IMG/VR virus record: IMGVR_UViG_3300030329_003597
Location: 266 to 64,265 of that record
Strand: one strand, 5' to 3'
Origin: a virus
Length of the DNA: 64,000 nucleotides
Notes under the pieces: generated by a model
What the model saw: the letters and a program-made list of their open reading frames with translations, nothing else
Database searches by the model: none
What the model was told of the DNA's origin: nothing
Made by a program: the position numbers and the translations under genes
Shown: piece by piece, positions 1 through 64,000 of the stretch
Layout: the number at the start of each line of letters is the position of its first letter
Numbering within the stretch: position 1 is the first letter of the stretch

Positions 1-230
1 ATAGTGTCATCCGATAGGTTTAAGCACTTTTCTACTACGGGCATCAACCAATCCCATGATGTGTGGTACTTTGAGTACTCAGTAATTCCTTCCATTACTT
101 TCTCCTTACTATCTTCTGTTATGTAGAAGAATGGAGCATCACTCCAAGAGTGTATGTTACCTGCAATGGAGTCTAATGATATCTCATCATATAACCCCAT
201 AAATTCTGCTATTAGTTTATTGTCTTTCAT
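1..230 (-). CDS. Conserved phage protein, cut by window edge
   Basis: Seventy-six codons are visible from an ATG at 228-230, running off position 1 with no stop. The segment YHTSWDWLMPVVEKC resembles a hypothetical family that I recall from many phages, whose members continue well past this point, so the missing C-terminus should lie outside the window. The start overlaps the end of the upstream gene, as is usual in this operon. Function unknown. Confidence 0.75.
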   Translation of the reverse strand, partial: MKDNKLIAEFMGLYDEISLDSIAGNIHSWSDAPFFYITEDSKEKVMEGITEYSKYHTSWDWLMPVVEKCLNLSDDT

Positions 231-381
231 TTGTTATTTCTTTTATTTCTTCGGCAATTCTAATCGACTTATTGCTTGTCATTAGCATACCAACGAGATA
301 CTCTATCTCGTCTAGTGGTGAAGAACATTCTTCTAATACCCACGTTGCGTACTTCTGTATTTCTTGTTCTGTTAAGGTCAT
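217..381 (-). CDS. Small early protein, 54 aa
   Basis: A 54-residue ORF, acidic and helical in composition, starting MTLTEQEIQKYATWVLEE. Its ATG overlaps the TGA of the upstream gene (ATGA, 378-381) and its end overlaps the next gene by 14 nt. This tight coupling, rather than homology, is the main support. No recognisable domain. Confidence 0.7.
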   Translation of the reverse strand: MTLTEQEIQKYATWVLEECSSPLDEIEYLVGMLMTSNKSIRIAEEIKEITNERQ

Positions 382-542
382 CTTGTTATATCTTTAATTA
401 CATCAATAAGGCTTTCTCTAGCGTGTGTCGGATCGGATAGCACCGCATGTACTAACCATGCGAACTCATTGTCTAAAGTTTCTTTATCTCCAATCATGTA
501 CTCAATGTACTCGTCTGCTTTTGTTTGTGTTTCGTAACTCAT
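378..542 (-). CDS. Small early protein, 54 aa
   Basis: A 54-residue acidic ORF starting MSYETQTKADEYIEYMIG. It is preceded on the minus strand by the leader AAACCAAAACAAAATG, a variant of the AAACCAA motif seen before many genes of this arm. It is linked to the upstream gene by an ATGA overlap and to the downstream one by ATGA. Function unknown. Confidence 0.7.
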   Translation of the reverse strand: MSYETQTKADEYIEYMIGDKETLDNEFAWLVHAVLSDPTHARESLIDVIKDITR

Positions 543-808
543 TTTGTTTTGGTTTTAGTGTTTATAGTGTCCCTCAATATTTCTTCTAGGTATTGGTTTT
601 TTAACTCTAGCTTTTCAATAACAGCTTTTAGTTCTGCCACCTCTTGCTGTGTCTTTCCTAGCCCTAACTCGTGGTAAAAATCATACCCACACTCTTGTAT
701 TATCTCGTCATCTTTATCGAAGATGTCGTACACTACGCCTTCATCATCAAACTTTATCTGTACGTATGTTCCGTATGTGTTTGGTACGTGGATCTTTTTG
801 TATATCAT
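539..808 (-). CDS. Small early protein with C-terminal coiled coil
   Basis: Eighty-nine residues. The N-terminal half is beta-like and acidic (VYDIFDKDDEIIQE); the last 35 residues form a Glu/Leu-rich helix (AELKAVIEKLELKNQYLEE) likely to be a coiled coil. The leader contains AAACCAAACCAAA directly before the ATG. It overlaps both neighbours by 4 nt. No family recognised. Confidence 0.75.
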   Translation of the reverse strand: MIYKKIHVPNTYGTYVQIKFDDEGVVYDIFDKDDEIIQECGYDFYHELGLGKTQQEVAELKAVIEKLELKNQYLEEILRDTINTKTKTK

Positions 809-960
809 TTTGGTTTGGTTTTATAAAATTCGTCTTGCCTTTTCTTAAAAGCTTCTTTAGTAAAGTGTTGTCTGCGGTTAGTACCTACAATTACTTCTGC
901 TAGTTCTTGCATACTAAATGATGCGAACCCTGATTGTGTTTTTGGTTTACGTTTGCTCAT
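805..960 (-). CDS. Small basic early protein, 51 aa
   Basis: A 51-residue Lys/Arg-rich ORF from an ATG at 958-960 to a TGA at 805-807. It starts MSKRKPKTQSGFASFS and its end overlaps the next start as ATGA. Basic ends around a short helix would suit nucleic-acid or protein binding, but that is only a guess. Confidence 0.7.
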   Translation of the reverse strand: MSKRKPKTQSGFASFSMQELAEVIVGTNRRQHFTKEAFKKRQDEFYKTKPK

Positions 961-1201
961 AGTAATTAGATTGAAATAAATTTATAATTTCGATGTTCTC
1001 TGATGTAATGTGTTCAACCTCATGTTCAGTGTTAATTTGTTTGTCCTTCACAGGGTAAATCGTAGCCTGTACGCCACCACCATTGTCAAAAACGTTAATG
1101 TCGAGGTGGTTGTCTATACTACCCCATATATCACGACTGTATTCGTAGTCGCCTAGAGGCACTTGTATTTCTCCGAAGAGTTCGCTTGTTATTTTAATCA
1201 T
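947..1201 (-). CDS. Small early protein, 84 aa
   Basis: Eighty-four residues, beta-rich in the first half (EIQVPLGDYEYSRDIWGSID) with an acidic C-terminal half. The leader is a clear example of the early motif (AAACCAATTAA about 12 nt before ATG). It overlaps the downstream 51-aa gene by 14 nt. No function can be assigned. Confidence 0.75.
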   Translation of the reverse strand: MIKITSELFGEIQVPLGDYEYSRDIWGSIDNHLDINVFDNGGGVQATIYPVKDKQINTEHEVEHITSENIEIINLFQSNYYEQT

Positions 1202-1211
1202 ATCTATTTAT

Positions 1212-1379
1212 TTAATTGGTTTGTCCTTCATATCTGTTAAAATTATTTACTATTATATCACACATTTTTGTATCGAAGTCTTCGTACCCATCTAACTCGT
1301 CTATTAGATATCCGTCAGTTAGCGTGAGTAAGTCCTCTTGCACTCGCTCTCTTAGTTCGTGTAGTTGATGTATTGTCAT
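1212..1379 (-). CDS. Small acidic early protein, 55 aa
   Basis: A 55-residue acidic helical ORF from an ATG at 1377-1379 to a TAA at 1212-1214, beginning MTIHQLHELRERVQEDLL. The ATG overlaps the stop of the upstream gene (ATGA). Its last codons (GQTN) run into the AAACCAATTAA leader of the next gene, so the leader motif here is partly coding. Function unknown. Confidence 0.7.
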   Translation of the reverse strand: MTIHQLHELRERVQEDLLTLTDGYLIDELDGYEDFDTKMCDIIVNNFNRYEGQTN

Positions 1380-1600
1380 GATGTTTGTTTTTGAAAATTG
1401 ATAAACTTGAATAGCATCTCGCTCGTCTGCTTCATAGCATCACGTAGTTCTTTGCTATCGTCTTGCATAGCTACGGGACACCAAGACTTAAACTCTAAGT
1501 CCCTTGCTTTGCGCTCTATTACGTCAAGTGAATTGTTTTCGAGGAATGATTTTGCCTCAGGAGATAATGTTTCCCCTATGTGTGATTCAAATTGTGTCAT
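1376..1600 (-). CDS. Small early protein, 74 aa
   Basis: Seventy-four residues, helical, starting MTQFESHIGETLSPEAKSFL. The leader AAACCAACTAAATAATATACATC before ATG nearly matches that of the 1797-1937 gene. It overlaps the downstream 55-aa gene by ATGA. No domain recognised. Confidence 0.75.
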   Translation of the reverse strand: MTQFESHIGETLSPEAKSFLENNSLDVIERKARDLEFKSWCPVAMQDDSKELRDAMKQTSEMLFKFINFQKQTS

Positions 1601-1608
1601 GATGTATA

Positions 1609-1800
1609 TTATTTAGTTGGTTTGCCTAATGGTATTCGGTAGTCATAAGGAAATGCCTCTTCTAACCTGCGCTTGTTCTCTCCGTCTGCTCGTTTCCATG
1701 CCTCTATGAGGTTGTAGTGGAAACCACCTGCGTATTTCTGATTCTCTAGCACCCAATCGTGATGCTCTTGATCGGTGCAATCGTGTGTTAATGTATTCAT
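1609..1800 (-). CDS. Small conserved phage protein, 63 aa
   Basis: Sixty-three residues with the segment GGFHYNLIEAWKRADGENK, resembling a small hypothetical protein I recall from several phages (NLIEAxxRADxxNKxxLxxAFP). The start overlaps the stop of the 46-aa upstream gene. Its terminal codons overlap the leader motif of the next gene. Function unknown. Confidence 0.75.
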   Translation of the reverse strand: MNTLTHDCTDQEHHDWVLENQKYAGGFHYNLIEAWKRADGENKRRLEEAFPYDYRIPLGKPTK

Positions 1801-1937
1801 AGTCTTGGTAAAAAATGTTTGTCATCTCTCATAATCCCTGCGATATCGTGTATGATGTCTTGAGCCCTAAGGCTTGTTATGTTCTCAATACGCTTTGCCC
1901 ATTCGCTTAAGGCTTGTTGTTGTTCTCGTGTATTCAT
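1797..1937 (-). CDS. Small early protein, 46 aa
   Basis: A 46-residue ORF from an ATG at 1935-1937 to a TGA at 1797-1799. It starts MNTREQQQALSEWAKRIEN; its first six residues resemble the start of the 2049-2273 product (MSTREQ), and the DNA there is nearly identical. The leader AAACCAATAAAATATACATC follows hairpin repeat 1 on the transcript. No function assigned. Confidence 0.7.
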   Translation of the reverse strand: MNTREQQQALSEWAKRIENITSLRAQDIIHDIAGIMRDDKHFLPRL

Positions 1938-1980
1938 GATGTATATTTTATTGGTTTTAATTAAAATTCGATTTGATTTC

Positions 1981-2044
1981 TAAGAGGGGTTTGTAATATA
2001 TATCTCTCAATTTCATTGAGATATATATTACTAAACCTCTCTAA
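1981..2044 (-). repeat. Quasi-palindrome 1 of 4 (intergenic hairpin)
   Basis: Arms of about 30 nt (1981-2011 and 2014-2044) are nearly complementary around a 2-nt loop. One arm carries an extra TC within CTCTC, leaving a 2-nt bulge. It fills the gap between the stop of the 2049-2273 gene and the leader of the 1797-1937 gene. The core TATATCTC/GAGATATA and the flanking CTAAGGG are shared with the copies at 4999 and 5882. It is AT-rich without a T-run, so it is not a standard terminator. Confidence 0.85.
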
Positions 2045-2048
2045 GGGT

Positions 2049-2273
2049 TTATTCCCATTCTAATTCTAAGTTGCTTAACTTACCCTCGCAGTAGCGCACT
2101 GCCTCATCTAACGTGAGTGTAGCAGTTATCCACCCCTCTGTAAAGCTATGCACCTCAAACTCATTGTCAGAGTTTTTGTATAGTTCTTTTGTTGAACGTA
2201 GTATTCCCCAAGAGAATACTATATCTCTCATTTCGCCTACCTTCATAGACGTTAGTTGTTCTCGTGTACTCAT
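2049..2273 (-). CDS. Small early protein, 74 aa
   Basis: Seventy-four residues starting MSTREQLTSMKVGEMRDIVF, mixed alpha/beta. Quasi-palindrome 1 lies directly after its stop on the transcript. Its ATG overlaps the stop of the upstream gene (ATGA). The N-terminus resembles that of the 1797-1937 product. No domain recognised. Confidence 0.75.
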   Translation of the reverse strand: MSTREQLTSMKVGEMRDIVFSWGILRSTKELYKNSDNEFEVHSFTEGWITATLTLDEAVRYCEGKLSNLELEWE

Positions 2274-2494
2274 AGTTCATATACTTTACACGTTTGCATT
2301 TCAGTGTCCATCTGCTCAAGTTCTGCCTCGCTTAGCTTATCCCATATCTCATGGTATGCCTCAGACTCTTCTAATGTATTTACTCTTTCGTTACGTGTTA
2401 TTCTTCTAACGTCTGATGGCGTATAGGTGTCAGGTAGTTCTACCTCGATTGTTGTGGTGTATGTACGCACCACTTCTATTTCAAATGTTTTCAT
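2270..2494 (-). CDS. Small early protein with NERVNTLEES motif
   Basis: Seventy-four residues: a beta-rich first third (EIEVVRTYTTTIEVELPD) followed by an acidic helical part. Residues NERVNTLEES recur exactly in the otherwise dissimilar protein at 63639-63995, and 26 bp of DNA is identical there. It ends in an ATGA overlap with the next gene. Function unknown. Confidence 0.75.
   Translation of the reverse strand: MKTFEIEVVRTYTTTIEVELPDTYTPSDVRRITRNERVNTLEESEAYHEIWDKLSEAELEQMDTEMQTCKVYEL
2367..2392 (-). repeat. 26-bp exact repeat, copy A
   Basis: Identical to 63751-63776 and in the same reading frame of two otherwise different genes (encodes NERVNTLEE). Flanks differ except for GA plus one mismatch. 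Confidence 0.85.
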
Positions 2495-2505
2495 GATTGA
2501 TGTAT

Positions 2506-2649
2506 TTATTCGTATTTAGTAATTCCAACTTCATCATACCCTCGTTCACTCCATTCGTATGCTATCATAGTGGCATCATCTAAGGTTAGTAAGTAGTCGT
2601 TTACTTCCGTACCACCTACCCATACTGAGTATTTTCTTTCTTTATCCAT
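2506..2649 (-). CDS. Small conserved phage protein, 47 aa
   Basis: A 47-residue ORF, ATG at 2647-2649 and TAA at 2506-2508, starting MDKERKYSVWVGGTEVNDYL. The pattern VWVGGxEVND followed by GYDxVxI resembles small hypothetical proteins I recall from phages. The leader is AAACCAATAAAC immediately before the ATG. Function unknown. Confidence 0.75.
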   Translation of the reverse strand: MDKERKYSVWVGGTEVNDYLLTLDDATMIAYEWSERGYDEVGITKYE

Positions 2650-2651
2650 GT

Positions 2652-2999
2652 TTATTGGTTTTTATATAATCCTTGTTTAATTAACTTATCCTCTAATTTT
2701 AACAAGGTTAAAAAGACGTGGTCGTGAGGTGTTTCAAATGCTTCACCTTCTTCGTAATCCTGTTCATCATAGGTAGCTTTTAACTCCTCGTAATGTGTTT
2801 GTTCACTTTCGTAATAATGCGTTACTACCTTCGTAGTAAGTGATTTAATTTCTTTTAACTCTTTACGAAGTAACTCATTTTCTTCACGTAAGTCCACAAG
2901 TGTGTTTCCTGCTTCCCACTTGAGTTGCTCGTTTTCGGCACGTAGTTCTGTTATTAGCCTACCTTGTGCCTCTATTGTTTTGAATAGTTCTTTGCTCAT
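2652..2999 (-). CDS. Coiled-coil early protein, 115 aa
   Basis: Residues 1-60 form a continuous charged heptad-like helix (KELFKTIEAQGRLITELRAE and following), a probable coiled coil. The rest is acidic and ends in an amphipathic helix. The leader is AAACCAATAAAAC before ATG. It could be a dimeric adaptor or host-takeover protein, but no family is recognised. Confidence 0.8.
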   Translation of the reverse strand: MSKELFKTIEAQGRLITELRAENEQLKWEAGNTLVDLREENELLRKELKEIKSLTTKVVTHYYESEQTHYEELKATYDEQDYEEGEAFETPHDHVFLTLLKLEDKLIKQGLYKNQ

Positions 3000-3002
3000 G
3001 TT

Positions 3003-3200
3003 TTATTGGTTTAATTTGTTTAACAATTCCGTATCCCACTGAATCTCGTCATAGCGTTCTGCGTAGTATTCGATATCTTCGGGGTGTATAGCTACGCTTA
3101 CGTCTTCCGTTACATTTACGTAGAGCATACCACCTACGGGAGAGGTTCGTATGTCGTGTTGTGCATTAAGCACGAATGATGCTTTTTCTAAGTTTGTCAT
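3003..3200 (-). CDS. Small early protein, 65 aa
   Basis: Sixty-five residues with a central beta hairpin (GGMLYVNVTEDVSVAIH) and an acidic tail. It is separated by only 3 nt from the coiled-coil gene downstream. No AAACCAA motif stands before this start; the leader instead contains the end of the 48-aa upstream gene. Function unknown. Confidence 0.75.
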   Translation of the reverse strand: MTNLEKASFVLNAQHDIRTSPVGGMLYVNVTEDVSVAIHPEDIEYYAERYDEIQWDTELLNKLNQ

Positions 3201-3211
3201 AGGTACGTAGG

Positions 3212-3358
3212 TTATGCAAGAATGTCTTCGACAATCATTTGCTCGTCAATAGATAGGTCGTTAAACTCTTGACAGTTGAATACATAAACGGGATTCATAC
3301 CTGCGAATTGGTGGTAAAGCCTCTCTCTTGTTTTTTGGTCGTAAAATAAATTATACAT
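3212..3358 (-). CDS. Small early protein, 48 aa
   Basis: A 48-residue ORF, ATG 3356-3358 and TAA 3212-3214, starting MYNLFYDQKTRERLYHQFAG and ending in an acidic helix. The leader motif AAACCAATTCAAA abuts the ATG. It fills a gap otherwise empty in the operon. No recognised family. Confidence 0.7.
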   Translation of the reverse strand: MYNLFYDQKTRERLYHQFAGMNPVYVFNCQEFNDLSIDEQMIVEDILA

Positions 3359-3398
3359 TTTGAATTGGTTTTAATATATATCTAATGGTCTGACGTTT

Positions 3399-3761
3399 TT
3401 ATAGTTCAGCTTGTATGCTACAACCAAAATCAGGATTTTCTTCTAAGTATTCGAGTATCTGCCTACCCAATCGTAAGTCTGCATACTCGGATAAACCTTC
3501 TTTAGTAACCCCGTACTTCTTCATAGTTTCATTATTATAGCTCATGTTCTCGTCGAACATCTTATCTATGCGCTTGATTTGGTCAGCACTTTCGGTTTCG
3601 ATTTGCTTGACTTCCTCACGCACCTCATCAATTCTATCAGAGTCTATCCAATAGTCTATATAATCTTGATTTTCTACTGCACCAAATCTCTCAGGTGCGT
3701 TACTGCCTTGTACTGCGAACATGAACTTACCTTCGATGTCGCCTGAATAATATCTACCCAT
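3399..3761 (-). CDS. Conserved phage protein (MGRYYxGDIEGKF family)
   Basis: One hundred and twenty residues. The N-terminus MGRYYSGDIEGKFMFAVQGS resembles a hypothetical family I recall from diverse phages. A central acidic helical stretch (DRIDEVREEVKQIETE) is followed by a short C-terminal domain. It lies upstream of the 48-aa gene with a 40-nt gap. Function unknown. Confidence 0.85.
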   Translation of the reverse strand: MGRYYSGDIEGKFMFAVQGSNAPERFGAVENQDYIDYWIDSDRIDEVREEVKQIETESADQIKRIDKMFDENMSYNNETMKKYGVTKEGLSEYADLRLGRQILEYLEENPDFGCSIQAEL

Positions 3762-3774
3762 GTTTTCTATTTAT

Positions 3775-4401
3775 TTATTTTGTTTCGTTGTAATAAAGTT
3801 CGTATTCTTCTTCAATTTCATCGCTATCTATATACTCTTGCAAGTATGAGTGTATCTGCCAATCGTCTTCTACTTTGAATAGCTTGGCATCGGTGTAACC
3901 ACCACGTATATCACACCCACCATGTATCTGCAAGAGTAGGTAGGTATCTCCGTCAGCGTCTTCTAACCATGCACCTTGCAACACTTGGGATAGGTCGCTA
4001 TCTCCGTTGTAAGTGTTGAATTCGTACTTGCTTTCCATACCTATCAACTCAAGGAAGTCAGCACCTGATTGTGATACTCCGTAACCGATATCTCCGTCCC
4101 AATCGGGGCAGTCAGTATTGAGTTCGTTGAACTTATCGCACACGTGGTCGAGTTCAAGTTCGCTTAGGTAGTGAAATACTGAAACGTTACGCTCATACTC
4201 GGTGTGTATCTTCCCATCTTTGTCAGTCCATTCAGACTTTTCAATGGTTTGCTCTTGCTCATTATCAAAGTCTTCGATAGTCTTGGCTTGGTTTCGTTCC
4301 CAATTCCTACCATATGCACCACCTGAATCAAGCATGTGCCTACCTGTGTTTTCCGTAAGCATAGCGTACACCAGCTTTTCCGTGTTTGTAAATTTTCTCA
4401 T
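3775..4401 (-). CDS. Conserved phage protein (LDSGGAYGRNWERN family)
   Basis: Two hundred and eight residues, the largest product of this early block. The motif NTGRHMLDSGGAYGRNWERN (about 18-37) is one I recall from hypothetical proteins of environmental phages. Later segments are acidic, with a conserved-looking HGGCDIRGGYTDAKLF. There is no catalytic signature I can name. Its start overlaps the upstream stop by 4 nt. Confidence 0.85.
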   Translation of the reverse strand: MRKFTNTEKLVYAMLTENTGRHMLDSGGAYGRNWERNQAKTIEDFDNEQEQTIEKSEWTDKDGKIHTEYERNVSVFHYLSELELDHVCDKFNELNTDCPDWDGDIGYGVSQSGADFLELIGMESKYEFNTYNGDSDLSQVLQGAWLEDADGDTYLLLQIHGGCDIRGGYTDAKLFKVEDDWQIHSYLQEYIDSDEIEEEYELYYNETK

Positions 4402-4619
4402 TTGATTTGGATTTTTTCGATTAGTATTTTAATGTTGCTTTCACTACCCTCATAGTATATTGAACCTGCTCTCTTAGTGTATACGTTCTTGATGAAGTGA
4501 TGATGCTCATTTAGTTGGTCATCGTATGCCTTTTGAGCATCTTCGTACTTTGCAAATAGTTCTGTCTGACAATAGTCAAGGAGTGAGTCCAATACGTGGA
4601 CGGCATATACGTGTGTCAT
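4398..4619 (-). CDS. Small early protein, 73 aa
   Basis: Seventy-three residues starting MTHVYAVHVLDSLLDYCQTE, with a central KAYDDQLNEHHHFIKN segment. It overlaps both neighbours by 4 nt (ATGA at each end), so it is translationally coupled. No function recognised. Confidence 0.8.
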   Translation of the reverse strand: MTHVYAVHVLDSLLDYCQTELFAKYEDAQKAYDDQLNEHHHFIKNVYTKRAGSIYYEGSESNIKILIEKIQIK

Positions 4620-4741
4620 GATTTTTTAGCATTTCGTTTTTTAGCAATAACTTTAGCAAGTTCTCTTTGCCCCGTATAACGTGCCCATTCGTAAGGAGTG
4701 AAACTCCTTTTGTTAGGTGTAAGCCATGTTTTTTCGTTCAT
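4616..4741 (-). CDS. Small basic early protein, 41 aa
   Basis: A 41-residue basic ORF, ATG 4739-4741 and TGA 4616-4618, starting MNEKTWLTPNKRSFTPYEWA and ending in a Lys-rich tail. The leader AAACCAAGCAAA abuts the ATG. The gap between its neighbours is filled exactly by ATGA overlaps, which supports it being real. Confidence 0.7.
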   Translation of the reverse strand: MNEKTWLTPNKRSFTPYEWARYTGQRELAKVIAKKRNAKKS

Positions 4742-4920
4742 TTTGCTTGGTTTTCTAAGGTTTCTAACTGATTTTCTAACCTATCTAAACGTGCCTCTGC
4801 CTCACGAATAATAAGTTGTTGTCTTCTAATTTCTTCTTTCGTGCGTACTGATAGTTTTGCACGATGTTCCTTCCACTCACGGAAGTCCCGCTCTGATTGT
4901 GTTAATGATGTGTTTTCCAT
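4738..4920 (-). CDS. Coiled-coil early protein, 60 aa
   Basis: Sixty residues, almost all one charged helix with leucine heptads near the end (LDRLENQLETLENQ). The leader carries AAACCAATTCGT before the ATG. Quasi-palindrome 2 lies about 80 nt upstream on the same transcript. The intervening 4921-4998 holds only AT-rich leader. Confidence 0.75.
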   Translation of the reverse strand: MENTSLTQSERDFREWKEHRAKLSVRTKEEIRRQQLIIREAEARLDRLENQLETLENQAK

Positions 4921-4998
4921 ACGAATTGGTTTTTGATTTGCGCTAATGTATAAACTTTGATTTAATTCTCCAAATTTGTTTCCGACTTTCTCGGTATT

Positions 4999-5057
4999 AA
5001 GTAGTATATGTATTATATATCTCTCATATTCTATGAGATATATAATACTATACTTCT
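4999..5057 (-). repeat. Quasi-palindrome 2 of 4 (intergenic hairpin)
   Basis: Left arm about 4999-5028, loop TTC, right arm 5032-5057. Core TATATCTCTC/GAGATATA with the same 2-nt CTCTC bulge as copies 1 and 3. The outer ends AAGTAGT and CTTCTAAAGG match copy 3. It begins at the stop codon of the 5056-5409 gene and precedes the 4738-4920 gene on the minus-strand transcript. Confidence 0.85.
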
Positions 5058-5409
5058 AAAGGCTCAGCCTCTCTTCCTTACTGCGTATGTACGCTTGTTC
5101 AGGAGTTTCACCATCTCTAATTTCTAAAGAAATCGCACATCTCGGAGATTTATAACTCGGCTCGACTTCACTCTTCAGGTACGTGGTACATATCTGAGTA
5201 CGTGCTTGTCTATGCTCTAACCTTTGGTTATGGCTTAATCTCACCCTCGCTTTACGAGCAAGGTTTCTACCACTAAAATCCTCTACCACCTCTAAAGAGG
5301 TAATGTGAGCAGTCATCTCTTTGAGTAAGCGCATAGCTATACGCTTGTTTTTTGCGCTCGGTTGCTGTTTAGCTAATCGTACAGCTGAGCGTATCTCTGT
5401 GAATTTCAT
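5056..5409 (-). CDS. Basic early protein, paralogue of 5607-5867 product
   Basis: One hundred and seventeen residues, rich in Arg. Residues about 18-45 (KNKRIAMRLLKEMTAHITSL) align with KQKKAIALKLLKELTAEVEA in the neighbouring 86-aa protein, indicating a shared helical module. The rest is Arg-rich with a terminal ETPEQAYIRSKEERLSL. Basic charge suggests nucleic-acid binding (inference). The leader has AAACCAATAAAACG. Confidence 0.75.
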   Translation of the reverse strand: MKFTEIRSAVRLAKQQPSAKNKRIAMRLLKEMTAHITSLEVVEDFSGRNLARKARVRLSHNQRLEHRQARTQICTTYLKSEVEPSYKSPRCAISLEIRDGETPEQAYIRSKEERLSL

Positions 5410-5420
5410 AGATGTACGTT

Positions 5421-5528
5421 TTATTGGTTTATTATTAGTGTTGCTATTATCGTAGAGATAATATATCCCATTAGGATAGAGAATGTTACAACACCTGCGA
5501 CTATTAGTCCTGATTTTAATTTACTCAT
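5421..5528 (-). CDS. Single-span membrane peptide, 35 aa
   Basis: A 35-residue ORF, ATG 5526-5528 and TAA 5421-5423. After MSKLKSG comes one hydrophobic stretch (LIVAGVVTFSILMGYIISTI and on) long enough to span a membrane. A basic start suggests an N-in orientation. Its final codons (INQ and stop) overlap the AAACCAA leader of the next gene. It could be an early inner-membrane effector; function unknown. Confidence 0.65.
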   Translation of the reverse strand: MSKLKSGLIVAGVVTFSILMGYIISTIIATLIINQ

Positions 5529-5554
5529 CATAGCGTGTGAATTGAATTGTTACT

Positions 5555-5578
5555 GACTACCCCCCGAAGGGGGTAGTT
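5555..5578 (-). promoter_or_regulatory. Stable cUUCGg hairpin after first early gene
   Basis: CTACCCCC and GGGGGTAG pair perfectly around a 4-nt loop. On the minus strand the loop reads TTCG closed by C-G, the very stable tetraloop. It sits between the stop of the 5607-5867 gene and the membrane-peptide gene. No T-run follows, so a processing site, stability element or attenuator is more likely than a classical terminator. Confidence 0.75.
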
Positions 5579-5606
5579 TCGTCCATTCAGGACTCGTCAG
5601 AGTAAC

Positions 5607-5867
5607 TTACTTGCTTAGCGTGGCTAAGTGCTCAAGCAGTTGCGCCTTCGTCATCTTCGATAGACCCTTGATTGGGGTTGGCTTTGACTTAGCTTTAGAA
5701 GTCTTCGACTTCTTCTTCTTAGGTACGACCACCTTTAAGGCTTCCACCTCAGCAGTCAGCTCCTTTAGGAGCTTCAAAGCGATAGCTTTCTTTTGCTTCG
5801 TGCAGTTGTACATAGCCTTGTTTACTGCTGACTTTGTTTCAGCGATTAGGGATTTTGATTTTGCCAT
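5607..5867 (-). CDS. First gene of early arm, Lys-rich small protein
   Basis: Eighty-six residues with a helical N-terminal half that aligns with the 5056-5409 product, then a Lys/Pro linker (VVPKKKKSKTSKAKSKPTP) and a C-terminal KMTKAQLLEHLATLSK, a helix-extension-helix pattern like that in SAP/Rho-N-type nucleic-acid-binding motifs (weak resemblance). As the promoter-proximal gene it is likely expressed strongly and early. Quasi-palindrome 3 is in its leader. Confidence 0.8.
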   Translation of the reverse strand: MAKSKSLIAETKSAVNKAMYNCTKQKKAIALKLLKELTAEVEALKVVVPKKKKSKTSKAKSKPTPIKGLSKMTKAQLLEHLATLSK

Positions 5868-5881
5868 TTGATTTGGGGTTT

Positions 5882-5945
5882 AAGTAGTGTATGTATTAAA
5901 TATATCTCTCGTAAACTACGAGATATATTTAATACTACACTTCTA
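5882..5945 (-). repeat. Quasi-palindrome 3 of 4, leader of early arm
   Basis: Arms 5882-5913 and 5917-5945 around loop AAC. Same core, same 2-nt CTCTC bulge and same outer ends (AAGTAGTGTATG and CACTTCTAAGGG) as copy 2. It lies 15 nt upstream of the first minus-strand gene, so it would form the 5' leader hairpin of the leftward transcript or mark its promoter. Confidence 0.85.
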
Positions 5946-5969
5946 AGGGGGTCAGAGTGAGGTCAGGGG

Positions 5970-5990
5970 AGAGTAGTAGTATACTACTCT
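5970..5990. repeat. Perfect 9-bp inverted repeat
   Basis: AGAGTAGTA and TACTACTCT flank a GTA loop. A CTATATAG palindrome follows immediately (5988-5995). It is symmetric, with no T-run. Possible protein-binding site at the divergent region. Confidence 0.7.
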
Positions 5991-6149
5991 ATATAGTAGG
6001 GTGGGAGTTGTCCCCGAGCCGTATAGGGCTACCTTCGGTAAACCAAAGCCAAACGCATATACACGTATCTACACCTACGCTACAACCGATTGGATTTAAC
6101 TCATTGATTGACAGTCAGTTAGAAAAAGCTGAAAAGTGTGGGCAAAACT

Positions 6150-6206
6150 GCGTACGTTGTGCGTATGCGACTATGCAAGTGCGTTTCGGGTGCGTTTGCG
6201 TAGCGT
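6150..6206. repeat. Cluster of six GCGT tetramers
   Basis: GCGT occurs at 6150, 6161, 6181, 6192, 6198 and 6203, with two complementary ACGC at 6053 and 6077. This density is striking in an AT-rich genome. Spacing is irregular, so iteron status is uncertain. Confidence 0.5.
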
Positions 6207-6420
6207 CTGTATTTACATATAATCCCCAAGCTCTATATTTCTCAAAAAAATTTTCACCAATTTTTTCTACAGGCGTGATTTTCGCCGTTTTTTCCTCTTT
6301 TGCGGCGGTTGCCGAAATCTTTACGATCAAAACTTTACATCAATAAGCCTTAAAAATCAGTTTGTTAGGAAATGGAGCTTAAAGTAAGAGTTTACTATTG
6401 ATTTTTAGTTTTTTCTGGGT

Positions 6421-6428
6421 TAACTTTG
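6421..6428 (+). promoter_or_regulatory. Bacteroidota-type -7 box TAACTTTG
   Basis: Matches TAnnTTTG. No TTTG is visible about 20 nt upstream. A transcript from here would have a leader of about 110 nt ending at the weak terminator at 6540-6563, before the next promoter. Confidence 0.5.
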
Positions 6429-6539
6429 CTTTAGTTAATTAAACTATTAGTTATGTTTTTAGTGTATTCATAGAATATTAACTGATAATGTTTATTTAGC
6501 TGGGTTCTCAAGCCCAAGCTATACATAAATAATAGGTAC

Positions 6540-6563
6540 ACCTCCTTTATCAGGGGGTTTTTT
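6540..6563 (+). terminator. Weak intrinsic terminator before late arm
   Basis: ACCTCC pairs with GGGGGT around a 7-nt loop, including one T-G wobble, and is followed by six T. It lies between the boxes at 6421 and 6570, so it may attenuate read-through into the late arm. Confidence 0.55.
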
Positions 6564-6569
6564 ATTCAT

Positions 6570-6577
6570 TATATTTG
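6570..6577 (+). promoter_or_regulatory. -7 box TATATTTG, 12 nt before ATG
   Basis: Exact match to TAnnTTTG. The first T is exactly 12 nt before the ATG at 6582, the same spacing as at 7011, 7905 and 31292. Transcription would start at or within a few nt of the ATG, giving a near-leaderless mRNA. No -33 TTTG. Confidence 0.75.
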
Positions 6578-6579
6578 CT

Positions 6580-6607
6580 ATATGGACGAAGAAGAAATTT
6601 TACAATA
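6580..6607 (+). repeat. 28-bp exact repeat spanning a start codon, copy A
   Basis: Runs from 2 nt before the ATG of the first late-arm gene through nine codons. Identical to 43781-43808. Confidence 0.85.
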
Positions 6608-7010
6608 TCTATACGATAACATGTGGCTGATCGAAGGAAGGGAGATAATAAATATAGACAAACATGGCAGTAAGCATGTATTTAAGGAAGGTTTTTCTCC
6701 AAAACAACCTTTACAGCTTGAAAGGATTGATCCTTTACCTTTAAGTAAAATTGAATCCCCAGATACAAAAGACATAGATATAAGAGATATAATTAGATCA
6801 GAGAGTATATCACTACCTAAAGGGAAAGAACCTCAGCTTATTATGAAGAAATCTAATAAAACAAGAACAGGTCAAGAGCCAGCATACTATACGTATTGGG
6901 ATAAAGATAAAAAGCAGTGGAAGAGAAGGCCAGTAGAAAAAGAAGAATATGATCGTTATATGAGGGAGAATCGTATACGAAACCCTCAAGTCATCAAAAC
7001 TAGCTTTTAG
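6582..7010 (+). CDS. First late-arm protein; shares N-terminus with 1737-aa virion protein
   Basis: One hundred and forty-two residues, charged. The first nine residues MDEEEILQY are identical to those of the giant internal virion protein at 43783, as are 28 bp of DNA across the start. The C-terminus VIKTSF resembles the ends of the 9790-10404 product (VIKASF) and the 14277-14510 product (TKASF). No domain is recognised. It may be a virion-associated or cargo-type protein on the basis of the shared terminus (inference). Confidence 0.75.
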   Translation: MDEEEILQYLYDNMWLIEGREIINIDKHGSKHVFKEGFSPKQPLQLERIDPLPLSKIESPDTKDIDIRDIIRSESISLPKGKEPQLIMKKSNKTRTGQEPAYYTYWDKDKKQWKRRPVEKEEYDRYMRENRIRNPQVIKTSF

Positions 7011-7018
7011 TATCTTTG
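7011..7018 (+). promoter_or_regulatory. -7 box TATCTTTG, 12 nt before ATG
   Basis: Fits TAnnTTTG and starts immediately after the stop of the previous gene. Spacing to the ATG at 7023 is 12 nt. No -33 element seen. Confidence 0.7.
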
Positions 7019-7022
7019 TCTT

Positions 7023-7904
7023 ATGGCGACTCCTATCAAAAAAGACCCACCTGAAGAAGAGGGAATAGATATATTACAAGCACTTGCTAATATATATAAT
7101 TGGAAAGAGAATTTAGCTGAGAATATTAACCCAAGAGGTTATGATATGGACCTCGATGATGATGCTCCTGGGTACGATGACCCTATTTTAGGTAATCACC
7201 CATTACAGAGATTATACAACGCTATTGTTTTAGATCGAAAAGAACCTCTAAGAGAAAAGGAAGAAGAATTTATACAGCTTGCTTCTATTTCTGAGGATCC
7301 TGATTATAGTGCTGATGCAATTCTTAATGCAGCTGGAGAAGCAGAAAGACAAGATCTTTTAAGTTTAATGTTGGGTCAAGATCAAAAACATGGTAGTATA
7401 GAACCTGCAATATACAAGCCTACTAAATCAAAAGATCCTGATGCTGAATACTATCGTTCAAAAGTAACAGAACAACAGATAAAAAATGAACTAATGGACC
7501 CATACGTTCCAAGGTCTTTAAGAGGTAAGATGGGTTATAAGAGTGATAAAGAAGGTACTTACATTGGGAGAGGGGAAGATATTGCTGACCTTCTTATTGA
7601 CTCGGATATTTATGGTGACGCTCTAGGAAACTTTATTTTAGATAAAGGAGTAGATGAAAAGGGCCATTATATCAGTTATTATGACATATGGGATGTAAAC
7701 CCTTTGTCTTCTGGGGCAACTCAAGGAGATGAAGCATCGATAATGCCAAGAGGGTTAGATGATGTGATACAATCTGCTGTTGGTATTAAACCAGCAGAAT
7801 TGTATGGTAGGGTTTATTATGATCCTAAGACTGGACTCCCTATAGAGGAGAAAAAGTATGGGGGTACTGTAAGGCCTCTTAAAAAATACAAAGTCTTAAA
7901 ATAG
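7023..7904 (+). CDS. Conserved Bacteroidota-phage structural-type protein
   Basis: Two hundred and ninety-three residues, acidic in the first third. The segment GHYISYYDIWDVNP followed later by ELYGRVYYDPKTGLP recalls a motif (YISYYDxWDxNP ... YDRxYYD) of uncharacterised proteins in Bacteroidota phages. The tail GGTVRPLKKYKVLK resembles the GGIVRPIKRG segment of the next protein. Probably virion-associated; exact role unknown. Confidence 0.75.
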   Translation: MATPIKKDPPEEEGIDILQALANIYNWKENLAENINPRGYDMDLDDDAPGYDDPILGNHPLQRLYNAIVLDRKEPLREKEEEFIQLASISEDPDYSADAILNAAGEAERQDLLSLMLGQDQKHGSIEPAIYKPTKSKDPDAEYYRSKVTEQQIKNELMDPYVPRSLRGKMGYKSDKEGTYIGRGEDIADLLIDSDIYGDALGNFILDKGVDEKGHYISYYDIWDVNPLSSGATQGDEASIMPRGLDDVIQSAVGIKPAELYGRVYYDPKTGLPIEEKKYGGTVRPLKKYKVLK

Positions 7905-7912
7905 TATCTTTG
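7905..7912 (+). promoter_or_regulatory. -7 box TATCTTTG, 12 nt before ATG
   Basis: Same box as at 7011 and same 12-nt spacing to the ATG at 7917; the flanks AGTATCTTTG and TTATGGC are nearly identical between the two sites. No -33 TTTG. Confidence 0.7.
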
Positions 7913-7916
7913 TTTT

Positions 7917-9329
7917 ATGGCAAGATCTAGGTTTAGAGAAGAGAAGATTAGAATCCTTATGAATGAGGGTTATCCGTTTAAACAAGCGGTAGCTATTGCC
8001 TATGATAAAGAAAAGAAAGGTGATGAGGGATTAACTACTGATCCTACCGATCCAAAGAAATCGGGAACCGCATCAGACAGTCTAAACGTAGCGTCTCTTA
8101 AATCTGGCATTGCTCAAGTAGAAAGTGGGGGAGGCCAAGAGATATTTATGATAAATCCTGATCCTAACAGTACAGCTACTGGATTATATGGTCAAAGATT
8201 TAGCGAAATAGAAGATGAGTATGAGGGTAGTAGAACACAATTCTCTACAGACATACAAGCTCAAGAAGAATTTATGGATAAGAGAATAGAGGAGGGTATT
8301 AACGCACCTTCTTTAAGGCGTAATGCAATAGATCTTACTGCAGAATATAAAGATCAATTAGGTGATAAGTGGGATTATACTCAAAACGAGGTTGCTGCGT
8401 TGAGCCATTTCTTAGGGAGGCAAGGGACTAGAGAATATTTCGCAGCTATTCGTGATGGAAAGGATTTTGTAGTTCCAGGAACTAATAAAAGCCCTGAAGA
8501 GTATCTAGAAACTTTTAATGAGGGGGAAGCAAAGATTAAAATGAGGGGTGGTATTGTAAGGCCTATTAAAAGAGGGGATAATGGTGTAACTACGGGAGAG
8601 GAAACTGAAGATCCAAAAGACGATGATGTATACTCTGTAACTCATGAAGATATATATAATTATTTAGCTAGCAAAGATGTAAACCTTAAAGGGAGAGAAA
8701 TAGCTAAAACTAGAATTATGCCTGGAAGAGGAGAATATTTCCATTATGCAGATGCTCCAGGAGAAGAACATGATACCTTATTGGGTGTAAAGATGGGTAG
8801 AGGCGCAGAAGACACTAAAGATGGAGGATTTAGACAGCATCCTCTTATGATACATTCTAGTAGAGCTGGAGATGAAGATGTAAGGTTAGAAGAAGATATA
8901 CATTCTATACAACCTAAAGTAGGAACGCTTATTAAAGGTATGGGGGGTATAAAAAGGAAGTTAGCTAGAATGTTAAATAAGCAATACTTTACTTTCGACG
9001 AAGGTGTTGGAAATGAAAAATTTCAAGCTTTAAGCGATCAGGAAAAATCAGACCTATATAAAAGGGAGATGGTGGAAAAAAATTATGCTCTTAAAGGTGC
9101 TGGTAGTTCTACTGAATTTGAGGCAAAACTGATTTCTGATAAAATGCAAATGATTGATCAAGGAGTTATAAATCCTAGCGGTAGAGTAACAAAAGATGAT
9201 CTTCAGGCAATACAACAATGGTATGAAAAGCAAAATCCACATGCCGCTTTCTTAAATCCATTATTTAAAAATATCGATGACTCCCCTAGATATACTAAAA
9301 TTCTTCTTCAAGCTCTTAATAAAGCATAA
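7917..9329 (+). CDS. Lytic-transglycosylase-like virion protein
   Basis: Four hundred and seventy residues. After a short basic N-terminus (REEKIRILMNEGYPFKQAVA), residues 62-93 carry AQVESGGGQ and ATGLYGQ, matching the lysozyme-like/SLT pattern in which the Glu of ESGG (E69) is catalytic and GLxGQ follows. The rest of the fold up to about 200 is plausible. A GGIVRPIKRG linker leads to a second region of unknown role. It would cleave peptidoglycan during genome entry or lysis. No signal peptide, which favours a virion component. The catalytic assignment is from motif only. Confidence 0.6.
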   Translation: MARSRFREEKIRILMNEGYPFKQAVAIAYDKEKKGDEGLTTDPTDPKKSGTASDSLNVASLKSGIAQVESGGGQEIFMINPDPNSTATGLYGQRFSEIEDEYEGSRTQFSTDIQAQEEFMDKRIEEGINAPSLRRNAIDLTAEYKDQLGDKWDYTQNEVAALSHFLGRQGTREYFAAIRDGKDFVVPGTNKSPEEYLETFNEGEAKIKMRGGIVRPIKRGDNGVTTGEETEDPKDDDVYSVTHEDIYNYLASKDVNLKGREIAKTRIMPGRGEYFHYADAPGEEHDTLLGVKMGRGAEDTKDGGFRQHPLMIHSSRAGDEDVRLEEDIHSIQPKVGTLIKGMGGIKRKLARMLNKQYFTFDEGVGNEKFQALSDQEKSDLYKREMVEKNYALKGAGSSTEFEAKLISDKMQMIDQGVINPSGRVTKDDLQAIQQWYEKQNPHAAFLNPLFKNIDDSPRYTKILLQALNKA

Positions 9330-9341
9330 TAGATAATAACT

Positions 9342-9349
9342 TATATTTG
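9342..9349 (+). promoter_or_regulatory. -7 box TATATTTG
   Basis: Exact TAnnTTTG match, 20 nt before the ATG at 9362, in a 32-nt AT-rich gap. No -33 TTTG upstream. Confidence 0.65.
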
Positions 9350-9361
9350 TAAAAATATCAC

Positions 9362-9790
9362 ATGGCAACACTAACGGTAACAATTAAAGAAGAATTAATC
9401 CTTAATGGGAAAGATGTAGGGTGTACTAATGTTGCTACTTATGGTGCTACTGAAGTTTATCACCGTATAGCAACTATAACAAATACTGAAAAAAGTATAT
9501 TGTTATTTGGAGCTGCCGTAGAGGGTGGGACTATTAAAGATGCTCAACTTGATTACCTAAGGATTACAAACTTAGATTCGTCTGCTAATATAAAGCTTAG
9601 GATAAGAAATGCTTCAGAGGAGTTTATGGTTCAGGTAGATCCTTTAGGTTCTTTCATCTTAACAGAAGATAAGTTAGATGCTGATGCTACAGGAAGTGAT
9701 GAGACTATTTCATTAGCTCAAATAGACAGTATAAAAGCTGTTTCTGGAACTAGTAGTTCATTAATAGAAATATTTGCAGCGTCAGCATAA
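9362..9790 (+). CDS. Small beta-rich structural protein
   Basis: One hundred and forty-two residues, Thr/Ala-rich and beta-rich, starting MATLTVTIKEELILNGKD. The layout (strand-rich, IRNASEEF then a glycine and an F.L stretch) resembles the four tandem paralogues at 22960-24970, suggesting a distant member of the same virion-decoration-like family. Its stop overlaps the next ATG. Function inferred from composition only. Confidence 0.65.
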   Translation: MATLTVTIKEELILNGKDVGCTNVATYGATEVYHRIATITNTEKSILLFGAAVEGGTIKDAQLDYLRITNLDSSANIKLRIRNASEEFMVQVDPLGSFILTEDKLDADATGSDETISLAQIDSIKAVSGTSSSLIEIFAASA

Positions 9791-10404
9791 TGAAAGCCGT
9801 AAAAGCAAATAAATATCAAGGGCTTTTAGATATACCTAAAATGGATGCAGGGGGGCAAACGAATCCTGTACATAAAGGTAGCAGAAGTGTAAGTAGAAAA
9901 AAGTTAAAAGAAATTGAAGAGAGGCAGATAGCTCCTATTGAAGCTCTATTAAGACGTATAGCTATGAGGCAGGAACTAAAAGAAGGTGAAAGTGAAGGAG
10001 ATGCATTTAGCTCTGAAAGTGTAGATTTTGGTAGCGGATCAGAGGGAGAATCTTGTAGAGAGGTAGATGGAAAGATAGTTTGTGGGGCTTACGGTTACGA
10101 TCAAGGAGATGCAGCAGATTCAGCGGCAGGAGAAGATCGTGAGAAAAAACCTCTTTCTCTTGTGTTAGCGGATTTAATAAAAGAAGGGAGAGATGTAAGA
10201 CAATCGAGCCTTAAGAAGAGATTGAAAAAGGTTGGTAAAAGAAGGGAGCTTGATTTAGATCCTTCTAGGTCTGAACAGAAATTAATAAGAAACCCACTTG
10301 CTAGGGCTAGGTATAAATCCTTACAAAGGAGACTAGCTAGATCTGAAGGAAGAGAAAAAGCAGGGGAAGATGGTGGATACCAGGTAATAAAGGCTTCTTT
10401 CTAA
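9790..10404 (+). CDS. Charged protein with VIKASF C-terminus
   Basis: Two hundred and four residues: basic N-terminus, acidic/Ser-rich middle with two Cys (SCREVDGKIVCGAYGYDQGD), then a basic helical C-terminal third. It ends GGYQVIKASF, like the products ending at 7010 and 14510. The N-terminal GLLDIPKMDAGGQTNP resembles Gly-Gly leaders of other virion proteins here. Unknown; could be virion-packaged. Confidence 0.7.
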   Translation: MKAVKANKYQGLLDIPKMDAGGQTNPVHKGSRSVSRKKLKEIEERQIAPIEALLRRIAMRQELKEGESEGDAFSSESVDFGSGSEGESCREVDGKIVCGAYGYDQGDAADSAAGEDREKKPLSLVLADLIKEGRDVRQSSLKKRLKKVGKRRELDLDPSRSEQKLIRNPLARARYKSLQRRLARSEGREKAGEDGGYQVIKASF

Positions 10405-10536
10405 TTGAATAAATATTACTTTAATCCTATAAGAAAAAGAAAAGATCCAGCAATAGAAGCTGAACGTATAAGACTAAACAAATTAAAAAATGAAACTCGA
10501 AGTAATAAGATTCAACAAAGGGGAAGATTCAACTAA
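10405..10536 (+). CDS. Possible small basic protein with TTG start, 43 aa
   Basis: A 43-codon basic ORF starting TTG directly after the upstream stop (NKYYFNPIRKRKDPAIEAER follows) and overlapping the next gene by 47 nt. It would fill an otherwise empty 85-nt gap. Support is weak: non-ATG start, no homology. Listed because the gap has no other content. Confidence 0.3.
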   Translation: MNKYYFNPIRKRKDPAIEAERIRLNKLKNETRSNKIQQRGRFN

Positions 10537-11014
10537 CGGGATATTATTTGATGTAACAGATGAAAGAAAATTTTTATGCTATACTCTCGAAGATGAGAGC
10601 CGTGAAGAAAAAGTTTACGGAGAGACTTGTATACCTGAAGGAGAGTATAAAGTCAAATTTAGAAATGAAGGCGGATACCACGCCAAATACTCTAAAAGAT
10701 TTGCTGATATACATATGGGTATGCTTGAAGTGTGTGATGTCCCTAATTTTAAATATATCCTTCTTCATTGTGGTAATACTGATGAGGACACTGCGGGATG
10801 TTTATTATTGGGTGATACGCAAGAAAACAACAACATCAAAAAAAACGGTTTCATCGGCAGGTCGACGCAAGCGTATACAAGGGTCTACCCGAAAATCGCC
10901 AAAGCGCTCAAAGAAAAAGAAGAAGTAACTATTACATATAGAGACTTCTCTGAGTGTTTATTATTAACCCCTCTAGATGTAGCTACATTTGTAGGGGCTT
11001 CACAACCGCATTAA
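10490..11014 (+). CDS. DUF5675-like protein, possible cell-wall enzyme
   Basis: One hundred and seventy-four residues. The pattern TLED near 30, then CIPEGEYKV and LLHCGNTDEDTAGCLLLG (about 88-105) fits the DUF5675 family of phage proteins. The His...Gly-Cys arrangement is reminiscent of L,D-transpeptidase active sites (H...HGC), but the link is not established. It may act on peptidoglycan near lysis. Codons near 10805-10920 are unusually C-ending, and a 122-codon ORF in another frame overlaps (see findings). Confidence 0.65.
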   Translation: MKLEVIRFNKGEDSTNGILFDVTDERKFLCYTLEDESREEKVYGETCIPEGEYKVKFRNEGGYHAKYSKRFADIHMGMLEVCDVPNFKYILLHCGNTDEDTAGCLLLGDTQENNNIKKNGFIGRSTQAYTRVYPKIAKALKEKEEVTITYRDFSECLLLTPLDVATFVGASQPH

Positions 11015-11016
11015 TT

Positions 11017-11376
11017 ATGTATACATATAATATAGAAGTTCTTAGAGTTATCGATGGGGACACAATAGATGCTAGTATAGATTTAGGTTTTGACGTAAAA
11101 ATTAAGAAGCGTATAAGATTCATGGGTATTAATACTCCAGAGTCTAGAACACGAGATCTTGAAGAAAAGAAACGAGGGTTAGCAGCTAAACAAAGAGTTG
11201 CTGAACTTTTAGATACAGCTACAGAAGTGCAAGTTATATCGCACGGTGTAGGAAAGTTTGGGAGATGTTTAGGGGAAATAGATTTTTGCTGCCCAGATTC
11301 TTTAACAATGAAGAATCTAAATAAACAGCTAATAGAAGAAGGCCACGCTGTAGAGTATCACGGAGGTAAAAGATAA
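11017..11376 (+). CDS. Staphylococcal-nuclease-like nuclease
   Basis: One hundred and nineteen residues from the ATG at 11017, chosen because it follows the upstream stop by 2 nt; longer starts would overlap that gene. VIDGDTIDASIDLGF (about 10-24) and IRFMGINTPESR (about 33-44) match the SNase/thermonuclease core, with acidic residues for calcium and an Arg for catalysis. It lacks a signal peptide, so it probably acts inside the cell or is packaged; host DNA degradation is one option. It ends tail-to-tail with the minus-strand regulator. Confidence 0.8.
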   Translation: MYTYNIEVLRVIDGDTIDASIDLGFDVKIKKRIRFMGINTPESRTRDLEEKKRGLAAKQRVAELLDTATEVQVISHGVGKFGRCLGEIDFCCPDSLTMKNLNKQLIEEGHAVEYHGGKR

Positions 11377-11799
11377 TTACTTCTCTAAATCATTATAAAA
11401 TCTTTGTACAAGCAGTCTAGCTTTTTGAGTTATGGCATATCTAACCCTATAGTTATATTTAGTTTCGTCTCTAAATAGATGATCTTCATATGTGTCTGAT
11501 GGTGTTAATTTATCAAAGTGCTTGTATATATATCCAGCCTTAACTAAAGGCCATACGTATCTTTTCCCTATATTAGATTTACTGGTTTGAAAGTCTTTAC
11601 TAGCGTAGTCTAATGTAAAGAATTGTAAATCGTACCCCCATAGAAGAAACTCAAGCTTAGAAAAGTCCATACCTAACTTTTCAGCATATTCATTCTTGAT
11701 AACTTTTAAGTTTTTAAGATAGTTTTTTTTGATGTATATTCTATCTTGTTTAGCGAAGTCTCGAAATAGGCGCTCTTTAGGGATTCTACTTTTAGGCAT
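11377..11799 (-). CDS. Winged-helix-like regulator on the opposite strand
   Basis: One hundred and forty residues, the only minus-strand gene within the 50-kb late arm. The basic N-terminus is followed by a helical segment and a likely winged helix: LEFLLWGYDLQFFTLDYASK, a recognition-helix candidate QTSKSNIGKRYVWPLVKAGY, then YRVRYAITQKARLLVQRFY, similar in order to MarR/PadR-like folds. Its start codon abuts a perfect tandem 11-bp repeat within a divergent promoter region, which fits autoregulation and control of the 11829 gene. The DNA-binding role is inferred. Confidence 0.65.
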   Translation of the reverse strand: MPKSRIPKERLFRDFAKQDRIYIKKNYLKNLKVIKNEYAEKLGMDFSKLEFLLWGYDLQFFTLDYASKDFQTSKSNIGKRYVWPLVKAGYIYKHFDKLTPSDTYEDHLFRDETKYNYRVRYAITQKARLLVQRFYNDLEK

Positions 11800-11820
11800 T
11801 TGTATTAAATTTGTATTAAA
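11799..11820. promoter_or_regulatory. Tandem 11-bp operator-like repeat
   Basis: TTTGTATTAAA occurs twice in direct tandem (11799-11809, 11810-11820). The period of 11 bp is about one helical turn, so two protomers could bind one face. It lies between the divergent starts of the winged-helix gene and the 11829 gene. Confidence 0.65.
11806..11813 (+). promoter_or_regulatory. -7 box TAAATTTG inside the tandem repeat
   Basis: Fits TAnnTTTG and spans the junction of the two 11-bp repeats, so repressor binding would block it. ATG of the rightward gene is at 11829. Confidence 0.6.
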
Positions 11821-11821
11821 G

Positions 11822-11829
11822 CAAAACTA
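11822..11829 (-). promoter_or_regulatory. Minus-strand -7 box TAGTTTTG
   Basis: Reads TAGTTTTG on the minus strand, 22 nt before the ATG of the winged-helix gene, with the tandem repeat between box and start. No -33 element recognised. Confidence 0.5.
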
Positions 11830-12146
11830 TGACAAAAGATTTCGAATTCTTACTTCACATGCAAAGGCTTATGTTTGAGGCAGAAGCTCTAGCAATACAA
11901 TTTGGAGTTAAGGATAGGTTTTTATCTATTATGGTTGCTGGGTTACTACCTAAAGAAGATGAACTCCTTGATTCTGATACCCCAAGACTTAAAGCGATAT
12001 ATAGCTATAATATAGATGATCTTAATGAATTAGATGAAGTACAAGAATTTATATATCACACGTACTACGAACCAGATAAAGAAGAATTAGATCAAAGAGA
12101 TATAAATAATTTATTAGGGGGTACTGGAATAGAATTAGAAGATTAA
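11829..12146 (+). CDS. Acidic late-arm protein, 105 aa
   Basis: One hundred and five acidic residues starting MTKDFEFLLHMQRLMFEAEA; helical with no clear motif. First gene rightward of the divergent promoter pair, so likely the target of the winged-helix regulator. It leads a run of small genes up to the terminase. Function unknown. Confidence 0.75.
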   Translation: MTKDFEFLLHMQRLMFEAEALAIQFGVKDRFLSIMVAGLLPKEDELLDSDTPRLKAIYSYNIDDLNELDEVQEFIYHTYYEPDKEELDQRDINNLLGGTGIELED

Positions 12147-12151
12147 ATAAA

Positions 12152-12391
12152 ATGGAAGGGATTATTAGAAAAATTATTATCGGGAAAGACCCGAAGGACG
12201 CTATGGCGTATTATATTGGCATGAGAGCTGGCACGGGAATAGTTAGTACTATAGTGCAGGATGAAGGATATTTGCATAGATATGGTAAAAATAGATATTT
12301 AGTATATTTAGAAGATGCAGATAAATCTCAAACTTTATGGAAAGCTATTGACAATATGCCTTGCATGTTGGAATTTGATTGTAATTTTTAA
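12152..12391 (+). CDS. Small conserved phage protein (GKDPKDAMAYY)
   Basis: Seventy-nine residues starting MEGIIRKIIIGKDPKDAMAY; ends MPCMLEFDCNF. The combination IIIGxDPKDxMAYYxG and MPCxxEFD is one I recall from small hypothetical proteins of Bacteroidota and marine phages. Its stop overlaps the next ATG. Unknown function, near packaging genes. Confidence 0.75.
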   Translation: MEGIIRKIIIGKDPKDAMAYYIGMRAGTGIVSTIVQDEGYLHRYGKNRYLVYLEDADKSQTLWKAIDNMPCMLEFDCNF

Positions 12392-12669
12392 TGGTTAGAA
12401 CAGAGCAATATACTTCAGGAGGTGAATTTAAACTTCCAGATGGAACTAATTATGTGGGTGCTTATCACGTACATATAACTAAAGGCGCTATGGTGGGAGC
12501 CTATCACAAAGACACTCCTCACGATAGATTAATCCCATTGGATAGACAGTCTGAATTACTTCTTGAATCTATAATAAATCAGTTAAATCTACAGCAATCT
12601 ACGCCTGCTCGTAGATCCACAGCTACTAGCAGTAGACCTACAAGAAGGTCAAGTGGCGGCGGTTATTAA
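12391..12669 (+). CDS. Small conserved phage protein (GAYHVHITKGAMVG)
   Basis: Ninety-two residues: a beta-rich N-terminal domain containing YVGAYHVHITKGAMVGAYH, followed by a Ser/Thr/Arg-rich disordered tail ending SSGGGY. I recall similar HVHxxxGxMVG proteins from marine phages without known function. The disordered basic tail may bind nucleic acid or other virion parts (inference). Confidence 0.75.
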   Translation: MVRTEQYTSGGEFKLPDGTNYVGAYHVHITKGAMVGAYHKDTPHDRLIPLDRQSELLLESIINQLNLQQSTPARRSTATSSRPTRRSSGGGY

Positions 12670-12673
12670 TAAT

Positions 12674-12817
12674 ATGAAACCTACTAAAAGTAAAGGTCTT
12701 GGCGATACAATAGCTAAGATTACAAAAGCTACAGGTCTTAATAAATTAGCACCCAAAGATTGTGGGTGTAAAAAACGACAATCTAAATTAAATAAAATAT
12801 TTCCTTATAAAAAATGA
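12674..12817 (+). CDS. Small CGC-motif protein, 47 aa
   Basis: Forty-seven basic residues starting MKPTKSKGLGDTIAKITKAT, with DCGCKKRQSKLNKIFPYKK at the end. The DTIxKITxATG plus DCGCxxRxxxLNxxFP pattern recurs, as I remember, in Bacteroidota phages next to packaging genes. The paired Cys could bind metal. The stop overlaps the next ATG (ATGA). Confidence 0.8.
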   Translation: MKPTKSKGLGDTIAKITKATGLNKLAPKDCGCKKRQSKLNKIFPYKK

Positions 12818-13410
12818 AAACTTTACATTTGTTTGTTGTCGAATTAGAAAAAACGATCAACGACACTATTAAAACCGATTCTGGTTTAGAGCTTTATGTA
12901 GACAATAGATTTAACGAGTTTGAACATAGAGTTACTGAAGGGCCAGTAGTATGCGCCCCACGTAAATATAATACAGGAGTTAAAGAAGGCGATACTTTGT
13001 ATTTTCACCATTTAGTTGTGATTAATGAGGGTCAAGCATTAACTGGGCATGATAATCATTATTTAATAAAATATGATGATAAGCATACTATAAATAATCA
13101 GGCTATCGCATATAAATGTCAAGACACTGGAGAAATAAAGCCTTTAGCAGGTTGGTCTTTGTTAAAGCCAGTAGAGCAAGAAGCTGAAGTAGTTTCTGGT
13201 ATTATAGAAGTAATAAATACAGAAGATGAAAAGTTACCCACTAGGGGTGAAGTAGCTTTTGATGCGCCCTGGTTAGAAGAGCTGGGTGTAAAAAAGGGGG
13301 ATATAGTGGGTTTTAAAAAGAATAGAGATTATCGTATAAAAATAGATGATCAAGAGTATTACCGTACTCGTGCAGAAGATTTAATGTATATAATTGAGGA
13401 AAATGTTTGA
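12814..13410 (+). CDS. Tandem GroES-like co-chaperonin
   Basis: One hundred and ninety-eight residues that read as two GroES/cpn10-like halves. Residues 1-115: LFVVELEKTINDTIKTDSGL, EGPVVCAP, VKEGDTLYFHH and a YLIKYDD strand follow the cpn10 order (start strand, mobile loop region, G.V...P, V..GD.V.F). Residues about 125-198 repeat it: GIIEV, TRGEVAFDAP, VKKGDIVGFKKN and IDDQEYYRTRAEDL. Phage co-chaperonins (T4 gp31 and marine phage examples) refit host GroEL to fold capsid protein. Duplication in one chain is unusual. Fold assignment is by eye. Confidence 0.6.
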   Translation: MKTLHLFVVELEKTINDTIKTDSGLELYVDNRFNEFEHRVTEGPVVCAPRKYNTGVKEGDTLYFHHLVVINEGQALTGHDNHYLIKYDDKHTINNQAIAYKCQDTGEIKPLAGWSLLKPVEQEAEVVSGIIEVINTEDEKLPTRGEVAFDAPWLEELGVKKGDIVGFKKNRDYRIKIDDQEYYRTRAEDLMYIIEENV

Positions 13411-13663
13411 TAAAGAAGAATTGTGGTTACATTTAGAGGATTACGGATGCTTACTTGCTGATGGATTTGATGATGCCATTATAGGCGTAACCTTTGGAGT
13501 AGAACCAAAAGCTGTATATAGTATATCAAAATGTTTAGATATACTTTTAGAAGAAGGTATGAGTATGGAAGATGCTATCGAACATCTTGAATACAATGTG
13601 GCTGGGAGTCATGTAGGAGAAAAAACACCTATATGGGTGTATGATTATCAAGAAGATGAGTAA
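13403..13663 (+). CDS. Conserved small phage protein (GFDDAIIGV)
   Basis: Eighty-six residues from the ATG at 13403 (ATGTTTGATAAAG), overlapping the previous stop by 8 nt; a TTG nine nt upstream is less likely. GFDDAIIGV, then VYSISKCLDIL and GMSMEDAIEHLEYNVAGSHV with GEKTPIWV match a hypothetical family I recall from many phages. Function unknown. Confidence 0.8.
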   Translation: MFDKEELWLHLEDYGCLLADGFDDAIIGVTFGVEPKAVYSISKCLDILLEEGMSMEDAIEHLEYNVAGSHVGEKTPIWVYDYQEDE

Positions 13664-13940
13664 ATTTACTACTGTATCAGCCTCAGAGCGTCTTATGAAA
13701 AGTATGGAGGTGGCTATTAATAATATGATAGAAGAGGTGAAAAAGCCTGTTGATCCAGAGATCAACGGTAGCGCTAGAAAAGCAGAACTTCAATCTATTA
13801 AACAGACAGCTACTGACTGTAAAGAGCTTATAATAGAAAGACAAAGGTTGGAGCAGATGGTTAAAGATCTTAAAACTAGCGGGCAGATAGACGAAGCTAA
13901 AGATTATACTGGAGGATTTGCTGAAAGGTTTTCTAAATAA
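13656..13940 (+). CDS. Helical protein upstream of HNH and TerL
   Basis: Ninety-four residues from ATG 13656, overlapping the previous stop (ATGAGTAA). Entirely helical with a coiled-coil-like middle (ELQSIKQTATDCKELIIERQ). Size and position just before HNH and large terminase would fit a small terminase, but no N-terminal helix-turn-helix is visible, so this is only a possibility. Confidence 0.7.
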   Translation: MSKFTTVSASERLMKSMEVAINNMIEEVKKPVDPEINGSARKAELQSIKQTATDCKELIIERQRLEQMVKDLKTSGQIDEAKDYTGGFAERFSK

Positions 13941-14287
13941 TGGCTTATAAAAATAAAGAAGATCAAGCTGCAGCCTCTAAACGGCATTATGAGAATAATA
14001 AAGAGAAGGTAAAAGCTAGGTCTAAAAAAAGAAATATTAGACAAAGAGATATAAATAGAAAATACGTAGAGGATATAAAAAAGAAATCCAGCTGTATAGA
14101 TTGCGGTGAATCAAATCATCTTGTTTTAGATTTCGATCATATAGGAGGTGATAAATATAAATGTATATCTAATATGGTTTACGAATCTTACAGTATAGAA
14201 ACAATACAAAAAGAAATAGATAAATGTGAAGTTAGATGTTCTAACTGTCATAGAATAATTACATATAATAGAAGAAATGAAAAATAA
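13940..14287 (+). CDS. HNH endonuclease
   Basis: One hundred and fifteen residues. A basic helical N-terminus is followed by a zinc-type HNH core: Cys52-x2-Cys55, LDFDHIGGDK (His67), then CEVRCSNCHRI with Cys100, Cys103 and His104. HNH proteins beside the large terminase are common and can assist DNA cleavage during packaging; a stand-alone homing role is also possible. The ATG overlaps the previous stop and the end overlaps the next gene by 11 nt. Confidence 0.85.
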   Translation: MAYKNKEDQAAASKRHYENNKEKVKARSKKRNIRQRDINRKYVEDIKKKSSCIDCGESNHLVLDFDHIGGDKYKCISNMVYESYSIETIQKEIDKCEVRCSNCHRIITYNRRNEK

Positions 14288-14510
14288 AATTGGTTATTTA
14301 TTTGTAGGCTTATTTTGGTTTTTAATCATAGGTTTACTTACATCTTGCTCTGTGCAGAATCATCATAGACGATCTCAGGCTAATGATTACAGTCAATGCT
14401 GGTGTATTGATCCATGGGATGGTGGCGCAGAATGGTGTTGTCCTGGAAGAGAACCTAAATATATGTCCCCTTATAAACATAAGAAAGGTTACACTAAAGC
14501 ATCATTCTAA
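14277..14510 (+). CDS. Phage lipoprotein with TKASF C-terminus
   Basis: Seventy-seven residues. A hydrophobic leader (YLFVGLFWFLIIGLLTSC) ends in a clear lipobox with Cys24 as the lipidated residue. The mature part has several more Cys and Trp (CWCIDPWDGGAEWCCPG) and ends GYTKASF. It should be anchored in the periplasmic or outer-membrane leaflet. Roles could include superinfection exclusion or envelope disruption (inference). Placement between HNH and TerL is odd for an envelope protein. Confidence 0.75.
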   Translation: MKNKIGYLFVGLFWFLIIGLLTSCSVQNHHRRSQANDYSQCWCIDPWDGGAEWCCPGREPKYMSPYKHKKGYTKASF

Positions 14511-14695
14511 TGGCGGATTATAAGTGTGATTGTAACGACGAAGTTGTAAGCAAGTCAGGCGTTACTATTAAATATATAGAAGGTAAGGGTGCAATTCATG
14601 ATGTTAAATGCTCATGTGGCAAATACATGAAATTAGCAAACCCTAAAGTAGGAGCGCCTGGATTTAGGTCAAACAGATTTGGACAAACATATTGA
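14510..14695 (+). CDS. Small zinc-ribbon-like protein
   Basis: Sixty-one residues with CDCND near the start and CSCGK about 30 residues later, a likely four-Cys zinc site, and a basic Gly-rich tail (VGAPGFRSNRFGQTY). The stop overlaps the TTG start of the terminase. It could be a packaging accessory; function unknown. Confidence 0.7.
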   Translation: MADYKCDCNDEVVSKSGVTIKYIEGKGAIHDVKCSCGKYMKLANPKVGAPGFRSNRFGQTY

Positions 14696-16812
14696 GTACA
14701 TTACTAAACATAGAGAAATATGAAGACCCTGTTGTTAAAATTTGTCCCAAGGGTACGGAAGGTGAAGTTATCGAACTCGGTGGGCTACTCATTTGTCTTC
14801 CGAAAAGGCCGCCGAAGAAGGAAATTTTCGGACATAAAGAATCAGACTCTATGCAGGTGTGGAAGAGGACACCTATGCCCAAGGAATTGTCTCGTATTAA
14901 ATCTATGGATGAGTGGGCGGAAATGCCAAGGGAGTTTAGAGAAAGGTTTCGTCCATATATCGAAGAAGAGTTTAGGCGTAGGCGTGAGGGTTTTTGGTTT
15001 TATAACAACGGTACACCTACATATATTACGGGGAGGCACTATATGATGCTTCAATGGACCAAGCTAGATATTGGTTATCCATTTTTCCTTAACTTTCAGC
15101 GTGAAATATTTCTACACATGGCTGCATGCGAGTCTGATCCTCGTTGTATCGGTCAGTTATATACTAAGTGTCGCCGTTCTGGGTACACTAATATCTGTAG
15201 TTCTGTTCTTGTGGACGAAGCTACACAGGTTAAAGACAAACTTTTAGGGATACAATCTAAGACTGGTAAAGACGCACAAGAAAATATATTTATGAAGAAG
15301 GTTGTCTATATGTTTAGACATTATCCATTCTTCTTTAAGCCTATACAAGATGGTACTACTAATCCTCGTATGGAGTTAGCTTTTAGAGAACCATCTAAAC
15401 GAATAACTAAAAAGAATAAAACCTCACAAACGGGTGAAGCTCTTAATACGGTTATTAACTGGAAAAACACAACTAATAACGCATACGATGGTGAGAAGCT
15501 ACACATATTGTATTTAGATGAAGCAGGAAAATGGGAAAAACCTACAGACATAAGAGACGCATGGAGGATTCAGAGGACTTGTTTGATCGTCGGAAAAAAA
15601 ATCGTCGGAAAAGCTCTGGTCGGAAGCACAGTAAATCCAATGGACAAAGGGGGTCAAGAATACAAGAGTCTATGGGAGGATTCGAATCCTTTGGAGAGGA
15701 ATGCGAATGGGAGGACTAAAACTGGACTCTATAGATTATTTATTTCTGCAGAAGAGTCTCTAGAAGGATTCTTTGATATATATGGTAATCCTGTTATTAA
15801 TGATCCTAAAGAAATTTTAGAAGGAATCGATGGGGATATGATACATTCTGGATCAAGAACATACTTGAAGAATGAGAGATCTGCATTAAAAGATAATGCT
15901 TCCGAAATGAATGAGGTAATACGCCAATTCCCTTTTACTTCTGATGAAGCATTTAGAGATAGTATAGAAGGCAGCGTCTTTAATATAGGTAAGATATATG
16001 AGCAAATAGAACATAATGATGAACTATTTCCAAATCCTGTAGTTTCTGGAAACTTTATATGGAAAGGTGGGGAAAAAGATACCGAAGTTATGTTTACTCC
16101 AGACCCTAACGGTAGATTTAGAGTATCGTGGATGCCTCCTCAGGAGTTAAGAAATAAAAAAGCTTTTAATAGGGGTAAAAGAATTGCGCCTAATACAGAT
16201 CTAGGATGTGGAGGCGTTGACTCCTATGATCTTGACGCTACTGTAGACGGAAGAGGATCTAAAGGTGCATTACATCTTTACAATAAATTCCATATGGATC
16301 ATGCATCTAATATGTTTGTTTTAGAGTATGCTTCTAGACCTCCTTTAGCTAAAATATTCTATGAAGATGTATTAATGGCTGCTGTATTTTATGGATACCC
16401 TATATTAATTGAGAACAATAAGTATGGGATTGCAAGATACTTTGAATCAAGAGGTTATGATGGTTATCTAATGGATAGACCTAAACATTTAAAAACTGGA
16501 ACAGCGAAAGTGAAAGTTAAGACTAAAGGTATACCATCTAACTCTCAAGATATAATACAAGCTCATGCTCATGTTATAGAAGCTTATATACATAATTATG
16601 TAGGGTTAAATTCAGAGACAGGTGAAGCTGGAAACATGTATTTTAATAAAACCCTTGAAGATTGGATAGGTTATAAAATAGATAATAGAACTAAGTTTGA
16701 CCTTACTATTAGTTCAGGTCTAGCTTTACTTGCAGCACAAAAGGTTAAGAAAAAGAAAATCAGTAACTTTGATGAAAGGAAGTTTTTTAGGCGATACAAA
16801 GTCATCGGCTAA
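14692..16812 (+). CDS. terL: Terminase large subunit
   Basis: Seven hundred and six residues; pumps DNA into the prohead and cuts it. An adenine-binding-type region precedes a deviant Walker A TKCRRSGYT (about 158-166) and Walker B LHILYLDEAGKW (about 269-280) with the DE pair. The C-terminal nuclease begins near CGGVDSYDLDA (about 505). Start is TTG at 14692, coupled to the previous stop; there is no in-frame ATG near it. Roughly 14740-15715 uses CGT/GAG/GTC-type codons more than the remainder, which is AGA/GAA-rich. Confidence 0.9.
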   Translation: MSTLLNIEKYEDPVVKICPKGTEGEVIELGGLLICLPKRPPKKEIFGHKESDSMQVWKRTPMPKELSRIKSMDEWAEMPREFRERFRPYIEEEFRRRREGFWFYNNGTPTYITGRHYMMLQWTKLDIGYPFFLNFQREIFLHMAACESDPRCIGQLYTKCRRSGYTNICSSVLVDEATQVKDKLLGIQSKTGKDAQENIFMKKVVYMFRHYPFFFKPIQDGTTNPRMELAFREPSKRITKKNKTSQTGEALNTVINWKNTTNNAYDGEKLHILYLDEAGKWEKPTDIRDAWRIQRTCLIVGKKIVGKALVGSTVNPMDKGGQEYKSLWEDSNPLERNANGRTKTGLYRLFISAEESLEGFFDIYGNPVINDPKEILEGIDGDMIHSGSRTYLKNERSALKDNASEMNEVIRQFPFTSDEAFRDSIEGSVFNIGKIYEQIEHNDELFPNPVVSGNFIWKGGEKDTEVMFTPDPNGRFRVSWMPPQELRNKKAFNRGKRIAPNTDLGCGGVDSYDLDATVDGRGSKGALHLYNKFHMDHASNMFVLEYASRPPLAKIFYEDVLMAAVFYGYPILIENNKYGIARYFESRGYDGYLMDRPKHLKTGTAKVKVKTKGIPSNSQDIIQAHAHVIEAYIHNYVGLNSETGEAGNMYFNKTLEDWIGYKIDNRTKFDLTISSGLALLAAQKVKKKKISNFDERKFFRRYKVIG

Positions 16813-16817
16813 TTCCT

Positions 16818-16825
16818 TATATTTG
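16818..16825 (+). promoter_or_regulatory. -7 box TATATTTG before portal
   Basis: Exact TAnnTTTG match between TerL and portal, 27 nt before the portal ATG. An out-of-frame ATG at 16841 opens a six-codon reading frame ending at TAG and overlaps the portal start region. No -33 TTTG. Confidence 0.65.
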
Positions 16826-16844
16826 CAAATATATGCTTACATGA

Positions 16845-19271
16845 ATGAAAAATTATAGCGGCTCAAAAAATTTCCCAGATCCATTAACACCTCAAGATAA
16901 GAAAGAATCTAAGGCGTATGGATTGCAATATGCAAAAGCTATTGAATCTCAATGGGGCAGAAAAGCTGATAGTTCATCTCTTTTTTCTAAAAGATATCAA
17001 ACTTTTACAAAAAATAAAGAGTATGCTAATGGCGTACAGGATACGAATATATATAAAAGGCTATTAAATAATCTTGATCCAAATACTGGGGATGGGAGTT
17101 TAATGAATCTAGATTTTACTCCTGTACCTATTCTACCAAAATTTGTTCGTATAGTAGTAAATAAAATATTAGGTAGAAACTTATACCCTAATTTAGAAGC
17201 TATAGATCCGTTATCTTCTTCAGAAAAGAATAGAGATAAAAAGCGTATAGAAATACAGGTCGCCTTAAAGAAACAACTTATGGCCTTTAAGGAGAAAACT
17301 GGAGCTACAATTGGGATGGATCCTGATATAATTCCTGATAATGAAGCTGAAGCAGAAATATTTATTGGGGAGAACGTAAAAAGTGATGCTGAAATATCAG
17401 CTCAAATAGCTACAGATATGACTTTATCTTGGAATAATTTTGAAGATAATGTATTCCGTAGATGTGTAAATGATTTAGCTACTAACGGGATGGCTGTAGT
17501 TAAAAGATCTAATGATCCCAATTATGGTATTAAAACTAATTATGTAGCCCCAGAAGATTTTATACATAGTCAAACTGATGATCCTAGTTTTGACGACATT
17601 ACTTATGCTGGTCATATAAAAAGCATGCCTATTCAGGAGTTAAAGAGAATAGCTAGTACAGAATTAGAAGAAGAGGATTTTGCTAAGATTGCAAAAAAAG
17701 TCAAGGGTAAAGATGGTAGTAGTCATAAGTTTGATGACAGATTGGGGAGAAATGTATATGATTACGATGAATACATGGTAGATGTATTAGAGTTTGAGTT
17801 CTTATCTACTGATTGTATGTTCTTTGAAGAAAAAGAAAACAGATTTGGTAACAGAAACTTTTTCTATGAAGGCTTTGGTTATAAAGAAAAGCCTGGTAGC
17901 GTTTATGAGAGAAAACCTCATAAAATGGAAATCGTAAATGTATATAAAGGTTATTATATATTAGGTACAGACTATATGTTTAATTATGGCAGGATGCATA
18001 ATGTACCTAAAAATGTTTATGATATTAGTAAAGCTAATTTATCATATTCTGTTATAGCTACAAACTTAACAGACATGATGCCTAAATCTATGGTTAATGG
18101 ATGTATAGGTTTTGCAGATATGTTGCAATTAACTCATTTAAAGATTCAACAAGCTATAGCTAAAGCGAAACCAGATGGATTAATTATAGATATAGAGGGG
18201 TTAGAAAATGTTCAATTAGGTAAAGGTGGTGAATTACAGCCTCTTGACCTTCATGATATATATGAGCAAACTGGTGTATTCTATTATAGAAGTAAAAATC
18301 CAGAAGGAGGATTTCAAAATCCACCAATAAGAGAAATAGGTAATAGCATAAGGAATATTAATGAGCTTATAGGATTGTACAATCATTATTTAAGAATGAT
18401 TCGTGATGCTACAGGAATTAACGAAGTTGTAGATGCAAGTACTCCAAAATCAGAAGCCTTAGTAGGAGTTAGAGAGCAGGCTATAGCGGCATCTAATAAT
18501 GCTACATATGATATCACTAATGCATCTATGATACTATTTAAGAAAGTATGCACTGATGTAGTTAAATGCTTACAGATACTTCCTGAAGAATCTGTTATAA
18601 TGGAAGTATATAAAAATGCTATAGGTAAAACTAATATGGATGTTTTAACTAGCTTTTCTAAACTCCCTATGTATAATTTTGGAGTTCAAGTTCAAAAAGA
18701 TATGGATGATAAAGATCAAGCATATCTAGAACAAAGCATACAAATATCTTTAGGGCAAAAAGAAATAGATCTAGAAGATGCTATGGCTATAAGAGAGCTT
18801 AAAGATATAAATCAAGCTGAAAGACTTCTTGTTGTTAGAAGAAAAAAGAGGAAGGAAGAACAACAAGCCATGCTTATGCAGCAACAGCAAATGCAAGCTC
18901 AGATGGCGCAACAACAGCAACAAATGCAGATGCAAATGGAGGGTCAAAAGATGCAAGCTCAGGCACAAATAGAAGCGCAAAAAATGCAACTCGAAGCTCA
19001 ATTAGAAGCCCAACTTGCAGCTATGAAGCATGAGTTTAATAAAGAAATAGAAACTATAAGAGCAACTGCTACTCTTGGATTTAAAGAAACTGATGAAGAA
19101 TTTAAAGAAAAACTTGAAGTTCTTAAAGAAGATAGAAAAGATGATAGAGTAAAGAAACAAGCTATAGAGCAGTCTAAGCTTATATCTCAAAGGAAGGGGA
19201 ATAGAACTGAACTAAAAGAGGAGCAACAAAATCCAATGAGAAACATTTTAAATATGAACAATGTCCAATAA
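16845..19271 (+). CDS. Portal protein
   Basis: Eight hundred and eight residues, the size of portals in crAss-like and other Bacteroidota podoviruses. Forms the dodecameric DNA gate at the capsid vertex. It follows TerL directly. A long middle domain is followed by a Gln/Met-rich helical barrel (about 670-725, runs such as MQQQQMQAQMAQQQQQ) and a charged coiled-coil tail, typical of portals with a long crown or barrel. Its end overlaps the next gene by 11 nt. Assignment rests on position, length and architecture. Confidence 0.85.
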   Translation: MKNYSGSKNFPDPLTPQDKKESKAYGLQYAKAIESQWGRKADSSSLFSKRYQTFTKNKEYANGVQDTNIYKRLLNNLDPNTGDGSLMNLDFTPVPILPKFVRIVVNKILGRNLYPNLEAIDPLSSSEKNRDKKRIEIQVALKKQLMAFKEKTGATIGMDPDIIPDNEAEAEIFIGENVKSDAEISAQIATDMTLSWNNFEDNVFRRCVNDLATNGMAVVKRSNDPNYGIKTNYVAPEDFIHSQTDDPSFDDITYAGHIKSMPIQELKRIASTELEEEDFAKIAKKVKGKDGSSHKFDDRLGRNVYDYDEYMVDVLEFEFLSTDCMFFEEKENRFGNRNFFYEGFGYKEKPGSVYERKPHKMEIVNVYKGYYILGTDYMFNYGRMHNVPKNVYDISKANLSYSVIATNLTDMMPKSMVNGCIGFADMLQLTHLKIQQAIAKAKPDGLIIDIEGLENVQLGKGGELQPLDLHDIYEQTGVFYYRSKNPEGGFQNPPIREIGNSIRNINELIGLYNHYLRMIRDATGINEVVDASTPKSEALVGVREQAIAASNNATYDITNASMILFKKVCTDVVKCLQILPEESVIMEVYKNAIGKTNMDVLTSFSKLPMYNFGVQVQKDMDDKDQAYLEQSIQISLGQKEIDLEDAMAIRELKDINQAERLLVVRRKKRKEEQQAMLMQQQQMQAQMAQQQQQMQMQMEGQKMQAQAQIEAQKMQLEAQLEAQLAAMKHEFNKEIETIRATATLGFKETDEEFKEKLEVLKEDRKDDRVKKQAIEQSKLISQRKGNRTELKEEQQNPMRNILNMNNVQ

Positions 19272-19716
19272 AGTTAACTTAGATACTTCAGAGCAATTAG
19301 ATATAACTTGCCGTCAAGGAGATACTTTTAGTCTTACATTAACTCTAAAGGATTCTTCTGGGAATGCATTAGCGTTATCTACTGATAATTATGAATTTGT
19401 AATGCAAGTATGGGGTTCAGGTAGAGGGAGAAATGGATCTCCTTTAATAGCTAGTATTAACAAAGGGTTAAAAGGCCAAAACTTAAATACAGAAGAGATT
19501 CCTGGTTCTGCATATTTTGAGGAATTTGTTGTTGATGATAACGGTAATGTTACTATTACAGCTTCAGCAACTACAATGCGATCAGTTCCTGCAGGAAGAC
19601 ACATTTATGATCTTCAATATATTTTACCTACAACTTCTGGGGTGGATACTCATACAACAGTATTAAGAGGAACTTTTACTATTAATGAGGATGTCACTAA
19701 AATGAGAAGAAGGTAA
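19261..19716 (+). CDS. Fibre-associated beta protein
   Basis: One hundred and fifty-one residues, beta-rich. The pattern DITCRQGDTFSLTLTLKDSSG near the N-terminus, then AGRHIYDLQYIL and GTFTINEDVT near the C-terminus, is the one commonly seen in small proteins encoded just before collagen-like fibres (BppU-N-like beta sandwich). Overlaps the portal end and abuts the fibre ATG. Probably a fibre adaptor or baseplate-type part. Confidence 0.7.
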   Translation: MSNKVNLDTSEQLDITCRQGDTFSLTLTLKDSSGNALALSTDNYEFVMQVWGSGRGRNGSPLIASINKGLKGQNLNTEEIPGSAYFEEFVVDDNGNVTITASATTMRSVPAGRHIYDLQYILPTTSGVDTHTTVLRGTFTINEDVTKMRRR

Positions 19717-21597
19717 ATGAGTGTAGACGTAACAACTAGTAGCGGAAACACTATTGATGTTTCTGTAAGTGGGAGTAATACTGTTAGTTTGACTCAATCG
19801 TCAACTAGTATATCTGTATCTACACCTGCCGTATCTACTATTACTGTTACTGAAAAAGGTCCTAAAGGGGATACTGGGGCTACAGGCGCTACAGGTGCTA
19901 CAGGGGCAACGGGAGCTACAGGTGCTACAGCAACAGCAGGAGACGGAATAGATATTGCTGATGGCGAAGTAAGCACTGACTTAAAATCCAATGGTGGTTT
20001 AGTTATAGAGTCTACAGAATTAGCTGTTGATTTAGGGGCTTCATCTATTACGGGAACTTTAGCTGTTGGAGACGGAGGTACAGGGGCTACAAGTCTTACA
20101 GATAACGCTATCCTTACTGGTACTGGGAGTAGTGCTATTACAGCTGAAGCTAATGCTGCTTATAATGGGAATGACCTTACATTAACAAGTTCTACTAGCG
20201 ATAAACCAGTATTAACTCTAAAAAATACAAATACTACTATTACTTCGGGCGCAGAACTTAAGTTTCTAAAAGACGCTGCTGACATATCTGCGGGAGAGAC
20301 TTTAGGGTCGATAGGGTGGTATGGTGATAATGATGCAGGTACTCCAGAGACAATACAGTACGCTAAAATTGTCACAAGAGCAGATGATATAGCAGATGGA
20401 GCAGAAGCAGGTCGACTGTATCTTCAAGTTGCAAATTATGACGGAGCTTTAACAAATGGAGTGTTTATTGATGGCGACACAGATGCTGATGACGAAGTAG
20501 ATGTAACAATAGGAGCTGGCGCTGCTTCAGTAACTACTATAGCTGGTACTCTTACTATGGGTAGTACAGCCGCTATGACTAATGCTGGACAATTATCTGT
20601 GGCCGCTCAACCTAATATAACCACCATGACTGGTTTCTTAGGCGGTACCGCTAATGCGCTGATTACAGACGATGGTGATGGTACGGTTACATCCGAGGCT
20701 AACGCTACTTACGCAAATGATTCATTACAGTTGTCGTCGTCGGTAACTCAAAAACCGACTTTAGAACTAATCAACTCAAACACAGACGCTGAGCCACCAT
20801 ATCTTATGTTTCAAAAAACAGCTAATGGAACAAATAATGATGGGCTTGGTATAATAAAGTTTAGAGGAGATGATGATGGGGGTAACATAACAGACTTTGC
20901 TAAAATAGAAGGTAAAATTGAAGCTGCGGCTGATGGGTCTGAAGAAGGTGAATTGAACATTACTGTTAATGCTCGTGGTAATATTAGAAACGGTTTTAGA
21001 GCACAGGGTAATGGAACAGATATAGTTGATACAGATATAGGATACGGAACGACTTCAAAAACCACTGTAGCTGGCGTTTTACAAATTGATGGCAATGCTA
21101 TATACGACGATGATACCGCATTATGTATTCAGTTTGACTCTAGCGGTAATACAGAAATAAAAAATAAATTCAAGGCAGACACAAGAGAGTTTAATGTTCC
21201 TGGAACTAGTGATGGAGATCATGCCGCTGGAGATGTAGTGTTCTTTGGTAGTACTGAAGGTATGACTGCGGGTAAGATTTATTATTATACTAGTGGCGGG
21301 GCTTGGGCGGAAGCCAATGCTGGCGCTGATGCTACAGCTACTGGATTACTAGCTATTGCTTTAGGCAGTAGTTCAAATAACGATGGTATGTTATTAAGAG
21401 GTATGGTTACTCCATCGGCTCCTGCAGGCAGCGATGATGAAGGTAAAAAAGTTTATCTAAGAGCTACGGATGGAGCCGTAACCACAACGGCGCCGTCGAG
21501 TAGCGGTAATTTTGTAAGAATAGTAGGGTATATGCTTCACGCTAGTAACGATGCAATTTATTTCTGCCCTGATAATACATACGTAGAAATAGCGTAA
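19717..21597 (+). CDS. Collagen-like tail or head fibre
   Basis: Six hundred and twenty-six residues. An N-terminal beta region (1-45) leads to GPKGDTGATGATGATG (from about 48), a short collagen-like GAT triplet run that would trimerise. The long middle alternates T/S/G/D-rich repeats (LTLTSSTSDKP versus LQLSSSVTQKP), two imperfect copies of one fibre module. The C-terminal region has AAGDVVFFGSTEGMTAGKIY, a DUF2190-like beta domain often at fibre tips. Likely receptor-binding or head fibre. Confidence 0.85.
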   Translation: MSVDVTTSSGNTIDVSVSGSNTVSLTQSSTSISVSTPAVSTITVTEKGPKGDTGATGATGATGATGATGATATAGDGIDIADGEVSTDLKSNGGLVIESTELAVDLGASSITGTLAVGDGGTGATSLTDNAILTGTGSSAITAEANAAYNGNDLTLTSSTSDKPVLTLKNTNTTITSGAELKFLKDAADISAGETLGSIGWYGDNDAGTPETIQYAKIVTRADDIADGAEAGRLYLQVANYDGALTNGVFIDGDTDADDEVDVTIGAGAASVTTIAGTLTMGSTAAMTNAGQLSVAAQPNITTMTGFLGGTANALITDDGDGTVTSEANATYANDSLQLSSSVTQKPTLELINSNTDAEPPYLMFQKTANGTNNDGLGIIKFRGDDDGGNITDFAKIEGKIEAAADGSEEGELNITVNARGNIRNGFRAQGNGTDIVDTDIGYGTTSKTTVAGVLQIDGNAIYDDDTALCIQFDSSGNTEIKNKFKADTREFNVPGTSDGDHAAGDVVFFGSTEGMTAGKIYYYTSGGAWAEANAGADATATGLLAIALGSSSNNDGMLLRGMVTPSAPAGSDDEGKKVYLRATDGAVTTTAPSSSGNFVRIVGYMLHASNDAIYFCPDNTYVEIA

Positions 21598-21598
21598 T

Positions 21599-22144
21599 AT
21601 GGCGGATAATATGACGACAGACGAGTGGATGAATGGAGAGCTAACCAAAAAAGAAGATGGTTATTATATTGAAGGAGAAGATGAGTGTGTTTTATATCAC
21701 CATGAACGTGAGGGGATAAAGAAAGGTGTTGAACTACTTTGTAAAGAATACGAGTTTGAATCTGTTTTAGAATTTGGATTTGGAAAAGGCTGGACGGCAA
21801 CAGAGTTCCAAGAGCAAGGTGTAAAAAGACATGTTATTATAGAGCCGAACATCGGGATTTATAAGTCTGCGTTAGGGTGGAATAAAAACCATAATGCAGA
21901 AATATTAAATATGTTTAGTTGGGAATACGAACCAAAAGAAAAGTTTGATTTAGTTTATGATGATATCTTAGAATTTGGAAATACAAGCGATAGACACCAT
22001 GAATATATAAACAACTTTAAAGATCAGTGGTATGCTAGATGCATGCAACGAAAGTGTGTTTATAAAAACACGGTTCATGAAGATCCTTATATAGATTATA
22101 CAGCAGGTGAAACTGAATATAGACAAGTAATACGAAAATTATAA
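21599..22144 (+). CDS. Class I SAM-methyltransferase-like protein
   Basis: One hundred and eighty-one residues. VLEFGFGKGWTATEFQEQG (about 57-75) matches motif I (E-x-G-x-G) of Rossmann methyltransferases, HVIIEPN the following acidic strand, and FDLVYDDILEF motif II. The overall order resembles guanidinoacetate- or arginine-type small-molecule methyltransferases more than DNA methylases (no NPPY-type motif seen). It sits between fibre genes, so modification of fibre or envelope residues is conceivable. The substrate is unknown. Confidence 0.7.
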   Translation: MADNMTTDEWMNGELTKKEDGYYIEGEDECVLYHHEREGIKKGVELLCKEYEFESVLEFGFGKGWTATEFQEQGVKRHVIIEPNIGIYKSALGWNKNHNAEILNMFSWEYEPKEKFDLVYDDILEFGNTSDRHHEYINNFKDQWYARCMQRKCVYKNTVHEDPYIDYTAGETEYRQVIRKL

Positions 22145-22711
22145 ATGGCAACAGCATATTTAAATCCCGCAAGCGCTACTACTAACACTAATTGGGACGG
22201 TTCTGACGTATCTGAGTTAGCCCAGGGAGAAACTAGTAATATATGGAATTCAACGGCAAATAGTGCGAGCTTAGATGTCACTCTTAGCGATTTTGATAAC
22301 ACAGGGGTTGCCTCTATTGACTCTGTTCAAGTAATATTAGTTGGTAGGTGGGGACAGCGATCAGGGTCTTGGACAGCTACAACACGTATACACGATGGCA
22401 CTTCAACGTATTACCTAGAAGCCCTTACAATGCCTGCTAACATGAATCAAGTAACAGTGGCTGGAACCGTAAGAACAACATCTGACGGTTCTACGGCTTG
22501 GACAGATAGTGATTTAGATGGGATGAAGCTGTGGGCGCTAGATACTTTAGGCAGTACCAGCACTCATGCAGATCTGTCTCAAATGTATATTAAGGTTGAA
22601 TATACAGAAGTTTCTGGTTATAGTAATGATGTGAATGGTGTAGCTAGTGCCAATATAGGTAAAGTAAAAGGCGTGGCAACAGCTAGTATAGACAAAGTAA
22701 TAGGAGTTTAA
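22145..22711 (+). CDS. Fibre-type beta protein with VxGVA repeats
   Basis: One hundred and eighty-eight residues. A beta-sandwich domain (about 1-155, ending MYIKVEYTE) is followed by a repeated tail VNGVASANIGKV / VKGVATASIDKV / IGV of about 13-residue period. Such tails occur at the ends of phage appendage proteins as I recall them. Directly coupled to the methyltransferase gene upstream. Confidence 0.7.
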   Translation: MATAYLNPASATTNTNWDGSDVSELAQGETSNIWNSTANSASLDVTLSDFDNTGVASIDSVQVILVGRWGQRSGSWTATTRIHDGTSTYYLEALTMPANMNQVTVAGTVRTTSDGSTAWTDSDLDGMKLWALDTLGSTSTHADLSQMYIKVEYTEVSGYSNDVNGVASANIGKVKGVATASIDKVIGV

Positions 22712-22721
22712 ATAATAAGTA

Positions 22722-22916
22722 ATGGCAAAAGTTATAAAAAAGAAAAAGAAACTAAATATCTCCAACAAGAAGGTGTCTGTTGATCCACCAAAAGGTTATC
22801 ATTGGATGGAGGAACAAGGAAGATACTATTTAATGGAGGGTGATTATAAACCACATCCAGGAGCTGTACAGAAGGCTTTATTCAAAACAGCCACTCATGG
22901 GAATAGCAAAAAATAA
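22722..22916 (+). CDS. Small conserved protein (PPKGYHWMEExGRYYLM)
   Basis: Sixty-four residues: Lys-rich N-terminus, then DPPKGYHWMEEQGRYYLMEG and HPGAVQKALFKTATH. This compact motif recurs in phage small proteins beside structural genes, as I remember it. Possibly a virion component or linker; function unknown. Confidence 0.75.
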   Translation: MAKVIKKKKKLNISNKKVSVDPPKGYHWMEEQGRYYLMEGDYKPHPGAVQKALFKTATHGNSKK

Positions 22917-22933
22917 GACAAAGAAATAATAAC

Positions 22934-22941
22934 TATATTTG
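22934..22941 (+). promoter_or_regulatory. -7 box TATATTTG before decoration-type cluster
   Basis: Exact TAnnTTTG match 26 nt before the ATG of the first of four tandem paralogues. Could boost expression of that cluster and the capsid genes beyond it. Confidence 0.65.
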
Positions 22942-22959
22942 CATAAACAACTATAAACT

Positions 22960-23373
22960 ATGGCAACGACTACGGCAACAATTACACTAAACAGTCCTGA
23001 TATTACTGGGGATCCTTTAAGCTTGACTAAAACGTCAACTTTAACAAAGGCTGGTACTGCTACTGGTTTAGATCAATTTACTGGGATTACTACTGTCATA
23101 TATGCTGCTGCACAGACAGCAACTAATATTGTAGCTGCTGCTGATTATGCTGATACTACTACTTCTCATAAAGTATATATAAAGAATTCTGCAGAAGGGG
23201 CTAGTGATTTTGTTACAGTAGAACTTGGAGGTAGTAATGTATTTATGGGGAGGCTCTATCCTGGGGATTGGTGCTTTTTTCCTTATGATGGAACATTAGA
23301 TGTGGATATAGACACTAGTGCTGCGGGAATGAAAGTTGAATATGGGGTTTTCTCACAATCAGCAGCATCATAA
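22960..23373 (+). CDS. Tandem beta-rich structural protein, copy 1
   Basis: One hundred and thirty-seven residues. Starts MATTTATITLNSPDITGDPL; core SHKVYIKNSAEGASDFVTVE, then GRLYPGDWCFFPYDGTLDV and VEYGVFSQS. Copies 2 to 4 follow with the same order of motifs. The protein-level similarity with diverged third codon positions indicates an old duplication. Location upstream of scaffold and capsid suggests head decoration or head-fibre subunits (inference). Confidence 0.75.
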   Translation: MATTTATITLNSPDITGDPLSLTKTSTLTKAGTATGLDQFTGITTVIYAAAQTATNIVAAADYADTTTSHKVYIKNSAEGASDFVTVELGGSNVFMGRLYPGDWCFFPYDGTLDVDIDTSAAGMKVEYGVFSQSAAS

Positions 23374-23384
23374 TAATATAAACT

Positions 23385-23795
23385 ATGGCAACAACTACAG
23401 CGACATTAACTTTAAACAGCCCAGATATTACGGGTCACAATTTTAGTATGACTCAAACGGCTACGCTAACTAAAGCTGGCAATTCATCTGGATTAGATGA
23501 GTTTACTGGTATTACTAGTAGGATTTATTCTGCAGCTCAAACTGATACTGTTGTGGTTGCTGACGCTAATTATGCTTCTACTACTGTAGCGCATAAGGTT
23601 TACATTAGAAATACAAGTACTGGAACAAGTGATTATATTCTTGTAGAATTAGAAGGAAACGTAATTATAGGGAGACTTTATCCAGGGGACTGGATGTTTA
23701 TACCATATGGTGGTACTCTTGACGTACAAGTAACTACTGTTGCTACTGGGGTGACTATCGAATATGCTGTTTTCTCTCAATCCATAGCATCATAA
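23385..23795 (+). CDS. Tandem beta-rich structural protein, copy 2
   Basis: One hundred and thirty-six residues, clearly homologous to copy 1 along its whole length: same MATTTATLTLNSPDITG start, AHKVYIRNTSTGTSDYILVE core, GRLYPGDWMFIPYGGTLDV and EYAVFSQS end. Intergenic spacers of about 11 nt are also similar (ATAAACTATGGC), so the whole unit was duplicated. Confidence 0.75.
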   Translation: MATTTATLTLNSPDITGHNFSMTQTATLTKAGNSSGLDEFTGITSRIYSAAQTDTVVVADANYASTTVAHKVYIRNTSTGTSDYILVELEGNVIIGRLYPGDWMFIPYGGTLDVQVTTVATGVTIEYAVFSQSIAS

Positions 23796-23807
23796 TATAT
23801 ATAGATA

Positions 23808-24551
23808 ATGGCAACAACAACCGCAACAATTACATTATCTAGTACTGATTTGACTAGTAACAGCCTTAACTTATCTACAGAATCTGTATTAACAAAGGCT
23901 GCGACAATTACTGGTATATCAGATACTACTGGTTTAGCACGAAGGACTACATCTTACGCTAGTTCGGGCGTTATTGATACCGTTGTACTTTATAGAGCTG
24001 ACGACTATACTGCTAATAAAGCTAATAAGGTTTATATAAAAAATATGTCATCGACTTCTGCAGAATATTTTACGATTTATTTAACCGCAGATAGAGCTGG
24101 TGAAACTCATTCTGATGTTGATGGACTTACTGAAATAGGTAGGCTGTATGCAGGTGATTGGGCTTTCTTCCCATGGAGTGCTGTTGGCGGAACTAAAGAA
24201 GCCTTTACGGTAACTTTTGCAAATACATGGGCAGCTGGCGATACTTTTACATTTGACGGAGTTACTGTAATATCTGCAGGATCTGGATTGAATGAAATGG
24301 CTGCTGGAGTAGACGCTGCACAATTTCCTAATTGGACAACATCAGTATCTAGTGCGGTAGTTACATTTACTTCTAGATACTCTAGAGCTGATCTAGAGAT
24401 TGATACTAGCGAGGCAGTTACAGTTACGGCTGGAGACGGAACGGGAGCTGTAGCAACTACTGTTACTGGAACAAAATCTGTATCAGATATATATATTAAA
24501 CCCAGTGTTCATACTGAGATGACGTTTGAGCATATGTTATTTTATGAATAA
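23808..24551 (+). CDS. Tandem structural protein, copy 3, with inserted domain
   Basis: Two hundred and forty-seven residues. Homologous to copies 1 and 2 up to GRLYAGDWAFFPWSAVGGTK, then about 95 extra residues (from AFTVTFANTWAAGDTFTFDG to about VATTVTGTKSV) before the family ending VHTEMTFEHMLFYE. The insert resembles beta modules of tail or fibre proteins, with its own VDAAQFPNWTTSVSSAVVTF segment. So an extra domain was spliced into a loop near the end of this paralogue. Confidence 0.75.
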   Translation: MATTTATITLSSTDLTSNSLNLSTESVLTKAATITGISDTTGLARRTTSYASSGVIDTVVLYRADDYTANKANKVYIKNMSSTSAEYFTIYLTADRAGETHSDVDGLTEIGRLYAGDWAFFPWSAVGGTKEAFTVTFANTWAAGDTFTFDGVTVISAGSGLNEMAAGVDAAQFPNWTTSVSSAVVTFTSRYSRADLEIDTSEAVTVTAGDGTGAVATTVTGTKSVSDIYIKPSVHTEMTFEHMLFYE

Positions 24552-24970
24552 TGGCAACAATTAAAGCAAATTTATCATTAACTAGTGCTGGGGTTTTAGC
24601 CAGTCCTCTTAGTATTTCTCAGGAATTTTCATCGTCTGTTGATTCTGGCAGCCTTATTAAAGCAAAAGTAAAGGGAACGGCTGTAGATACTAATGACATG
24701 ATTGTATATCTAGCTAATGATAAAAGCGACAGAGCTTATTTATATATAAGGAATAATGAATCTGAATTAGAAAACTATATATATTTACGCAACGAAACTG
24801 AAAGCGATTCAGCTTTTGCTGCTAAAATTGGTGGCGGTGAGTTTGCTTTTATTCCTCTTGCCCCAGATAAAACTTATGCTGTACACGCTACAAGAGAAAA
24901 TACTATTATTGAGTACGGCGTATTCGGAAACGACAATCCTTCTGTAATCCTTGGAGGTTCAGGAACATAA
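24551..24970 (+). CDS. Tandem beta-rich structural protein, copy 4 (divergent)
   Basis: One hundred and thirty-nine residues, the most divergent of the cluster but retaining the order: MATIKANLSLTSAGV start, RAYLYIRNNESELENYIYLR core, GGEFAFIPLAPDKTYAV and IEYGVFGND. Its ATG overlaps the previous stop. Confidence 0.7.
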   Translation: MATIKANLSLTSAGVLASPLSISQEFSSSVDSGSLIKAKVKGTAVDTNDMIVYLANDKSDRAYLYIRNNESELENYIYLRNETESDSAFAAKIGGGEFAFIPLAPDKTYAVHATRENTIIEYGVFGNDNPSVILGGSGT

Positions 24971-24983
24971 TAAATAAAAAACT

Positions 24984-25511
24984 ATGGCATTTAAGACAGT
25001 AACATTAACTCCTACTTTAAGCACAGACGCATACGCTGATGGTGATGTTCTTTTTAATGAAGAAATAATGCTTCCTGCTAGAGGAGCTAAACTTATAGGT
25101 GGATGGATGATTGACCAAACCAATAAGCTTAATGCTGAAAAAGTTTCTTTATTCTTTTTTGGTAAAAATGAAAATGCGTTTGGTACTGTAAATGCTACCG
25201 CTAATATCAGTAAGGCAAATCTTAGAACCAATCAATTTCAAGGTGTTATTAATGTAGCTGATTCTGCATATAGCTCACTAGGTTTTTCTGATATAGATAA
25301 TGCACCTACTTTTAGACCGTTTGTTATATACAACGATGCTGATCCTACACTCGACGGAACTGATGATGCGGTAGATGTTTATGGTCCTGTTTTAAGTAGT
25401 GTAGAAACTGGAGGTAAAATATATGTAAGCGGTATTATACACGCTGCAGATGGTACATTAGCAGCTATGGCAGCAGATGAGCTAGACTTTGTATTTTACT
25501 TCGAATACTAA
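24984..25511 (+). CDS. Head-associated beta protein
   Basis: One hundred and seventy-five residues, starting MAFKTVTLTPTLSTDAYADG. The phrase LTPTLxTxAYADGDVLF is one I recall from small proteins near major capsid genes of Bacteroidota and marine phages. Later FFGKNENAFGTVNA and a C-terminal LDFVFYFEY strand. Probably a minor head or head-fibre protein. No enzymatic motif. Confidence 0.7.
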   Translation: MAFKTVTLTPTLSTDAYADGDVLFNEEIMLPARGAKLIGGWMIDQTNKLNAEKVSLFFFGKNENAFGTVNATANISKANLRTNQFQGVINVADSAYSSLGFSDIDNAPTFRPFVIYNDADPTLDGTDDAVDVYGPVLSSVETGGKIYVSGIIHAADGTLAAMAADELDFVFYFEY

Positions 25512-25536
25512 ATTGAATATTAATAATTAAATAATA

Positions 25537-26724
25537 ATGGAAGAAAATAAAGAAACCGTCGGAGGGTTTGAAGTGTTCAGCTCACCCGAAGAACTTTCTG
25601 CATCGATGAATGCAGAACCACAACAGACAGAAACAATGACAGAAGAGGCTCCCCAACAGGAGTCTCAAGTAGTTTCTGAACCCGTGCAAGAACAAGCTGC
25701 CCCTCAGGTTGAATCTCAACCTCAAGAGCAGATTCAAGAACAGCAAGTAGAAGCGCAACCAGAACAAGTTCCTAATCAAGCGGAGCAGGTGTCTGAGCAG
25801 CCTCAACTTGAAACTCAAGAAGTAGAAAATATTCAACAGAGTTCATCTGCTGAAATAAATTATAGTGATAGTCAGATCGAAGAAGCAGTTATGTCTTATC
25901 TAAGCGAGAAGCTTGAAAGAGATGTATCGTCTTTAGATGATCTACTAACTCCACAGAACCCCGTTGACGAAAGGGTGGAAGCAATAGCTAATTTTGTTAG
26001 TGAGACTGGAAGGTCTCCACAAGAATGGTTTACTTATCAGTCACTGAATACATCTGAGATGGATGATTCGACTCTAGTAAAAGTAGACATGGCTATACAA
26101 TATCCTAACCTTACAGCTAACGAGGTAAACACTCTTATTCAGAATAAGTACAAGTTAGATCCAAACAAGTTCTCTGAAGATGAAGTAAAAATTGGAAGCC
26201 TTCAAATGAAGGTAGATGCAGCAAACGCTAAGAAGCAGATAGAAGAGCAACGCATGAGATATGCAGCTCCTGAACCAAAGCAAGAAGCAGCAGAACCAGA
26301 AACCTTTATTAATGATGAGTGGATCTCAGAAATGAGAAAAGAGGCTAATGATTTGACTGGATTAGAATTTGACCTAGGCAATAACAAAACCTTTACTTTC
26401 GGATTGGATGACCGATATAAACAAGAACTCGTGAACAAGAATGCTCGTCTTGATGAGTATTTTGATTCATATGTTCGAGATGACGGAAGTTGGGATTTTG
26501 ATACATTAAACTCACACCGTGCTATTGTTGACAATATCGATGCTATTATCTCGTCTACTTATAGGCAAGGGCTTAGTGACGGTCAAAAAAATGTAGTGCA
26601 GAATGCGTCTAATATTCAAGCTCAAGTTCCTAATCAGAGCACTCAAAATGATAACAATCCTTTAGAGGAACAATTAAAGAATATCATGGGTAAGGGCTCT
26701 AATAAACTTACTTTTAAAATCTAA
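25537..26724 (+). CDS. Scaffolding-type protein
   Basis: Three hundred and ninety-five residues, immediately upstream of the capsid gene. The first 110 residues are disordered and Glu/Gln/Pro/Val-rich (QPQEQIQEQQVEAQPEQVP); the remainder is acidic and helical with PEPKQEAAEPETF. Composition and position match podovirus scaffolds that guide prohead assembly and are then released. No protease gene was identified nearby. Assigned by context. Confidence 0.75.
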   Translation: MEENKETVGGFEVFSSPEELSASMNAEPQQTETMTEEAPQQESQVVSEPVQEQAAPQVESQPQEQIQEQQVEAQPEQVPNQAEQVSEQPQLETQEVENIQQSSSAEINYSDSQIEEAVMSYLSEKLERDVSSLDDLLTPQNPVDERVEAIANFVSETGRSPQEWFTYQSLNTSEMDDSTLVKVDMAIQYPNLTANEVNTLIQNKYKLDPNKFSEDEVKIGSLQMKVDAANAKKQIEEQRMRYAAPEPKQEAAEPETFINDEWISEMRKEANDLTGLEFDLGNNKTFTFGLDDRYKQELVNKNARLDEYFDSYVRDDGSWDFDTLNSHRAIVDNIDAIISSTYRQGLSDGQKNVVQNASNIQAQVPNQSTQNDNNPLEEQLKNIMGKGSNKLTFKI

Positions 26725-26738
26725 AATATTAAGAAAAT

Positions 26739-28148
26739 ATGGCTACTACTGCTGCTGCGGCTGCTGGTTTAGATAACGCTACTGCGAATCTGAGACTAAC
26801 GCCCGAAACTTATACAACTATAGGTACTCTGCTCAAGGCTAACAAAGACTTTGTTATCCCTGAATTAGTAGAATCTTATGGTGATCAAGGAATCACTGGA
26901 TTCCTTAAATTAACAGGTGCTGTGATAAACGGAGGAACTTCTGACCAAGTTGATTGGTACGAAGGAGGTCGTCGTCACCGCCTTGTAACAGGATCTACAG
27001 ACTCTGTGGATGACGATCAGGCTACTTTAACTGTTTCTGCTGACTCTACTAACGGTACTCCAATCGGTCCTAACGATGTTGTTATGGACAGTGCTAACGG
27101 ACAAAGATTTGTTTGTATCGACGTTACTGGAGCTCCTGGTGCTACAACTACTTTACAGCTTGCTACTCTAGATGGAGGTGCAGCTTCTGCTAACACAACT
27201 GACAGATCATTTATTGTCTTAGGCAATATGTACGGACAGGGAACTGAGCAACCAGCTCACTTCACTGATGCTGACTTAGTTAAGCGTCAAAATCCGTTTA
27301 TGATTGTTAAGGACCGTTACCAAGTAAATGGTTCTCAAGCAACTAATATCGGTTGGGTAAATGTTGGTGGTGGAGAATACCGCTGGTTTATGTACGGTGA
27401 GCAAGAAGCTCGTGCTCGTTTTGAGGACCGTCGTGAAATGATGATGCTATTTGCTGAAACAGGAAACGATGACAACTGGACTAATGTAACTTCTGCTACA
27501 TACGATGGTGAGGCTCAAGAATCTGGAGTTGGTTCTGAAGGATATGTTTCTGCTGTTGAAAGCAGAGGTATCGTGGTTTCTAACGCTAACGCTAATCCAC
27601 TTGATTCTTTCTCTGAGTTTGATGATATCATCGTTGAGCTTGACAAAAATGGTGCTGTTTCTGAATACGCTATGTACGTAAACAGAAAGCAAGATTTAGC
27701 TATTGATGACATGCTTGCGTCTGGTATCTCTACTGGAGTAACTGCTGGTCTAGCTGGACAGTTCGGTGCATTTAACAATGACGCTGATATGGCTGTAAAG
27801 CTTGGATTTAAGTCGTTCACTCGTGGTGGATATACTTTCCACAAGCATGATTGGAAGCTTCTAAACGATCCAACTCTTTTAGGTGCGTCTAACTATCTTC
27901 AAGGAGCTATGATCCCTATGTCTCAAGTTACTGATGCTCGTTCAGGAATGAAAGCTCCTGCTCTAGCTATGTACCACAAAGAGGCTAACGGATACTCTCG
28001 TGAACTAGAGCACTGGGTAACTGGTGGTGGAGTTTTAGGATACAACAATAACGGAGATGCTGGTAAAGACGTTGCTACGTTCCACTACCGTTCTGAGTGT
28101 GCTCTTGTAACTCGTGCTGCTAACCAACACGTTCTTATCAAAGGATAA
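26739..28148 (+). CDS. Major capsid protein
   Basis: Four hundred and sixty-nine residues, as expected for an HK97-fold capsid protein of this phage type. Ala/Gly-rich throughout, with VVMDSANGQRFVCIDVTG in the middle and a C-terminal TFHYRSECALVTRAANQHVL. Codon use stands out: Arg is mainly CGT and Asn/Asp/Phe often C-ending (for instance GGTCGTCGTCACCGC), unlike the AGA-rich neighbours, which fits very high expression. Follows the scaffold by 14 nt. Confidence 0.85.
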   Translation: MATTAAAAAGLDNATANLRLTPETYTTIGTLLKANKDFVIPELVESYGDQGITGFLKLTGAVINGGTSDQVDWYEGGRRHRLVTGSTDSVDDDQATLTVSADSTNGTPIGPNDVVMDSANGQRFVCIDVTGAPGATTTLQLATLDGGAASANTTDRSFIVLGNMYGQGTEQPAHFTDADLVKRQNPFMIVKDRYQVNGSQATNIGWVNVGGGEYRWFMYGEQEARARFEDRREMMMLFAETGNDDNWTNVTSATYDGEAQESGVGSEGYVSAVESRGIVVSNANANPLDSFSEFDDIIVELDKNGAVSEYAMYVNRKQDLAIDDMLASGISTGVTAGLAGQFGAFNNDADMAVKLGFKSFTRGGYTFHKHDWKLLNDPTLLGASNYLQGAMIPMSQVTDARSGMKAPALAMYHKEANGYSRELEHWVTGGGVLGYNNNGDAGKDVATFHYRSECALVTRAANQHVLIKG

Positions 28149-28191
28149 TATAAGATTTGTTTTACTATATAACTTTTAAAAATTAGAAAAA

Positions 28192-28998
28192 ATGGCTGCA
28201 AAATATTTATTTTTCGATGCTGACTCACATAACTCTGCTGTATTACCAGCAGATAAGTTGCTGGGAATGGATCAAACTGATGACACAAGCATAAGCTTGA
28301 AGTTTGCTGATGTGGACGGGACCGATGGTCTTATCACGGAGGTAGACCTTACTATTGACACTGGAACAGAAAAAGCTGTAATGAAAGCTATTTCAGAAGC
28401 TATTGCTTTTGGAAAAGAGCAGTTTTGTGTTGTTGCTGATGACGTAAATAGCGATTACTTAAGTGCTTCAATTACTAACGTAGAGATTACTACTGGAGGT
28501 AGTGGTCTTTCTGCTGGAACTGGTATTACTTCTGGAACTGGTACAGTGTATAAAAGCTGGCAAGAGTCTCTTGGAAATGGAGTTATTAAGACTTCTATTT
28601 TCGTTGACTTAACTGGTCTAGCTGGTGGTGCTGATGGAGACATTATTGGAGCAGCTTCTGCTGCTAATTGTCACATTGGTCAATACACTGTTGCTAAATG
28701 TGGAACTCTTTTCGCTGCTAGTCTAAGATGTCTAGAGGTACCTCTTGTAGGTCCAGATGACATTGAGATTCACTCAGGTGATGAAGCTACAGGTACTGAA
28801 GATGCTGCAATGTCAGGATTAACTAATAATACAACATTAGCTGCTGCGGGTGATGCATTTGCGGCAGCTCAGGGAGGTAATATTCCTTTCTCAGCTCTTC
28901 CTGCTGCTGATCAATATTTATATATTGTTGATGGCGAGGGCGATACTGGAGTATATACAGCTGGACAGATTCTTATTGAACTGTACGGATCTAAGTAA
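28192..28998 (+). CDS. Capsid-adjacent Ala/Gly-rich structural protein
   Basis: Two hundred and sixty-eight residues starting MAAKYLFFDADSHNSAVLPA. Low charge, rich in Ala, Gly, Ser, Thr; beta-like. Codon use is intermediate between the capsid gene and the rest. Follows the capsid gene after a 43-nt leader and precedes a strong terminator, so it is probably a stoichiometric decoration-type protein. No family recognised. Confidence 0.7.
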   Translation: MAAKYLFFDADSHNSAVLPADKLLGMDQTDDTSISLKFADVDGTDGLITEVDLTIDTGTEKAVMKAISEAIAFGKEQFCVVADDVNSDYLSASITNVEITTGGSGLSAGTGITSGTGTVYKSWQESLGNGVIKTSIFVDLTGLAGGADGDIIGAASAANCHIGQYTVAKCGTLFAASLRCLEVPLVGPDDIEIHSGDEATGTEDAAMSGLTNNTTLAAAGDAFAAAQGGNIPFSALPAADQYLYIVDGEGDTGVYTAGQILIELYGSK

Positions 28999-29019
28999 TT
29001 ATTGATTTACTACTACAAG

Positions 29020-29043
29020 AAAGGGGCTTCGGCCCCTTTTTTA
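29020..29043 (+). terminator. Strong intrinsic terminator with cUUCGg loop
   Basis: AAAGGGGC-TTCG-GCCCCTTT, a 5-bp GC stem extended by A-T pairs, followed by T-rich sequence. It ends the capsid transcription unit and is followed within 9 nt by a new -7 box. Confidence 0.9.
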
Positions 29044-29050
29044 TTTGTCG

Positions 29051-29058
29051 TATATTTG
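29051..29058 (+). promoter_or_regulatory. -7 box TATATTTG after terminator
   Basis: Exact TAnnTTTG match directly after the terminator, 29 nt before the ATG at 29080. Restarts transcription for the next two genes. Confidence 0.7.
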
Positions 29059-29079
29059 TACGTAAATTTAATCTACTGA

Positions 29080-30366
29080 ATGAAGTTTTTCCTATTCAAT
29101 ATAAATGAACCTACTGAAGGAAGCGAAAGAGCTTCAGACTCTGGTATAGGAGTAAGTACTTTCTGTGTGCCAGTAGACAAACTATGCAATATTACATCCT
29201 CTAAAGGATTTATTAATATGACGTTTGATAATGCTGGAATTTATGATGAAGCCCTTGTGAGGCCTGGAGAAGCTTTAAATAAAGTAAATGTTACTATAGC
29301 TTCTGATGAAAATCAAGAAGTACTATTAATAAAAAGTATTTTAAACTTTATAAGCGTAGAATCTGCTCAAAAGATTTTAACTTTTGATATTGTAGAAAAA
29401 ACTTCTTTATTTAGTGCAGCTAAAATAGAATCTATATCTGACATAAAGCTTAAAATACCAACTATGCCTATTAACATGGAAACAGGTAGGTTGTCTGCTG
29501 GTTCAGCTTCTGATGAATATCAAGATACTATTGCAGGTATAAATTTCCATGGCAATTTACCATCTCTTGACTTTAACCATGAAGGATTAGACTCTTTTGC
29601 TGATACGGCTGAAATAACATCATGGCGTAACGCAGGGACTGGTGGAGTTACTTACAGTATAGCTAGTAATGTAGGAACACCTAGTTGTGAAACTGATGCT
29701 GCAACAAGTGGGATAAATCAAAAATCAGTTTACCTACAGTTTGGAGAGAATTTTGTAATCCCTAATGCATTTAGTGTTAGAGGTGATTATACCTTATATT
29801 GCGTATTAGGGGCTTCAATTAGAGCAATGGTTTTATATGGTGACTCAGCAGGGGAAACAATGGGATTTGGAGGGGGTATGGTAAGTGGAGCTATAGATGA
29901 CGCAAATGATGTAAGCCCTAAAGCTCATTCTTTTACTGTTAGACATAGCGGAATGACTGGAGCTGCTGCTACTGTGCAGACAGACAATACAGATAATGGA
30001 ACTATTAGTTACAGATGGCCAGACTACTACGAAAGCGAACAAGATGTATCTAAAATGGATGTTGATGTGTGGATTATTAGAAGGGATAAAGACTATAATA
30101 TATTTTTACATAATAGAGATGGCGATATTATAGGATTTATACCAGCTAAAACTGAGTTTTTAGACGATACTTTATTAGCAACAACTCCAGGCAGAACAGA
30201 TGGTGATTTACTAATACAAGAGTTGGGAACAAGCGGTAGTGTTACTACAGCTTCATTTGCCTACTTTAGAGGATATATATCAAGATTTGGAGTAATACCT
30301 AATGATATAGGTGCTGCTAAGTCTGCTACATTAGCACAAGATTTATTTAAATTTTATAACCCTTAA
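29080..30366 (+). CDS. Structural protein with lectin-like domain
   Basis: Four hundred and twenty-eight residues. N-terminal 130 residues form a separate alpha/beta domain. From about 165 (SLDFNHEGLDSFADTAEITS) to 400 the order of strands (SVYLQFGENFVIP, YTLYCVLG, SFTVRHSG, DVWIIRRDKDYNIFLHNRDG) resembles a LamG/ConA-type jelly roll. It may bind glycans on the host surface as a head or tail appendage. Domain call is by eye, so moderate. Confidence 0.6.
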   Translation: MKFFLFNINEPTEGSERASDSGIGVSTFCVPVDKLCNITSSKGFINMTFDNAGIYDEALVRPGEALNKVNVTIASDENQEVLLIKSILNFISVESAQKILTFDIVEKTSLFSAAKIESISDIKLKIPTMPINMETGRLSAGSASDEYQDTIAGINFHGNLPSLDFNHEGLDSFADTAEITSWRNAGTGGVTYSIASNVGTPSCETDAATSGINQKSVYLQFGENFVIPNAFSVRGDYTLYCVLGASIRAMVLYGDSAGETMGFGGGMVSGAIDDANDVSPKAHSFTVRHSGMTGAAATVQTDNTDNGTISYRWPDYYESEQDVSKMDVDVWIIRRDKDYNIFLHNRDGDIIGFIPAKTEFLDDTLLATTPGRTDGDLLIQELGTSGSVTTASFAYFRGYISRFGVIPNDIGAAKSATLAQDLFKFYNP

Positions 30367-30378
30367 TTTATTTTAATA

Positions 30379-31239
30379 ATGGAAACAAAAACAAAAAGGT
30401 CTGCTGGGCGACCTAAACCCCAGGTAAAAGCAGTTGAAGAAACTGTAGTAGAAACGCCAGTAATGGAAGCCCCACCAAAGGCTTCTACTAAGAAAAAAAA
30501 GATTATTAGGCGTGAAGTTGAGACTAATAAAGCTACTGAATTTGAAATTATAAAAGGTGGTGGTATAGTATTTATGTTACCTCAAAAAGGTGTTACTATA
30601 TACGATAAAGAAATGGACACTGTAAGAGAAATTAGATATTGTCCTAATGAACCATCTATATTTGTTGATGAACAATCAGATAACGCTTTACGTAGTACTG
30701 TAGCATTTAGGGATGGCAAGATATTTGTCCCTAGAGAAAAACCCAACCTTAAGGCTTTTTTAGAAATACATCCAGCAAACAAAGCTAATGGCGGGAGCGT
30801 CTTCCGTGAAATTAATAAAAGAAAAGAATCCTTAGAGGAATTAGAAAAAGAGTTCTTAGTTAATGACGCTATCTCTATTGTTAGAGATAGAGATATTAAC
30901 GATCTTTTAGCTATATCTATGTACTTCGGGATTAATATTAATGCCCCAGTTTCTGAGATAAGGTACAATCTTTTAAGAATTGCTAAGTCTAAGCCATCTG
31001 AATTTATGCAATCTCTTGACTCCCCTCAAGTTTCTTGCAGGTCTACAATTCAGCAAGCTAAAGAGTATCAAATCTTAAACTTAAAGAAAGATGGTGTTTA
31101 TTGGTTCGATTCTAATAAACTTATTGTATCTGTTCCTGTAGGTCAAGATGCTATTGATACCATGGTGAGGTTCTGCTTAACAGAAAAAGGTGCATCTACT
31201 TTAAGCCTTATAGAAGAGAGATTAGATAAACTATCATAA
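30379..31239 (+). CDS. Virion-type protein with Lys-rich N-terminus
   Basis: Two hundred and eighty-six residues. The first 50 are basic and Pro-rich (KRSAGRPKPQVKAVEET) and likely disordered; a beta domain (EFEIIKGGGIVFMLPQKGV, EIRYCPNEPSIFVDE) and a helical C-terminal part follow. In gene order it lies between appendage and connector genes, a position where I recall a similar conserved protein in Bacteroidota phages. Function unknown. Confidence 0.65.
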   Translation: METKTKRSAGRPKPQVKAVEETVVETPVMEAPPKASTKKKKIIRREVETNKATEFEIIKGGGIVFMLPQKGVTIYDKEMDTVREIRYCPNEPSIFVDEQSDNALRSTVAFRDGKIFVPREKPNLKAFLEIHPANKANGGSVFREINKRKESLEELEKEFLVNDAISIVRDRDINDLLAISMYFGININAPVSEIRYNLLRIAKSKPSEFMQSLDSPQVSCRSTIQQAKEYQILNLKKDGVYWFDSNKLIVSVPVGQDAIDTMVRFCLTEKGASTLSLIEERLDKLS

Positions 31240-31256
31240 TTCATAATTACACTATT

Positions 31257-31286
31257 AAAAGGCCGCCTAAACAGGCGGCTTTTTTA
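31257..31286 (+). terminator. Intrinsic terminator
   Basis: GCCGCCT-AAAC-AGGCGGC, a perfect 7-bp GC stem flanked by A4/T6. It ends the unit holding the genes at 29080 and 30379 and is followed at once by a -7 box. Confidence 0.9.
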
Positions 31287-31291
31287 TTTAG

Positions 31292-31299
31292 TATATTTG
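31292..31299 (+). promoter_or_regulatory. -7 box TATATTTG, 12 nt before ATG
   Basis: Exact match right after the terminator, with the same 12-nt spacing to ATG (31304) as the boxes at 6570, 7011 and 7905. Predicts a near-leaderless mRNA for the connector-nozzle unit. Confidence 0.75.
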
Positions 31300-31303
31300 T
31301 GTT

Positions 31304-32092
31304 ATGATAAACATTATAGATGTATATAACGCTGTAAGAGACTTATGTAATAAAGATCAAAGAGGTTTTGTAACCCCAGAGGTTTTTAGCACATTTGCAG
31401 GCATTGCACAACAGAATGTTTTTAACGAGATGTTTTCTGAATTACCTTTAGCTAATAAGGCTAGACAGGGTGGGTTAGATCCAGCTCGTGATAAGTCTTT
31501 ATATAAAATGATAGAGGAAGACTTAGCTTACTTCATAGAGCAAAGAGAGTTAAGTGATGCACAGCCAAACCCTCCTGAAGGGTGGGAGCCAGAAGAAGAA
31601 GATGGTGAATGGGTAGATCCAGCTAACGATGACGCTAGTATTTTTAGTAAACCTACTGATCTAGCTAGAATAATATCTATTAGGAGAATGGATAACGCAA
31701 CTTCATTAGATTTAGTTTACAATTCTGAAACATCGGAAAGGATAATTAATAGCAATTTGTCAGCCCCAACAGCAGAATTTCCTGTAGCTATTATATCTAG
31801 ATACATAGAGATCTTCCCATATGATCTTAACTCTGTAATACTTAAATATTATAGACAGCCTAAATCTATTAATGCTTATACTGGAGAGGTAGATCTTAAC
31901 TCTACTCCAATATATATGGAAATGGAAATGGGAGCTGCTATTACCGTTCCAGACATGTTAAATTCTAGGCATTTTGAATTGCCAGATCATTATAAAAACG
32001 AAGTTATTATTGAGATAACTAAAATGATAGGTATTAGATTAAGAGATAACTATCTTAGTTCTTTCAGTATAGCAGAAGAACAAGCTGAGTAA
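31304..32092 (+). CDS. Head-tail connector (ring) protein, first
   Basis: Two hundred and sixty-two residues. Starts MINIIDVYNAVRDLCNKDQR, a helical segment, then a beta part (IEIFPYDLNSVILKYYRQPK) and a terminal helix. Size, order after the terminator/promoter and position before another connector and the nozzle fit a ring or adaptor protein that binds the portal. Stop overlaps the next ATG. Assigned by context. Confidence 0.65.
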   Translation: MINIIDVYNAVRDLCNKDQRGFVTPEVFSTFAGIAQQNVFNEMFSELPLANKARQGGLDPARDKSLYKMIEEDLAYFIEQRELSDAQPNPPEGWEPEEEDGEWVDPANDDASIFSKPTDLARIISIRRMDNATSLDLVYNSETSERIINSNLSAPTAEFPVAIISRYIEIFPYDLNSVILKYYRQPKSINAYTGEVDLNSTPIYMEMEMGAAITVPDMLNSRHFELPDHYKNEVIIEITKMIGIRLRDNYLSSFSIAEEQAE

Positions 32093-32958
32093 TGCCATTT
32101 GTAGATATATCAAATAATGGGATGAATTATATCACCCTACGTCAATTAATAAATGATTATATTATCACTTTAGATGGTGATGATTTTGCTAGTAACGCAT
32201 CAGATGCTGCTATAAGAAACTTTGCTTTAAGAGGTATTCGTGAGTTTGGATTTGATGTTACATCAAGAGTTAAGTCTATAAAAAGAACTATAAATAGCAA
32301 TAGCACTATTGATTTGCCAGACGACTATGTAGATATAGTTAAAATGGGACAAGTAGATGGCGATGGGATATTAAGAGTATTTAGGCAAAATAAAAACATT
32401 AATTATTCTCAAAGGATTTTTCAAGAAGACGGCATGGATACTACTTCTACATCTGATAGTGATGAAGGTCCTCTTGATATACCTAATAACCTTATACTTA
32501 ACAGAGAAGATGATAAATCTTCTACATCTGGTGGTGGAGCTGACGCAGGGGATTTAGATTTTTATATATTTGAAAACTATGTTCATCAGGGAGGTTTAGG
32601 TCAGTTATATGGTGCTGGAGGTGCTCACGCTCCTGGACAGTATAGAATAAACCTAGATCAAAATAGAATAGAAATTGAGACAGGTTCTGGAACTGGAGAT
32701 ATCGTTTTAGAATATATCTCTGATGAAGCTAGGTCTACAAACCCAGTAATACATGTGTATGCAGAAGAGGCCTTAAGGTGTTATATATATTATAAGCTTT
32801 GTGAAAGAAAATCTACGATTCCTGCTAATGAGAAGACTAGGGCTAGAGCTGAGTATTATAACGAGAGAAGAAAAGCAAAAGCTAGATTGTCAAACTTTAG
32901 CAAAGAGGAAGCGCTTAAGACTATTCGTAAAAACTTTATGCAGGCACCTAAGTATTAA
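32092..32958 (+). CDS. Head-tail connector (tail tubular A-like) protein
   Basis: Two hundred and eighty-eight residues. MNYITLRQLINDYIITLDGD at the start, IDLPDDYVDIVKMG (about 75-88), a glycine-rich loop, then IVLEYISDEARSTNP and a C-terminal helix with ALRCYIYYKLCERKSTIP. This order (helix, PxDYxxxxK/L motif, LEYxS) is that of T7 gp11-like adaptors. Forms the ring between portal and nozzle. It abuts the nozzle gene (ATG overlaps stop). Confidence 0.7.
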   Translation: MPFVDISNNGMNYITLRQLINDYIITLDGDDFASNASDAAIRNFALRGIREFGFDVTSRVKSIKRTINSNSTIDLPDDYVDIVKMGQVDGDGILRVFRQNKNINYSQRIFQEDGMDTTSTSDSDEGPLDIPNNLILNREDDKSSTSGGGADAGDLDFYIFENYVHQGGLGQLYGAGGAHAPGQYRINLDQNRIEIETGSGTGDIVLEYISDEARSTNPVIHVYAEEALRCYIYYKLCERKSTIPANEKTRARAEYYNERRKAKARLSNFSKEEALKTIRKNFMQAPKY

Positions 32959-35900
32959 TGATAGATAAAGTAACACCACAGAGTTTAAATCAAGACTCAG
33001 ACTCAAGAGTTAGGCCTTCAAATCAAATGATTGATGCGCTTAACCTTGTTTTTGAAGATAGCTTTAAAAATACCCCTATGACTGCTGGGGGAGCTAATAA
33101 TGATTTTTCAGGAGATTATGCTGCAATAAAGCCATTACCTTCGAATAGAGACATAGAAGATATATTAGATTTAGATGACAACTATTTTGTTGATGATGAC
33201 AGTAGGATCCGTGTTATTGGCTCAGTTACTGATGATGTTTTAAATGTTATTTACTTTTTTGTTTGGTCAGATGACGTAGATCAAATGGGTGTTTGGGCTT
33301 GGGATAGAGATGCTATTTTGCCAGGAAACAATTTACCAGGATCTTACATAAAAGTATATACGTCTGAAAAATTTAATTTCCCTAGTGATGGATTTGTAAA
33401 AGGTGATGTTGTTCATATCGGTCAGAGATATGAATCAACGGGGGCAGCATCAGCGTTTATGCCTGCTACGGACCAAACTAATATTGGAGGAGCCGACATT
33501 AGTTATAGCTACGATAAAAATGTAATTTTATATTTTACTGACAATAGAAATGAGCCCAAAAAGTTAGATGTATTTAGGGCTATGACATATGAAACATATA
33601 TTGAACAACAATATGATGATTATGATGAATTAGATTTTATTACTGCTTGTCCTAAAACCCCTTTAGATCCTATAACATTTGAGTTTGATATAGATCCTAA
33701 TAGGTCAATCTCTCATTTTGTTGATATACCAGGAATGATATTTGCTTATCAGCATTTATATATAGGTGGCGTTGAAAGCGCTATTTCTACTCATTCTAAG
33801 TTAGCTGTCCCTAGAGGCCTTGTGTCTCAAGGAGTTAATACTGGAGTTACTGTTCAAGAAAATGTTTGCATATTAACTATTCCAGAAGTTTCACCACAAA
33901 ACGAAAATATTGTTAATAGAACAAAAGAGATTGAAAAAATAAGGATTCTTGTTAGGTTTGGTAATACTGGTGTGTTTAAAACTATTGATGAGATTGATCC
34001 AGTTCAATTAGGAGGGTTATTACCTGGCTATAGATTCTATAATGACAGAGTGTTAGTTTCTGTAGCCAGAAGAACTATTAATAAAAACTATGACAATTTA
34101 CCTAGAGTAGCTCAAGCTCAAACTGTAATTAATGATAGGCTTGTATATGGTAACTATATAGAAGGATATGATGAGGTGGATGTTGATGCTACAATAAGCG
34201 CTATATATAAACCAGAAAATGCTAATTTTCTTGATTTAGATATTAAGGTAACTGAATTTATTTCTGAACATACAAACTCTCCTGTAGTTTCTATTATGGG
34301 TAATCAAAGAGTCGCTGGATTTAAAATATCATTAGCTGAACTTCCAGATGCAATTCCTGAAGGCAGCGTGTTTAATTTAAGCTTTACGTGTAGGCCTGAA
34401 AGAGGGTTTCATATATACAATCAATCTAGATCTTTTCATGGGAGCTCATTTAAGGGGGATATAAGAAATCCAGAAGAATATGCTTCATTTGGCGAAGATG
34501 CCGATTTTAACAAGAATATTGATGGTGGAATTGTCAATGATTTTTATAAAAATGGTCTTTCTTTTTTTGGTAAAAATGAAGGCGTAAAGTTTATTGATCC
34601 AGACGATCCAAGCGGAGCATTATTATTTAATAAGTGGAGGTTTGATAATCCTACAGCACCTGCTGGTATAGAAGAACAAGAAGTAGTTTATGGGACTTCT
34701 GCAGCTAATCCGTTTATCATACAGAGCGGTCTTATGCAATTTGGCCTTACATTTTCTACTAATTATGGGGTGATGCAAGGTGGAAAAGATTTAATAAAGG
34801 AGGTAATTGCAGCTATATTTACTGGATCTCCATTACCAGAACCTGCGGGCGTGCCTTTTGCTCAAATACTTGGAGAACCTACAACCGAAACTGAATATGC
34901 ATTTGATTTAGGGTTGGATCAAAATGGATCTAAAATTATGGTAGCCAATATGAATGGAGCTCAAGATGGTCTGTCTAGAAAAGATTTTGTCGTTGCTGTT
35001 GGCCATAAAGATCATATATTTAATAATGGCCCAGAGAACGTCCCCCCTACAGGATATTTTATAATAAATAAAGCAACAGTTAGAATTGGTCTTGAGGTAT
35101 TTCCCGATCTTAATCAAAGGTATCCTAATGATCCTGACGATATGTATGTAGGATTAGATATTAGAGAGATAAATGATGCTGAAATTAAAACGTGTATACC
35201 TCATATAAGGAAAGATTACATGGAATTTGCATCAAATGAAGATGATCCATATACCCCCGTTCTAGATGAAAATATGGAAGGAGGGTGGCAATGGCTAAAT
35301 GAACAGGCTTTAATTGATGCGTACACCTGGATGACCTCTAGTGGTGCAAAAAAATTCCAAGCGGTAGGTATTTGGAATAATCTTTATATTGATTATTGGA
35401 AAACGTATTCTAGAAGTTATGTAGCGTCTTATGACGTAGAGACAATATTAGGTACTCCTGGTTCAAGCAATAATAATATATTCTTTTGGCGAGACTCAGA
35501 AATTCAAGATGAATATGGATCCATTCAAGCTGACACTGGTGTAAACCTTACTGTTGGGACAATGCTTGGTTGGTTACAGCAACAACAAAACATAGAGCAA
35601 CAGTTTCTACCTGATTTTAGCTTTGCATCTCAACAAGCTAGTGAAACATGGAGGTTTAGAGTTGGTGGCTATTTAATAGGGCCTGGAGGAAATGCAAATA
35701 CCCCAGTTCAATTAATAAACTTTTCAGAAGAAATAGAGGATAAATATGAGGATTTAATGCAGTCATATATTGAAGGCAACTATCCTACTTATCCTGACCA
35801 ATATAATATGTGGGAAGTGTCAGAATTTTGGTCAAGCAATATGCAAATAAAGCCTTTATGTCGTTTTAGTTTAATAGACGGTATAACTTCTGGAATGGGA

Positions 35901-38900
35901 GGCAGGAGGTGGGGTACTGTTCAACACCAACACGGCGAGCATCCTGAGACTGGAGCCCCTTTAATGCAGTGGCTAACAAGTATTCCTGCTCAAGGAAGTG
36001 TAAGCGGGCAAATAGCTTGGAGTGGACAAATACGTCAACGATTTCAGATACAATTACTAAATCTACCAGGAGCGTACTGGGGTAATGATACAGGATTTGG
36101 CATTCAACATTTATCTGCTTGGCATTTAGAGTTTTTTTCTAATACTTCTTTTACTAGTCATATTGCTAGATTTAGTATTGAGGCGAGTAGCAATTTTGAT
36201 GGAAGTGATTCTACTTGGAGTGATCCAACTTATGATTGGAGTGAAGGTGACATGAAATATATAACAGGTTTACCTCATGGGGGTCCTGGACAGTGGTATT
36301 TTACATCTTGGTATGAACAAATAGCAGATAATTATGCTGATTTTGCTACAACTGCTCTTGGTTTTGGGCTTGGGGCGGTGGATTATCAATCAAACGCTTG
36401 GGTAGAAATAAATACTCTTAGTCAGTTTGTAGAGTTAGGAGCTGAGTATGGTCATTTTGGATCATTTAAAAGTAAAGCTAATCATGAGTTTGCTGTTGTA
36501 TATTACGATGAAAGGGGAAGAGCTGGGTTTGCTAATTATTTAGGAAATTTATATGTTGCTGGATATTCGTCTCAAGATATTGACAGGAATGGTTTTCAAG
36601 GTAGGGTAGAGGTTGAGATACGAATTTTAAATGATCCACCAGAATGGGCTCATAAATATCAAATTGTATATTCTGGAAATACAACGTATGATAATTTTAT
36701 ACAGTATACTACTGGTGGAGCAACCGCAGAAAGACCACAAACGGGCGAATATATTACTAGTGATCAAGGAGTAATACACGTTAATTTAGGTTATCTACAG
36801 GGTAGTAATATGATCTCATACTCTTCTGCTTATGGCGCTGTAAATAAAGAAGGGGGCAAGGATTTATATACATACAAAGAGGGGGATCAATTAAGAATAC
36901 TTTCATATAGTCAAGGGGGAAGCGAAGAAAGATTTTATCCTCATGAATATGTTTTTGATATTTTGGGAGTACAACTTACATCAAAAGTACCAAGTGAAAA
37001 TCCTTATCATGCAGCTGTTTATAGTACAGATGGAGATGAAGGCACTGTTGATAGTAATTTAATTGGGCAATTCTTAATGTTAAGAAATAATCCTTCAACA
37101 GGAGGGTTTTCATATGATTCCGTTATTTCTGGCGAGCATTTATGGAATAACGGAACTATAGTTGAAATTTTTTCTAGGAAAAAGGGTAAAGACGAAGATG
37201 ATAGAATTTATTACGAAATAGGTGAAGTCTTTAATGTGATAAGAGATGATAATGGAAATCGTTACCATGAAACAAACCCTATTTTATTAAAAGATGGTGA
37301 TATTTTTTATAGAAAAGTTGCATTAAATTACCCCCCATTTGAAAATGGTCAATATGTTAATATCATTAACAATAACAGAAAAACCCCTAACTTTGTAAAT
37401 TATTGGTTAGAATCTGAGACGTTTACCGATAAGCTTCCAGGATCTGATTCTAAAAATTTCGGTAAAGCTACATTTGTAGTTCCAGGAGCTACTGCAAGAA
37501 GGAAACTAGCTTCATTAATATATTCAGATAAAAATAATTACACTGCTAGGTTTAATAAATTTACAAACTTTAATGGTCCTGAATTAAACTTTAAAAATTT
37601 ACCTAATGAGTATGGTGCTATAAATTACATATTAAACGATTACGATAATATTCTTGTTATACAAGAAAATAAAGCTAGTTCTGTTCCTGTTAGTAGAAAT
37701 ATTTTATCTACAGCAGGCGGTAAAGAATCCTTAATAGCTTCAGATAAAATACTAGGTACGCAAAAGTATTATCCAGGAGATTATGGGGCTGACGGAAATC
37801 CAGAAAGCGTAACTAGAGCTGGAGAAAATGTATATTTTGCTCACAAAGGTAAAAGGCAAGTATATAAATGGAGTAGAGATAAAGGGGTGCAGGTTATATC
37901 TGATATTGGCATGAAGTCCTATTTCAATAATATTTTTCAAAGGGCTATAGAGGATGAAGCTATGGGGGAAGGTCTAGTTAGAGTTGTAGGGGGATACGAT
38001 CCATTAAGAGATGAATTTATTTTATCCGTTCATAATATCCAAGATTTAAGAGAATATGAAAATGATTATGATCCTTTTGAGGAAGTTATAGATGATGATC
38101 CTGGTGGTGATGATCCTGGGGGTGGTGACGATACTGATGAGTGTGACGAGTTGTGTGCTGAATTTCTTGTTGAAAGTAATAGCTCAATATTTACAAGCTC
38201 TATGGAATTTCAGCCTGGAGATCAGTTTCAAGTACATTATACAATAACGAATATTGGGGAGGGAATAGGAGGTTTTGCTAATGATGATTTTGCTTCTTAT
38301 CCATTTAATCAAGAGGGTCAACCTACTGCTTATATGTTTGGAGACTGGATAGACTTTGTTGTTCAAGATGCAAGCGCTTTTGTTGTCTACCCTTCATATA
38401 CTTATGATCCAGATAATGGTTCAATCCCTATAATGGATCAAGACCCAAATATAAATCTAACAACTATAGATCTTGGGTGGACAATAGAATATGAACCACC
38501 ACTTAATGAGCAATTAGCATCTTACTATCCACAAAGTATACCTGCCGCTCCAGGTGGATGGCCATTATTATTCCCTGGAAACACGATGTCCCTTACAGTT
38601 ACTTATCAGGTACCTATGGATTATACTCCTGGAGATTATAGTTTCTTTACATCGTTTAATTTTGCATCTTACGACATTGATTCATTTAATGCAGGATTTA
38701 ACTTAAACCCTGATTATGGAATAGGAGGGTCAACAAGATATTTTGATATCCCCTGTTGTTACACTCAATCAAAAACAATTATTCATCGATTTACTGTCGA
38801 TAAGCCACCAACAGGCGGTGGCGGTCCTACATTGCCTTCAGATGATTATTCAGGCATTATTACTAATAATGATAATAAAAGATTAGGAAGTTCAGATGAA

Positions 38901-39056
38901 AAATCTATAAATATATACGACACTAACGGTGATGGTGTTGTAAATCCTTTAGATATTATTGCTTCAGATCAAACAGAAAGAGAGAATCGTGAGGAACAAA
39001 TAAATACCAAAACTACTGAGATAGAACAAGGAAAGGATAAAATAAGAAAGAAATGA
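32958..39056 (+). CDS. Giant tail nozzle (muzzle) protein
   Basis: Two thousand and thirty-two residues. The start (LNQDSDSRVRPSNQMIDALN, then a V.YFFVWS propeller-like strand) and sheer size match podovirus nozzle/muzzle or stabilisation proteins that follow gp11-like adaptors. Residues up to about 1710 read as propeller and beta modules. An Asp/Gly linker (DDDPGGDDPGGGDDTDE) leads to an Ig/CARDB-like domain (about 1730-1955), then near 1985-2000 the loop DTNGDGVVNPLD, a canonical dockerin/EF-hand calcium site, and a Lys/Glu tail. It ends overlapping the next ATG. Confidence 0.75.
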   Translation: MIDKVTPQSLNQDSDSRVRPSNQMIDALNLVFEDSFKNTPMTAGGANNDFSGDYAAIKPLPSNRDIEDILDLDDNYFVDDDSRIRVIGSVTDDVLNVIYFFVWSDDVDQMGVWAWDRDAILPGNNLPGSYIKVYTSEKFNFPSDGFVKGDVVHIGQRYESTGAASAFMPATDQTNIGGADISYSYDKNVILYFTDNRNEPKKLDVFRAMTYETYIEQQYDDYDELDFITACPKTPLDPITFEFDIDPNRSISHFVDIPGMIFAYQHLYIGGVESAISTHSKLAVPRGLVSQGVNTGVTVQENVCILTIPEVSPQNENIVNRTKEIEKIRILVRFGNTGVFKTIDEIDPVQLGGLLPGYRFYNDRVLVSVARRTINKNYDNLPRVAQAQTVINDRLVYGNYIEGYDEVDVDATISAIYKPENANFLDLDIKVTEFISEHTNSPVVSIMGNQRVAGFKISLAELPDAIPEGSVFNLSFTCRPERGFHIYNQSRSFHGSSFKGDIRNPEEYASFGEDADFNKNIDGGIVNDFYKNGLSFFGKNEGVKFIDPDDPSGALLFNKWRFDNPTAPAGIEEQEVVYGTSAANPFIIQSGLMQFGLTFSTNYGVMQGGKDLIKEVIAAIFTGSPLPEPAGVPFAQILGEPTTETEYAFDLGLDQNGSKIMVANMNGAQDGLSRKDFVVAVGHKDHIFNNGPENVPPTGYFIINKATVRIGLEVFPDLNQRYPNDPDDMYVGLDIREINDAEIKTCIPHIRKDYMEFASNEDDPYTPVLDENMEGGWQWLNEQALIDAYTWMTSSGAKKFQAVGIWNNLYIDYWKTYSRSYVASYDVETILGTPGSSNNNIFFWRDSEIQDEYGSIQADTGVNLTVGTMLGWLQQQQNIEQQFLPDFSFASQQASETWRFRVGGYLIGPGGNANTPVQLINFSEEIEDKYEDLMQSYIEGNYPTYPDQYNMWEVSEFWSSNMQIKPLCRFSLIDGITSGMGGRRWGTVQHQHGEHPETGAPLMQWLTSIPAQGSVSGQIAWSGQIRQRFQIQLLNLPGAYWGNDTGFGIQHLSAWHLEFFSNTSFTSHIARFSIEASSNFDGSDSTWSDPTYDWSEGDMKYITGLPHGGPGQWYFTSWYEQIADNYADFATTALGFGLGAVDYQSNAWVEINTLSQFVELGAEYGHFGSFKSKANHEFAVVYYDERGRAGFANYLGNLYVAGYSSQDIDRNGFQGRVEVEIRILNDPPEWAHKYQIVYSGNTTYDNFIQYTTGGATAERPQTGEYITSDQGVIHVNLGYLQGSNMISYSSAYGAVNKEGGKDLYTYKEGDQLRILSYSQGGSEERFYPHEYVFDILGVQLTSKVPSENPYHAAVYSTDGDEGTVDSNLIGQFLMLRNNPSTGGFSYDSVISGEHLWNNGTIVEIFSRKKGKDEDDRIYYEIGEVFNVIRDDNGNRYHETNPILLKDGDIFYRKVALNYPPFENGQYVNIINNNRKTPNFVNYWLESETFTDKLPGSDSKNFGKATFVVPGATARRKLASLIYSDKNNYTARFNKFTNFNGPELNFKNLPNEYGAINYILNDYDNILVIQENKASSVPVSRNILSTAGGKESLIASDKILGTQKYYPGDYGADGNPESVTRAGENVYFAHKGKRQVYKWSRDKGVQVISDIGMKSYFNNIFQRAIEDEAMGEGLVRVVGGYDPLRDEFILSVHNIQDLREYENDYDPFEEVIDDDPGGDDPGGGDDTDECDELCAEFLVESNSSIFTSSMEFQPGDQFQVHYTITNIGEGIGGFANDDFASYPFNQEGQPTAYMFGDWIDFVVQDASAFVVYPSYTYDPDNGSIPIMDQDPNINLTTIDLGWTIEYEPPLNEQLASYYPQSIPAAPGGWPLLFPGNTMSLTVTYQVPMDYTPGDYSFFTSFNFASYDIDSFNAGFNLNPDYGIGGSTRYFDIPCCYTQSKTIIHRFTVDKPPTGGGGPTLPSDDYSGIITNNDNKRLGSSDEKSINIYDTNGDGVVNPLDIIASDQTERENREEQINTKTTEIEQGKDKIRKK

Positions 39057-40324
39057 GACAGACTATAGCATTTAATAATAGCTTAGATTTTTGGAAAACT
39101 AGATACTCTTACACGCCTTCATGTATGATGAATCTTAACAGATTATTTTTTACCTCTCCTAATCAAAAATTACCGCTTGATGGAAATAAAATGATTTGGA
39201 GACACAATGACTCATCAAATGGTTTTAATACTTTTTATAATGAAGGTGGACATAATGGTCCATCTGCATTAGGAGTTAGTTTTAATGGGTATACAAATGC
39301 AAGTAGCACTTCAAGTGCTTCTAATTTAACGTCTAGCAATAAGATATACAAATCATTTTCCATACAAGGTGGAAATAATGTAGAAAATGTTCAAGGGGCT
39401 AGTTTGTTTAAGGTTAATAATAATTCTACAAACATCGCAGAAGATAGACATCTTATAGCTGATCTTCAATTTAAAGGGACTGCTATATATGGGGAGATAG
39501 GTAAAGAGGATGCAATGTCTGGGATGAATATTAAAGCTATAGGTAGGATACGTAACGTATATAAATGGATGTCAATCGATCAGGATGGAAATAGTTATTG
39601 GAGGCATTTTACAGGAGGGACTGCTGTTCAATCGTTAGTTGCTTTAGATGGCTTACATGTTGATGAAAATGGAAATAATGTAGCACCAGATTTGCCGTTT
39701 GTAACAGACGAACTTTATGCTTTTGAAATAGAATCATATATGTCCAACAATCCTATACCTTCAACGATAACTGGAGGTGATTTTAGTCAGTATGTTAAAT
39801 TTTTTACTGGCAGGGCAAATGCCGATGGTACTGATATGCAATCTACTCCTTATACTACAATACCGTCTACTCCTCCATATCTACCTGCATTTGCTCAATA
39901 TCAAGAAAACTTTGCAGAGTCTGTTAATTTTGCAGATGGTCAAAATTATGGGAGTTATCTGTCATTTGGAGATCCTTATTTTGATGATAATAACGCTTTT
40001 AAAAAAGGAAATTTTTTAATGATAAGGTATAATAGTTTAGCTACAACTCCACATGTTGCTTATGAAAACACTCCTGGTGCAAATGCGACAGCAAATAACT
40101 TTAGTGTTGCTGAGGGTGAGGATAATTTAGCGTTTCAGGGAAGAGAGGTGCTATTTGCTATGACTCCAGGGATTATAAATGGAGCAGACCCTCATGGGAC
40201 ATTTGCTGACGCTTATGTTACATTAGGTAGTGCGGACTTTGAAGTAACATCTTTTAATGTAGAATATGAGCTAACAGAATACGATCACGGCGGAAGGTCG
40301 AGTAATCTTGTAAGTAAGAAATAA
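39053..40324 (+). CDS. Tail-associated structural protein
   Basis: Four hundred and twenty-three residues, Asn/Ser/Gly-rich, beta-like, low in charge: NSLDFWKTRYSYTPSCMMNL at the start and DFEVTSFNVEYELTEYDH near the end. Coupled to the nozzle gene by ATGA. The start motif (NS.DFWKTR.SY.P) is one I recall from proteins after the nozzle in Bacteroidota podoviruses. Probably a tail or appendage component. Confidence 0.65.
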   Translation: MRQTIAFNNSLDFWKTRYSYTPSCMMNLNRLFFTSPNQKLPLDGNKMIWRHNDSSNGFNTFYNEGGHNGPSALGVSFNGYTNASSTSSASNLTSSNKIYKSFSIQGGNNVENVQGASLFKVNNNSTNIAEDRHLIADLQFKGTAIYGEIGKEDAMSGMNIKAIGRIRNVYKWMSIDQDGNSYWRHFTGGTAVQSLVALDGLHVDENGNNVAPDLPFVTDELYAFEIESYMSNNPIPSTITGGDFSQYVKFFTGRANADGTDMQSTPYTTIPSTPPYLPAFAQYQENFAESVNFADGQNYGSYLSFGDPYFDDNNAFKKGNFLMIRYNSLATTPHVAYENTPGANATANNFSVAEGEDNLAFQGREVLFAMTPGIINGADPHGTFADAYVTLGSADFEVTSFNVEYELTEYDHGGRSSNLVSKK

Positions 40325-40329
40325 TTCCG

Positions 40330-40337
40330 TAAATTTG
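40330..40337 (+). promoter_or_regulatory. -7 box TAAATTTG
   Basis: Fits TAnnTTTG, 15 nt before a ten-codon mini-ORF and 41 nt before the internal virion gene at 40371. No -33 element. Confidence 0.55.
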
Positions 40338-40344
40338 TAGTAAT

Positions 40345-40374
40345 ATGGATAAAACAAAAAACACTATAGTATGA
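40345..40374 (+). CDS. Nine-residue mini-ORF overlapping next start
   Basis: ATG at 40345 encodes MDKTKNTIV and stops with a TGA that overlaps the ATG of the internal virion gene (ATGA). This is the geometry of termination-reinitiation coupling. Could be a leader peptide or chance; no other support. Confidence 0.3.
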   Translation: MDKTKNTIV

Positions 40375-41750
40375 TAGGTTGGGCAGCTTTAGCGGGTCAA
40401 TTAATTGGCGCTGGAATAAACTATTTTGGCGGTCAGTCACAAGCTGCAGATGCTGAAAAAATGTACCAGCGTGGTAGACAAGATCTATTAGCGGCATCAA
40501 GACCTACTCAGGCTTTACTTGATTCAGTAGCTGAAGGTAAATCTATGGCTGCTGAAGCTGGGAGAACAGGGAGAGAGCAGTTAGATTCATCAGTATCTTC
40601 ATTATTAGATGCCCTTCAATCAGGAGATCAATCAGCAATTGCTTCATTTCAATCTGCAATGCCTAATATAGCACAAACATCGCAGGGTCTAGAGATGACT
40701 ACAGCGCAGAATATTGCTACAGCAAATCAACCTCTTGTTGATGCTGAACAAAAAGTACGTGATACTTACTCTGCTTTAGCTCAAATGGATATAGAGCAAG
40801 GAGCGGCAGGATATCAAGCTGGAACTCAAAGACAAATGGATGCGATAGGTTCTGCTGTAAATATGCCTATGGATTTAGCTGCTTTACAGGTTTCTAATCC
40901 TTCTGGTTATTCACAGCTATTTGGGAAAGATGGTGTAAAAATAGACAGAGCAGACAGAGGGGCTTTGATAAATGAAGATGTTATTAAGGAATTGATTGGG
41001 GGTGGGTTAGTTTATACTGGAACTGGCGCAGAGGTGACTTCTTTTAGGGATATCATAGAGAAAGAAGCGGCTAAAAAAAGCGGAGAGGAAGAAGAAGAGG
41101 AAGAAGAGGTAGTAGAAGAAGGGAAAGAAGAACAACAATCTACACCTCATTCAGAAAGAATGAAACAAGTTAAAGAAACGGAGGGAGAGAGGAAAATAAG
41201 TGAACAGATAGAAAGAGAAAGAAGACAAGGTAAAGGTGTGACAGGTAGGGACGGTATTAAAATAGAAGATTACAATAGGGGCGGTGCTACAGATAAGCCT
41301 ACGAGTAAAGAACTTAAAGGTGATATAGAACTACTAAAACTACAACTAGAAAAAGAAAAAGTTCAAAAAGAGCTTAGTTCTTATGCTATGGGTGGTAAAA
41401 TAGAAGATTACATGAGTGGAGGTAGTACTTTATCTCAGCTTCTTCGTCCTGGTCAAAGCTTTAAAACAGGAGGTAAAGAAGATCATGATGTACAAGAGTA
41501 CGATATATCAGATGCTGAAACAGGTGAAGTTGTTGCTAAAACCACTGGACAAGAAGATCATATGGTGAATGAAGATGGATCTCTTACTGTAATAAATAGT
41601 GAGCAGAACGAGTCTATCCATGATGCCTTTAAGGACATAGATGTAGAAATGGTTCTTAAAGCCTTAGAGAGGAACCCGCAAAAGAAAAACGTCAGGGAAT
41701 TACTTTCAGCCCTTAATAAAGTCTTTAGACAAGAACAATTTCAGTCGTAA
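40371..41750 (+). CDS. Internal virion protein (T7 gp14-like position)
   Basis: Four hundred and fifty-nine residues. An N-terminal membrane-active glycine segment (MIGWAALAGQLIGAGINYFG) is followed by Ala/Gln-rich helices, a poly-Glu linker (about 238-250), two short near-repeats (DGIKIEDYNRGG and GKIEDYMSGG), and a final beta domain (KTGGKEDHDVQEYDISDAET, AKTTGQEDHMVN). First of three large genes in the ejection-protein position. The terminal domain is common in Bacteroidota-phage virion proteins as I recall. Confidence 0.7.
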   Translation: MIGWAALAGQLIGAGINYFGGQSQAADAEKMYQRGRQDLLAASRPTQALLDSVAEGKSMAAEAGRTGREQLDSSVSSLLDALQSGDQSAIASFQSAMPNIAQTSQGLEMTTAQNIATANQPLVDAEQKVRDTYSALAQMDIEQGAAGYQAGTQRQMDAIGSAVNMPMDLAALQVSNPSGYSQLFGKDGVKIDRADRGALINEDVIKELIGGGLVYTGTGAEVTSFRDIIEKEAAKKSGEEEEEEEEVVEEGKEEQQSTPHSERMKQVKETEGERKISEQIERERRQGKGVTGRDGIKIEDYNRGGATDKPTSKELKGDIELLKLQLEKEKVQKELSSYAMGGKIEDYMSGGSTLSQLLRPGQSFKTGGKEDHDVQEYDISDAETGEVVAKTTGQEDHMVNEDGSLTVINSEQNESIHDAFKDIDVEMVLKALERNPQKKNVRELLSALNKVFRQEQFQS

Positions 41751-43777
41751 TGGCGAATACACCAGGACCAATATATACGGGGTCAGGAGTACCCCTAAAA
41801 GGATTTGATAAGCTTATAGAAGCATCTATAGCTGGCGCTACTAATCAGCAAAGGAATGCTTTAGCTCTTCAGAGATCTCGTGAAGCTCAAAGAAATAGAA
41901 TAGAAAAGACATTAAATGATGTATATGAAACTTCGGGACAAGAACTTGCCCCCTCTCTAAGGCCTTTTTGGGGGGAGTATGTAAATACGCTAGAGCAGCA
42001 GATGCAAAATATGCAGTTTCTTGACGGAACTCCTATAGAAACTATATCTGACGGTCAAAGGCTGCTTAGAGAAGCTCTTGCTTTTTATGATGAGCTTGAA
42101 GGTTATAACCATTTTGAAGGTGATTATACGGGAGAAGAAAATATAAAATATTTAAATAGCCTAATAGGAAATCCTGAAAAAATAGCAGACTTAGAAAAAA
42201 ATGCTCCAGTAGATGAGATATATAATCTTTATGATGAGAAGGAGGCTAATAGTCAATTAGCTCAAATGCAAGCTTACGCAGATTATGGATTTATGGGGGT
42301 AAAAGGAGAAGAGTTTGCAGATGGTACCTACATAAATGGTGGGTATAAAAATTATGGTAGAATAGATTATTCTACTGGAGTGCCTCATATGGTTATAACA
42401 AAACCTAATGGAATTGTTAGCAGTTCATCTCCACAACAATTTATTGAAGGTGAAACATATCTTACTGGTATTTCTATATATGGCCCAAATAATGCCGCTT
42501 TATTTAGTTTAGATAGGTTTAAGACTGATAGAGCTGCTATGACATTAGAAGCTGTCGGGCAGGAGTATCTACAGCCAATAGTTGAAGACGATAGAAAAGG
42601 TTTAGGGTGGTCTGAAGCATATGCTCAACAACACATTGATAACGTTATAAGAGATCCTGGTAAAAACGGTCAAAATGCTAGGTATGCTATGCTTGACTAT
42701 TATAGATCTAGAAATCCAAACTTCTTAAACGAAGATCAGTGGCGTGGCTTCCTCTACAATCAACCTGAACTAGCATTTGGAAAAGACGACAAGGGTAAAA
42801 CATTAGCTACTCAGCCTGAACTTAATAATCTTCAAAAAAAGTATGAATCAATACTTAACAATGAAGATATGCGTCGTCAAATTATTAAGGGTAGTAACTA
42901 CGATAGATTAATTGCTGCTGACACAAAAGAAGATGAAAGGCAGCAAGGGTTGGAGAATACATTAGCTACAATGACTACAACTAACCCTAACGATATATTC
43001 TCTCTTGATCAAGTCTCTGATTTAATCAATAGCGGAAAACTTCTTATGGGTCAGGATGAAGCTGATGCATTTAATGGTGCCTATGCAAGGCTTCTTGCTA
43101 GAAATTACGCTACATTAGCTGGCGAAATAAGTCCACAGACTGAGTTCGCTGATATATTGATGGTGTCAGGCCCTTCATTTGCATTAGTTGGAACTCAACC
43201 AGATTCAGATGCTGGTGTTACAAGACAATTCATAGAAAACTTTGAAAGCGGCGCAAGTCATCTACCTCAAACGATAGGTAATTTTGCGGTGAACATGAAG
43301 GGTTCTACTGAATATCAATTCTCACCACAAGACGGTGTTGAAGGTGGTGTAGACAATGTATTCTTTACAACAGATAATAACGGAAAGGTTAAGATTGGGG
43401 TTTCTTTAAATAAGAGTGGAATAACAGGATATGGTGTAAGTTCTTCAGGAAAGGAAATTAAACCACTTGAAGGTAATATTCAATTCCAAGCTGGCGATCC
43501 ATGGTTTAGCATAGGCACAGAGTCAGATGGATCGAACTTTTTAGTAGACCAAGGAAGACTCGAACCTCAATCGACATTATTAAATAAAAATTATGGAACT
43601 GGTTCCCCAGATTTAGTATTCTATTTCGATCCTACTAATCCTTCTGATATGTTTAGATTAGAGCAGTTAGGAAGTAAGCTAGATGAATTCTATGGATATA
43701 AAGGTCAAAAGTTTACTAATTCAATAAATGAAAACTTAGGCTATACGTTAAATGCTATGTTTGCTAAAACTCAGTAA
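41750..43777 (+). CDS. Internal virion protein (T7 gp15-like position)
   Basis: Six hundred and seventy-five residues, helical, Gln/Asn-rich, beginning MANTPGPIYTGSGVPLKGFD. No catalytic motif. It sits between the gp14-like and the 1737-residue genes, with ATG overlapping the previous stop; in T7-like particles this slot holds an ejected core protein that builds the periplasmic tunnel. Assigned by context and size. Confidence 0.6.
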   Translation: MANTPGPIYTGSGVPLKGFDKLIEASIAGATNQQRNALALQRSREAQRNRIEKTLNDVYETSGQELAPSLRPFWGEYVNTLEQQMQNMQFLDGTPIETISDGQRLLREALAFYDELEGYNHFEGDYTGEENIKYLNSLIGNPEKIADLEKNAPVDEIYNLYDEKEANSQLAQMQAYADYGFMGVKGEEFADGTYINGGYKNYGRIDYSTGVPHMVITKPNGIVSSSSPQQFIEGETYLTGISIYGPNNAALFSLDRFKTDRAAMTLEAVGQEYLQPIVEDDRKGLGWSEAYAQQHIDNVIRDPGKNGQNARYAMLDYYRSRNPNFLNEDQWRGFLYNQPELAFGKDDKGKTLATQPELNNLQKKYESILNNEDMRRQIIKGSNYDRLIAADTKEDERQQGLENTLATMTTTNPNDIFSLDQVSDLINSGKLLMGQDEADAFNGAYARLLARNYATLAGEISPQTEFADILMVSGPSFALVGTQPDSDAGVTRQFIENFESGASHLPQTIGNFAVNMKGSTEYQFSPQDGVEGGVDNVFFTTDNNGKVKIGVSLNKSGITGYGVSSSGKEIKPLEGNIQFQAGDPWFSIGTESDGSNFLVDQGRLEPQSTLLNKNYGTGSPDLVFYFDPTNPSDMFRLEQLGSKLDEFYGYKGQKFTNSINENLGYTLNAMFAKTQ

Positions 43778-43780
43778 TAG

Positions 43781-43808
43781 ATATGGACGAAGAAGAAATT
43801 TTACAATA
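43781..43808 (+). repeat. 28-bp exact repeat spanning a start codon, copy B
   Basis: Covers the start of the 1737-residue internal virion gene and is identical to 6580-6607. Sequence diverges at once on both sides. Confidence 0.85.
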
Positions 43809-46800
43809 CATTCAAGATCAGCGTGACAGCGGAGTAGACGACGATAAAATCGGTATGCAGCTGCAGATGAAAGGTGTTGCTGATTTTGACACGTACTTAA
43901 AAAAAAAAGACGATACTTCGATCTCGCCCTCTGCTTCGGAAGGGGAAGGTACGGAATCAGAGCAGATTACAAGTCAGCAAACAGGACAAGGAGCTGGTTC
44001 TTCGGTTGTACCTGTAACTCAAGATGATCCTACTGTAAATACTATTGCTAGCGGCGAGCAAGACTCGTCTACTAATTCTATTACTGGTCAGGTAATAACT
44101 CCTTGGACAGACACCCCTGAAAATAGAGCGAGATTAGAGATCGATCCAATGCATTATGACGGTTTTCAAAAGGGTGCATTTATAAAAACTATGGAGGTGT
44201 TAGATCCACAGTATATAACGCCAGAGATAGAGACATACTTTCATAATTTCGTTTCATCTAACGACTGGTGGTGGAATTCAGTAGGGGCTAATGTCAATGG
44301 TATAGCTGAAGAGCTTGCAAAAAATGAAGAATATCTATCTGCAAACGACATAAGCGTTCCTATGTTGGGAACACCAGTAGCAAGTCCTTATGGAGCTTAT
44401 GCTCCACCTCGTAGTGAAGAGGATATAATGTTTGATAAAGTTGCTGCTGTAAAAAAACTTTTAACGCAAAATATTAATGACAGTGCTGTAGATCTTTTAC
44501 AATCTAGAATGCCTGCTGATATAAAGGAGAGCAAAGAAGCGCAGTTATATATGGAGCAATTTATGTTAGAAAATTATGGGGCGATGCTAGATCTAACTGG
44601 GGAAGGCGAAATAGGTAATACTCCTTTTCTTCAGTTTGATGGGTGGCAACCTAGCACATATTATGGCGCTGCAGGTGGCCCAGGATTTAGGCCTAAATTT
44701 TCTGGGTATTTGGTAGATAGATATGATGCTGCAGGTATTGATTTAATAAATGGAATTTATAATTTCTTTGGTGGGGATGCGAAAACAGTAGTTGAAAATC
44801 GAGAGATTGCTGAAAAAATACGTGCTAATACGCTTCAGTTTGAAACTACTATGGTTGGCAGTTTTACAGATGGAGAGTTTTTGAGAGGGTTAAAACAAAT
44901 GACAGGATTTGTAGCTGAAGCGACCCCAGTTATGTCAATATTAATACCAACTGCTACAGTTACTACAGTTGCTACTGGTGGGGTTGCTGCTCCATGGTGG
45001 GTTACGGCGGGCCTAATAGGTTTAGAAGGAGCAACATTAAGTACAACAATTGAAGCCGCTAGAACTCGTGAACACCCTATGTTTAAGAGGTATACGAAAG
45101 ATGGGGTGACTATAGGGTATTATGAAATGATGGAGGCTACTGGTGGTGATCCAGAGCTTATGGCTCAGTATGAATACAGCTTTGATGATTCAGCAAGATT
45201 AGGTCACTTAAGTACTGTCTTTGGAACTGACTTTGTTGCTTCAGGAGTTACATCATTCTTTTTCTTTAAAGCATTAAAAGGCGCTACAACTCCAAAAAAT
45301 ATAGGGCCTAATATGAATAGCTGGTGGAATGCTCACCTTGCAAATATGGGTTATTCTGTACCTATTAATAGCGTAACTTCTTCTACCGCAGCTATGGTTC
45401 AATATATGAGTTTGAATCCAGATGCCACTCAAGAAGAAGTTTTTGAAGTTGGATTAGATGTAGCCTTAGGTACTGTCCCTATAACGATAGGGATAACAGG
45501 GACTGGTTCTGCTATTAATTATGCTCATACAAAAGCTACAGTAGCAAATGCTTTAGCTAGAGACGCAGTTGGAAGAAATGGTGGTAATGTTAAAATACAT
45601 CAACAGCGTAAAGTGCTTTTAGAAACAATAAGAAAAAGCAAAGATCCAAATAGCGCTGAAGCAATAGCGGCTGAAAGGATGTTGGTTGATTTAGAAGAAC
45701 AAAGACTCAGCACTATGACTACTGATGAAAACTTCTATTTGAATATGGATCCAGAAGATTATCATGCTATTGTGGATTTACATAGGAGTTATAATAGTAA
45801 ACTTCGTCAATTAAATCAGCTTGATGATCCTGACTCACCTATAGGTAGAGCCTTACAAAAAGAGCTAAATGAAAATATACAATTAAGGCAAAATATAGAA
45901 AAGCTTTATGAGACGGACCCTGTTGTAGATGCAGATCCTACTTCACCTAAGCCAGATATATTTCAACCTACTATCGAAGGGCCTGATGGGAAGCCAGTAC
46001 CATTATCATTTACACCTGGACTATCTAAGTGGTGGTACGTTGAATTCTTTGATAAGTACGGTGATGTAAACATGCTACAAAGAAGTATTATGGAGGCTTT
46101 GGACACTGAAAACCAAGGTGCAAGACTTTCTTTAATGCAAGATTTTGAAGTGTTACAAAAGCTGTCTACCTCAAAAGCCGCTCATCAAATAGAAGAGATG
46201 GTAAATCTAAGATCTCAAGATGGTGGGCTGATAGATCAACTAAGGATTCTACAAAAAAATACACCTCAAGACCTTTATCAAAATCTACCAGAGGTATACT
46301 CTAAAGATATTATAGGCCTTTATGATAGGTGGGCTGTTTCAAAATTTGCTCCAGAAAGAAACAAGCAAATACTTGCTGATAATAAAACGGAACTTAATGC
46401 TTTAAAAGCAAAAGAAAAGCCAACTTCTGCAGACAAGAAACGAATGGCTTTTCTTGAAGAGAAAATTGCAGAAAGAAGAGGTAGTGGTATGGCTGATGAA
46501 GAAGCTGCAGACTTCTTAAATTCTTTACCTGAAGATTTGAAATTAGCTTTTGAAAAAGTTAGGGAGGAACACAGATCTATTCAGCAAAACACTAGAGACG
46601 CTGCTTTAGAGTATGGCTTTATAGATCAAGCTATGTACAATAAGCTTCAAGCTAACGCTGAAAACTACGTAACTCTTACTGGTGACGGCATGAAGTCTGT
46701 TGATGGTAGTATATCTCTAATTGATAATGATATAGTAGCATCTATCTTCCCACAAAAGTCTCAACAAGGGGGTGTACCTGATGGTTTAAGAAAAGCTTCT

Positions 46801-48996
46801 GGTCGTAGCGATGAAACAGGTAGTATATTAGGCAAGACTATAGATCAAAATACACAGATACATATAGCAGGGCAAAAGAATGTGGCTCTTAGGGGGTTGT
46901 ACGAGATGCTGCTAAACAATCCAAACTCTAAACATTATTCTATATCTGACCAAGGTAACTCGTCAGCTAAAAATACAGTAATGGTTTACGTAGATGGTCA
47001 ACAAAAGTTCATCACGTTTGCTAACGAGGCATACGCAAAACCTTTTAAGACTCAAGCCCCTAGCGATAATGAAGCATACGTTAGGTGGGTTCAACCTATG
47101 CAGAGGTTATTTAGTAATATACCAAAGATGTATACCCAATGGTCTACTTCATTCTGGGCAGGTAATAGTGCAAGAGACTTTCAAGGTTCTTTAGTAAACG
47201 CAATAAGTGCAGCAGAAAAAAAGTTTGGGTATGCTTTATATAACGCTGAAGGCAAACCTATAAATATAAAACAATTAGCAAAAGACTCTCACCTTGTAGG
47301 TAGAGGTGAATTCTTTAAAGCTTTTAAAGCTATTGCAGCCGATGAGTTTGGCCCTGGAAATAATTATAGGGGTGCAGATAATGCGCTATATCAAGAATAT
47401 AAAGCTCACGGAGGAAAAACTGGTTGGGCTTTTAGAACACCTTTAGAAGATCTTCAAAAAACATTACAAAGAGAAGTTGATTCTGGAGTAAAGGGTCAGA
47501 AAGCAACAGAGTGGATGTATAAAAATACATTTGGCCTTATTGAGTCTTTTAATAATACATTTGAAAACGCTTTTAGATTTCAAGTATATAAAGGTTTAAG
47601 AAATCAAGGTGTTGCCCCAGACTATGCCGCAGCTGTAGCAAAAGATGTAAGTATAGACTTTAATAGATCGGGTAATACTACCCCGATGTTAAGCTCTATG
47701 AAGTTCTTCTTAAACGCTAGTTTGCAAGGTGCTGACATGACTGTACAAACTAGTACTGCATTAAGACCTAAAGTAGATTTTGAGGGTAATGTAAGGAACC
47801 CTTGGCAGAGGATGACAAATTCTCAAAAAATTCTTGGAGGAGCTGTTGGGTTTACCTACATGTTAACTCAATGGAACCAAGGCGTTAGTGAAATAGATGA
47901 TGATGGAGTTTCTTTTTACGACAAAATACCTGATCAAGTAAAACAAAGAAATCTTATTATTATGCATCCTGGATCTCCAACTGGGGAAAGAACTCTTATC
48001 CCTAAGTGGTATGGATTTGGCACGTTCAATGATATGGGAATGATGATAGCTGAGGTTCAAAGCGGTGAAAGAAGCGCTAGTGATGCAGCTTGGTTTTGGG
48101 CTTCTTCTACTGTAACAAATATGTCGCCAGTACACTTTGGAGGTGTAGCTAGCGAAGAAGATCCTACAAAAGGTGTAGATCCAGTAGATCAGCCAGGACT
48201 TGTTATCGGGGCGTTATCTCAAGTAGATCCTTTAGCTCCTATTATTGATGTTGCTACTAATGTAGATGGTTTTGGTAATCAAATAGCTGCAGAAGATAAA
48301 CCTGGAGAAGCTAGATCTTCTCAGGGGTATGATTCCCCAATAGTTCTTGAACAGATCGCTCAGGTTTTAAATTCAGCCACTGGTGGTAGCGATGAGGTGA
48401 GTGGTGATATTGACTTCAATCCTGACAAATTAAATTACTTACTTCAAAATTATCTGGGTAGTACTTATATGATGTTTGGGGATGCTGCAGAAGGAATTTT
48501 AGAATTAGCAGCTGATCAAGACAATCTAGATACGTGGCCTATAATAAAAAAGTTCTATGATGAAGACTACGAAAAATCTGCTTATGGGAATTATTATTCA
48601 GCAAAACAAGTTGTAAATACATACTTGGCTGAATTTGGTAATATAGAAGATCTTCGTGAAAATAAAGATAAGCCTTTGCCGAGTCGTGACGAAAGACTAG
48701 CCGACTATGAAGCTGTAGAGGAAGAAGCGGGGAGTGCTAAACAGAGATATGGTTATGCTATGGCTATGGATGAAATATTTACAAAAATAGATGGTGATAT
48801 GCAAGAGATAACAGAAGCTAAAAAATTATTACAAAATAAACAAGACGCTTTAGAGTATCATATGTTCAATCTTGAAGTGGCAGATGAGTGGGGGGCGCTA
48901 GAAGATAAGATATACAAACTAGAGCTAGCTGAAATGGAATTAATGGAAAACGCATTAAAACAATATTATAAATTTTACAGAAAACCTGAAGAATAA
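43783..48996 (+). CDS. Giant internal virion protein with LPD38-like region
   Basis: One thousand seven hundred and thirty-seven residues. N-terminus MDEEEILQY is shared with the 6582 product. Hydrophobic stretches near 380-425 (SILIPTATVTTVATGGVAAP) and 555-575 could insert in membranes. Residues about 1105-1340 (FSNIPKMYTQWSTSFW, NSARDFQGSLVNAIS, SIDFNRSGNT, MKFFLNASLQGADM) resemble the large-polyvalent-protein-associated domain LPD38. C-terminal 100 residues are coiled coil. Likely ejected with DNA. No lytic or protease site was recognised. Confidence 0.65.
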   Translation: MDEEEILQYIQDQRDSGVDDDKIGMQLQMKGVADFDTYLKKKDDTSISPSASEGEGTESEQITSQQTGQGAGSSVVPVTQDDPTVNTIASGEQDSSTNSITGQVITPWTDTPENRARLEIDPMHYDGFQKGAFIKTMEVLDPQYITPEIETYFHNFVSSNDWWWNSVGANVNGIAEELAKNEEYLSANDISVPMLGTPVASPYGAYAPPRSEEDIMFDKVAAVKKLLTQNINDSAVDLLQSRMPADIKESKEAQLYMEQFMLENYGAMLDLTGEGEIGNTPFLQFDGWQPSTYYGAAGGPGFRPKFSGYLVDRYDAAGIDLINGIYNFFGGDAKTVVENREIAEKIRANTLQFETTMVGSFTDGEFLRGLKQMTGFVAEATPVMSILIPTATVTTVATGGVAAPWWVTAGLIGLEGATLSTTIEAARTREHPMFKRYTKDGVTIGYYEMMEATGGDPELMAQYEYSFDDSARLGHLSTVFGTDFVASGVTSFFFFKALKGATTPKNIGPNMNSWWNAHLANMGYSVPINSVTSSTAAMVQYMSLNPDATQEEVFEVGLDVALGTVPITIGITGTGSAINYAHTKATVANALARDAVGRNGGNVKIHQQRKVLLETIRKSKDPNSAEAIAAERMLVDLEEQRLSTMTTDENFYLNMDPEDYHAIVDLHRSYNSKLRQLNQLDDPDSPIGRALQKELNENIQLRQNIEKLYETDPVVDADPTSPKPDIFQPTIEGPDGKPVPLSFTPGLSKWWYVEFFDKYGDVNMLQRSIMEALDTENQGARLSLMQDFEVLQKLSTSKAAHQIEEMVNLRSQDGGLIDQLRILQKNTPQDLYQNLPEVYSKDIIGLYDRWAVSKFAPERNKQILADNKTELNALKAKEKPTSADKKRMAFLEEKIAERRGSGMADEEAADFLNSLPEDLKLAFEKVREEHRSIQQNTRDAALEYGFIDQAMYNKLQANAENYVTLTGDGMKSVDGSISLIDNDIVASIFPQKSQQGGVPDGLRKASGRSDETGSILGKTIDQNTQIHIAGQKNVALRGLYEMLLNNPNSKHYSISDQGNSSAKNTVMVYVDGQQKFITFANEAYAKPFKTQAPSDNEAYVRWVQPMQRLFSNIPKMYTQWSTSFWAGNSARDFQGSLVNAISAAEKKFGYALYNAEGKPINIKQLAKDSHLVGRGEFFKAFKAIAADEFGPGNNYRGADNALYQEYKAHGGKTGWAFRTPLEDLQKTLQREVDSGVKGQKATEWMYKNTFGLIESFNNTFENAFRFQVYKGLRNQGVAPDYAAAVAKDVSIDFNRSGNTTPMLSSMKFFLNASLQGADMTVQTSTALRPKVDFEGNVRNPWQRMTNSQKILGGAVGFTYMLTQWNQGVSEIDDDGVSFYDKIPDQVKQRNLIIMHPGSPTGERTLIPKWYGFGTFNDMGMMIAEVQSGERSASDAAWFWASSTVTNMSPVHFGGVASEEDPTKGVDPVDQPGLVIGALSQVDPLAPIIDVATNVDGFGNQIAAEDKPGEARSSQGYDSPIVLEQIAQVLNSATGGSDEVSGDIDFNPDKLNYLLQNYLGSTYMMFGDAAEGILELAADQDNLDTWPIIKKFYDEDYEKSAYGNYYSAKQVVNTYLAEFGNIEDLRENKDKPLPSRDERLADYEAVEEEAGSAKQRYGYAMAMDEIFTKIDGDMQEITEAKKLLQNKQDALEYHMFNLEVADEWGALEDKIYKLELAEMELMENALKQYYKFYRKPEE

Positions 48997-49430
48997 TGAG
49001 TAAGAAAAAAATAAAAGACACCAAGCTTGGCTCTTGGTTGGCAGAAAAAGCACCTCAAGTATTAGGTGTAGTAGGAGACCTTCTACCTGATAGCGGTGGA
49101 TTAGGCATAGTAAAAAACCTTATTGATCAAGACCCGAAAGTAGATTCTGAAGAAGCTCAACGCATCATTGATGCAGAGGTTCGCTTTCAAGAGAACGTCA
49201 CAGAGCGCTGGAAGGCTGATATGGGTAGTGATGTTAAGTTAGCTAAGATGATACGCCCAGTAACGCTTATATGCCTTATGGGTATGTTTATGATTACTAT
49301 GTTTATAGACAGTATGGATAACGTCGCATTTAACGTAAAGGACTCTTATGTATCTTTGCTTGAGCTACTTATGCTTACTGCTTTTGGTGCATACTTTGCT
49401 GGAAGAACTATAGAAAAGAAATCTAAATAA
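48996..49430 (+). CDS. Holin-type membrane protein
   Basis: One hundred and forty-four residues. A soluble amphipathic N-terminal half (KAPQVLGVVGDLLPDSGG, later RFQENVTERWKADMGSDVKL) precedes MIRPVTLICLMGMFMITMFI and a second span SLLELLMLTAFGAYFAGRTI, then a Lys tail. This layout matches the GTA-holin/superfamily III type, including the RxxxVTxRWxxDMxSD-type segment. It would permeabilise the inner membrane at lysis. Start and stop overlap neighbours by a few nt. Confidence 0.75.
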   Translation: MSKKKIKDTKLGSWLAEKAPQVLGVVGDLLPDSGGLGIVKNLIDQDPKVDSEEAQRIIDAEVRFQENVTERWKADMGSDVKLAKMIRPVTLICLMGMFMITMFIDSMDNVAFNVKDSYVSLLELLMLTAFGAYFAGRTIEKKSK

Positions 49431-51646
49431 TGATTCGCAAGCTACTGACAATCACTCTATTAGCCTTACTTACTTTAAGTAATGCTTTTGCTCAACCAGA
49501 TGATGCTAGTTGGGTAAATGTAACAATACAGACAGACAACTATGGTGGTGAATCATCGTGGGAGATCTTAAATAATGATAATATAGCAGTAGCAGTTAGT
49601 CCACCACTTCAAAACAATACTCTCGTTAACACAATGGTTTTTTTACCTGCTGGTGAGTATGTATTTGTTATGTATGATTCGTTTGGTGACGGTATATGCT
49701 GTTCCTTTGGGCAAGGCTTCTTTGGGTTAACAAACACTTGTGGGTTAGAAGAATTTAACTATGAATTTGATTCAGCTATAGATAGTATACCATTTGTATT
49801 AGAACCTTGTTTACCAGTATTGCTTGGCTGCATGAACGAAGCTGCGGACAACTACAACCCATGGGCTAATCAAGATGACGGTAGTTGTGAAATCGTTGAT
49901 TGCGACTCTCTCGAAACTCAAGTGTCTATGGAGTTAACGCTCGATACATGGCCTGGTGAAACTGGATTTACATTAGTTAATATAGCTAATGGTCAACCGT
50001 ATGAACAGGTTATACCTGGTGAGTTTGATTTTGGTGATCAGCTCATTACATACACCTATAACTTTTGTGTGTCGCTAGGTTTTGAATTAATATTGGTGGA
50101 CGAATATGGTGACGGATTAAACGGCTCTACTTCAGGAGGAGAAGATGGGGCTTGTGTTATAACTGCCTGTGATAGTGTTATATGGGAGTTAGAAGATTTA
50201 GCTTTCACAGAGTTCGATGATGGTAATACGATGTATTCTGGCGCTATTTTTACAGAGCCTTGTCCACCTGTACCTCCTATAGTGGGGTGTATGGATGATG
50301 ATTATGTAGACTATAACCCTGATGCAACAGCTCAAGACACCTGTATGACATTACACACATGGGGTTGCACAGATCCAGAAGCCATGAATTACGATAGTAC
50401 TGCAACAATAGACGACCTAAATAGTCCTTGTAGTATACAGATTATTCTAGAAGATGATGCTGGTGATGGATGGGGCATGTCTGGGATAGGTATGAAGCAA
50501 GGTGATCAACAATGGTTATTTACTGTAGGTCCTGGCGTATTTTTAGAGTCGTGGGATATTATGCTTGATTCAGACGAGGAGGTGGATATATATTATTTCC
50601 AAGATGGAGGTCAACAATCATCTGCTCAAGAGTTAGCATTCCAAACATTGCATAACTCTGTATATGCAATTAATCAAGCTGGGGATACTTTATTATCTGA
50701 AGGTTCTAATCCATTCTTAAATAATGGTCAAAGCGCTTTACAACCATTTAGCGCACCAGAATGGAAAGTGTATCATTTCACTCCGTATTGTGGAGATAGC
50801 TGCATACCTTATATATACGGCTGCACAGATGATACTGCTTGTAACTACGATGCTGAAGCTAATACAAATGTTGATTGCAACTATCCAGTACAGTATTACG
50901 ACTGCAATAACAGCTGTGTTAATGATTATGATGGAGACGGAGTGTGCGATGAGTTAGAGGTAGTAGGTTGTCAAGATCCGACTGCATTTAACTATAACTC
51001 AGCAGCTACAGATCCTGGAGAGTGTATCCCAGTGATATTTGGCTGTACTGATCCTACTCAGTTTAACTACAACCCAGATGCTAACACAGAAAACGGAAAT
51101 TGTATACCTTTTATATACGGTTGTATGAATCCAGATGCATTTAACTACAATCCAGATGCCAACACAGAACTTGAAGACTCTTGCATTGAAGTAGTGGTTG
51201 ATTGCATGGACCCTAACGCATTTAATTATAACGAATTAGCCAACACTCCTGATGAAGAAGCTTGCCTATATGATGCTGGATGTATTACAGGGCCTGGTAA
51301 TCCGTATTGGTACAACGATGGGTGCTATGCATGGATTATAGATATTGATCCATACTGTTGTGAAGTAGGTTGGGATGATACATGTGCAGAGTTATACTCA
51401 TATTGCGAGCAAGGTTGGCCACAAGGTGTATATGATATACATGATGTATATAATGTATATCCTAATCCTGTGGATGATATACTTTACATTCAATCTCCAA
51501 TAAATACAGAAGCTATTATATATAATTCTTTAGGGCAGATTGTTGTATCTTCTACTAAGGAAAAAAGAATTGACATGACTCATTTACCCAATGGTATATA
51601 CAATGTTGTCATTAATCATATAAATAAAATAATAATTAAATCATGA
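49430..51646 (+). CDS. Type IX secretion cargo with Cys-rich repeats
   Basis: Seven hundred and thirty-eight residues. A Sec signal (MIRKLLTITLLALLTLSNAFA) is followed by two beta domains (about 25-280), about eight copies of a 25-residue module GCxxPxAxNYNPxAN...C (for example GCTDPTQFNYNPDANTENGN), an EF-hand-like DYDGDGVCDELE, a Cys cluster (WIIDIDPYCCEVGWDDTC) and a C-terminal sorting domain: VYPNPVDDILYI, IIYNSLGQIV, HLPNGIYNVVI and IIIKS. That domain is the hallmark of type IX secretion substrates of Bacteroidota, which end up on the cell surface or outside. A phage using host type IX secretion for its own protein is unexpected. Probably host-derived. Confidence 0.85.
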   Translation: MIRKLLTITLLALLTLSNAFAQPDDASWVNVTIQTDNYGGESSWEILNNDNIAVAVSPPLQNNTLVNTMVFLPAGEYVFVMYDSFGDGICCSFGQGFFGLTNTCGLEEFNYEFDSAIDSIPFVLEPCLPVLLGCMNEAADNYNPWANQDDGSCEIVDCDSLETQVSMELTLDTWPGETGFTLVNIANGQPYEQVIPGEFDFGDQLITYTYNFCVSLGFELILVDEYGDGLNGSTSGGEDGACVITACDSVIWELEDLAFTEFDDGNTMYSGAIFTEPCPPVPPIVGCMDDDYVDYNPDATAQDTCMTLHTWGCTDPEAMNYDSTATIDDLNSPCSIQIILEDDAGDGWGMSGIGMKQGDQQWLFTVGPGVFLESWDIMLDSDEEVDIYYFQDGGQQSSAQELAFQTLHNSVYAINQAGDTLLSEGSNPFLNNGQSALQPFSAPEWKVYHFTPYCGDSCIPYIYGCTDDTACNYDAEANTNVDCNYPVQYYDCNNSCVNDYDGDGVCDELEVVGCQDPTAFNYNSAATDPGECIPVIFGCTDPTQFNYNPDANTENGNCIPFIYGCMNPDAFNYNPDANTELEDSCIEVVVDCMDPNAFNYNELANTPDEEACLYDAGCITGPGNPYWYNDGCYAWIIDIDPYCCEVGWDDTCAELYSYCEQGWPQGVYDIHDVYNVYPNPVDDILYIQSPINTEAIIYNSLGQIVVSSTKEKRIDMTHLPNGIYNVVINHINKIIIKS

Positions 51647-51843
51647 GTTACAAAACAAACAAAACAACTAAAAAACGTATTGATAAGCTTTTAACTAAGA
51701 ATGCTCAATACCAAGCTGCAAATGTCTGCGTGACAAACAGTAAGACAAAGAGGCAAGAAATTAATAGGTATTGTCGTGTTAATTTTATCAATCCTATTAA
51801 AGATATAGATTTAGAATTTTATAACCGTGTAATTTTAGCGTAA
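51643..51843 (+). CDS. Small basic protein, 66 aa
   Basis: Sixty-six residues, Lys/Thr/Asn-rich, starting MSYKTNKTTKKRIDKLLTKN. Overlaps the previous stop (ATGA) and the next start. No signal peptide or domain. Function unknown. Confidence 0.7.
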   Translation: MSYKTNKTTKKRIDKLLTKNAQYQAANVCVTNSKTKRQEINRYCRVNFINPIKDIDLEFYNRVILA

Positions 51844-52025
51844 TGAAAATAGATTGGATAAACAGCTGGAACGCTGGAAACAAAAAAGAGAAGTATGAGA
51901 TTAATTTAAGATTAGGCACAGTGACTGTGCTTGAAATTTCATTTTGTCCATGCCCTAGTTGTGAAACAAAAGGACATTGTAAGAGATTTAGATTTATGAT
52001 TTTAAACTTTGGATTCGAGCTGTGA
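51843..52025 (+). CDS. Small Cys-containing protein, 60 aa
   Basis: Sixty residues with CPCPSCETKGHCKRFR near the C-terminal end, a possible metal site of four Cys and one His. It begins MKIDWINSWNAGNKKEKYEI, beta-like. Coupled on both sides by overlapping codons. Function unknown. Confidence 0.65.
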   Translation: MKIDWINSWNAGNKKEKYEINLRLGTVTVLEISFCPCPSCETKGHCKRFRFMILNFGFEL

Positions 52026-53095
52026 TGGTAGAACGAAAGGATCTTACTCCAGTTGTATATGCTCTAATAATGCTAGGGGTGTTTCTTCTTGCATCATTTA
52101 CAGCCAATGGACAAACTCTAAAAAAGACGTTTAAGTTTGCTACATTCTATACTGCCTTCAGTGGTGGTAACTCCATAGCTGATGATAACATATACTCTGT
52201 AACTAATGGGTTACAGACTGATGTATTAGAAACTCCTTTCGATTATTCGTTTACAGCTGGTGTTCGTAAGATTGCTAGGTTTGGGTATGAGAACCGAGCT
52301 AATGTATTCTATGATGGAACAGAGAAGTCTTATAGCGATGCTGCTACCATTGGTAAAGTAAAAGGGTTTGAATTCTTATTTGAAGCTGACTGGCGTAGAC
52401 AACAAGGCAGAAACTTTATTGATCAGGATTATTTCTTACGTTATGTAGCTAAAAACTGGATAGCTAAGGTTGAATATCTACAAGATGGGTTTGCCGATGT
52501 TGAGTATTTTGAGGGATCCCAAAGGCTTCGACTCAATGCTAATGATAAACTTAGCTTTAATATTGGGGTGGCTCAACGTATATCTGAACCATATGGGTAT
52601 AATCCTTTAGAAGAATGGGTGTTGTCAAATAATAACATACACTATACAAGTCTTGCTATACAAGAGGGGTATACTGTAGATGTACAAGCTGGTGAATATT
52701 TCTCTCCAGACGGTGAGCTTGTAGCTAATAGTGTTGATGTATGGGAGCAGGTTGTTATACCTGAAGTTATTGATGATTATGTTGCTAGAAAAAGAAATGA
52801 ACTACCTAATGTATGGAACTATTCTGTAGTTGTTGGGTATGATTACTATAAGTATTCTAAAGAATTTTGGATGCACAATTGGGTAAGTGTAATGCCTTAT
52901 CATCTTAAGACAGATGACGAGTATTCTTACTTTGAAACCACCGAAGGGGGGCAATGGCTAGATTACGGCGCAGGCCTTATCTTTGGGTGGAGATTAAACA
53001 AGAGTCTTGGTGTGTTTTTAGAGGGAAAATACAATAAGTATTGGAATCGAGAATGGCATGACTTCTCAGTTGGATTAAATTACGTAATATTATAA
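52025..53095 (+). CDS. Outer-membrane beta-barrel-like protein
   Basis: Three hundred and fifty-six residues from the ATG at 52025 (a GTG 3 nt earlier is in frame). A short cytoplasmic head and hydrophobic signal (VVYALIMLGVFLLASFTANG, then Q) is followed by alternating amphipathic strands rich in Tyr, Phe and Trp (FEFLFEADWRRQQGR, RLNANDKLSFNIGVAQR, WNYSVVVGYDYYKYSKEF) and the last strand HDFSVGLNYVIL. This pattern is that of an outer-membrane barrel. A phage barrel could alter the receptor surface, block superinfection or weaken the outer membrane for lysis. Function is inferred. Confidence 0.6.
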   Translation: MVERKDLTPVVYALIMLGVFLLASFTANGQTLKKTFKFATFYTAFSGGNSIADDNIYSVTNGLQTDVLETPFDYSFTAGVRKIARFGYENRANVFYDGTEKSYSDAATIGKVKGFEFLFEADWRRQQGRNFIDQDYFLRYVAKNWIAKVEYLQDGFADVEYFEGSQRLRLNANDKLSFNIGVAQRISEPYGYNPLEEWVLSNNNIHYTSLAIQEGYTVDVQAGEYFSPDGELVANSVDVWEQVVIPEVIDDYVARKRNELPNVWNYSVVVGYDYYKYSKEFWMHNWVSVMPYHLKTDDEYSYFETTEGGQWLDYGAGLIFGWRLNKSLGVFLEGKYNKYWNREWHDFSVGLNYVIL

Positions 53096-53097
53096 AA

Positions 53098-53382
53098 ATG
53101 GCAAAGCAGATTGGAGAGGATACTAAAGTAACATTTGACCTTAAAACAATAGGGTTGGGTGTAGCAGGGCTTGCAGCCTTAATAGGAATGTGGTTTACGC
53201 TACAAGCTGATATAGCAGAAGCAAAAGAGTTGCCAGAGCCATTGCCTCCAGACATTACACGTATGGAGTTTGATATGAAGGACCAGCTAGTACGTCAAAC
53301 AATTATGACAACTCAAGAAGATGTATCAGAACTTAAAGAAGATCTAGATCGTATTGAGGAAAAAATAGATAAACTACAGTAA
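53098..53382 (+). CDS. Membrane-anchored coiled-coil protein (spanin- or holin-like)
   Basis: Ninety-four residues. One membrane span near the N-terminus (TIGLGVAGLAALIGMWFTLQ), a Pro-rich hinge (ELPEPLPPDI), then a C-terminal coiled coil (VSELKEDLDRIEEKIDKLQ). N-in single span plus periplasmic coiled coil is the layout of i-spanins; a partner o-spanin was not identified. Sits with holin and barrel-like genes, so a lysis role is reasonable. Confidence 0.6.
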   Translation: MAKQIGEDTKVTFDLKTIGLGVAGLAALIGMWFTLQADIAEAKELPEPLPPDITRMEFDMKDQLVRQTIMTTQEDVSELKEDLDRIEEKIDKLQ

Positions 53383-53384
53383 TT

Positions 53385-53780
53385 ATGAAGCCATTAAAAA
53401 GAAAAAAACTTACAGAAGAAAAAAACGTGCCAATAGGCATTACTGAATTTAAGAAAGGTGATAAAACAACTGAGTATGTGAAGAGTGTTCAACCTGGTAA
53501 AGTCCTTAAAAAGAAATATAAAAAAGGCAAACCAGCAAAATCAAAATATATATCAGAAAAGAAAGCTGAACGTCAGATAAAGCGTAAAAGAAGAAGAGCA
53601 GCAAAAGATGAGTACGGGGGAAGACATTATAGGCTCAGGAAAAAAGCAAAGAAGTTAGAGGATAAGGCTATGAACTTCCCTGGCGAAAAACAAGTATCTA
53701 AGAAAAGGTCTGAGAAACTAATGACAAAAGCTCAAACAAAACGTCAAAAAGCTAGGGATATTAGGGCAAAGAAAAGTTAA
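53385..53780 (+). CDS. Very basic protein, 131 aa
   Basis: One hundred and thirty-one residues, mostly Lys and Arg (EKKAERQIKRKRRRAAKDEY). Probably disordered and nucleic-acid-binding; could condense packaged DNA or be a minor virion protein. A gap of 2 nt follows the spanin-like gene. No homologue recognised. Confidence 0.65.
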   Translation: MKPLKRKKLTEEKNVPIGITEFKKGDKTTEYVKSVQPGKVLKKKYKKGKPAKSKYISEKKAERQIKRKRRRAAKDEYGGRHYRLRKKAKKLEDKAMNFPGEKQVSKKRSEKLMTKAQTKRQKARDIRAKKS

Positions 53781-53792
53781 ATAATTTAATAA

Positions 53793-54131
53793 ATGAAACA
53801 TTTAATCTACATATGTTTATTTGCAATGACATCTCTTGGTATGACTATACCAGATTCAGGAGTATGCGTCGTTGAGTTTAACGCAAGTTTTAACTCAGCA
53901 AATAGTGTTGATTGGATTGATGAGTTGAGTGATTGTAAAGGGAAGAGGGTGGATATTGTTGCTAGCCCTGAATTACAAAAAGAACATAAAATTGTAGTAG
54001 TACCTACTGTTATCGTGTTTAACGATGGGGAAGAGGTGGAGAGATTTCAAGCAAACATCATGATGCAGCTTGAAGCAACGAAAGATGAGGTTCAGGAAGC
54101 GGTTGATGAAATTATAATGAGTGCATTCTAA
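53793..54131 (+). CDS. Secreted thioredoxin-fold protein lacking CxxC
   Basis: One hundred and twelve residues. Signal-like start (MKHLIYICLFAMTSLGMT) then VCVVEFNASFNSANSVDWID, where a thioredoxin would have its WCxPC site; the cysteines are absent. KIVVVPTVIVFNDGEEVERF keeps the cis-Pro VPT and the following strand. So a redox-inactive thioredoxin-like chaperone or binding module in the periplasm is likely. Fold by pattern only. Confidence 0.6.
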   Translation: MKHLIYICLFAMTSLGMTIPDSGVCVVEFNASFNSANSVDWIDELSDCKGKRVDIVASPELQKEHKIVVVPTVIVFNDGEEVERFQANIMMQLEATKDEVQEAVDEIIMSAF

Positions 54132-54484
54132 TGAGGGCAATTAAAGGAAGAAATCCTGAGCTGATAAGTCAAGCTGATATAGACAAAATTAAAGGGTGGA
54201 GGACATCTCATAGAGACAATCCAGGTGGTGGTCGTTCTACTCATCTTATGGCTAGTTCAGATAATTTAGTTTTCCCTACGTTATTTCAGGAGGATGATGG
54301 ATCGTGGACAGAGTATGAAAAAGATGAATGGAGAGAGGCTCTTGAAAGGGCTAAAAGAGAAGGTACGGTTCATAAAGCAGCAAACCCACAAGCTGCTAAT
54401 CTTATAGCTGAGGGAGCATGGAAAGGACTACATACTGAAGGCGGATTAATGGATGTTTTAAGTGAATGGGGTAGAAACAGATGA
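54131..54484 (+). CDS. Small protein of unknown function, 117 aa
   Basis: One hundred and seventeen residues starting MRAIKGRNPELISQADIDKI. A central VFPTLFQEDDGSWTEYEKDE and terminal HKAANPQAANLIAEGAWKGL give an alpha/beta look. ATG overlaps the previous stop; end overlaps the next start (ATGA). The IKGRNPExI start resembles short proteins near phage virion genes as I recall. Unknown. Confidence 0.7.
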   Translation: MRAIKGRNPELISQADIDKIKGWRTSHRDNPGGGRSTHLMASSDNLVFPTLFQEDDGSWTEYEKDEWREALERAKREGTVHKAANPQAANLIAEGAWKGLHTEGGLMDVLSEWGRNR

Positions 54485-56448
54485 ACACGGTTAAGAAAAA
54501 AAAAGGCACTAGAGTTAGGAAGCTAGCTAATGGAGGTAACGGGAATGGCAACGGCGATCCAGTAAAAGAAACTACAGCAACACCCCCTCAAATTATTTAT
54601 GCTGATTATGACGAAGATGTTATAGTTCCAGAAGGTGCTACAGTAGTTCGAACAAACAAACCTCCTGAACCAGGATCTTTTGAGAGTGTATTAAATGATC
54701 CATACCTAACACAATATGGTGGCTCAAATTACCAAAGCACACCTTTGGTTGATCTTACTCTTGCTCTTGGCGCATACGGTTTAGGAAGTGCCTTGCCAGC
54801 GATTGGAGAAGGTTTGGCAGCAAGTTGGAGAGGATTAACTGGGGTTGGAGAGAGTGTGTATAGCACTCTTAGTGGGCCTTTTAGTACGGTATTTAGATCA
54901 CCTTTAGTAAACCCAGTAACAGGGAATCCTGTAGCTGGCGGTGCAATAACTGGGGAAGGTTTAATTAACTCATACTTCGCAGCACACGGGGCTATGAACT
55001 TGCCTGGGGATATAAAGGCCTTTATTGATGACCCTTCATGGGAGGCTGCAGGCGATATTGGGATAGATGTACTTGAGATGCTTCCTGTTGCTATAGACTA
55101 CTTCCTGCCAAAATTCTATAGTGCTGTAAAAAATACAGTATCCGCCGAGTCTAAAACCGCTACCGCTGAAACACCCGTAATATCTCTTGAGTCTTCTACT
55201 ACAGGTGCAAGGGGAACAGATGCGGTTTTAAATGCTTTAAGAGAACAGGAGTTAAAAAGAATATATACCTCTCATTTCGCTGATCAAGTAAAAGGTGTAA
55301 AAGCAAGAGGTGCTGCAGGTATATTAACTGAAGCAGAAGTTGAGGCAGAAATAGCTACAGTTCTTGCATATCAAAACGAATATCTATCTCACCCAAGATT
55401 TTTACAAAAATTAGAAGAGGCACAAAAGATTGCGGAGCTTCAAACTCAAGTTATACCTGGAACAAAAATACTCACCCCTCAAGCTAATGCTGCTATAGCT
55501 GAGTTTGGGGGCGTTAGTAAGTTTGGCTTTATGGGTGAGGTAAAAGTTGCAGAAGGTGTTTATGAATGGCAATTAATCCCCTTTGCTGACGCAAAAACTA
55601 CAGCATTTAAAATGGTTGAGGAAATGCAGAAGGGTGATGATGTTTTGAGAAATGCAATAGGTAGAGCTAAAGATGAAATATTTACAACTTATATAGATCC
55701 AGCAACAGGTGTATTACAAAAACAAGAAGCAAGAGGTCTGTACACAGCAGGAGGGGAAGCAGTTCAAGGTGAGGGTATGGCTTTTGATGCTGCTGAAATA
55801 GCGTATCTAAACACACTAAGCCCAGAAGACCTTCTTAAGGTTTTAGCTCACGAAGATAATCACGCTAGATTAATACCATTTTTAGAGTTCACCTTAAATA
55901 CTTATAACACAAGAAGGTTTACTTATTTAGATGATATTTATATCCCACCTGGTGGTAGAGCTGCTACAGACGGTTCTATTAAACCAGGAACGGAGTTGTT
56001 TAAAATCTTTATGAACCCAAGAATAGGTCTTTCTGAAAGAAATTTAACATACCTGGCGGATGAGGCAGAGTTAGCTGCAAGAATGGGGGAGATAAAAATT
56101 AATTGGTGGGAACAGCAAATGAAAGCTGGGGAAGCTGGATTGTCTATGGATGAGTGGATGTACAATTGGACTCCAGACATGGCTAGGAAAGCATATGAAT
56201 TGTGGGATCCAACGGGTGGACATTCACTATGGTTGGTTATTAAAGGAGCTAATGAAAAAGAAAAGTTTCAAAATATAACAAATCTTCTTAATAATTTACT
56301 TACACCTTCTGTGCCCATAGCTGTTGCTGGTGGTATAGGTGTAGCAGCTACGTCTACTGAGGCTGCTATAGAAGAAGCCCCCACGAGTAACAAACGTGGA
56401 GGCTTCATATCAAAGAAAAAAAGACGTAAAGGCTATAGATTAATTTAA
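54481..56448 (+). CDS. Large protein with HExxH metallopeptidase-like motif
   Basis: Six hundred and fifty-five residues. A Lys-rich N-terminus and NGGNGNGNGDP linker precede a helical region. Near residue 457 LKVLAHEDNHARLIPF contains H-E-D-N-H, the zincin HExxH signature in a helix, with YLADEAELAARMGEIK about 65 residues later as a candidate third ligand. The C-terminus is basic (SKKKRRKGYRLI). It may be a virion-borne peptidase or polyvalent protein. It ends overlapping the converging sigma-factor gene by 9 nt, leaving no space for a terminator. Confidence 0.6.
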   Translation: MNTVKKKKGTRVRKLANGGNGNGNGDPVKETTATPPQIIYADYDEDVIVPEGATVVRTNKPPEPGSFESVLNDPYLTQYGGSNYQSTPLVDLTLALGAYGLGSALPAIGEGLAASWRGLTGVGESVYSTLSGPFSTVFRSPLVNPVTGNPVAGGAITGEGLINSYFAAHGAMNLPGDIKAFIDDPSWEAAGDIGIDVLEMLPVAIDYFLPKFYSAVKNTVSAESKTATAETPVISLESSTTGARGTDAVLNALREQELKRIYTSHFADQVKGVKARGAAGILTEAEVEAEIATVLAYQNEYLSHPRFLQKLEEAQKIAELQTQVIPGTKILTPQANAAIAEFGGVSKFGFMGEVKVAEGVYEWQLIPFADAKTTAFKMVEEMQKGDDVLRNAIGRAKDEIFTTYIDPATGVLQKQEARGLYTAGGEAVQGEGMAFDAAEIAYLNTLSPEDLLKVLAHEDNHARLIPFLEFTLNTYNTRRFTYLDDIYIPPGGRAATDGSIKPGTELFKIFMNPRIGLSERNLTYLADEAELAARMGEIKINWWEQQMKAGEAGLSMDEWMYNWTPDMARKAYELWDPTGGHSLWLVIKGANEKEKFQNITNLLNNLLTPSVPIAVAGGIGVAATSTEAAIEEAPTSNKRGGFISKKKRRKGYRLI

Positions 56449-57309
56449 GTAGCTTAATAATAATTTGTGACGACTTGAGTGCTTGAGTCGCTTCAAAGCA
56501 CGGTCACGTATTTGCCTTACTCTCTCGGAAGAGAGATCAATCATCTCTGATATTTCTTCTAATGTCTGAGGGTGTTCAATACCTATACCAAAATAAAGCT
56601 GTAAGATTCTAGACTCTCTAGGGGTAAGGCCTCTTAAAGCTGATTGCACTTCTTGCTTTAGACTTTCATCAACTAATCCTTGATCAGGATCATCAAGTGA
56701 TGTATCCGCCATAAAATCCCCTATCTTACTTGACTTATCTTCATCGCTACTTGCAGGCGCATCTAAACTCATGTGTCTGTTAGCATTTTCGAGAATTATT
56801 TTAACATCTTTAGCCGTCATGTCTAACTCGGCAGCTATCTCTAAAATCGTTGGGGCTCTCTCAAGGTTCTGCTCTAGAGACGCATAGATTCTTTTAATTT
56901 TTATTAAAGATCCTATTTTGTTTTGAGGCAGCCTCACCAACCTTGCGTGATCGGAAAGCGCAGATAATATATTTTGTCTCACCCACCATACGGCATAAGA
57001 TATAAACTTAAAACCACGAGTCTCATCAAACCTTTGGGCTGCACGAATCAATCCCAGATTACCTTCACTAATTAAGTCAGGTAGGCTAAGTCCTTGATTT
57101 TGATACTGTTTAGCAACAGAAACAACGAATCTTAAGTTCGCTCTAGTTAACTTATCTAGTGCCTGCTTGTCCCCATTACGTATCCTTCTAGCTAATTCCG
57201 TCTCCTGATTTATATCAACCATATCCTCCTTAGATACGTCTGATAAATATCTATCAAGGCTAGGTTGTGACCTGTCAGTTATTTGCTGTGTAATTTTAAG
57301 CTGTCTCAT
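56440..57309 (-). CDS. RpoD-like primary-type sigma factor
   Basis: Two hundred and eighty-nine residues, the length of the Bacteroidota housekeeping sigma. Region 1.2 (about 15-45), region 2 (LRFVVSVAKQYQNQGLSLPD, then ISEGNLGLIRAAQRFDETRG and FKFISYAVWWVRQNI, about 53-113), region 3 (about 128-185) and region 4 (LTPRESRILQLYFGIG, LSSERVRQIRDRALKRL, about 228-289) are all present. Region 2 is close to the host type (FKFISYAVWWIRQ) as I remember it; region 4 diverges more. It should direct host RNA polymerase core to TAnnTTTG promoters of the late arm. Not an ECF factor. Confidence 0.9.
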   Translation of the reverse strand: MRQLKITQQITDRSQPSLDRYLSDVSKEDMVDINQETELARRIRNGDKQALDKLTRANLRFVVSVAKQYQNQGLSLPDLISEGNLGLIRAAQRFDETRGFKFISYAVWWVRQNILSALSDHARLVRLPQNKIGSLIKIKRIYASLEQNLERAPTILEIAAELDMTAKDVKIILENANRHMSLDAPASSDEDKSSKIGDFMADTSLDDPDQGLVDESLKQEVQSALRGLTPRESRILQLYFGIGIEHPQTLEEISEMIDLSSERVRQIRDRALKRLKHSSRHKLLLSYLN

Positions 57310-57694
57310 TTGCTGTTTCTCTTTCTAACTTTTTTAATAATCTTTTCTTAGTTAATTTAAGTGTATTAATTCTTGAATCAATTGAATCTAATTGAGTCCT
57401 TAATAAGTAATCTTCAAGTATGTTATCTACTATATCTTTAACTACCTTATATGTGTCAGCATATCCTGGCCAATAGTCTAGGTTTGGAAAATGCTTTCCC
57501 GTGTAATAACTACAGGTAGACCTATCTACACCTATAGCATCACCTATCTCCATTGTAGTGCAATAAGGTGTAAGAGCTACACCTATAGCTGCTCTAACTT
57601 GTACGTGATGCCGTACACGAGATTTACTTCTCACAATACCTAAGGTTTCATATACCTCAGTTACTGCTTGAGTTATAGCGTCTGTTCTTTTCAT
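57296..57694 (-). CDS. DnaA-domain-IV-like DNA-binding protein
   Basis: One hundred and thirty-two residues from the ATG at 57692-57694; a longer frame would start inside quasi-palindrome 4. VRHHVQVRAAIGVALTPYCT, MEIGDAIGVDRSTCSYYTGK follows the DnaA domain IV order (arginine helix, turn, D-x-S-T recognition). A C-terminal coiled coil (SIDSRINTLKLTKKRLLKKL) resembles that of the 63209-63661 product. It could bind the origin or regulate early genes. It overlaps the sigma gene by 14 nt. Confidence 0.6.
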   Translation of the reverse strand: MKRTDAITQAVTEVYETLGIVRSKSRVRHHVQVRAAIGVALTPYCTTMEIGDAIGVDRSTCSYYTGKHFPNLDYWPGYADTYKVVKDIVDNILEDYLLRTQLDSIDSRINTLKLTKKRLLKKLERETANETA

Positions 57695-57723
57695 TTTATT
57701 AAATTTTATTTTTTGACAGTTTG

Positions 57724-57766
57724 TTACATAATATATCTTCATAAAATGAAGAGATATATTATATAA
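57724..57766 (-). repeat. Quasi-palindrome 4 of 4
   Basis: Arms 57724-57742 and 57746-57766 around AAA, with the TATATCT/AGATATA core of copies 1-3. Here the 2-nt bulge lies in the opposite arm. It overlaps the stop of the 57759 gene and lies about 30 nt before the DnaA-like ATG, the same stop-hairpin-start placement as the others. Confidence 0.75.
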
Positions 57767-58280
57767 CTAACCTCTCTTCTGTATCTGGATGGATGTAAGA
57801 TTTTTTGTAATTTATTATCTCGCAACTTTTTAATTGAAGTAAATCATTTAATACGAGCATAGTTATTTTATCTTTTCTATCCTTCCGTTGATATATTTTT
57901 TTGTATGCGTCTTTTTTATATAAGACGTAATCGTTAAAGTCTACGTTGCCTAAACACCAATCTAAAAGTTCTTTTCTTTCTACACGCACGAACCCCCCTA
58001 CCTCACATATTTCAAAAGCTATCCATTTTGCTTCACCTAATAGCCATCCGAGATCACCATGCACGTTTCTAAACTCCACCCATATTTCATCAGGTAAATT
58101 ATTACCTTTTACATCAACACCATCAGGCCCATGCCAAAAATCTACATGAAGCTCTATATCTTCATCACGGGTAGACTTATTTATACCGCTAAATATTCTT
58201 GCATATCTAGTAGCACAAACTCCACCATCTTTCCAAGACTGCTTTCGCCTCTCGTTAAAAAGGTTGTTTATATTGCTCAT
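57759..58280 (-). CDS. Putative PD-(D/E)xK-like protein
   Basis: One hundred and seventy-three residues. DGVDVKGNNLPDEIWVEFRN then GDLGWLLGEAKWIAFEICEV and FVRVERKELLDWC follow the order of phage proteins in which VDVK and IWVEF supply nuclease-like acidic and lysine residues, as I recall the family. A restriction-endonuclease fold is plausible but not certain. It ends within quasi-palindrome 4. Confidence 0.5.
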   Translation of the reverse strand: MSNINNLFNERRKQSWKDGGVCATRYARIFSGINKSTRDEDIELHVDFWHGPDGVDVKGNNLPDEIWVEFRNVHGDLGWLLGEAKWIAFEICEVGGFVRVERKELLDWCLGNVDFNDYVLYKKDAYKKIYQRKDRKDKITMLVLNDLLQLKSCEIINYKKSYIHPDTEERLVI

Positions 58281-58482
58281 ATTCTTTTGAGATTTCTTTA
58301 ATTAGATCTAATTCAGTATTTACCCAAACTCTAAAGTCCTTTATATTACTCATTACATCTTCAATCTCAGTAAGAATATCAGAACCATCTTCACTATAAA
58401 GGCTTTCATGCAAAGTGCTTGTTGCTTGGTGAATTCTTTCACATGCCTCCATATAGAAAACGCTTACTTCCTTCTCAGTCAT
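58255..58482 (-). CDS. Small helical protein, 75 aa
   Basis: Seventy-five acidic helical residues starting MTEKEVSVFYMEACERIHQA. It overlaps both neighbours by several nt. No motif recognised; probably an accessory of the replication operon. Confidence 0.7.
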   Translation of the reverse strand: MTEKEVSVFYMEACERIHQATSTLHESLYSEDGSDILTEIEDVMSNIKDFRVWVNTELDLIKEISKEYEQYKQPF

Positions 58483-58927
58483 TATCTATAGATTTTTTTA
58501 TCTCTTGTATTGCTTGATCTACTTGTAGTCTGTTTTTAGCTAAGTAAACTTCACAATCCATTTCGTTATCCATGATGTACTTCAGAAAAAGCTTCCAACG
58601 CATAGGGAAATCATGATGCGACGGTAAGTAACCTTTTGTTTCTATAATCCAGGTAGAATCCTTACAAACAAAATCAGGTGTGTATCGTATAGGGTGTTGA
58701 ATTGAATTGGTCCTATCAGACATGTCCTTTTTTTTGTTTGTCATCTTAAAATACTTATGCTCAAACCTAAAGGATTCCACTAAAGTAAATTGTTCTTCTT
58801 CATATGAAAAACCTATACCATGTTGACGCAGTTGATCCGCACAATACTTTTCAATTGATGACTTATACTTTCCTAGTTGTTTTTTTTTAGATTTAGAAGT
58901 TCTCTTATTCCTTTTCTTTCTCATCAA
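58475..58927 (-). CDS. Endonuclease I-like resolvase
   Basis: One hundred and fifty residues. A Lys-rich start is followed by SSIEKYCADQL, then RYTPDFVCKDSTWIIETKGY with Asp85, Glu96 and Lys98 forming a PD-(D/E)xK site, as in T7 endonuclease I/DUF1064-type nucleases. Such enzymes resolve Holliday junctions and replication intermediates before packaging. Gene order beside the helicase supports this. Fold by motif. Confidence 0.75.
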   Translation of the reverse strand: MMRKKRNKRTSKSKKKQLGKYKSSIEKYCADQLRQHGIGFSYEEEQFTLVESFRFEHKYFKMTNKKKDMSDRTNSIQHPIRYTPDFVCKDSTWIIETKGYLPSHHDFPMRWKLFLKYIMDNEMDCEVYLAKNRLQVDQAIQEIKKSIDND

Positions 58928-58946
58928 GAGTAAAGTTACTCTATAA

Positions 58947-60755
58947 TTAATTGTTAGACGATAAAATAGTTGAAAAATTTATAGATTCTTGTTTATCTGA
59001 TTGAAAATGAATTGATTTGAATAAAGGTTTCTTTCTTATCCAAGATACAAATCCTGTTTGAGACATATTCATTATAAGTTTATGTGGCTCTTCTATAGGT
59101 GTAGGATAACCACCAGTTTCAGTCTCTCGGACTTTCCTAACATGTAACTCAGTGAGTTTCCGTATGTTATGGTCTGGAGCTTGAACCTTTCGATGAATTG
59201 TAAGGAAGCAATCTGCTCTGTTTACGAATTTTCCACCACCTTCAGTGTCTTCAGCGTAAGGGGCTACAGGTAATCCATCAGCACCTTTACGTCTTTGAGC
59301 TTCAGTAAATGCATGCATGTTTAACCATACTGCTACATTGTTAGCTTTTGAAAATGTTAAGAATGAACTAGCAGATTCATAATGATAATCATGGACACCT
59401 ATATTACTACCTTTCATATCTAACTTCAAGCTATTGTAAGGATCTACAAATATCCCATCAACAGGTTGTTGTCTTAGTATTTTTTCCATAAAAAGGATTA
59501 TATCACTATAACTGTATACTTGATTATTACTAATCACAGTAAAATGTTCGTTCACCCATTCATATGCAGATTTTCTTTCATAATAATTCATATCTGATAT
59601 CTTTTTATCAGAGGCAAATTGCATTAACTGCATTTTAATTGAGGCGGTTCTATTTTCAGAAGAATATAGAATCCATTTCCAGCTATGCCTGATAACTGAA
59701 TTAACTATTAAATACAAAGCGGTTGTAGTTTTACCTACATTGCTATGACCATTCATAATAACGAATTCCTTCTTGTATCTGAAGTATTCGTCAAGACTCG
59801 AATCTCCTGTGTCTAATCCTATTTCTATTTTACCTTGAGAGAAATCATCAATCCACCTGAAGTCTTCATCATCAGAAGATATAAAAGACATATCTCCGTC
59901 GTTAATTAATAAATCTCTTTCTGCTGAGTTTTCGTTATCTATTAACGCTTTAATAGGCATTTGTTTACCTTTTTCAATTCCGTCAAGAATTGTAATCTTA
60001 GCATGATCAATAGAATCAAGATCTCTTTTCTCTATTTCTCTAATAAGGATTCTTATAACTTCATCTTCCTCCATACGTCCAGCAGATATGTATCCACCGC
60101 ATAATATAGAAGCCTTATTTAGAGTGATCCATTTCTCTCCATCTTCAGCATTACGTATCATACGTGCAGCTAAGTTTAGCTTCATATAATCCGTGTAAGA
60201 ATATGATTCGTTTTCAGGTGTCTGTTTTTCTGCGAATTCTGTAGTGAAAGCACCAAACTTATCGTAAGAATCTTTGATTATTATGTCGGGATCATGAGAT
60301 TCAAAGCAAGCCCTTGACTCATTTATTCCAGACTCATCTACTTCAAGACAGTATTGTTTTTGAAAATAGTTACATAACGCTCTAAAATGATCCCTATGTC
60401 TTTCGGGATTTGTAATCTTTACTAAGGCTTTTATCCCATCACCTGAAGGTGATACCCAGCAAGAATATATATACTGATCTGTAGCTAAAGCTTTCTTTAC
60501 CTCTTTTACATTAACGTGGTCGAAATCTAAAACTATAAAACCTGAATGTTCAAATAAAGCATCATCGTTTCTAGACGAAAACTCCCCACTGAAACAAACA
60601 ATGGGGAGCTCTTTCTTTTTAGACTTATCTCCTGATCTAATCCTCTTGATAAGAGACTTTGACTTGCCCTCCTGTATGCGTTGAAGTGCAGTCGGCATCA
60701 TTATATGATGAGGACTTTTTATTTCTTTTATACTTTTGAAAATTGTTACTTTCAT
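58947..60755 (-). CDS. Bifunctional primase-helicase (BT4734/VirE-N plus DnaB-like)
   Basis: Six hundred and two residues. The N-terminal domain (MKVTIFKSIKEIKSP, ELPIVCFSGEF, SGFIVLDFDHVNVKEV, VSPSGDGIKALVKI) matches the BT4734/VirE-N type that often accompanies primase activity. The C-terminal half is a RecA-fold DnaB-like helicase: Walker A MNGHSNVGKTTT (about 335-345), ILYSSENR, Walker B GIFVDPYNSL (about 432-441), VAVWLNMHAFTEAQRR. It unwinds DNA at the fork. Its first 119 nt overlap the 60637 gene in another frame. Confidence 0.8.
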   Translation of the reverse strand: MKVTIFKSIKEIKSPHHIMMPTALQRIQEGKSKSLIKRIRSGDKSKKKELPIVCFSGEFSSRNDDALFEHSGFIVLDFDHVNVKEVKKALATDQYIYSCWVSPSGDGIKALVKITNPERHRDHFRALCNYFQKQYCLEVDESGINESRACFESHDPDIIIKDSYDKFGAFTTEFAEKQTPENESYSYTDYMKLNLAARMIRNAEDGEKWITLNKASILCGGYISAGRMEEDEVIRILIREIEKRDLDSIDHAKITILDGIEKGKQMPIKALIDNENSAERDLLINDGDMSFISSDDEDFRWIDDFSQGKIEIGLDTGDSSLDEYFRYKKEFVIMNGHSNVGKTTTALYLIVNSVIRHSWKWILYSSENRTASIKMQLMQFASDKKISDMNYYERKSAYEWVNEHFTVISNNQVYSYSDIILFMEKILRQQPVDGIFVDPYNSLKLDMKGSNIGVHDYHYESASSFLTFSKANNVAVWLNMHAFTEAQRRKGADGLPVAPYAEDTEGGGKFVNRADCFLTIHRKVQAPDHNIRKLTELHVRKVRETETGGYPTPIEEPHKLIMNMSQTGFVSWIRKKPLFKSIHFQSDKQESINFSTILSSNN

Positions 60756-61008
60756 TGTCTAATGCAATCATTAAGAGTATTAAGTAGCCAGCTAGATCCA
60801 TAACTGAATCCTCTGTATCACCATGAACACCCTTATATTTAATTCTATTTAATTTATCGTCAATTCTAGATTTTATAGCTTCCATCGGGTCTAATCTAGA
60901 AAATATACCGCCAGGAGTTAATGCGCTATCTCCATATGATTTATTTTTAGACAAAAGAAGTTTTTTTAATTCTTCGCATTTATCTATTATAAGTTCTCTT
61001 GTGTTCAT
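60637..61008 (-). CDS. Nucleotide-modification-associated domain 1 (DUF1599-like)
   Basis: One hundred and twenty-three residues. LLSKNKSYGDSALTPGGIFS (about 18-37), then IKSRIDDKLNRIKYKG and EDSVMDLAGYLILLMIALDN fit the DUF1599/Nmad1 family, which is linked by gene context to modified nucleotides in phages. The last 39 residues overlap the helicase start and are Ser/Lys-rich, probably disordered. Substrate unknown. Confidence 0.75.
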   Translation of the reverse strand: MNTRELIIDKCEELKKLLLSKNKSYGDSALTPGGIFSRLDPMEAIKSRIDDKLNRIKYKGVHGDTEDSVMDLAGYLILLMIALDNESNNFQKYKRNKKSSSYNDADCTSTHTGGQVKVSYQED

Positions 61009-61240
61009 CTAATGTTATTTGTGATCGTGATAACTCCACACTATCTAATATCTCACGTATGATAATATCCTTATTTTTAGCTTTAGGAGTGAAATATTTA
61101 TCACGTAGTCGAGATATTACTTTAGTATCATAACGCATGATATCAGATGGTGTGTCGTATATAGTGACTATCCACTCCTTACGCTCGTGTACTACATTCC
61201 GTTTCTTGAATGCGACACGAACATAAGAGTGTTTTATCAT
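60980..61240 (-). CDS. Small basic protein, 86 aa
   Basis: Eighty-six residues from the ATG at 61238-61240, chosen because earlier starts would run deep into the SSB-like gene. MIKHSYVRVAFKKRNVVHER begins a beta part; TKVISRLRDKYFTPKAKNKD and a helix follow. Basic and placed in the replication cluster; function unknown. Confidence 0.65.
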   Translation of the reverse strand: MIKHSYVRVAFKKRNVVHERKEWIVTIYDTPSDIMRYDTKVISRLRDKYFTPKAKNKDIIIREILDSVELSRSQITLDEHKRTYNR

Positions 61241-61247
61241 GGGTTTA

Positions 61248-61550
61248 TCAGAACGGCATGTCATTAGACACAGCCTCTGCTTTTGCCTCTCTAGCCGCTC
61301 TATCCTCTTTAGCTTTTTCGCTGTTCGGATCGAACACGGTAGTGTATGGCTTACCATTTTTAGAGATAGCTGTTCTACAAAAAACATTTCCACCATCTCC
61401 ATTTTCCTGGACAGGTGTAGCGTATTTGTCAATCATCTCCTGAAGCTCAGTAACTTTGTACTTTACTGTAACTCCTGCGAACTTGCCATCATAAAAACGT
61501 GGCTCTTCTGTGTACCCTACGAGTACTGAATCATACTTTGTATCACTCAT
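61248..61550 (-). CDS. Small SSB-like protein with DMPF tip
   Basis: One hundred residues. Beta-rich N-terminal part (YDGKFAGVTVKYKVTELQEM, GNVFCRTAISKNGKPYTTVF), then an Ala/Glu/Lys helix and the acidic end VSNDMPF, like the D-D-I-P-F interaction tip of bacterial SSB. Probably a phage ssDNA-binding protein that recruits partners through the tip. No full OB-fold motif can be confirmed by eye. Confidence 0.55.
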   Translation of the reverse strand: MSDTKYDSVLVGYTEEPRFYDGKFAGVTVKYKVTELQEMIDKYATPVQENGDGGNVFCRTAISKNGKPYTTVFDPNSEKAKEDRAAREAKAEAVSNDMPF

Positions 61551-61576
61551 GTTAAAATAATTTATAAATTATATTG

Positions 61577-61595
61577 AAAGCAAACGATTTGCTTT
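61577..61595. repeat. Perfect 8-bp hairpin between exonuclease and SSB-like genes
   Basis: AAAGCAAA and TTTGCTTT around CGA in the 52-nt gap. Too AT-rich to be a strong terminator on the minus-strand transcript; possible processing or binding site. Confidence 0.55.
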
Positions 61596-61602
61596 TACAA
61601 CC

Positions 61603-62385
61603 TTATACTTCGAAAACTGCATAATGCGTTTCCGTTTTATGCCCATTAGCTAACCACTCTTTTATATTAGTGAGCGCTTCATGGAACTTCATTTCACCCC
61701 TGAGCATTGTTTCGTCAGTGCACTTAACTAGTGCTGGGTAATATGGGTATGCTTTTTCTTGCACCACCCAATAATAATCTTCTATACCAAAAACTTTTGT
61801 ATATATGTATGCTTGTATATCATAAGACCAACTATTGACATCGTACTTGAATTTATTTACACTACGTGCACTCTTGCTGTCCGTAATAAATCCGTCACCT
61901 AGGCAATCAAGAAATCCTTTAACAGGTACGCCGTCTATATCTTCATTAAATTCAACCTGATATTGACCATTTAGGTATGTATCTAATAATCCACATGTAT
62001 CTAACCTTTCGATCATATCATTAGCTTGCTGCCAATCCTCTTCAGAACAAACTTCTTTACCTTCTGCGGTGATTTGTTCAACCATGTCAGCTTTTATAGC
62101 TTTATATTCAGAAGTCATAGCAGGTTTTTTAGAGTTAATAGTTTTTTCGCTACAATTACTAAGTATCGTATCAGAGTTTAGAACTACGTATGTCTCTATG
62201 GCTTTATCTCTTTCGAAAAGCAGCATATCGTAGAGTGTGCCAAACGTCAAAGCATCGGACTGTTTCTTTAACTGCCCTCTCATATACATCTCCCAGAGAC
62301 GCATATCTCCAAGAGCATACTTAATAGACGAGTACGAAAGATGTCCTTTACCTACACTGTCTGTAAGTTGTTGTCTTAAATTCAT
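61603..62385 (-). CDS. RecE/Cas4-like PD-(D/E)xK exonuclease
   Basis: Two hundred and sixty residues. DALTFGTLYDMLLFE (about 44-58) is the motif-I region, although Tyr52 stands where a His is usual; GFLDCLGDGFITDSKSA holds Asp160, Asp169 and Lys171; SYDIQAYIY gives the QxxxY motif (Gln191, Tyr193). This is the phage RecE/Exo VIII-type 5'-3' exonuclease layout. It pairs with the annealing protein two genes upstream on the transcript to form a recombination system. Confidence 0.8.
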   Translation of the reverse strand: MNLRQQLTDSVGKGHLSYSSIKYALGDMRLWEMYMRGQLKKQSDALTFGTLYDMLLFERDKAIETYVVLNSDTILSNCSEKTINSKKPAMTSEYKAIKADMVEQITAEGKEVCSEEDWQQANDMIERLDTCGLLDTYLNGQYQVEFNEDIDGVPVKGFLDCLGDGFITDSKSARSVNKFKYDVNSWSYDIQAYIYTKVFGIEDYYWVVQEKAYPYYPALVKCTDETMLRGEMKFHEALTNIKEWLANGHKTETHYAVFEV

Positions 62386-62639
62386 TTTTTAATTAGTGTA
62401 TGCCCGATTGAATGTATCATTTTATCTATACGATCCATCTCAGTCTTAGTTGTTTCTATTTTACTATCATTACGTACATCATCCCATTCAGTTGACATAA
62501 ACGAAACTAGGGGTAATATCTCCAAAGCTTCACAATACATATGGTTTTTAAGAAATATATCATATTTACGAGACAACTCTGAACGAGTTATTGTACCCTC
62601 GTTCAATTCCTCTACCCATGCTTTAGTATTTCTATACAT
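62382..62639 (-). CDS. Small helical protein, 85 aa
   Basis: Eighty-five residues starting MYRNTKAWVEELNEGTITRS, helical and charged. Its codons overlap both the exonuclease start and the annealing-protein stop, so it is part of the recombination operon. ELSRKYDIFLKN suggests a helical turn motif but nothing recognisable. Confidence 0.7.
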   Translation of the reverse strand: MYRNTKAWVEELNEGTITRSELSRKYDIFLKNHMYCEALEILPLVSFMSTEWDDVRNDSKIETTKTEMDRIDKMIHSIGHTLIKK

Positions 62640-63169
62640 TAAACGAACTTCTTTAATCCCTCCTTCTGCCTATCTGTTAGATCATCACCATACTTAGACA
62701 ATACATTATCGTATGCCTTCTTTTTATCAGTAGCTGATTTGATGTAACCAACAGCGCTATCCATGATATTTACTTTAGCTTTACTTTTAGGTGAAGCCTT
62801 AGCCATGTTGTCTTGTTGGTGTATAGCATCTGCAACCTCACCTGCAGAAGCCATAGAATCGTCTACACCAATACCCATTATAGCAAGTGCTCTACCTACG
62901 GCTGAAGTTTCGCAATTCTCTATGTAAGATGTTTTGTTGATGTTTCCGTTAGCCTGAACTTCATGCGCATGACCTGTAGCTACAACTCTCTGCGCTTGAT
63001 CCGCAATTGTTGCTTTGCATACGCAATGCTCCGAATCTAACACTGGAAATTCTGTTGCGATTGTCCAGTTCTCGTACTTTTTTTCTTGGCGGAAGTACTT
63101 AACACGCTCCTTCACCTCGACATATTGTTTGCCTCGGATGTTTACTGTTTTGAACTTGTATGTTCCCAT
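62639..63169 (-). CDS. ERF-like single-strand annealing protein
   Basis: One hundred and seventy-six residues. KQYVEVKERVKYFRQE, ATEFPVLDSEHCVCKATI, then NINKTSYIENCETSAVGRAL and AIMGIGVDDSMASAGEV follow the ERF/Rad52-like annealing family seen in many phages. C-terminal 60 residues contain a linker and a helical tail (KKAYDNVLSKYGDDLTDRQK). It would anneal strands made by the nearby exonuclease. The ENCETSAVGRALA segment is the strongest part of the match. Confidence 0.8.
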   Translation of the reverse strand: MGTYKFKTVNIRGKQYVEVKERVKYFRQEKKYENWTIATEFPVLDSEHCVCKATIADQAQRVVATGHAHEVQANGNINKTSYIENCETSAVGRALAIMGIGVDDSMASAGEVADAIHQQDNMAKASPKSKAKVNIMDSAVGYIKSATDKKKAYDNVLSKYGDDLTDRQKEGLKKFV

Positions 63170-63208
63170 AATAAATTAAATTTTGTGTGTAAAATTACGA
63201 ATAATATG

Positions 63209-63661
63209 TTAATAATCAACTCTTTCTTGAATACTTTTTTTCCTATCTCTTAATATATTTATCTGTCTATCAATGAATTGCACCTGCATAGCTCTTGACT
63301 TTACCCAACCCTCTGTAACCATCTTAATGCCCACAGTTTCAGTCATTTCGTAAAGTGACTTAAAGACTTTGTTTAACTCCAAATCATTTTTTGCTTTATC
63401 GTGCATGCCTTTGATCTGCCACTTTGTATAGTCGTTAAAATATTCTGCTATTGCAGTATTAGTTTGTTTCCCATATCTATACATATGCTCATTACAAAAC
63501 AATATGTAAACCATATATGACATTTTTTTATATTTAGAGTATTGACTTTCTTCACGCATTTCAAATGGTCGCTTTAGAAAAATGCTCATAAGAGCATTAA
63601 CTTCTCTTTCTAAATCTCTAAAATCTCGTATTGCTTTATCAGTAAGTATTTCTTTCTTCAT
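63209..63661 (-). CDS. Helical protein resembling the DnaA-domain-IV-like product
   Basis: One hundred and fifty residues. KMSYMVYILFCNEHMYRYGK, TNTAIAEYFNDYTKWQIKGM has the helix-turn-helix spacing of the 57296 product, and both end in a helix with the pattern IDxxINxLxxxKK (here FIDRQINILRDRKKSI). They could be distant paralogues. Possible DNA binding in replication. A 39-nt AT-rich gap follows it on the transcript. Confidence 0.6.
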   Translation of the reverse strand: MKKEILTDKAIRDFRDLEREVNALMSIFLKRPFEMREESQYSKYKKMSYMVYILFCNEHMYRYGKQTNTAIAEYFNDYTKWQIKGMHDKAKNDLELNKVFKSLYEMTETVGIKMVTEGWVKSRAMQVQFIDRQINILRDRKKSIQERVDY

Positions 63662-63995
63662 CGTATTGTATTTTAATAAATTCGTGTATTCTGTGGTATC
63701 TATGTAGTACTCGAAACATTTTTATAGACGAAAGTGCAAGTTTTTTAGATTCTTCTAATGTATTTACTCTTTCGTTTTGATCTACACCTAAGACTTCATC
63801 TATAAGGTATTCACCTACTTGTTGAGATTCTATTTCATCAACTAATTCTCCTACAGAATCTTCAGCCATTTCTAAAAAAATTTTAGCTATACCTATAGGT
63901 GTCCATCTCAACCAGTTCTTAAGACCATAATTTTCTATATCGTGTACACATAGATCTACAGCGCAGTCAGACATAGGATCGTCTTTTAATCTCAT
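63639..63995 (-). CDS. Early-arm protein with NERVNTLEES motif, near window edge
   Basis: One hundred and eighteen residues from an ATG at 63993-63995, five nt from the window end, so an upstream start cannot be excluded. Mostly helical and acidic (IGIAKIFLEMAEDSVGELVD). NERVNTLEES at about 79-88 is identical to a segment of the 2270-2494 product, with 26 bp of identical DNA. Function unknown. Confidence 0.7.
   Translation of the reverse strand: MRLKDDPMSDCAVDLCVHDIENYGLKNWLRWTPIGIAKIFLEMAEDSVGELVDEIESQQVGEYLIDEVLGVDQNERVNTLEESKKLALSSIKMFRVLHRYHRIHEFIKIQYDEERNTY
63751..63776 (-). repeat. 26-bp exact repeat, copy B
   Basis: Partner of 2367-2392, inside the 63639-63995 gene, same frame and strand. 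The two copies lie on the same strand of the early arm. Confidence 0.85.
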
Positions 63996-64000
63996 GGATC

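Follow-up and report, generated by a model that had tools for sequence, protein, structure and literature searches.

A predicted type IX secretion cargo and a putative outer-membrane barrel of a new family form a conserved module in uncultivated Bacteroidota phages

We describe a phage gene that bears all the sequence marks of a type IX secretion system (T9SS) type A cargo, namely a signal peptide and a sorting domain (CTD), and that is kept beside a gene for a predicted outer-membrane (OM) beta-barrel of a new family. The gene lies in a 64,000-nucleotide stretch of viral DNA, hereafter the window, which comes from the 66,675-base virus record of a tailed phage. Gene-order comparison revealed that the cargo, barrel, transmembrane (TM)/coiled-coil and thioredoxin (Trx)-like genes, of which the cargo gene is the first, form a constant group in otherwise changing genomes. 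We tentatively suggest, at somewhat less than an even chance, that these genes are a mobile, widespread cassette in which the host T9SS places a Cys-rich protein, coupled to the barrel, at the cell surface, and that their products may form a late envelope-spanning surface complex that resembles no lysis or exclusion system described so far.

Export signals of the cargo

The cargo gene, taken from the list of open reading frames (ORFs) and its translation, starts with ATG and encodes a 738-aa protein (Table 1). Its N terminus, MIRKLLTITLLALLTLSNAFA followed by Q, is by eye a textbook signal peptide, and the Sec signal claimed by an earlier sequence-only reading of this DNA was borne out both by this inspection and by a hydropathy rule. 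Signal-peptide calls were made throughout with this simple rule and by eye, the rule having at least one false positive, the terminase. It selected 6 of the 87 ORFs in the window, four of which, the cargo, barrel, TM/coiled-coil and Trx-like genes, belong to one operon; the remaining two were a 77-aa putative lipoprotein near the terminase and the terminase itself, which is clearly a false call. The lipoprotein gene (14277–14510; lipobox LLTSC) stands just before the terminase gene and is the only other clearly exported product by the hydropathy rule. Among full-length cargo homologs, 62 of 65 had an export-type N terminus, or an internal start, by the same rule, and signal peptides were seen by eye in two of the three that the rule missed. 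A stricter rule that required an AxA–Q site passed 42 of 66 cargo homologs and was judged too strict.

The C terminus had been read as a T9SS sorting domain, and a search with the type A profiles agreed, with matches above the curated cut-offs for both TIGR04183 (E = 8e-7, 28.9 bits against a cut-off of 23) and PF18962 (E = 9e-9, 35.9 bits against 27). A profile built from 14 cargo homologs matched, by sequence, CTDs in the PDB (8glk_D, E = 8e-5; 8glj_D, E = 2e-3; 7pzj_A, E = 2e-7). The AF2 blocks over aa 681–738 were predicted to be all-beta with a pLDDT of 67–85, which fits type A CTDs. The cargo has the signal peptide and the YPNP, G, GxY and terminal K motifs in common with T9SS type A cargos (TIGR04183/PF18962; PDB 8glk and 8glj CTDs), from which it differs in being phage-encoded, in lying in a late operon and in that its secretion is predicted. 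PF18962 scored above its cut-off in 18 of the 18 records with cargo homologs that were searched. A protein with a Sec signal and a CTD passes through Sec, its CTD is recognized and the host translocon delivers it to the surface. Judged from its sequence, the cargo is very probably exported by the host T9SS.

Table 1 Features of the cargo gene and its neighbourhood in the window; best barrel loci are the best 79 from at least 560 confirmed viral stretches
Feature	Position	Strand	Description
Holin-like gene	48996..49430	+	phrog_3427, E = 3e-22; stop overlaps cargo start
T9SS cargo gene	49430..51646	+	738 aa: signal peptide aa 1–21, beta-rich segments, Cys-rich repeats, sorting domain aa 676–735
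Sec-type signal peptide MIRKLLTITLLALLTLSNAFA	49430..49492	+	Predicted cleavage before Q; sequence by eye and hydropathy rule
Cys-rich G/DC...NYN/NYD repeats, n = 8	49826..51268	+	aa 133 to about 613 (translation)
Type A sorting domain (CTD)	51455..51634	+	aa 676–735; TIGR04183 and PF18962 above curated cut-offs
Small ORF, 66 aa	51643..51843	+	Translationally coupled to cargo (ATGA); in 18/79 best barrel loci
Small ORF, 60 aa	51843..52025	+	In 28/79 best barrel loci
OM beta-barrel protein, 357 aa, new family	52022..53095	+	Signal-peptide-like N terminus; predicted from model and Foldseek
TM and coiled-coil protein, 94 aa	53098..53382	+	Single TM helix followed by a coiled coil (by eye)
Lys/Arg-rich protein, 131 aa	53385..53780	+	Within operon; not conserved with module
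Periplasmic Trx-fold protein, CxxC cysteines replaced	53793..54131	+	TIGR01068, E = 3e-4

The cargo body

The Cys-rich NYN repeats noted in the sequence-only reading are present in the translation as eight units of the GC/DC-x-NYN type, five of them in an unbroken or almost unbroken row at about aa 464–612. Across 15 homologs the cargo body is under strong purifying selection (pN/pS 0.17–0.26), and both the signal peptide (0.71) and the CTD (0.52) lie above it, as expected for parts in which recognition alone is needed. The CTD is thus the fastest-changing part of the cargo after the signal peptide, yet its core residues P678, N679, P680, G702, G722, Y724 and K/R737 are retained in 69–73 of 74 distinct tails from the barrel loci. 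We quote pN/pS instead of dN/dS because synonymous sites are near saturation, and dN/dS medians are unreliable.

AF2 gave a pLDDT of 42 over the whole cargo, with the part outside the CTD poorly modelled, and for the body AF2 and Foldseek together yielded nothing usable. One reading of this body is that of an adhesin or aggregation factor, through which infected cells or their debris would stick to cells or particles and bring new hosts to the progeny. Such a role would be in keeping with the relatives of the repeat: searched alone, it matched almost exclusively Flavobacteriales/Bacteroidota metagenome-assembled genomes (MAGs), and in the Flavobacteriales MAGs similar Cys-rich repeats reside in large secreted proteins. 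Segments resembling E-set carbohydrate-binding domains can also be seen by eye in some cargos (L091, L104 and L125), and cargo homologs differ in repeat number. Pfam, however, classified none of the body domains, and no adhesin or carbohydrate-binding family matched; we regard this reading as quite unlikely.

A probable late operon

The sequence-only reading took the cargo gene for a phage gene within the lysis/late module, and both parts of that claim stand. Terminase, portal, holin and other phage genes surround the cargo, the terminase and portal matching phrog_6681 and phrog_6547. The terminase is 42% identical to those of Flavobacterium elemo phages and 48% identical to that of an uncultured podovirus, and it has matches in 105 phage records, each of which either is a Bacteroidota phage by name or gives no host. 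Immediately upstream, the holin match holds, and the holin stop and the cargo start share one base (TAATG). Between 48996 and 54484 neighbouring genes either overlap or have gaps of no more than 12 bases, an arrangement that fits a single late transcript, and the genes from the holin to the Trx-like gene would thus be co-transcribed late in infection.

The last gene of the module encodes a Trx-like protein that scored 20.8 bits with TIGR01068, below the cut-off of 96.8, and in 15 homologs N or S replaces the active-site Cys so that both CxxC cysteines are gone. The candidate assignment as a thioredoxin proper was rejected on both counts. As a side observation, Trx-fold proteins without the CxxC cysteines are conserved with the module, and a non-catalytic chaperone for the Cys-rich cargo is possible.

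Several other features of the window were recorded. Upstream of the holin gene, 43783–48996 encodes a 1737-aa protein with an LPD38 polyvalent-protein domain that matches very large phage proteins. Four tandem, probably paralogous genes whose products begin MAT (137, 136, 247 and 139 aa) occupy 22960–24970 in the head region; they cross-match in related phages and may encode decoration or head-fibre proteins. Upstream of the terminase gene, 12814–13410 encodes a 198-aa protein with a C-terminal Cpn10/GroES domain, and the related elemo and Manatee Spring phages have annotated GroEL/GroES genes.

A putative outer-membrane barrel of a new family

The model of the barrel protein is barrel-like (pLDDT 56), and its Foldseek matches are OM barrels in general, which only supports the designation of a predicted outer-membrane barrel and nothing finer. 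The nearest of its predicted viral neighbours, a 342-residue viral protein without a name, is 23% identical to it. Searches of Pfam and NCBIfam assigned the barrel to no family and gave weak, scattered matches. Known barrel, defence and anti-defence families were likewise considered and set aside, weak scattered matches being all that they returned. Within the family, the mean column identity is 69% (31 diverse members).

The T9SS itself employs OM barrels, PorP/SprF and PorV, that work with its cargo, and sprF adjoins its cargo gene sprB, much as the phage barrel gene stands next to a cargo gene. The phage barrel nevertheless shows no recognizable relation to them by profile: PorP/SprF (PF11751) and PorV (PF19572) were not supported as identities, there being no Pfam or NCBIfam match and hhalign probabilities of 3% and 0.6%, respectively, whereas the positive control linked PorP/SprF to PorV at 94% in the same set-up. 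PorV and PorP/SprF are encoded in eight of eight Flavobacteriales genomes tested, six of which are repeat-carrying MAGs; the repeat points to this order as that of the candidate host.

Conservation of the module

Cargo homologs 64–83% identical to that of the window occur in 20 other virus contigs, and the barrel was confirmed in at least 560 viral stretches, of which the best 79 barrel loci were used for locus counts. Among these 79, the cargo gene is present in 76, the coiled-coil gene in 76 and the Trx-like gene in 73. The cargo end lies within 400 bp of the barrel in 70 of 76 loci and at 403–430 bp in five more; in the remaining locus, L081, the order is reversed and the cargo comes behind the Trx-like gene. 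The coiled-coil gene adjoins the barrel in 74 of the 76 loci in which it is present. Of 50 barrel records, 44 had a PF18962 match at E ≤ 1e-3 and 33 had one that exceeded the cut-off; three of the remaining six (L125, L128 and L136) have cargo homologs in which the tail, though decayed or weak, can be recognized. When contigs were instead selected by their terminase, barrel and CTD were found together in seven of seven that were at least 50 kb long; shorter fragments were often without both, as fragments may be.

At least three loci (L223, L225 and L226) keep the barrel and coiled-coil genes without a cargo, L223 and L225 with the Trx-like gene as well. The cargo is therefore not strictly needed for the role of the others, and the barrel and coiled-coil protein look like an inner core of which the cargo is the usual, not the obligatory, partner. 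No cultivated relative of the cargo, barrel or coiled-coil protein was found in 50,697 phage records, nor did divergent barrels used as queries find one there; a generic sorting-domain query, of limited sensitivity, returned uncultured phage contigs only.

Some loci depart from the common arrangement. L094 (5523–8980) and L097 (5286–8980) carry two successive genes with T9SS sorting-domain tails before the barrel, the second tailed protein being a different secreted protein of about 461–521 aa that starts MKKLLAIAMMAMSFCSLSQPDLVV in L094. In L125, L134 and L136 the cargo frame extends upstream into an 80–90-aa Lys-rich phage protein (KAKRTPSHPKKSH...SAAYWANKVKW), which is a separate gene in L223, so that either a fusion or an internal start may be present.

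Movement and position of the module

Divergence was compared in 31 loci that bear terminase and portal genes. Cargo and barrel diverge together (rho 0.64), as do terminase and portal (0.71), whereas the correlation with the terminase is 0.04 for the cargo and 0.28 for the barrel. Physical linkage alone would account for part of the cargo–barrel correlation, but given the little tracking of the terminase, the module appears to travel between related phages and therefore to move as a cassette. It occurs as well in much larger, RNR-encoding or otherwise different phages: in L138 it is found in a 122-kb contig with DnaB, RNR and QueC genes, and L224, described below, is a further case. A separate observation suggests recombination within the cargo gene: towards the end of the sorting domain the cargos of the window and L004 lack the same four residues, although in its body L004 is most similar to L005.

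In the phage of the window and in some others the module comes after the holin, and in further phages it comes after the portal region. This second position bears on the idea that the cargo is a virion structural protein with a CTD-like domain that serves assembly instead of secretion. The cargo is indeed conserved, late and sometimes adjoins portal and head genes, but nearly all of its homologs have a Sec-type signal peptide, its companion genes are envelope-directed too, its CTD retains the T9SS core residues, and it matched no PHROG structural family, nor any PHROG at all. A place in the particle is thus very improbable.

The main rival to surface remodelling, which is set out below, is a lysis or egress module in which the holin, the coiled-coil protein, the barrel and the exported Cys-rich protein would loosen or break the OM and surface coat, replacing spanins. 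Besides the overlap of the cargo start with the holin stop and a timing that fits late genes, the module has a holin homolog nearby in 29 of the best 79 barrel loci, often directly upstream of the cargo. In L224, a phage-like contig from the bin of a Flavobacteriales genome (cargo CTD, 50 bits), the order is small holin-like protein (by eye), cargo, barrel, coiled-coil protein, Trx-like protein and Amidase_2/peptidoglycan-binding endolysin. The 94-aa coiled-coil protein also has an i-spanin-like topology and weak hits on phage lipoprotein, holin and spanin profiles. Its spanin match is, however, far from significant (phrog_739, E = 0.5), and a spanin pair of coiled-coil protein and barrel was rejected for want of a significant match and because the partner is a barrel and not an o-spanin lipoprotein. 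Moreover, the module follows terminase/portal genes in 28 of the best 79 barrel loci, and a 700–1000-aa Cys-rich repeat protein with a T9SS tag would be an odd lysis effector. We consider a lysis role unlikely; the late, holin-linked position nevertheless keeps it a serious rival, with adhesion third.

Origin of the cargo

The domains and repeats of the cargo are of Flavobacteriales type, which might point to a moron, that is, a recently captured host gene, or to bacterial DNA wrongly classed as viral, in either case without a part in the phage cycle. Against this, phage genes flank the cargo, dozens of virus contigs have the same gene order, and the purifying selection on the cargo is strong. 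The barrel was found in 2 of 396 Flavobacteriales genomes, both times on a contig that also bears RNR and further genes of phage type, and no full-length cellular homolog of the cargo was found at the sensitivity of a pattern scan. Recent capture and bacterial contamination are thereby largely refuted and, in our estimate, extremely improbable. The cargo body was probably assembled long ago from parts of host surface proteins and is now a phage family.

Discussion

We propose that the phage makes a surface protein late in infection. Sec would carry the cargo to the periplasm, where the host T9SS would recognize its CTD and deliver the multi-domain, Cys-rich body to the cell surface, where it would stay attached or be released. 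There the cargo would act with the phage OM barrel, the membrane-anchored coiled-coil protein and the non-catalytic Trx-like periplasmic protein, a cooperation of cargo and barrel that their linkage suggests. The surface of the dying cell may thus be remodelled, its surface structures being covered or blocked, such that sister phages would not adsorb to the infected cell or be wasted on debris. Taken whole, from T9SS export through cooperation of the module to late surface remodelling, this explanation falls just short of an even chance in our judgement.

Shielding or remodelling of the surface against adsorption, as the function itself, is argued by analogy and we hold it to be possible, though distinctly under an even chance. 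Flavobacterial phages need gliding/T9SS-dependent surface proteins for adsorption (PMC13288928; PMC9233685), and surface masking would therefore have an obvious target. The logic is that of T5 Llp, an envelope protein that blocks FhuA and stops phage adsorption to infected cells and lysed fragments (PMC9586334). Llp differs from the cargo in being a small periplasmic lipoprotein, the product of an early gene, with an unrelated export route. Because superinfection exclusion proteins are usually early (PMC9586334), the position of the cargo in a late/lysis block counts against shielding. Three further points tell against the explanation as a whole: the barrel shows no recognizable kinship with known T9SS barrels, the models of cargo and barrel are weak, and some loci have the companion genes without a cargo.

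T9SS cargos have precedents in phages. Cryophage (Bellas et al. 2020, PMC7468147) has genes with T9SS type A sorting domains like that of the window cargo, whose products were proposed to be exported by the host, possibly for superinfection exclusion. Those cargos (endoglucanase, GH39, PA14) are variable, flexible genes in one phage, whereas the window cargo is one conserved family that belongs to a core module with an OM barrel in many phages. Proteins with BACON and T9SS domains occur in crAss-like cluster 2 phages (PMC6949934, 2019), which share with the window cargo the sorting domain and an origin in Bacteroidota phages; their body domains differ, they are encoded upstream of head genes and they are not known to be accompanied by a barrel module. 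What appears to be new is the core, barrel-linked module, of which we found no description in the openly licensed literature, a result that is not proof of absence.

The phage T9SS cargos in the literature that was searched are scattered or variable, whereas the type found in the window belongs to the late core genes of a large set of uncultivated Bacteroidota phages. Its fixed place beside a new family of predicted OM barrels implies an investment by the phages in the outside of a cell that is soon lysed, and the four-gene unit is concrete enough to test for masking, lysis or adhesion. The host T9SS is a common target of phage-resistance mutations. If the proposal is true, this system would serve phages for export as well as entry, and the module would point to an unstudied way for phages to rebuild the surface of the cell that they are killing.
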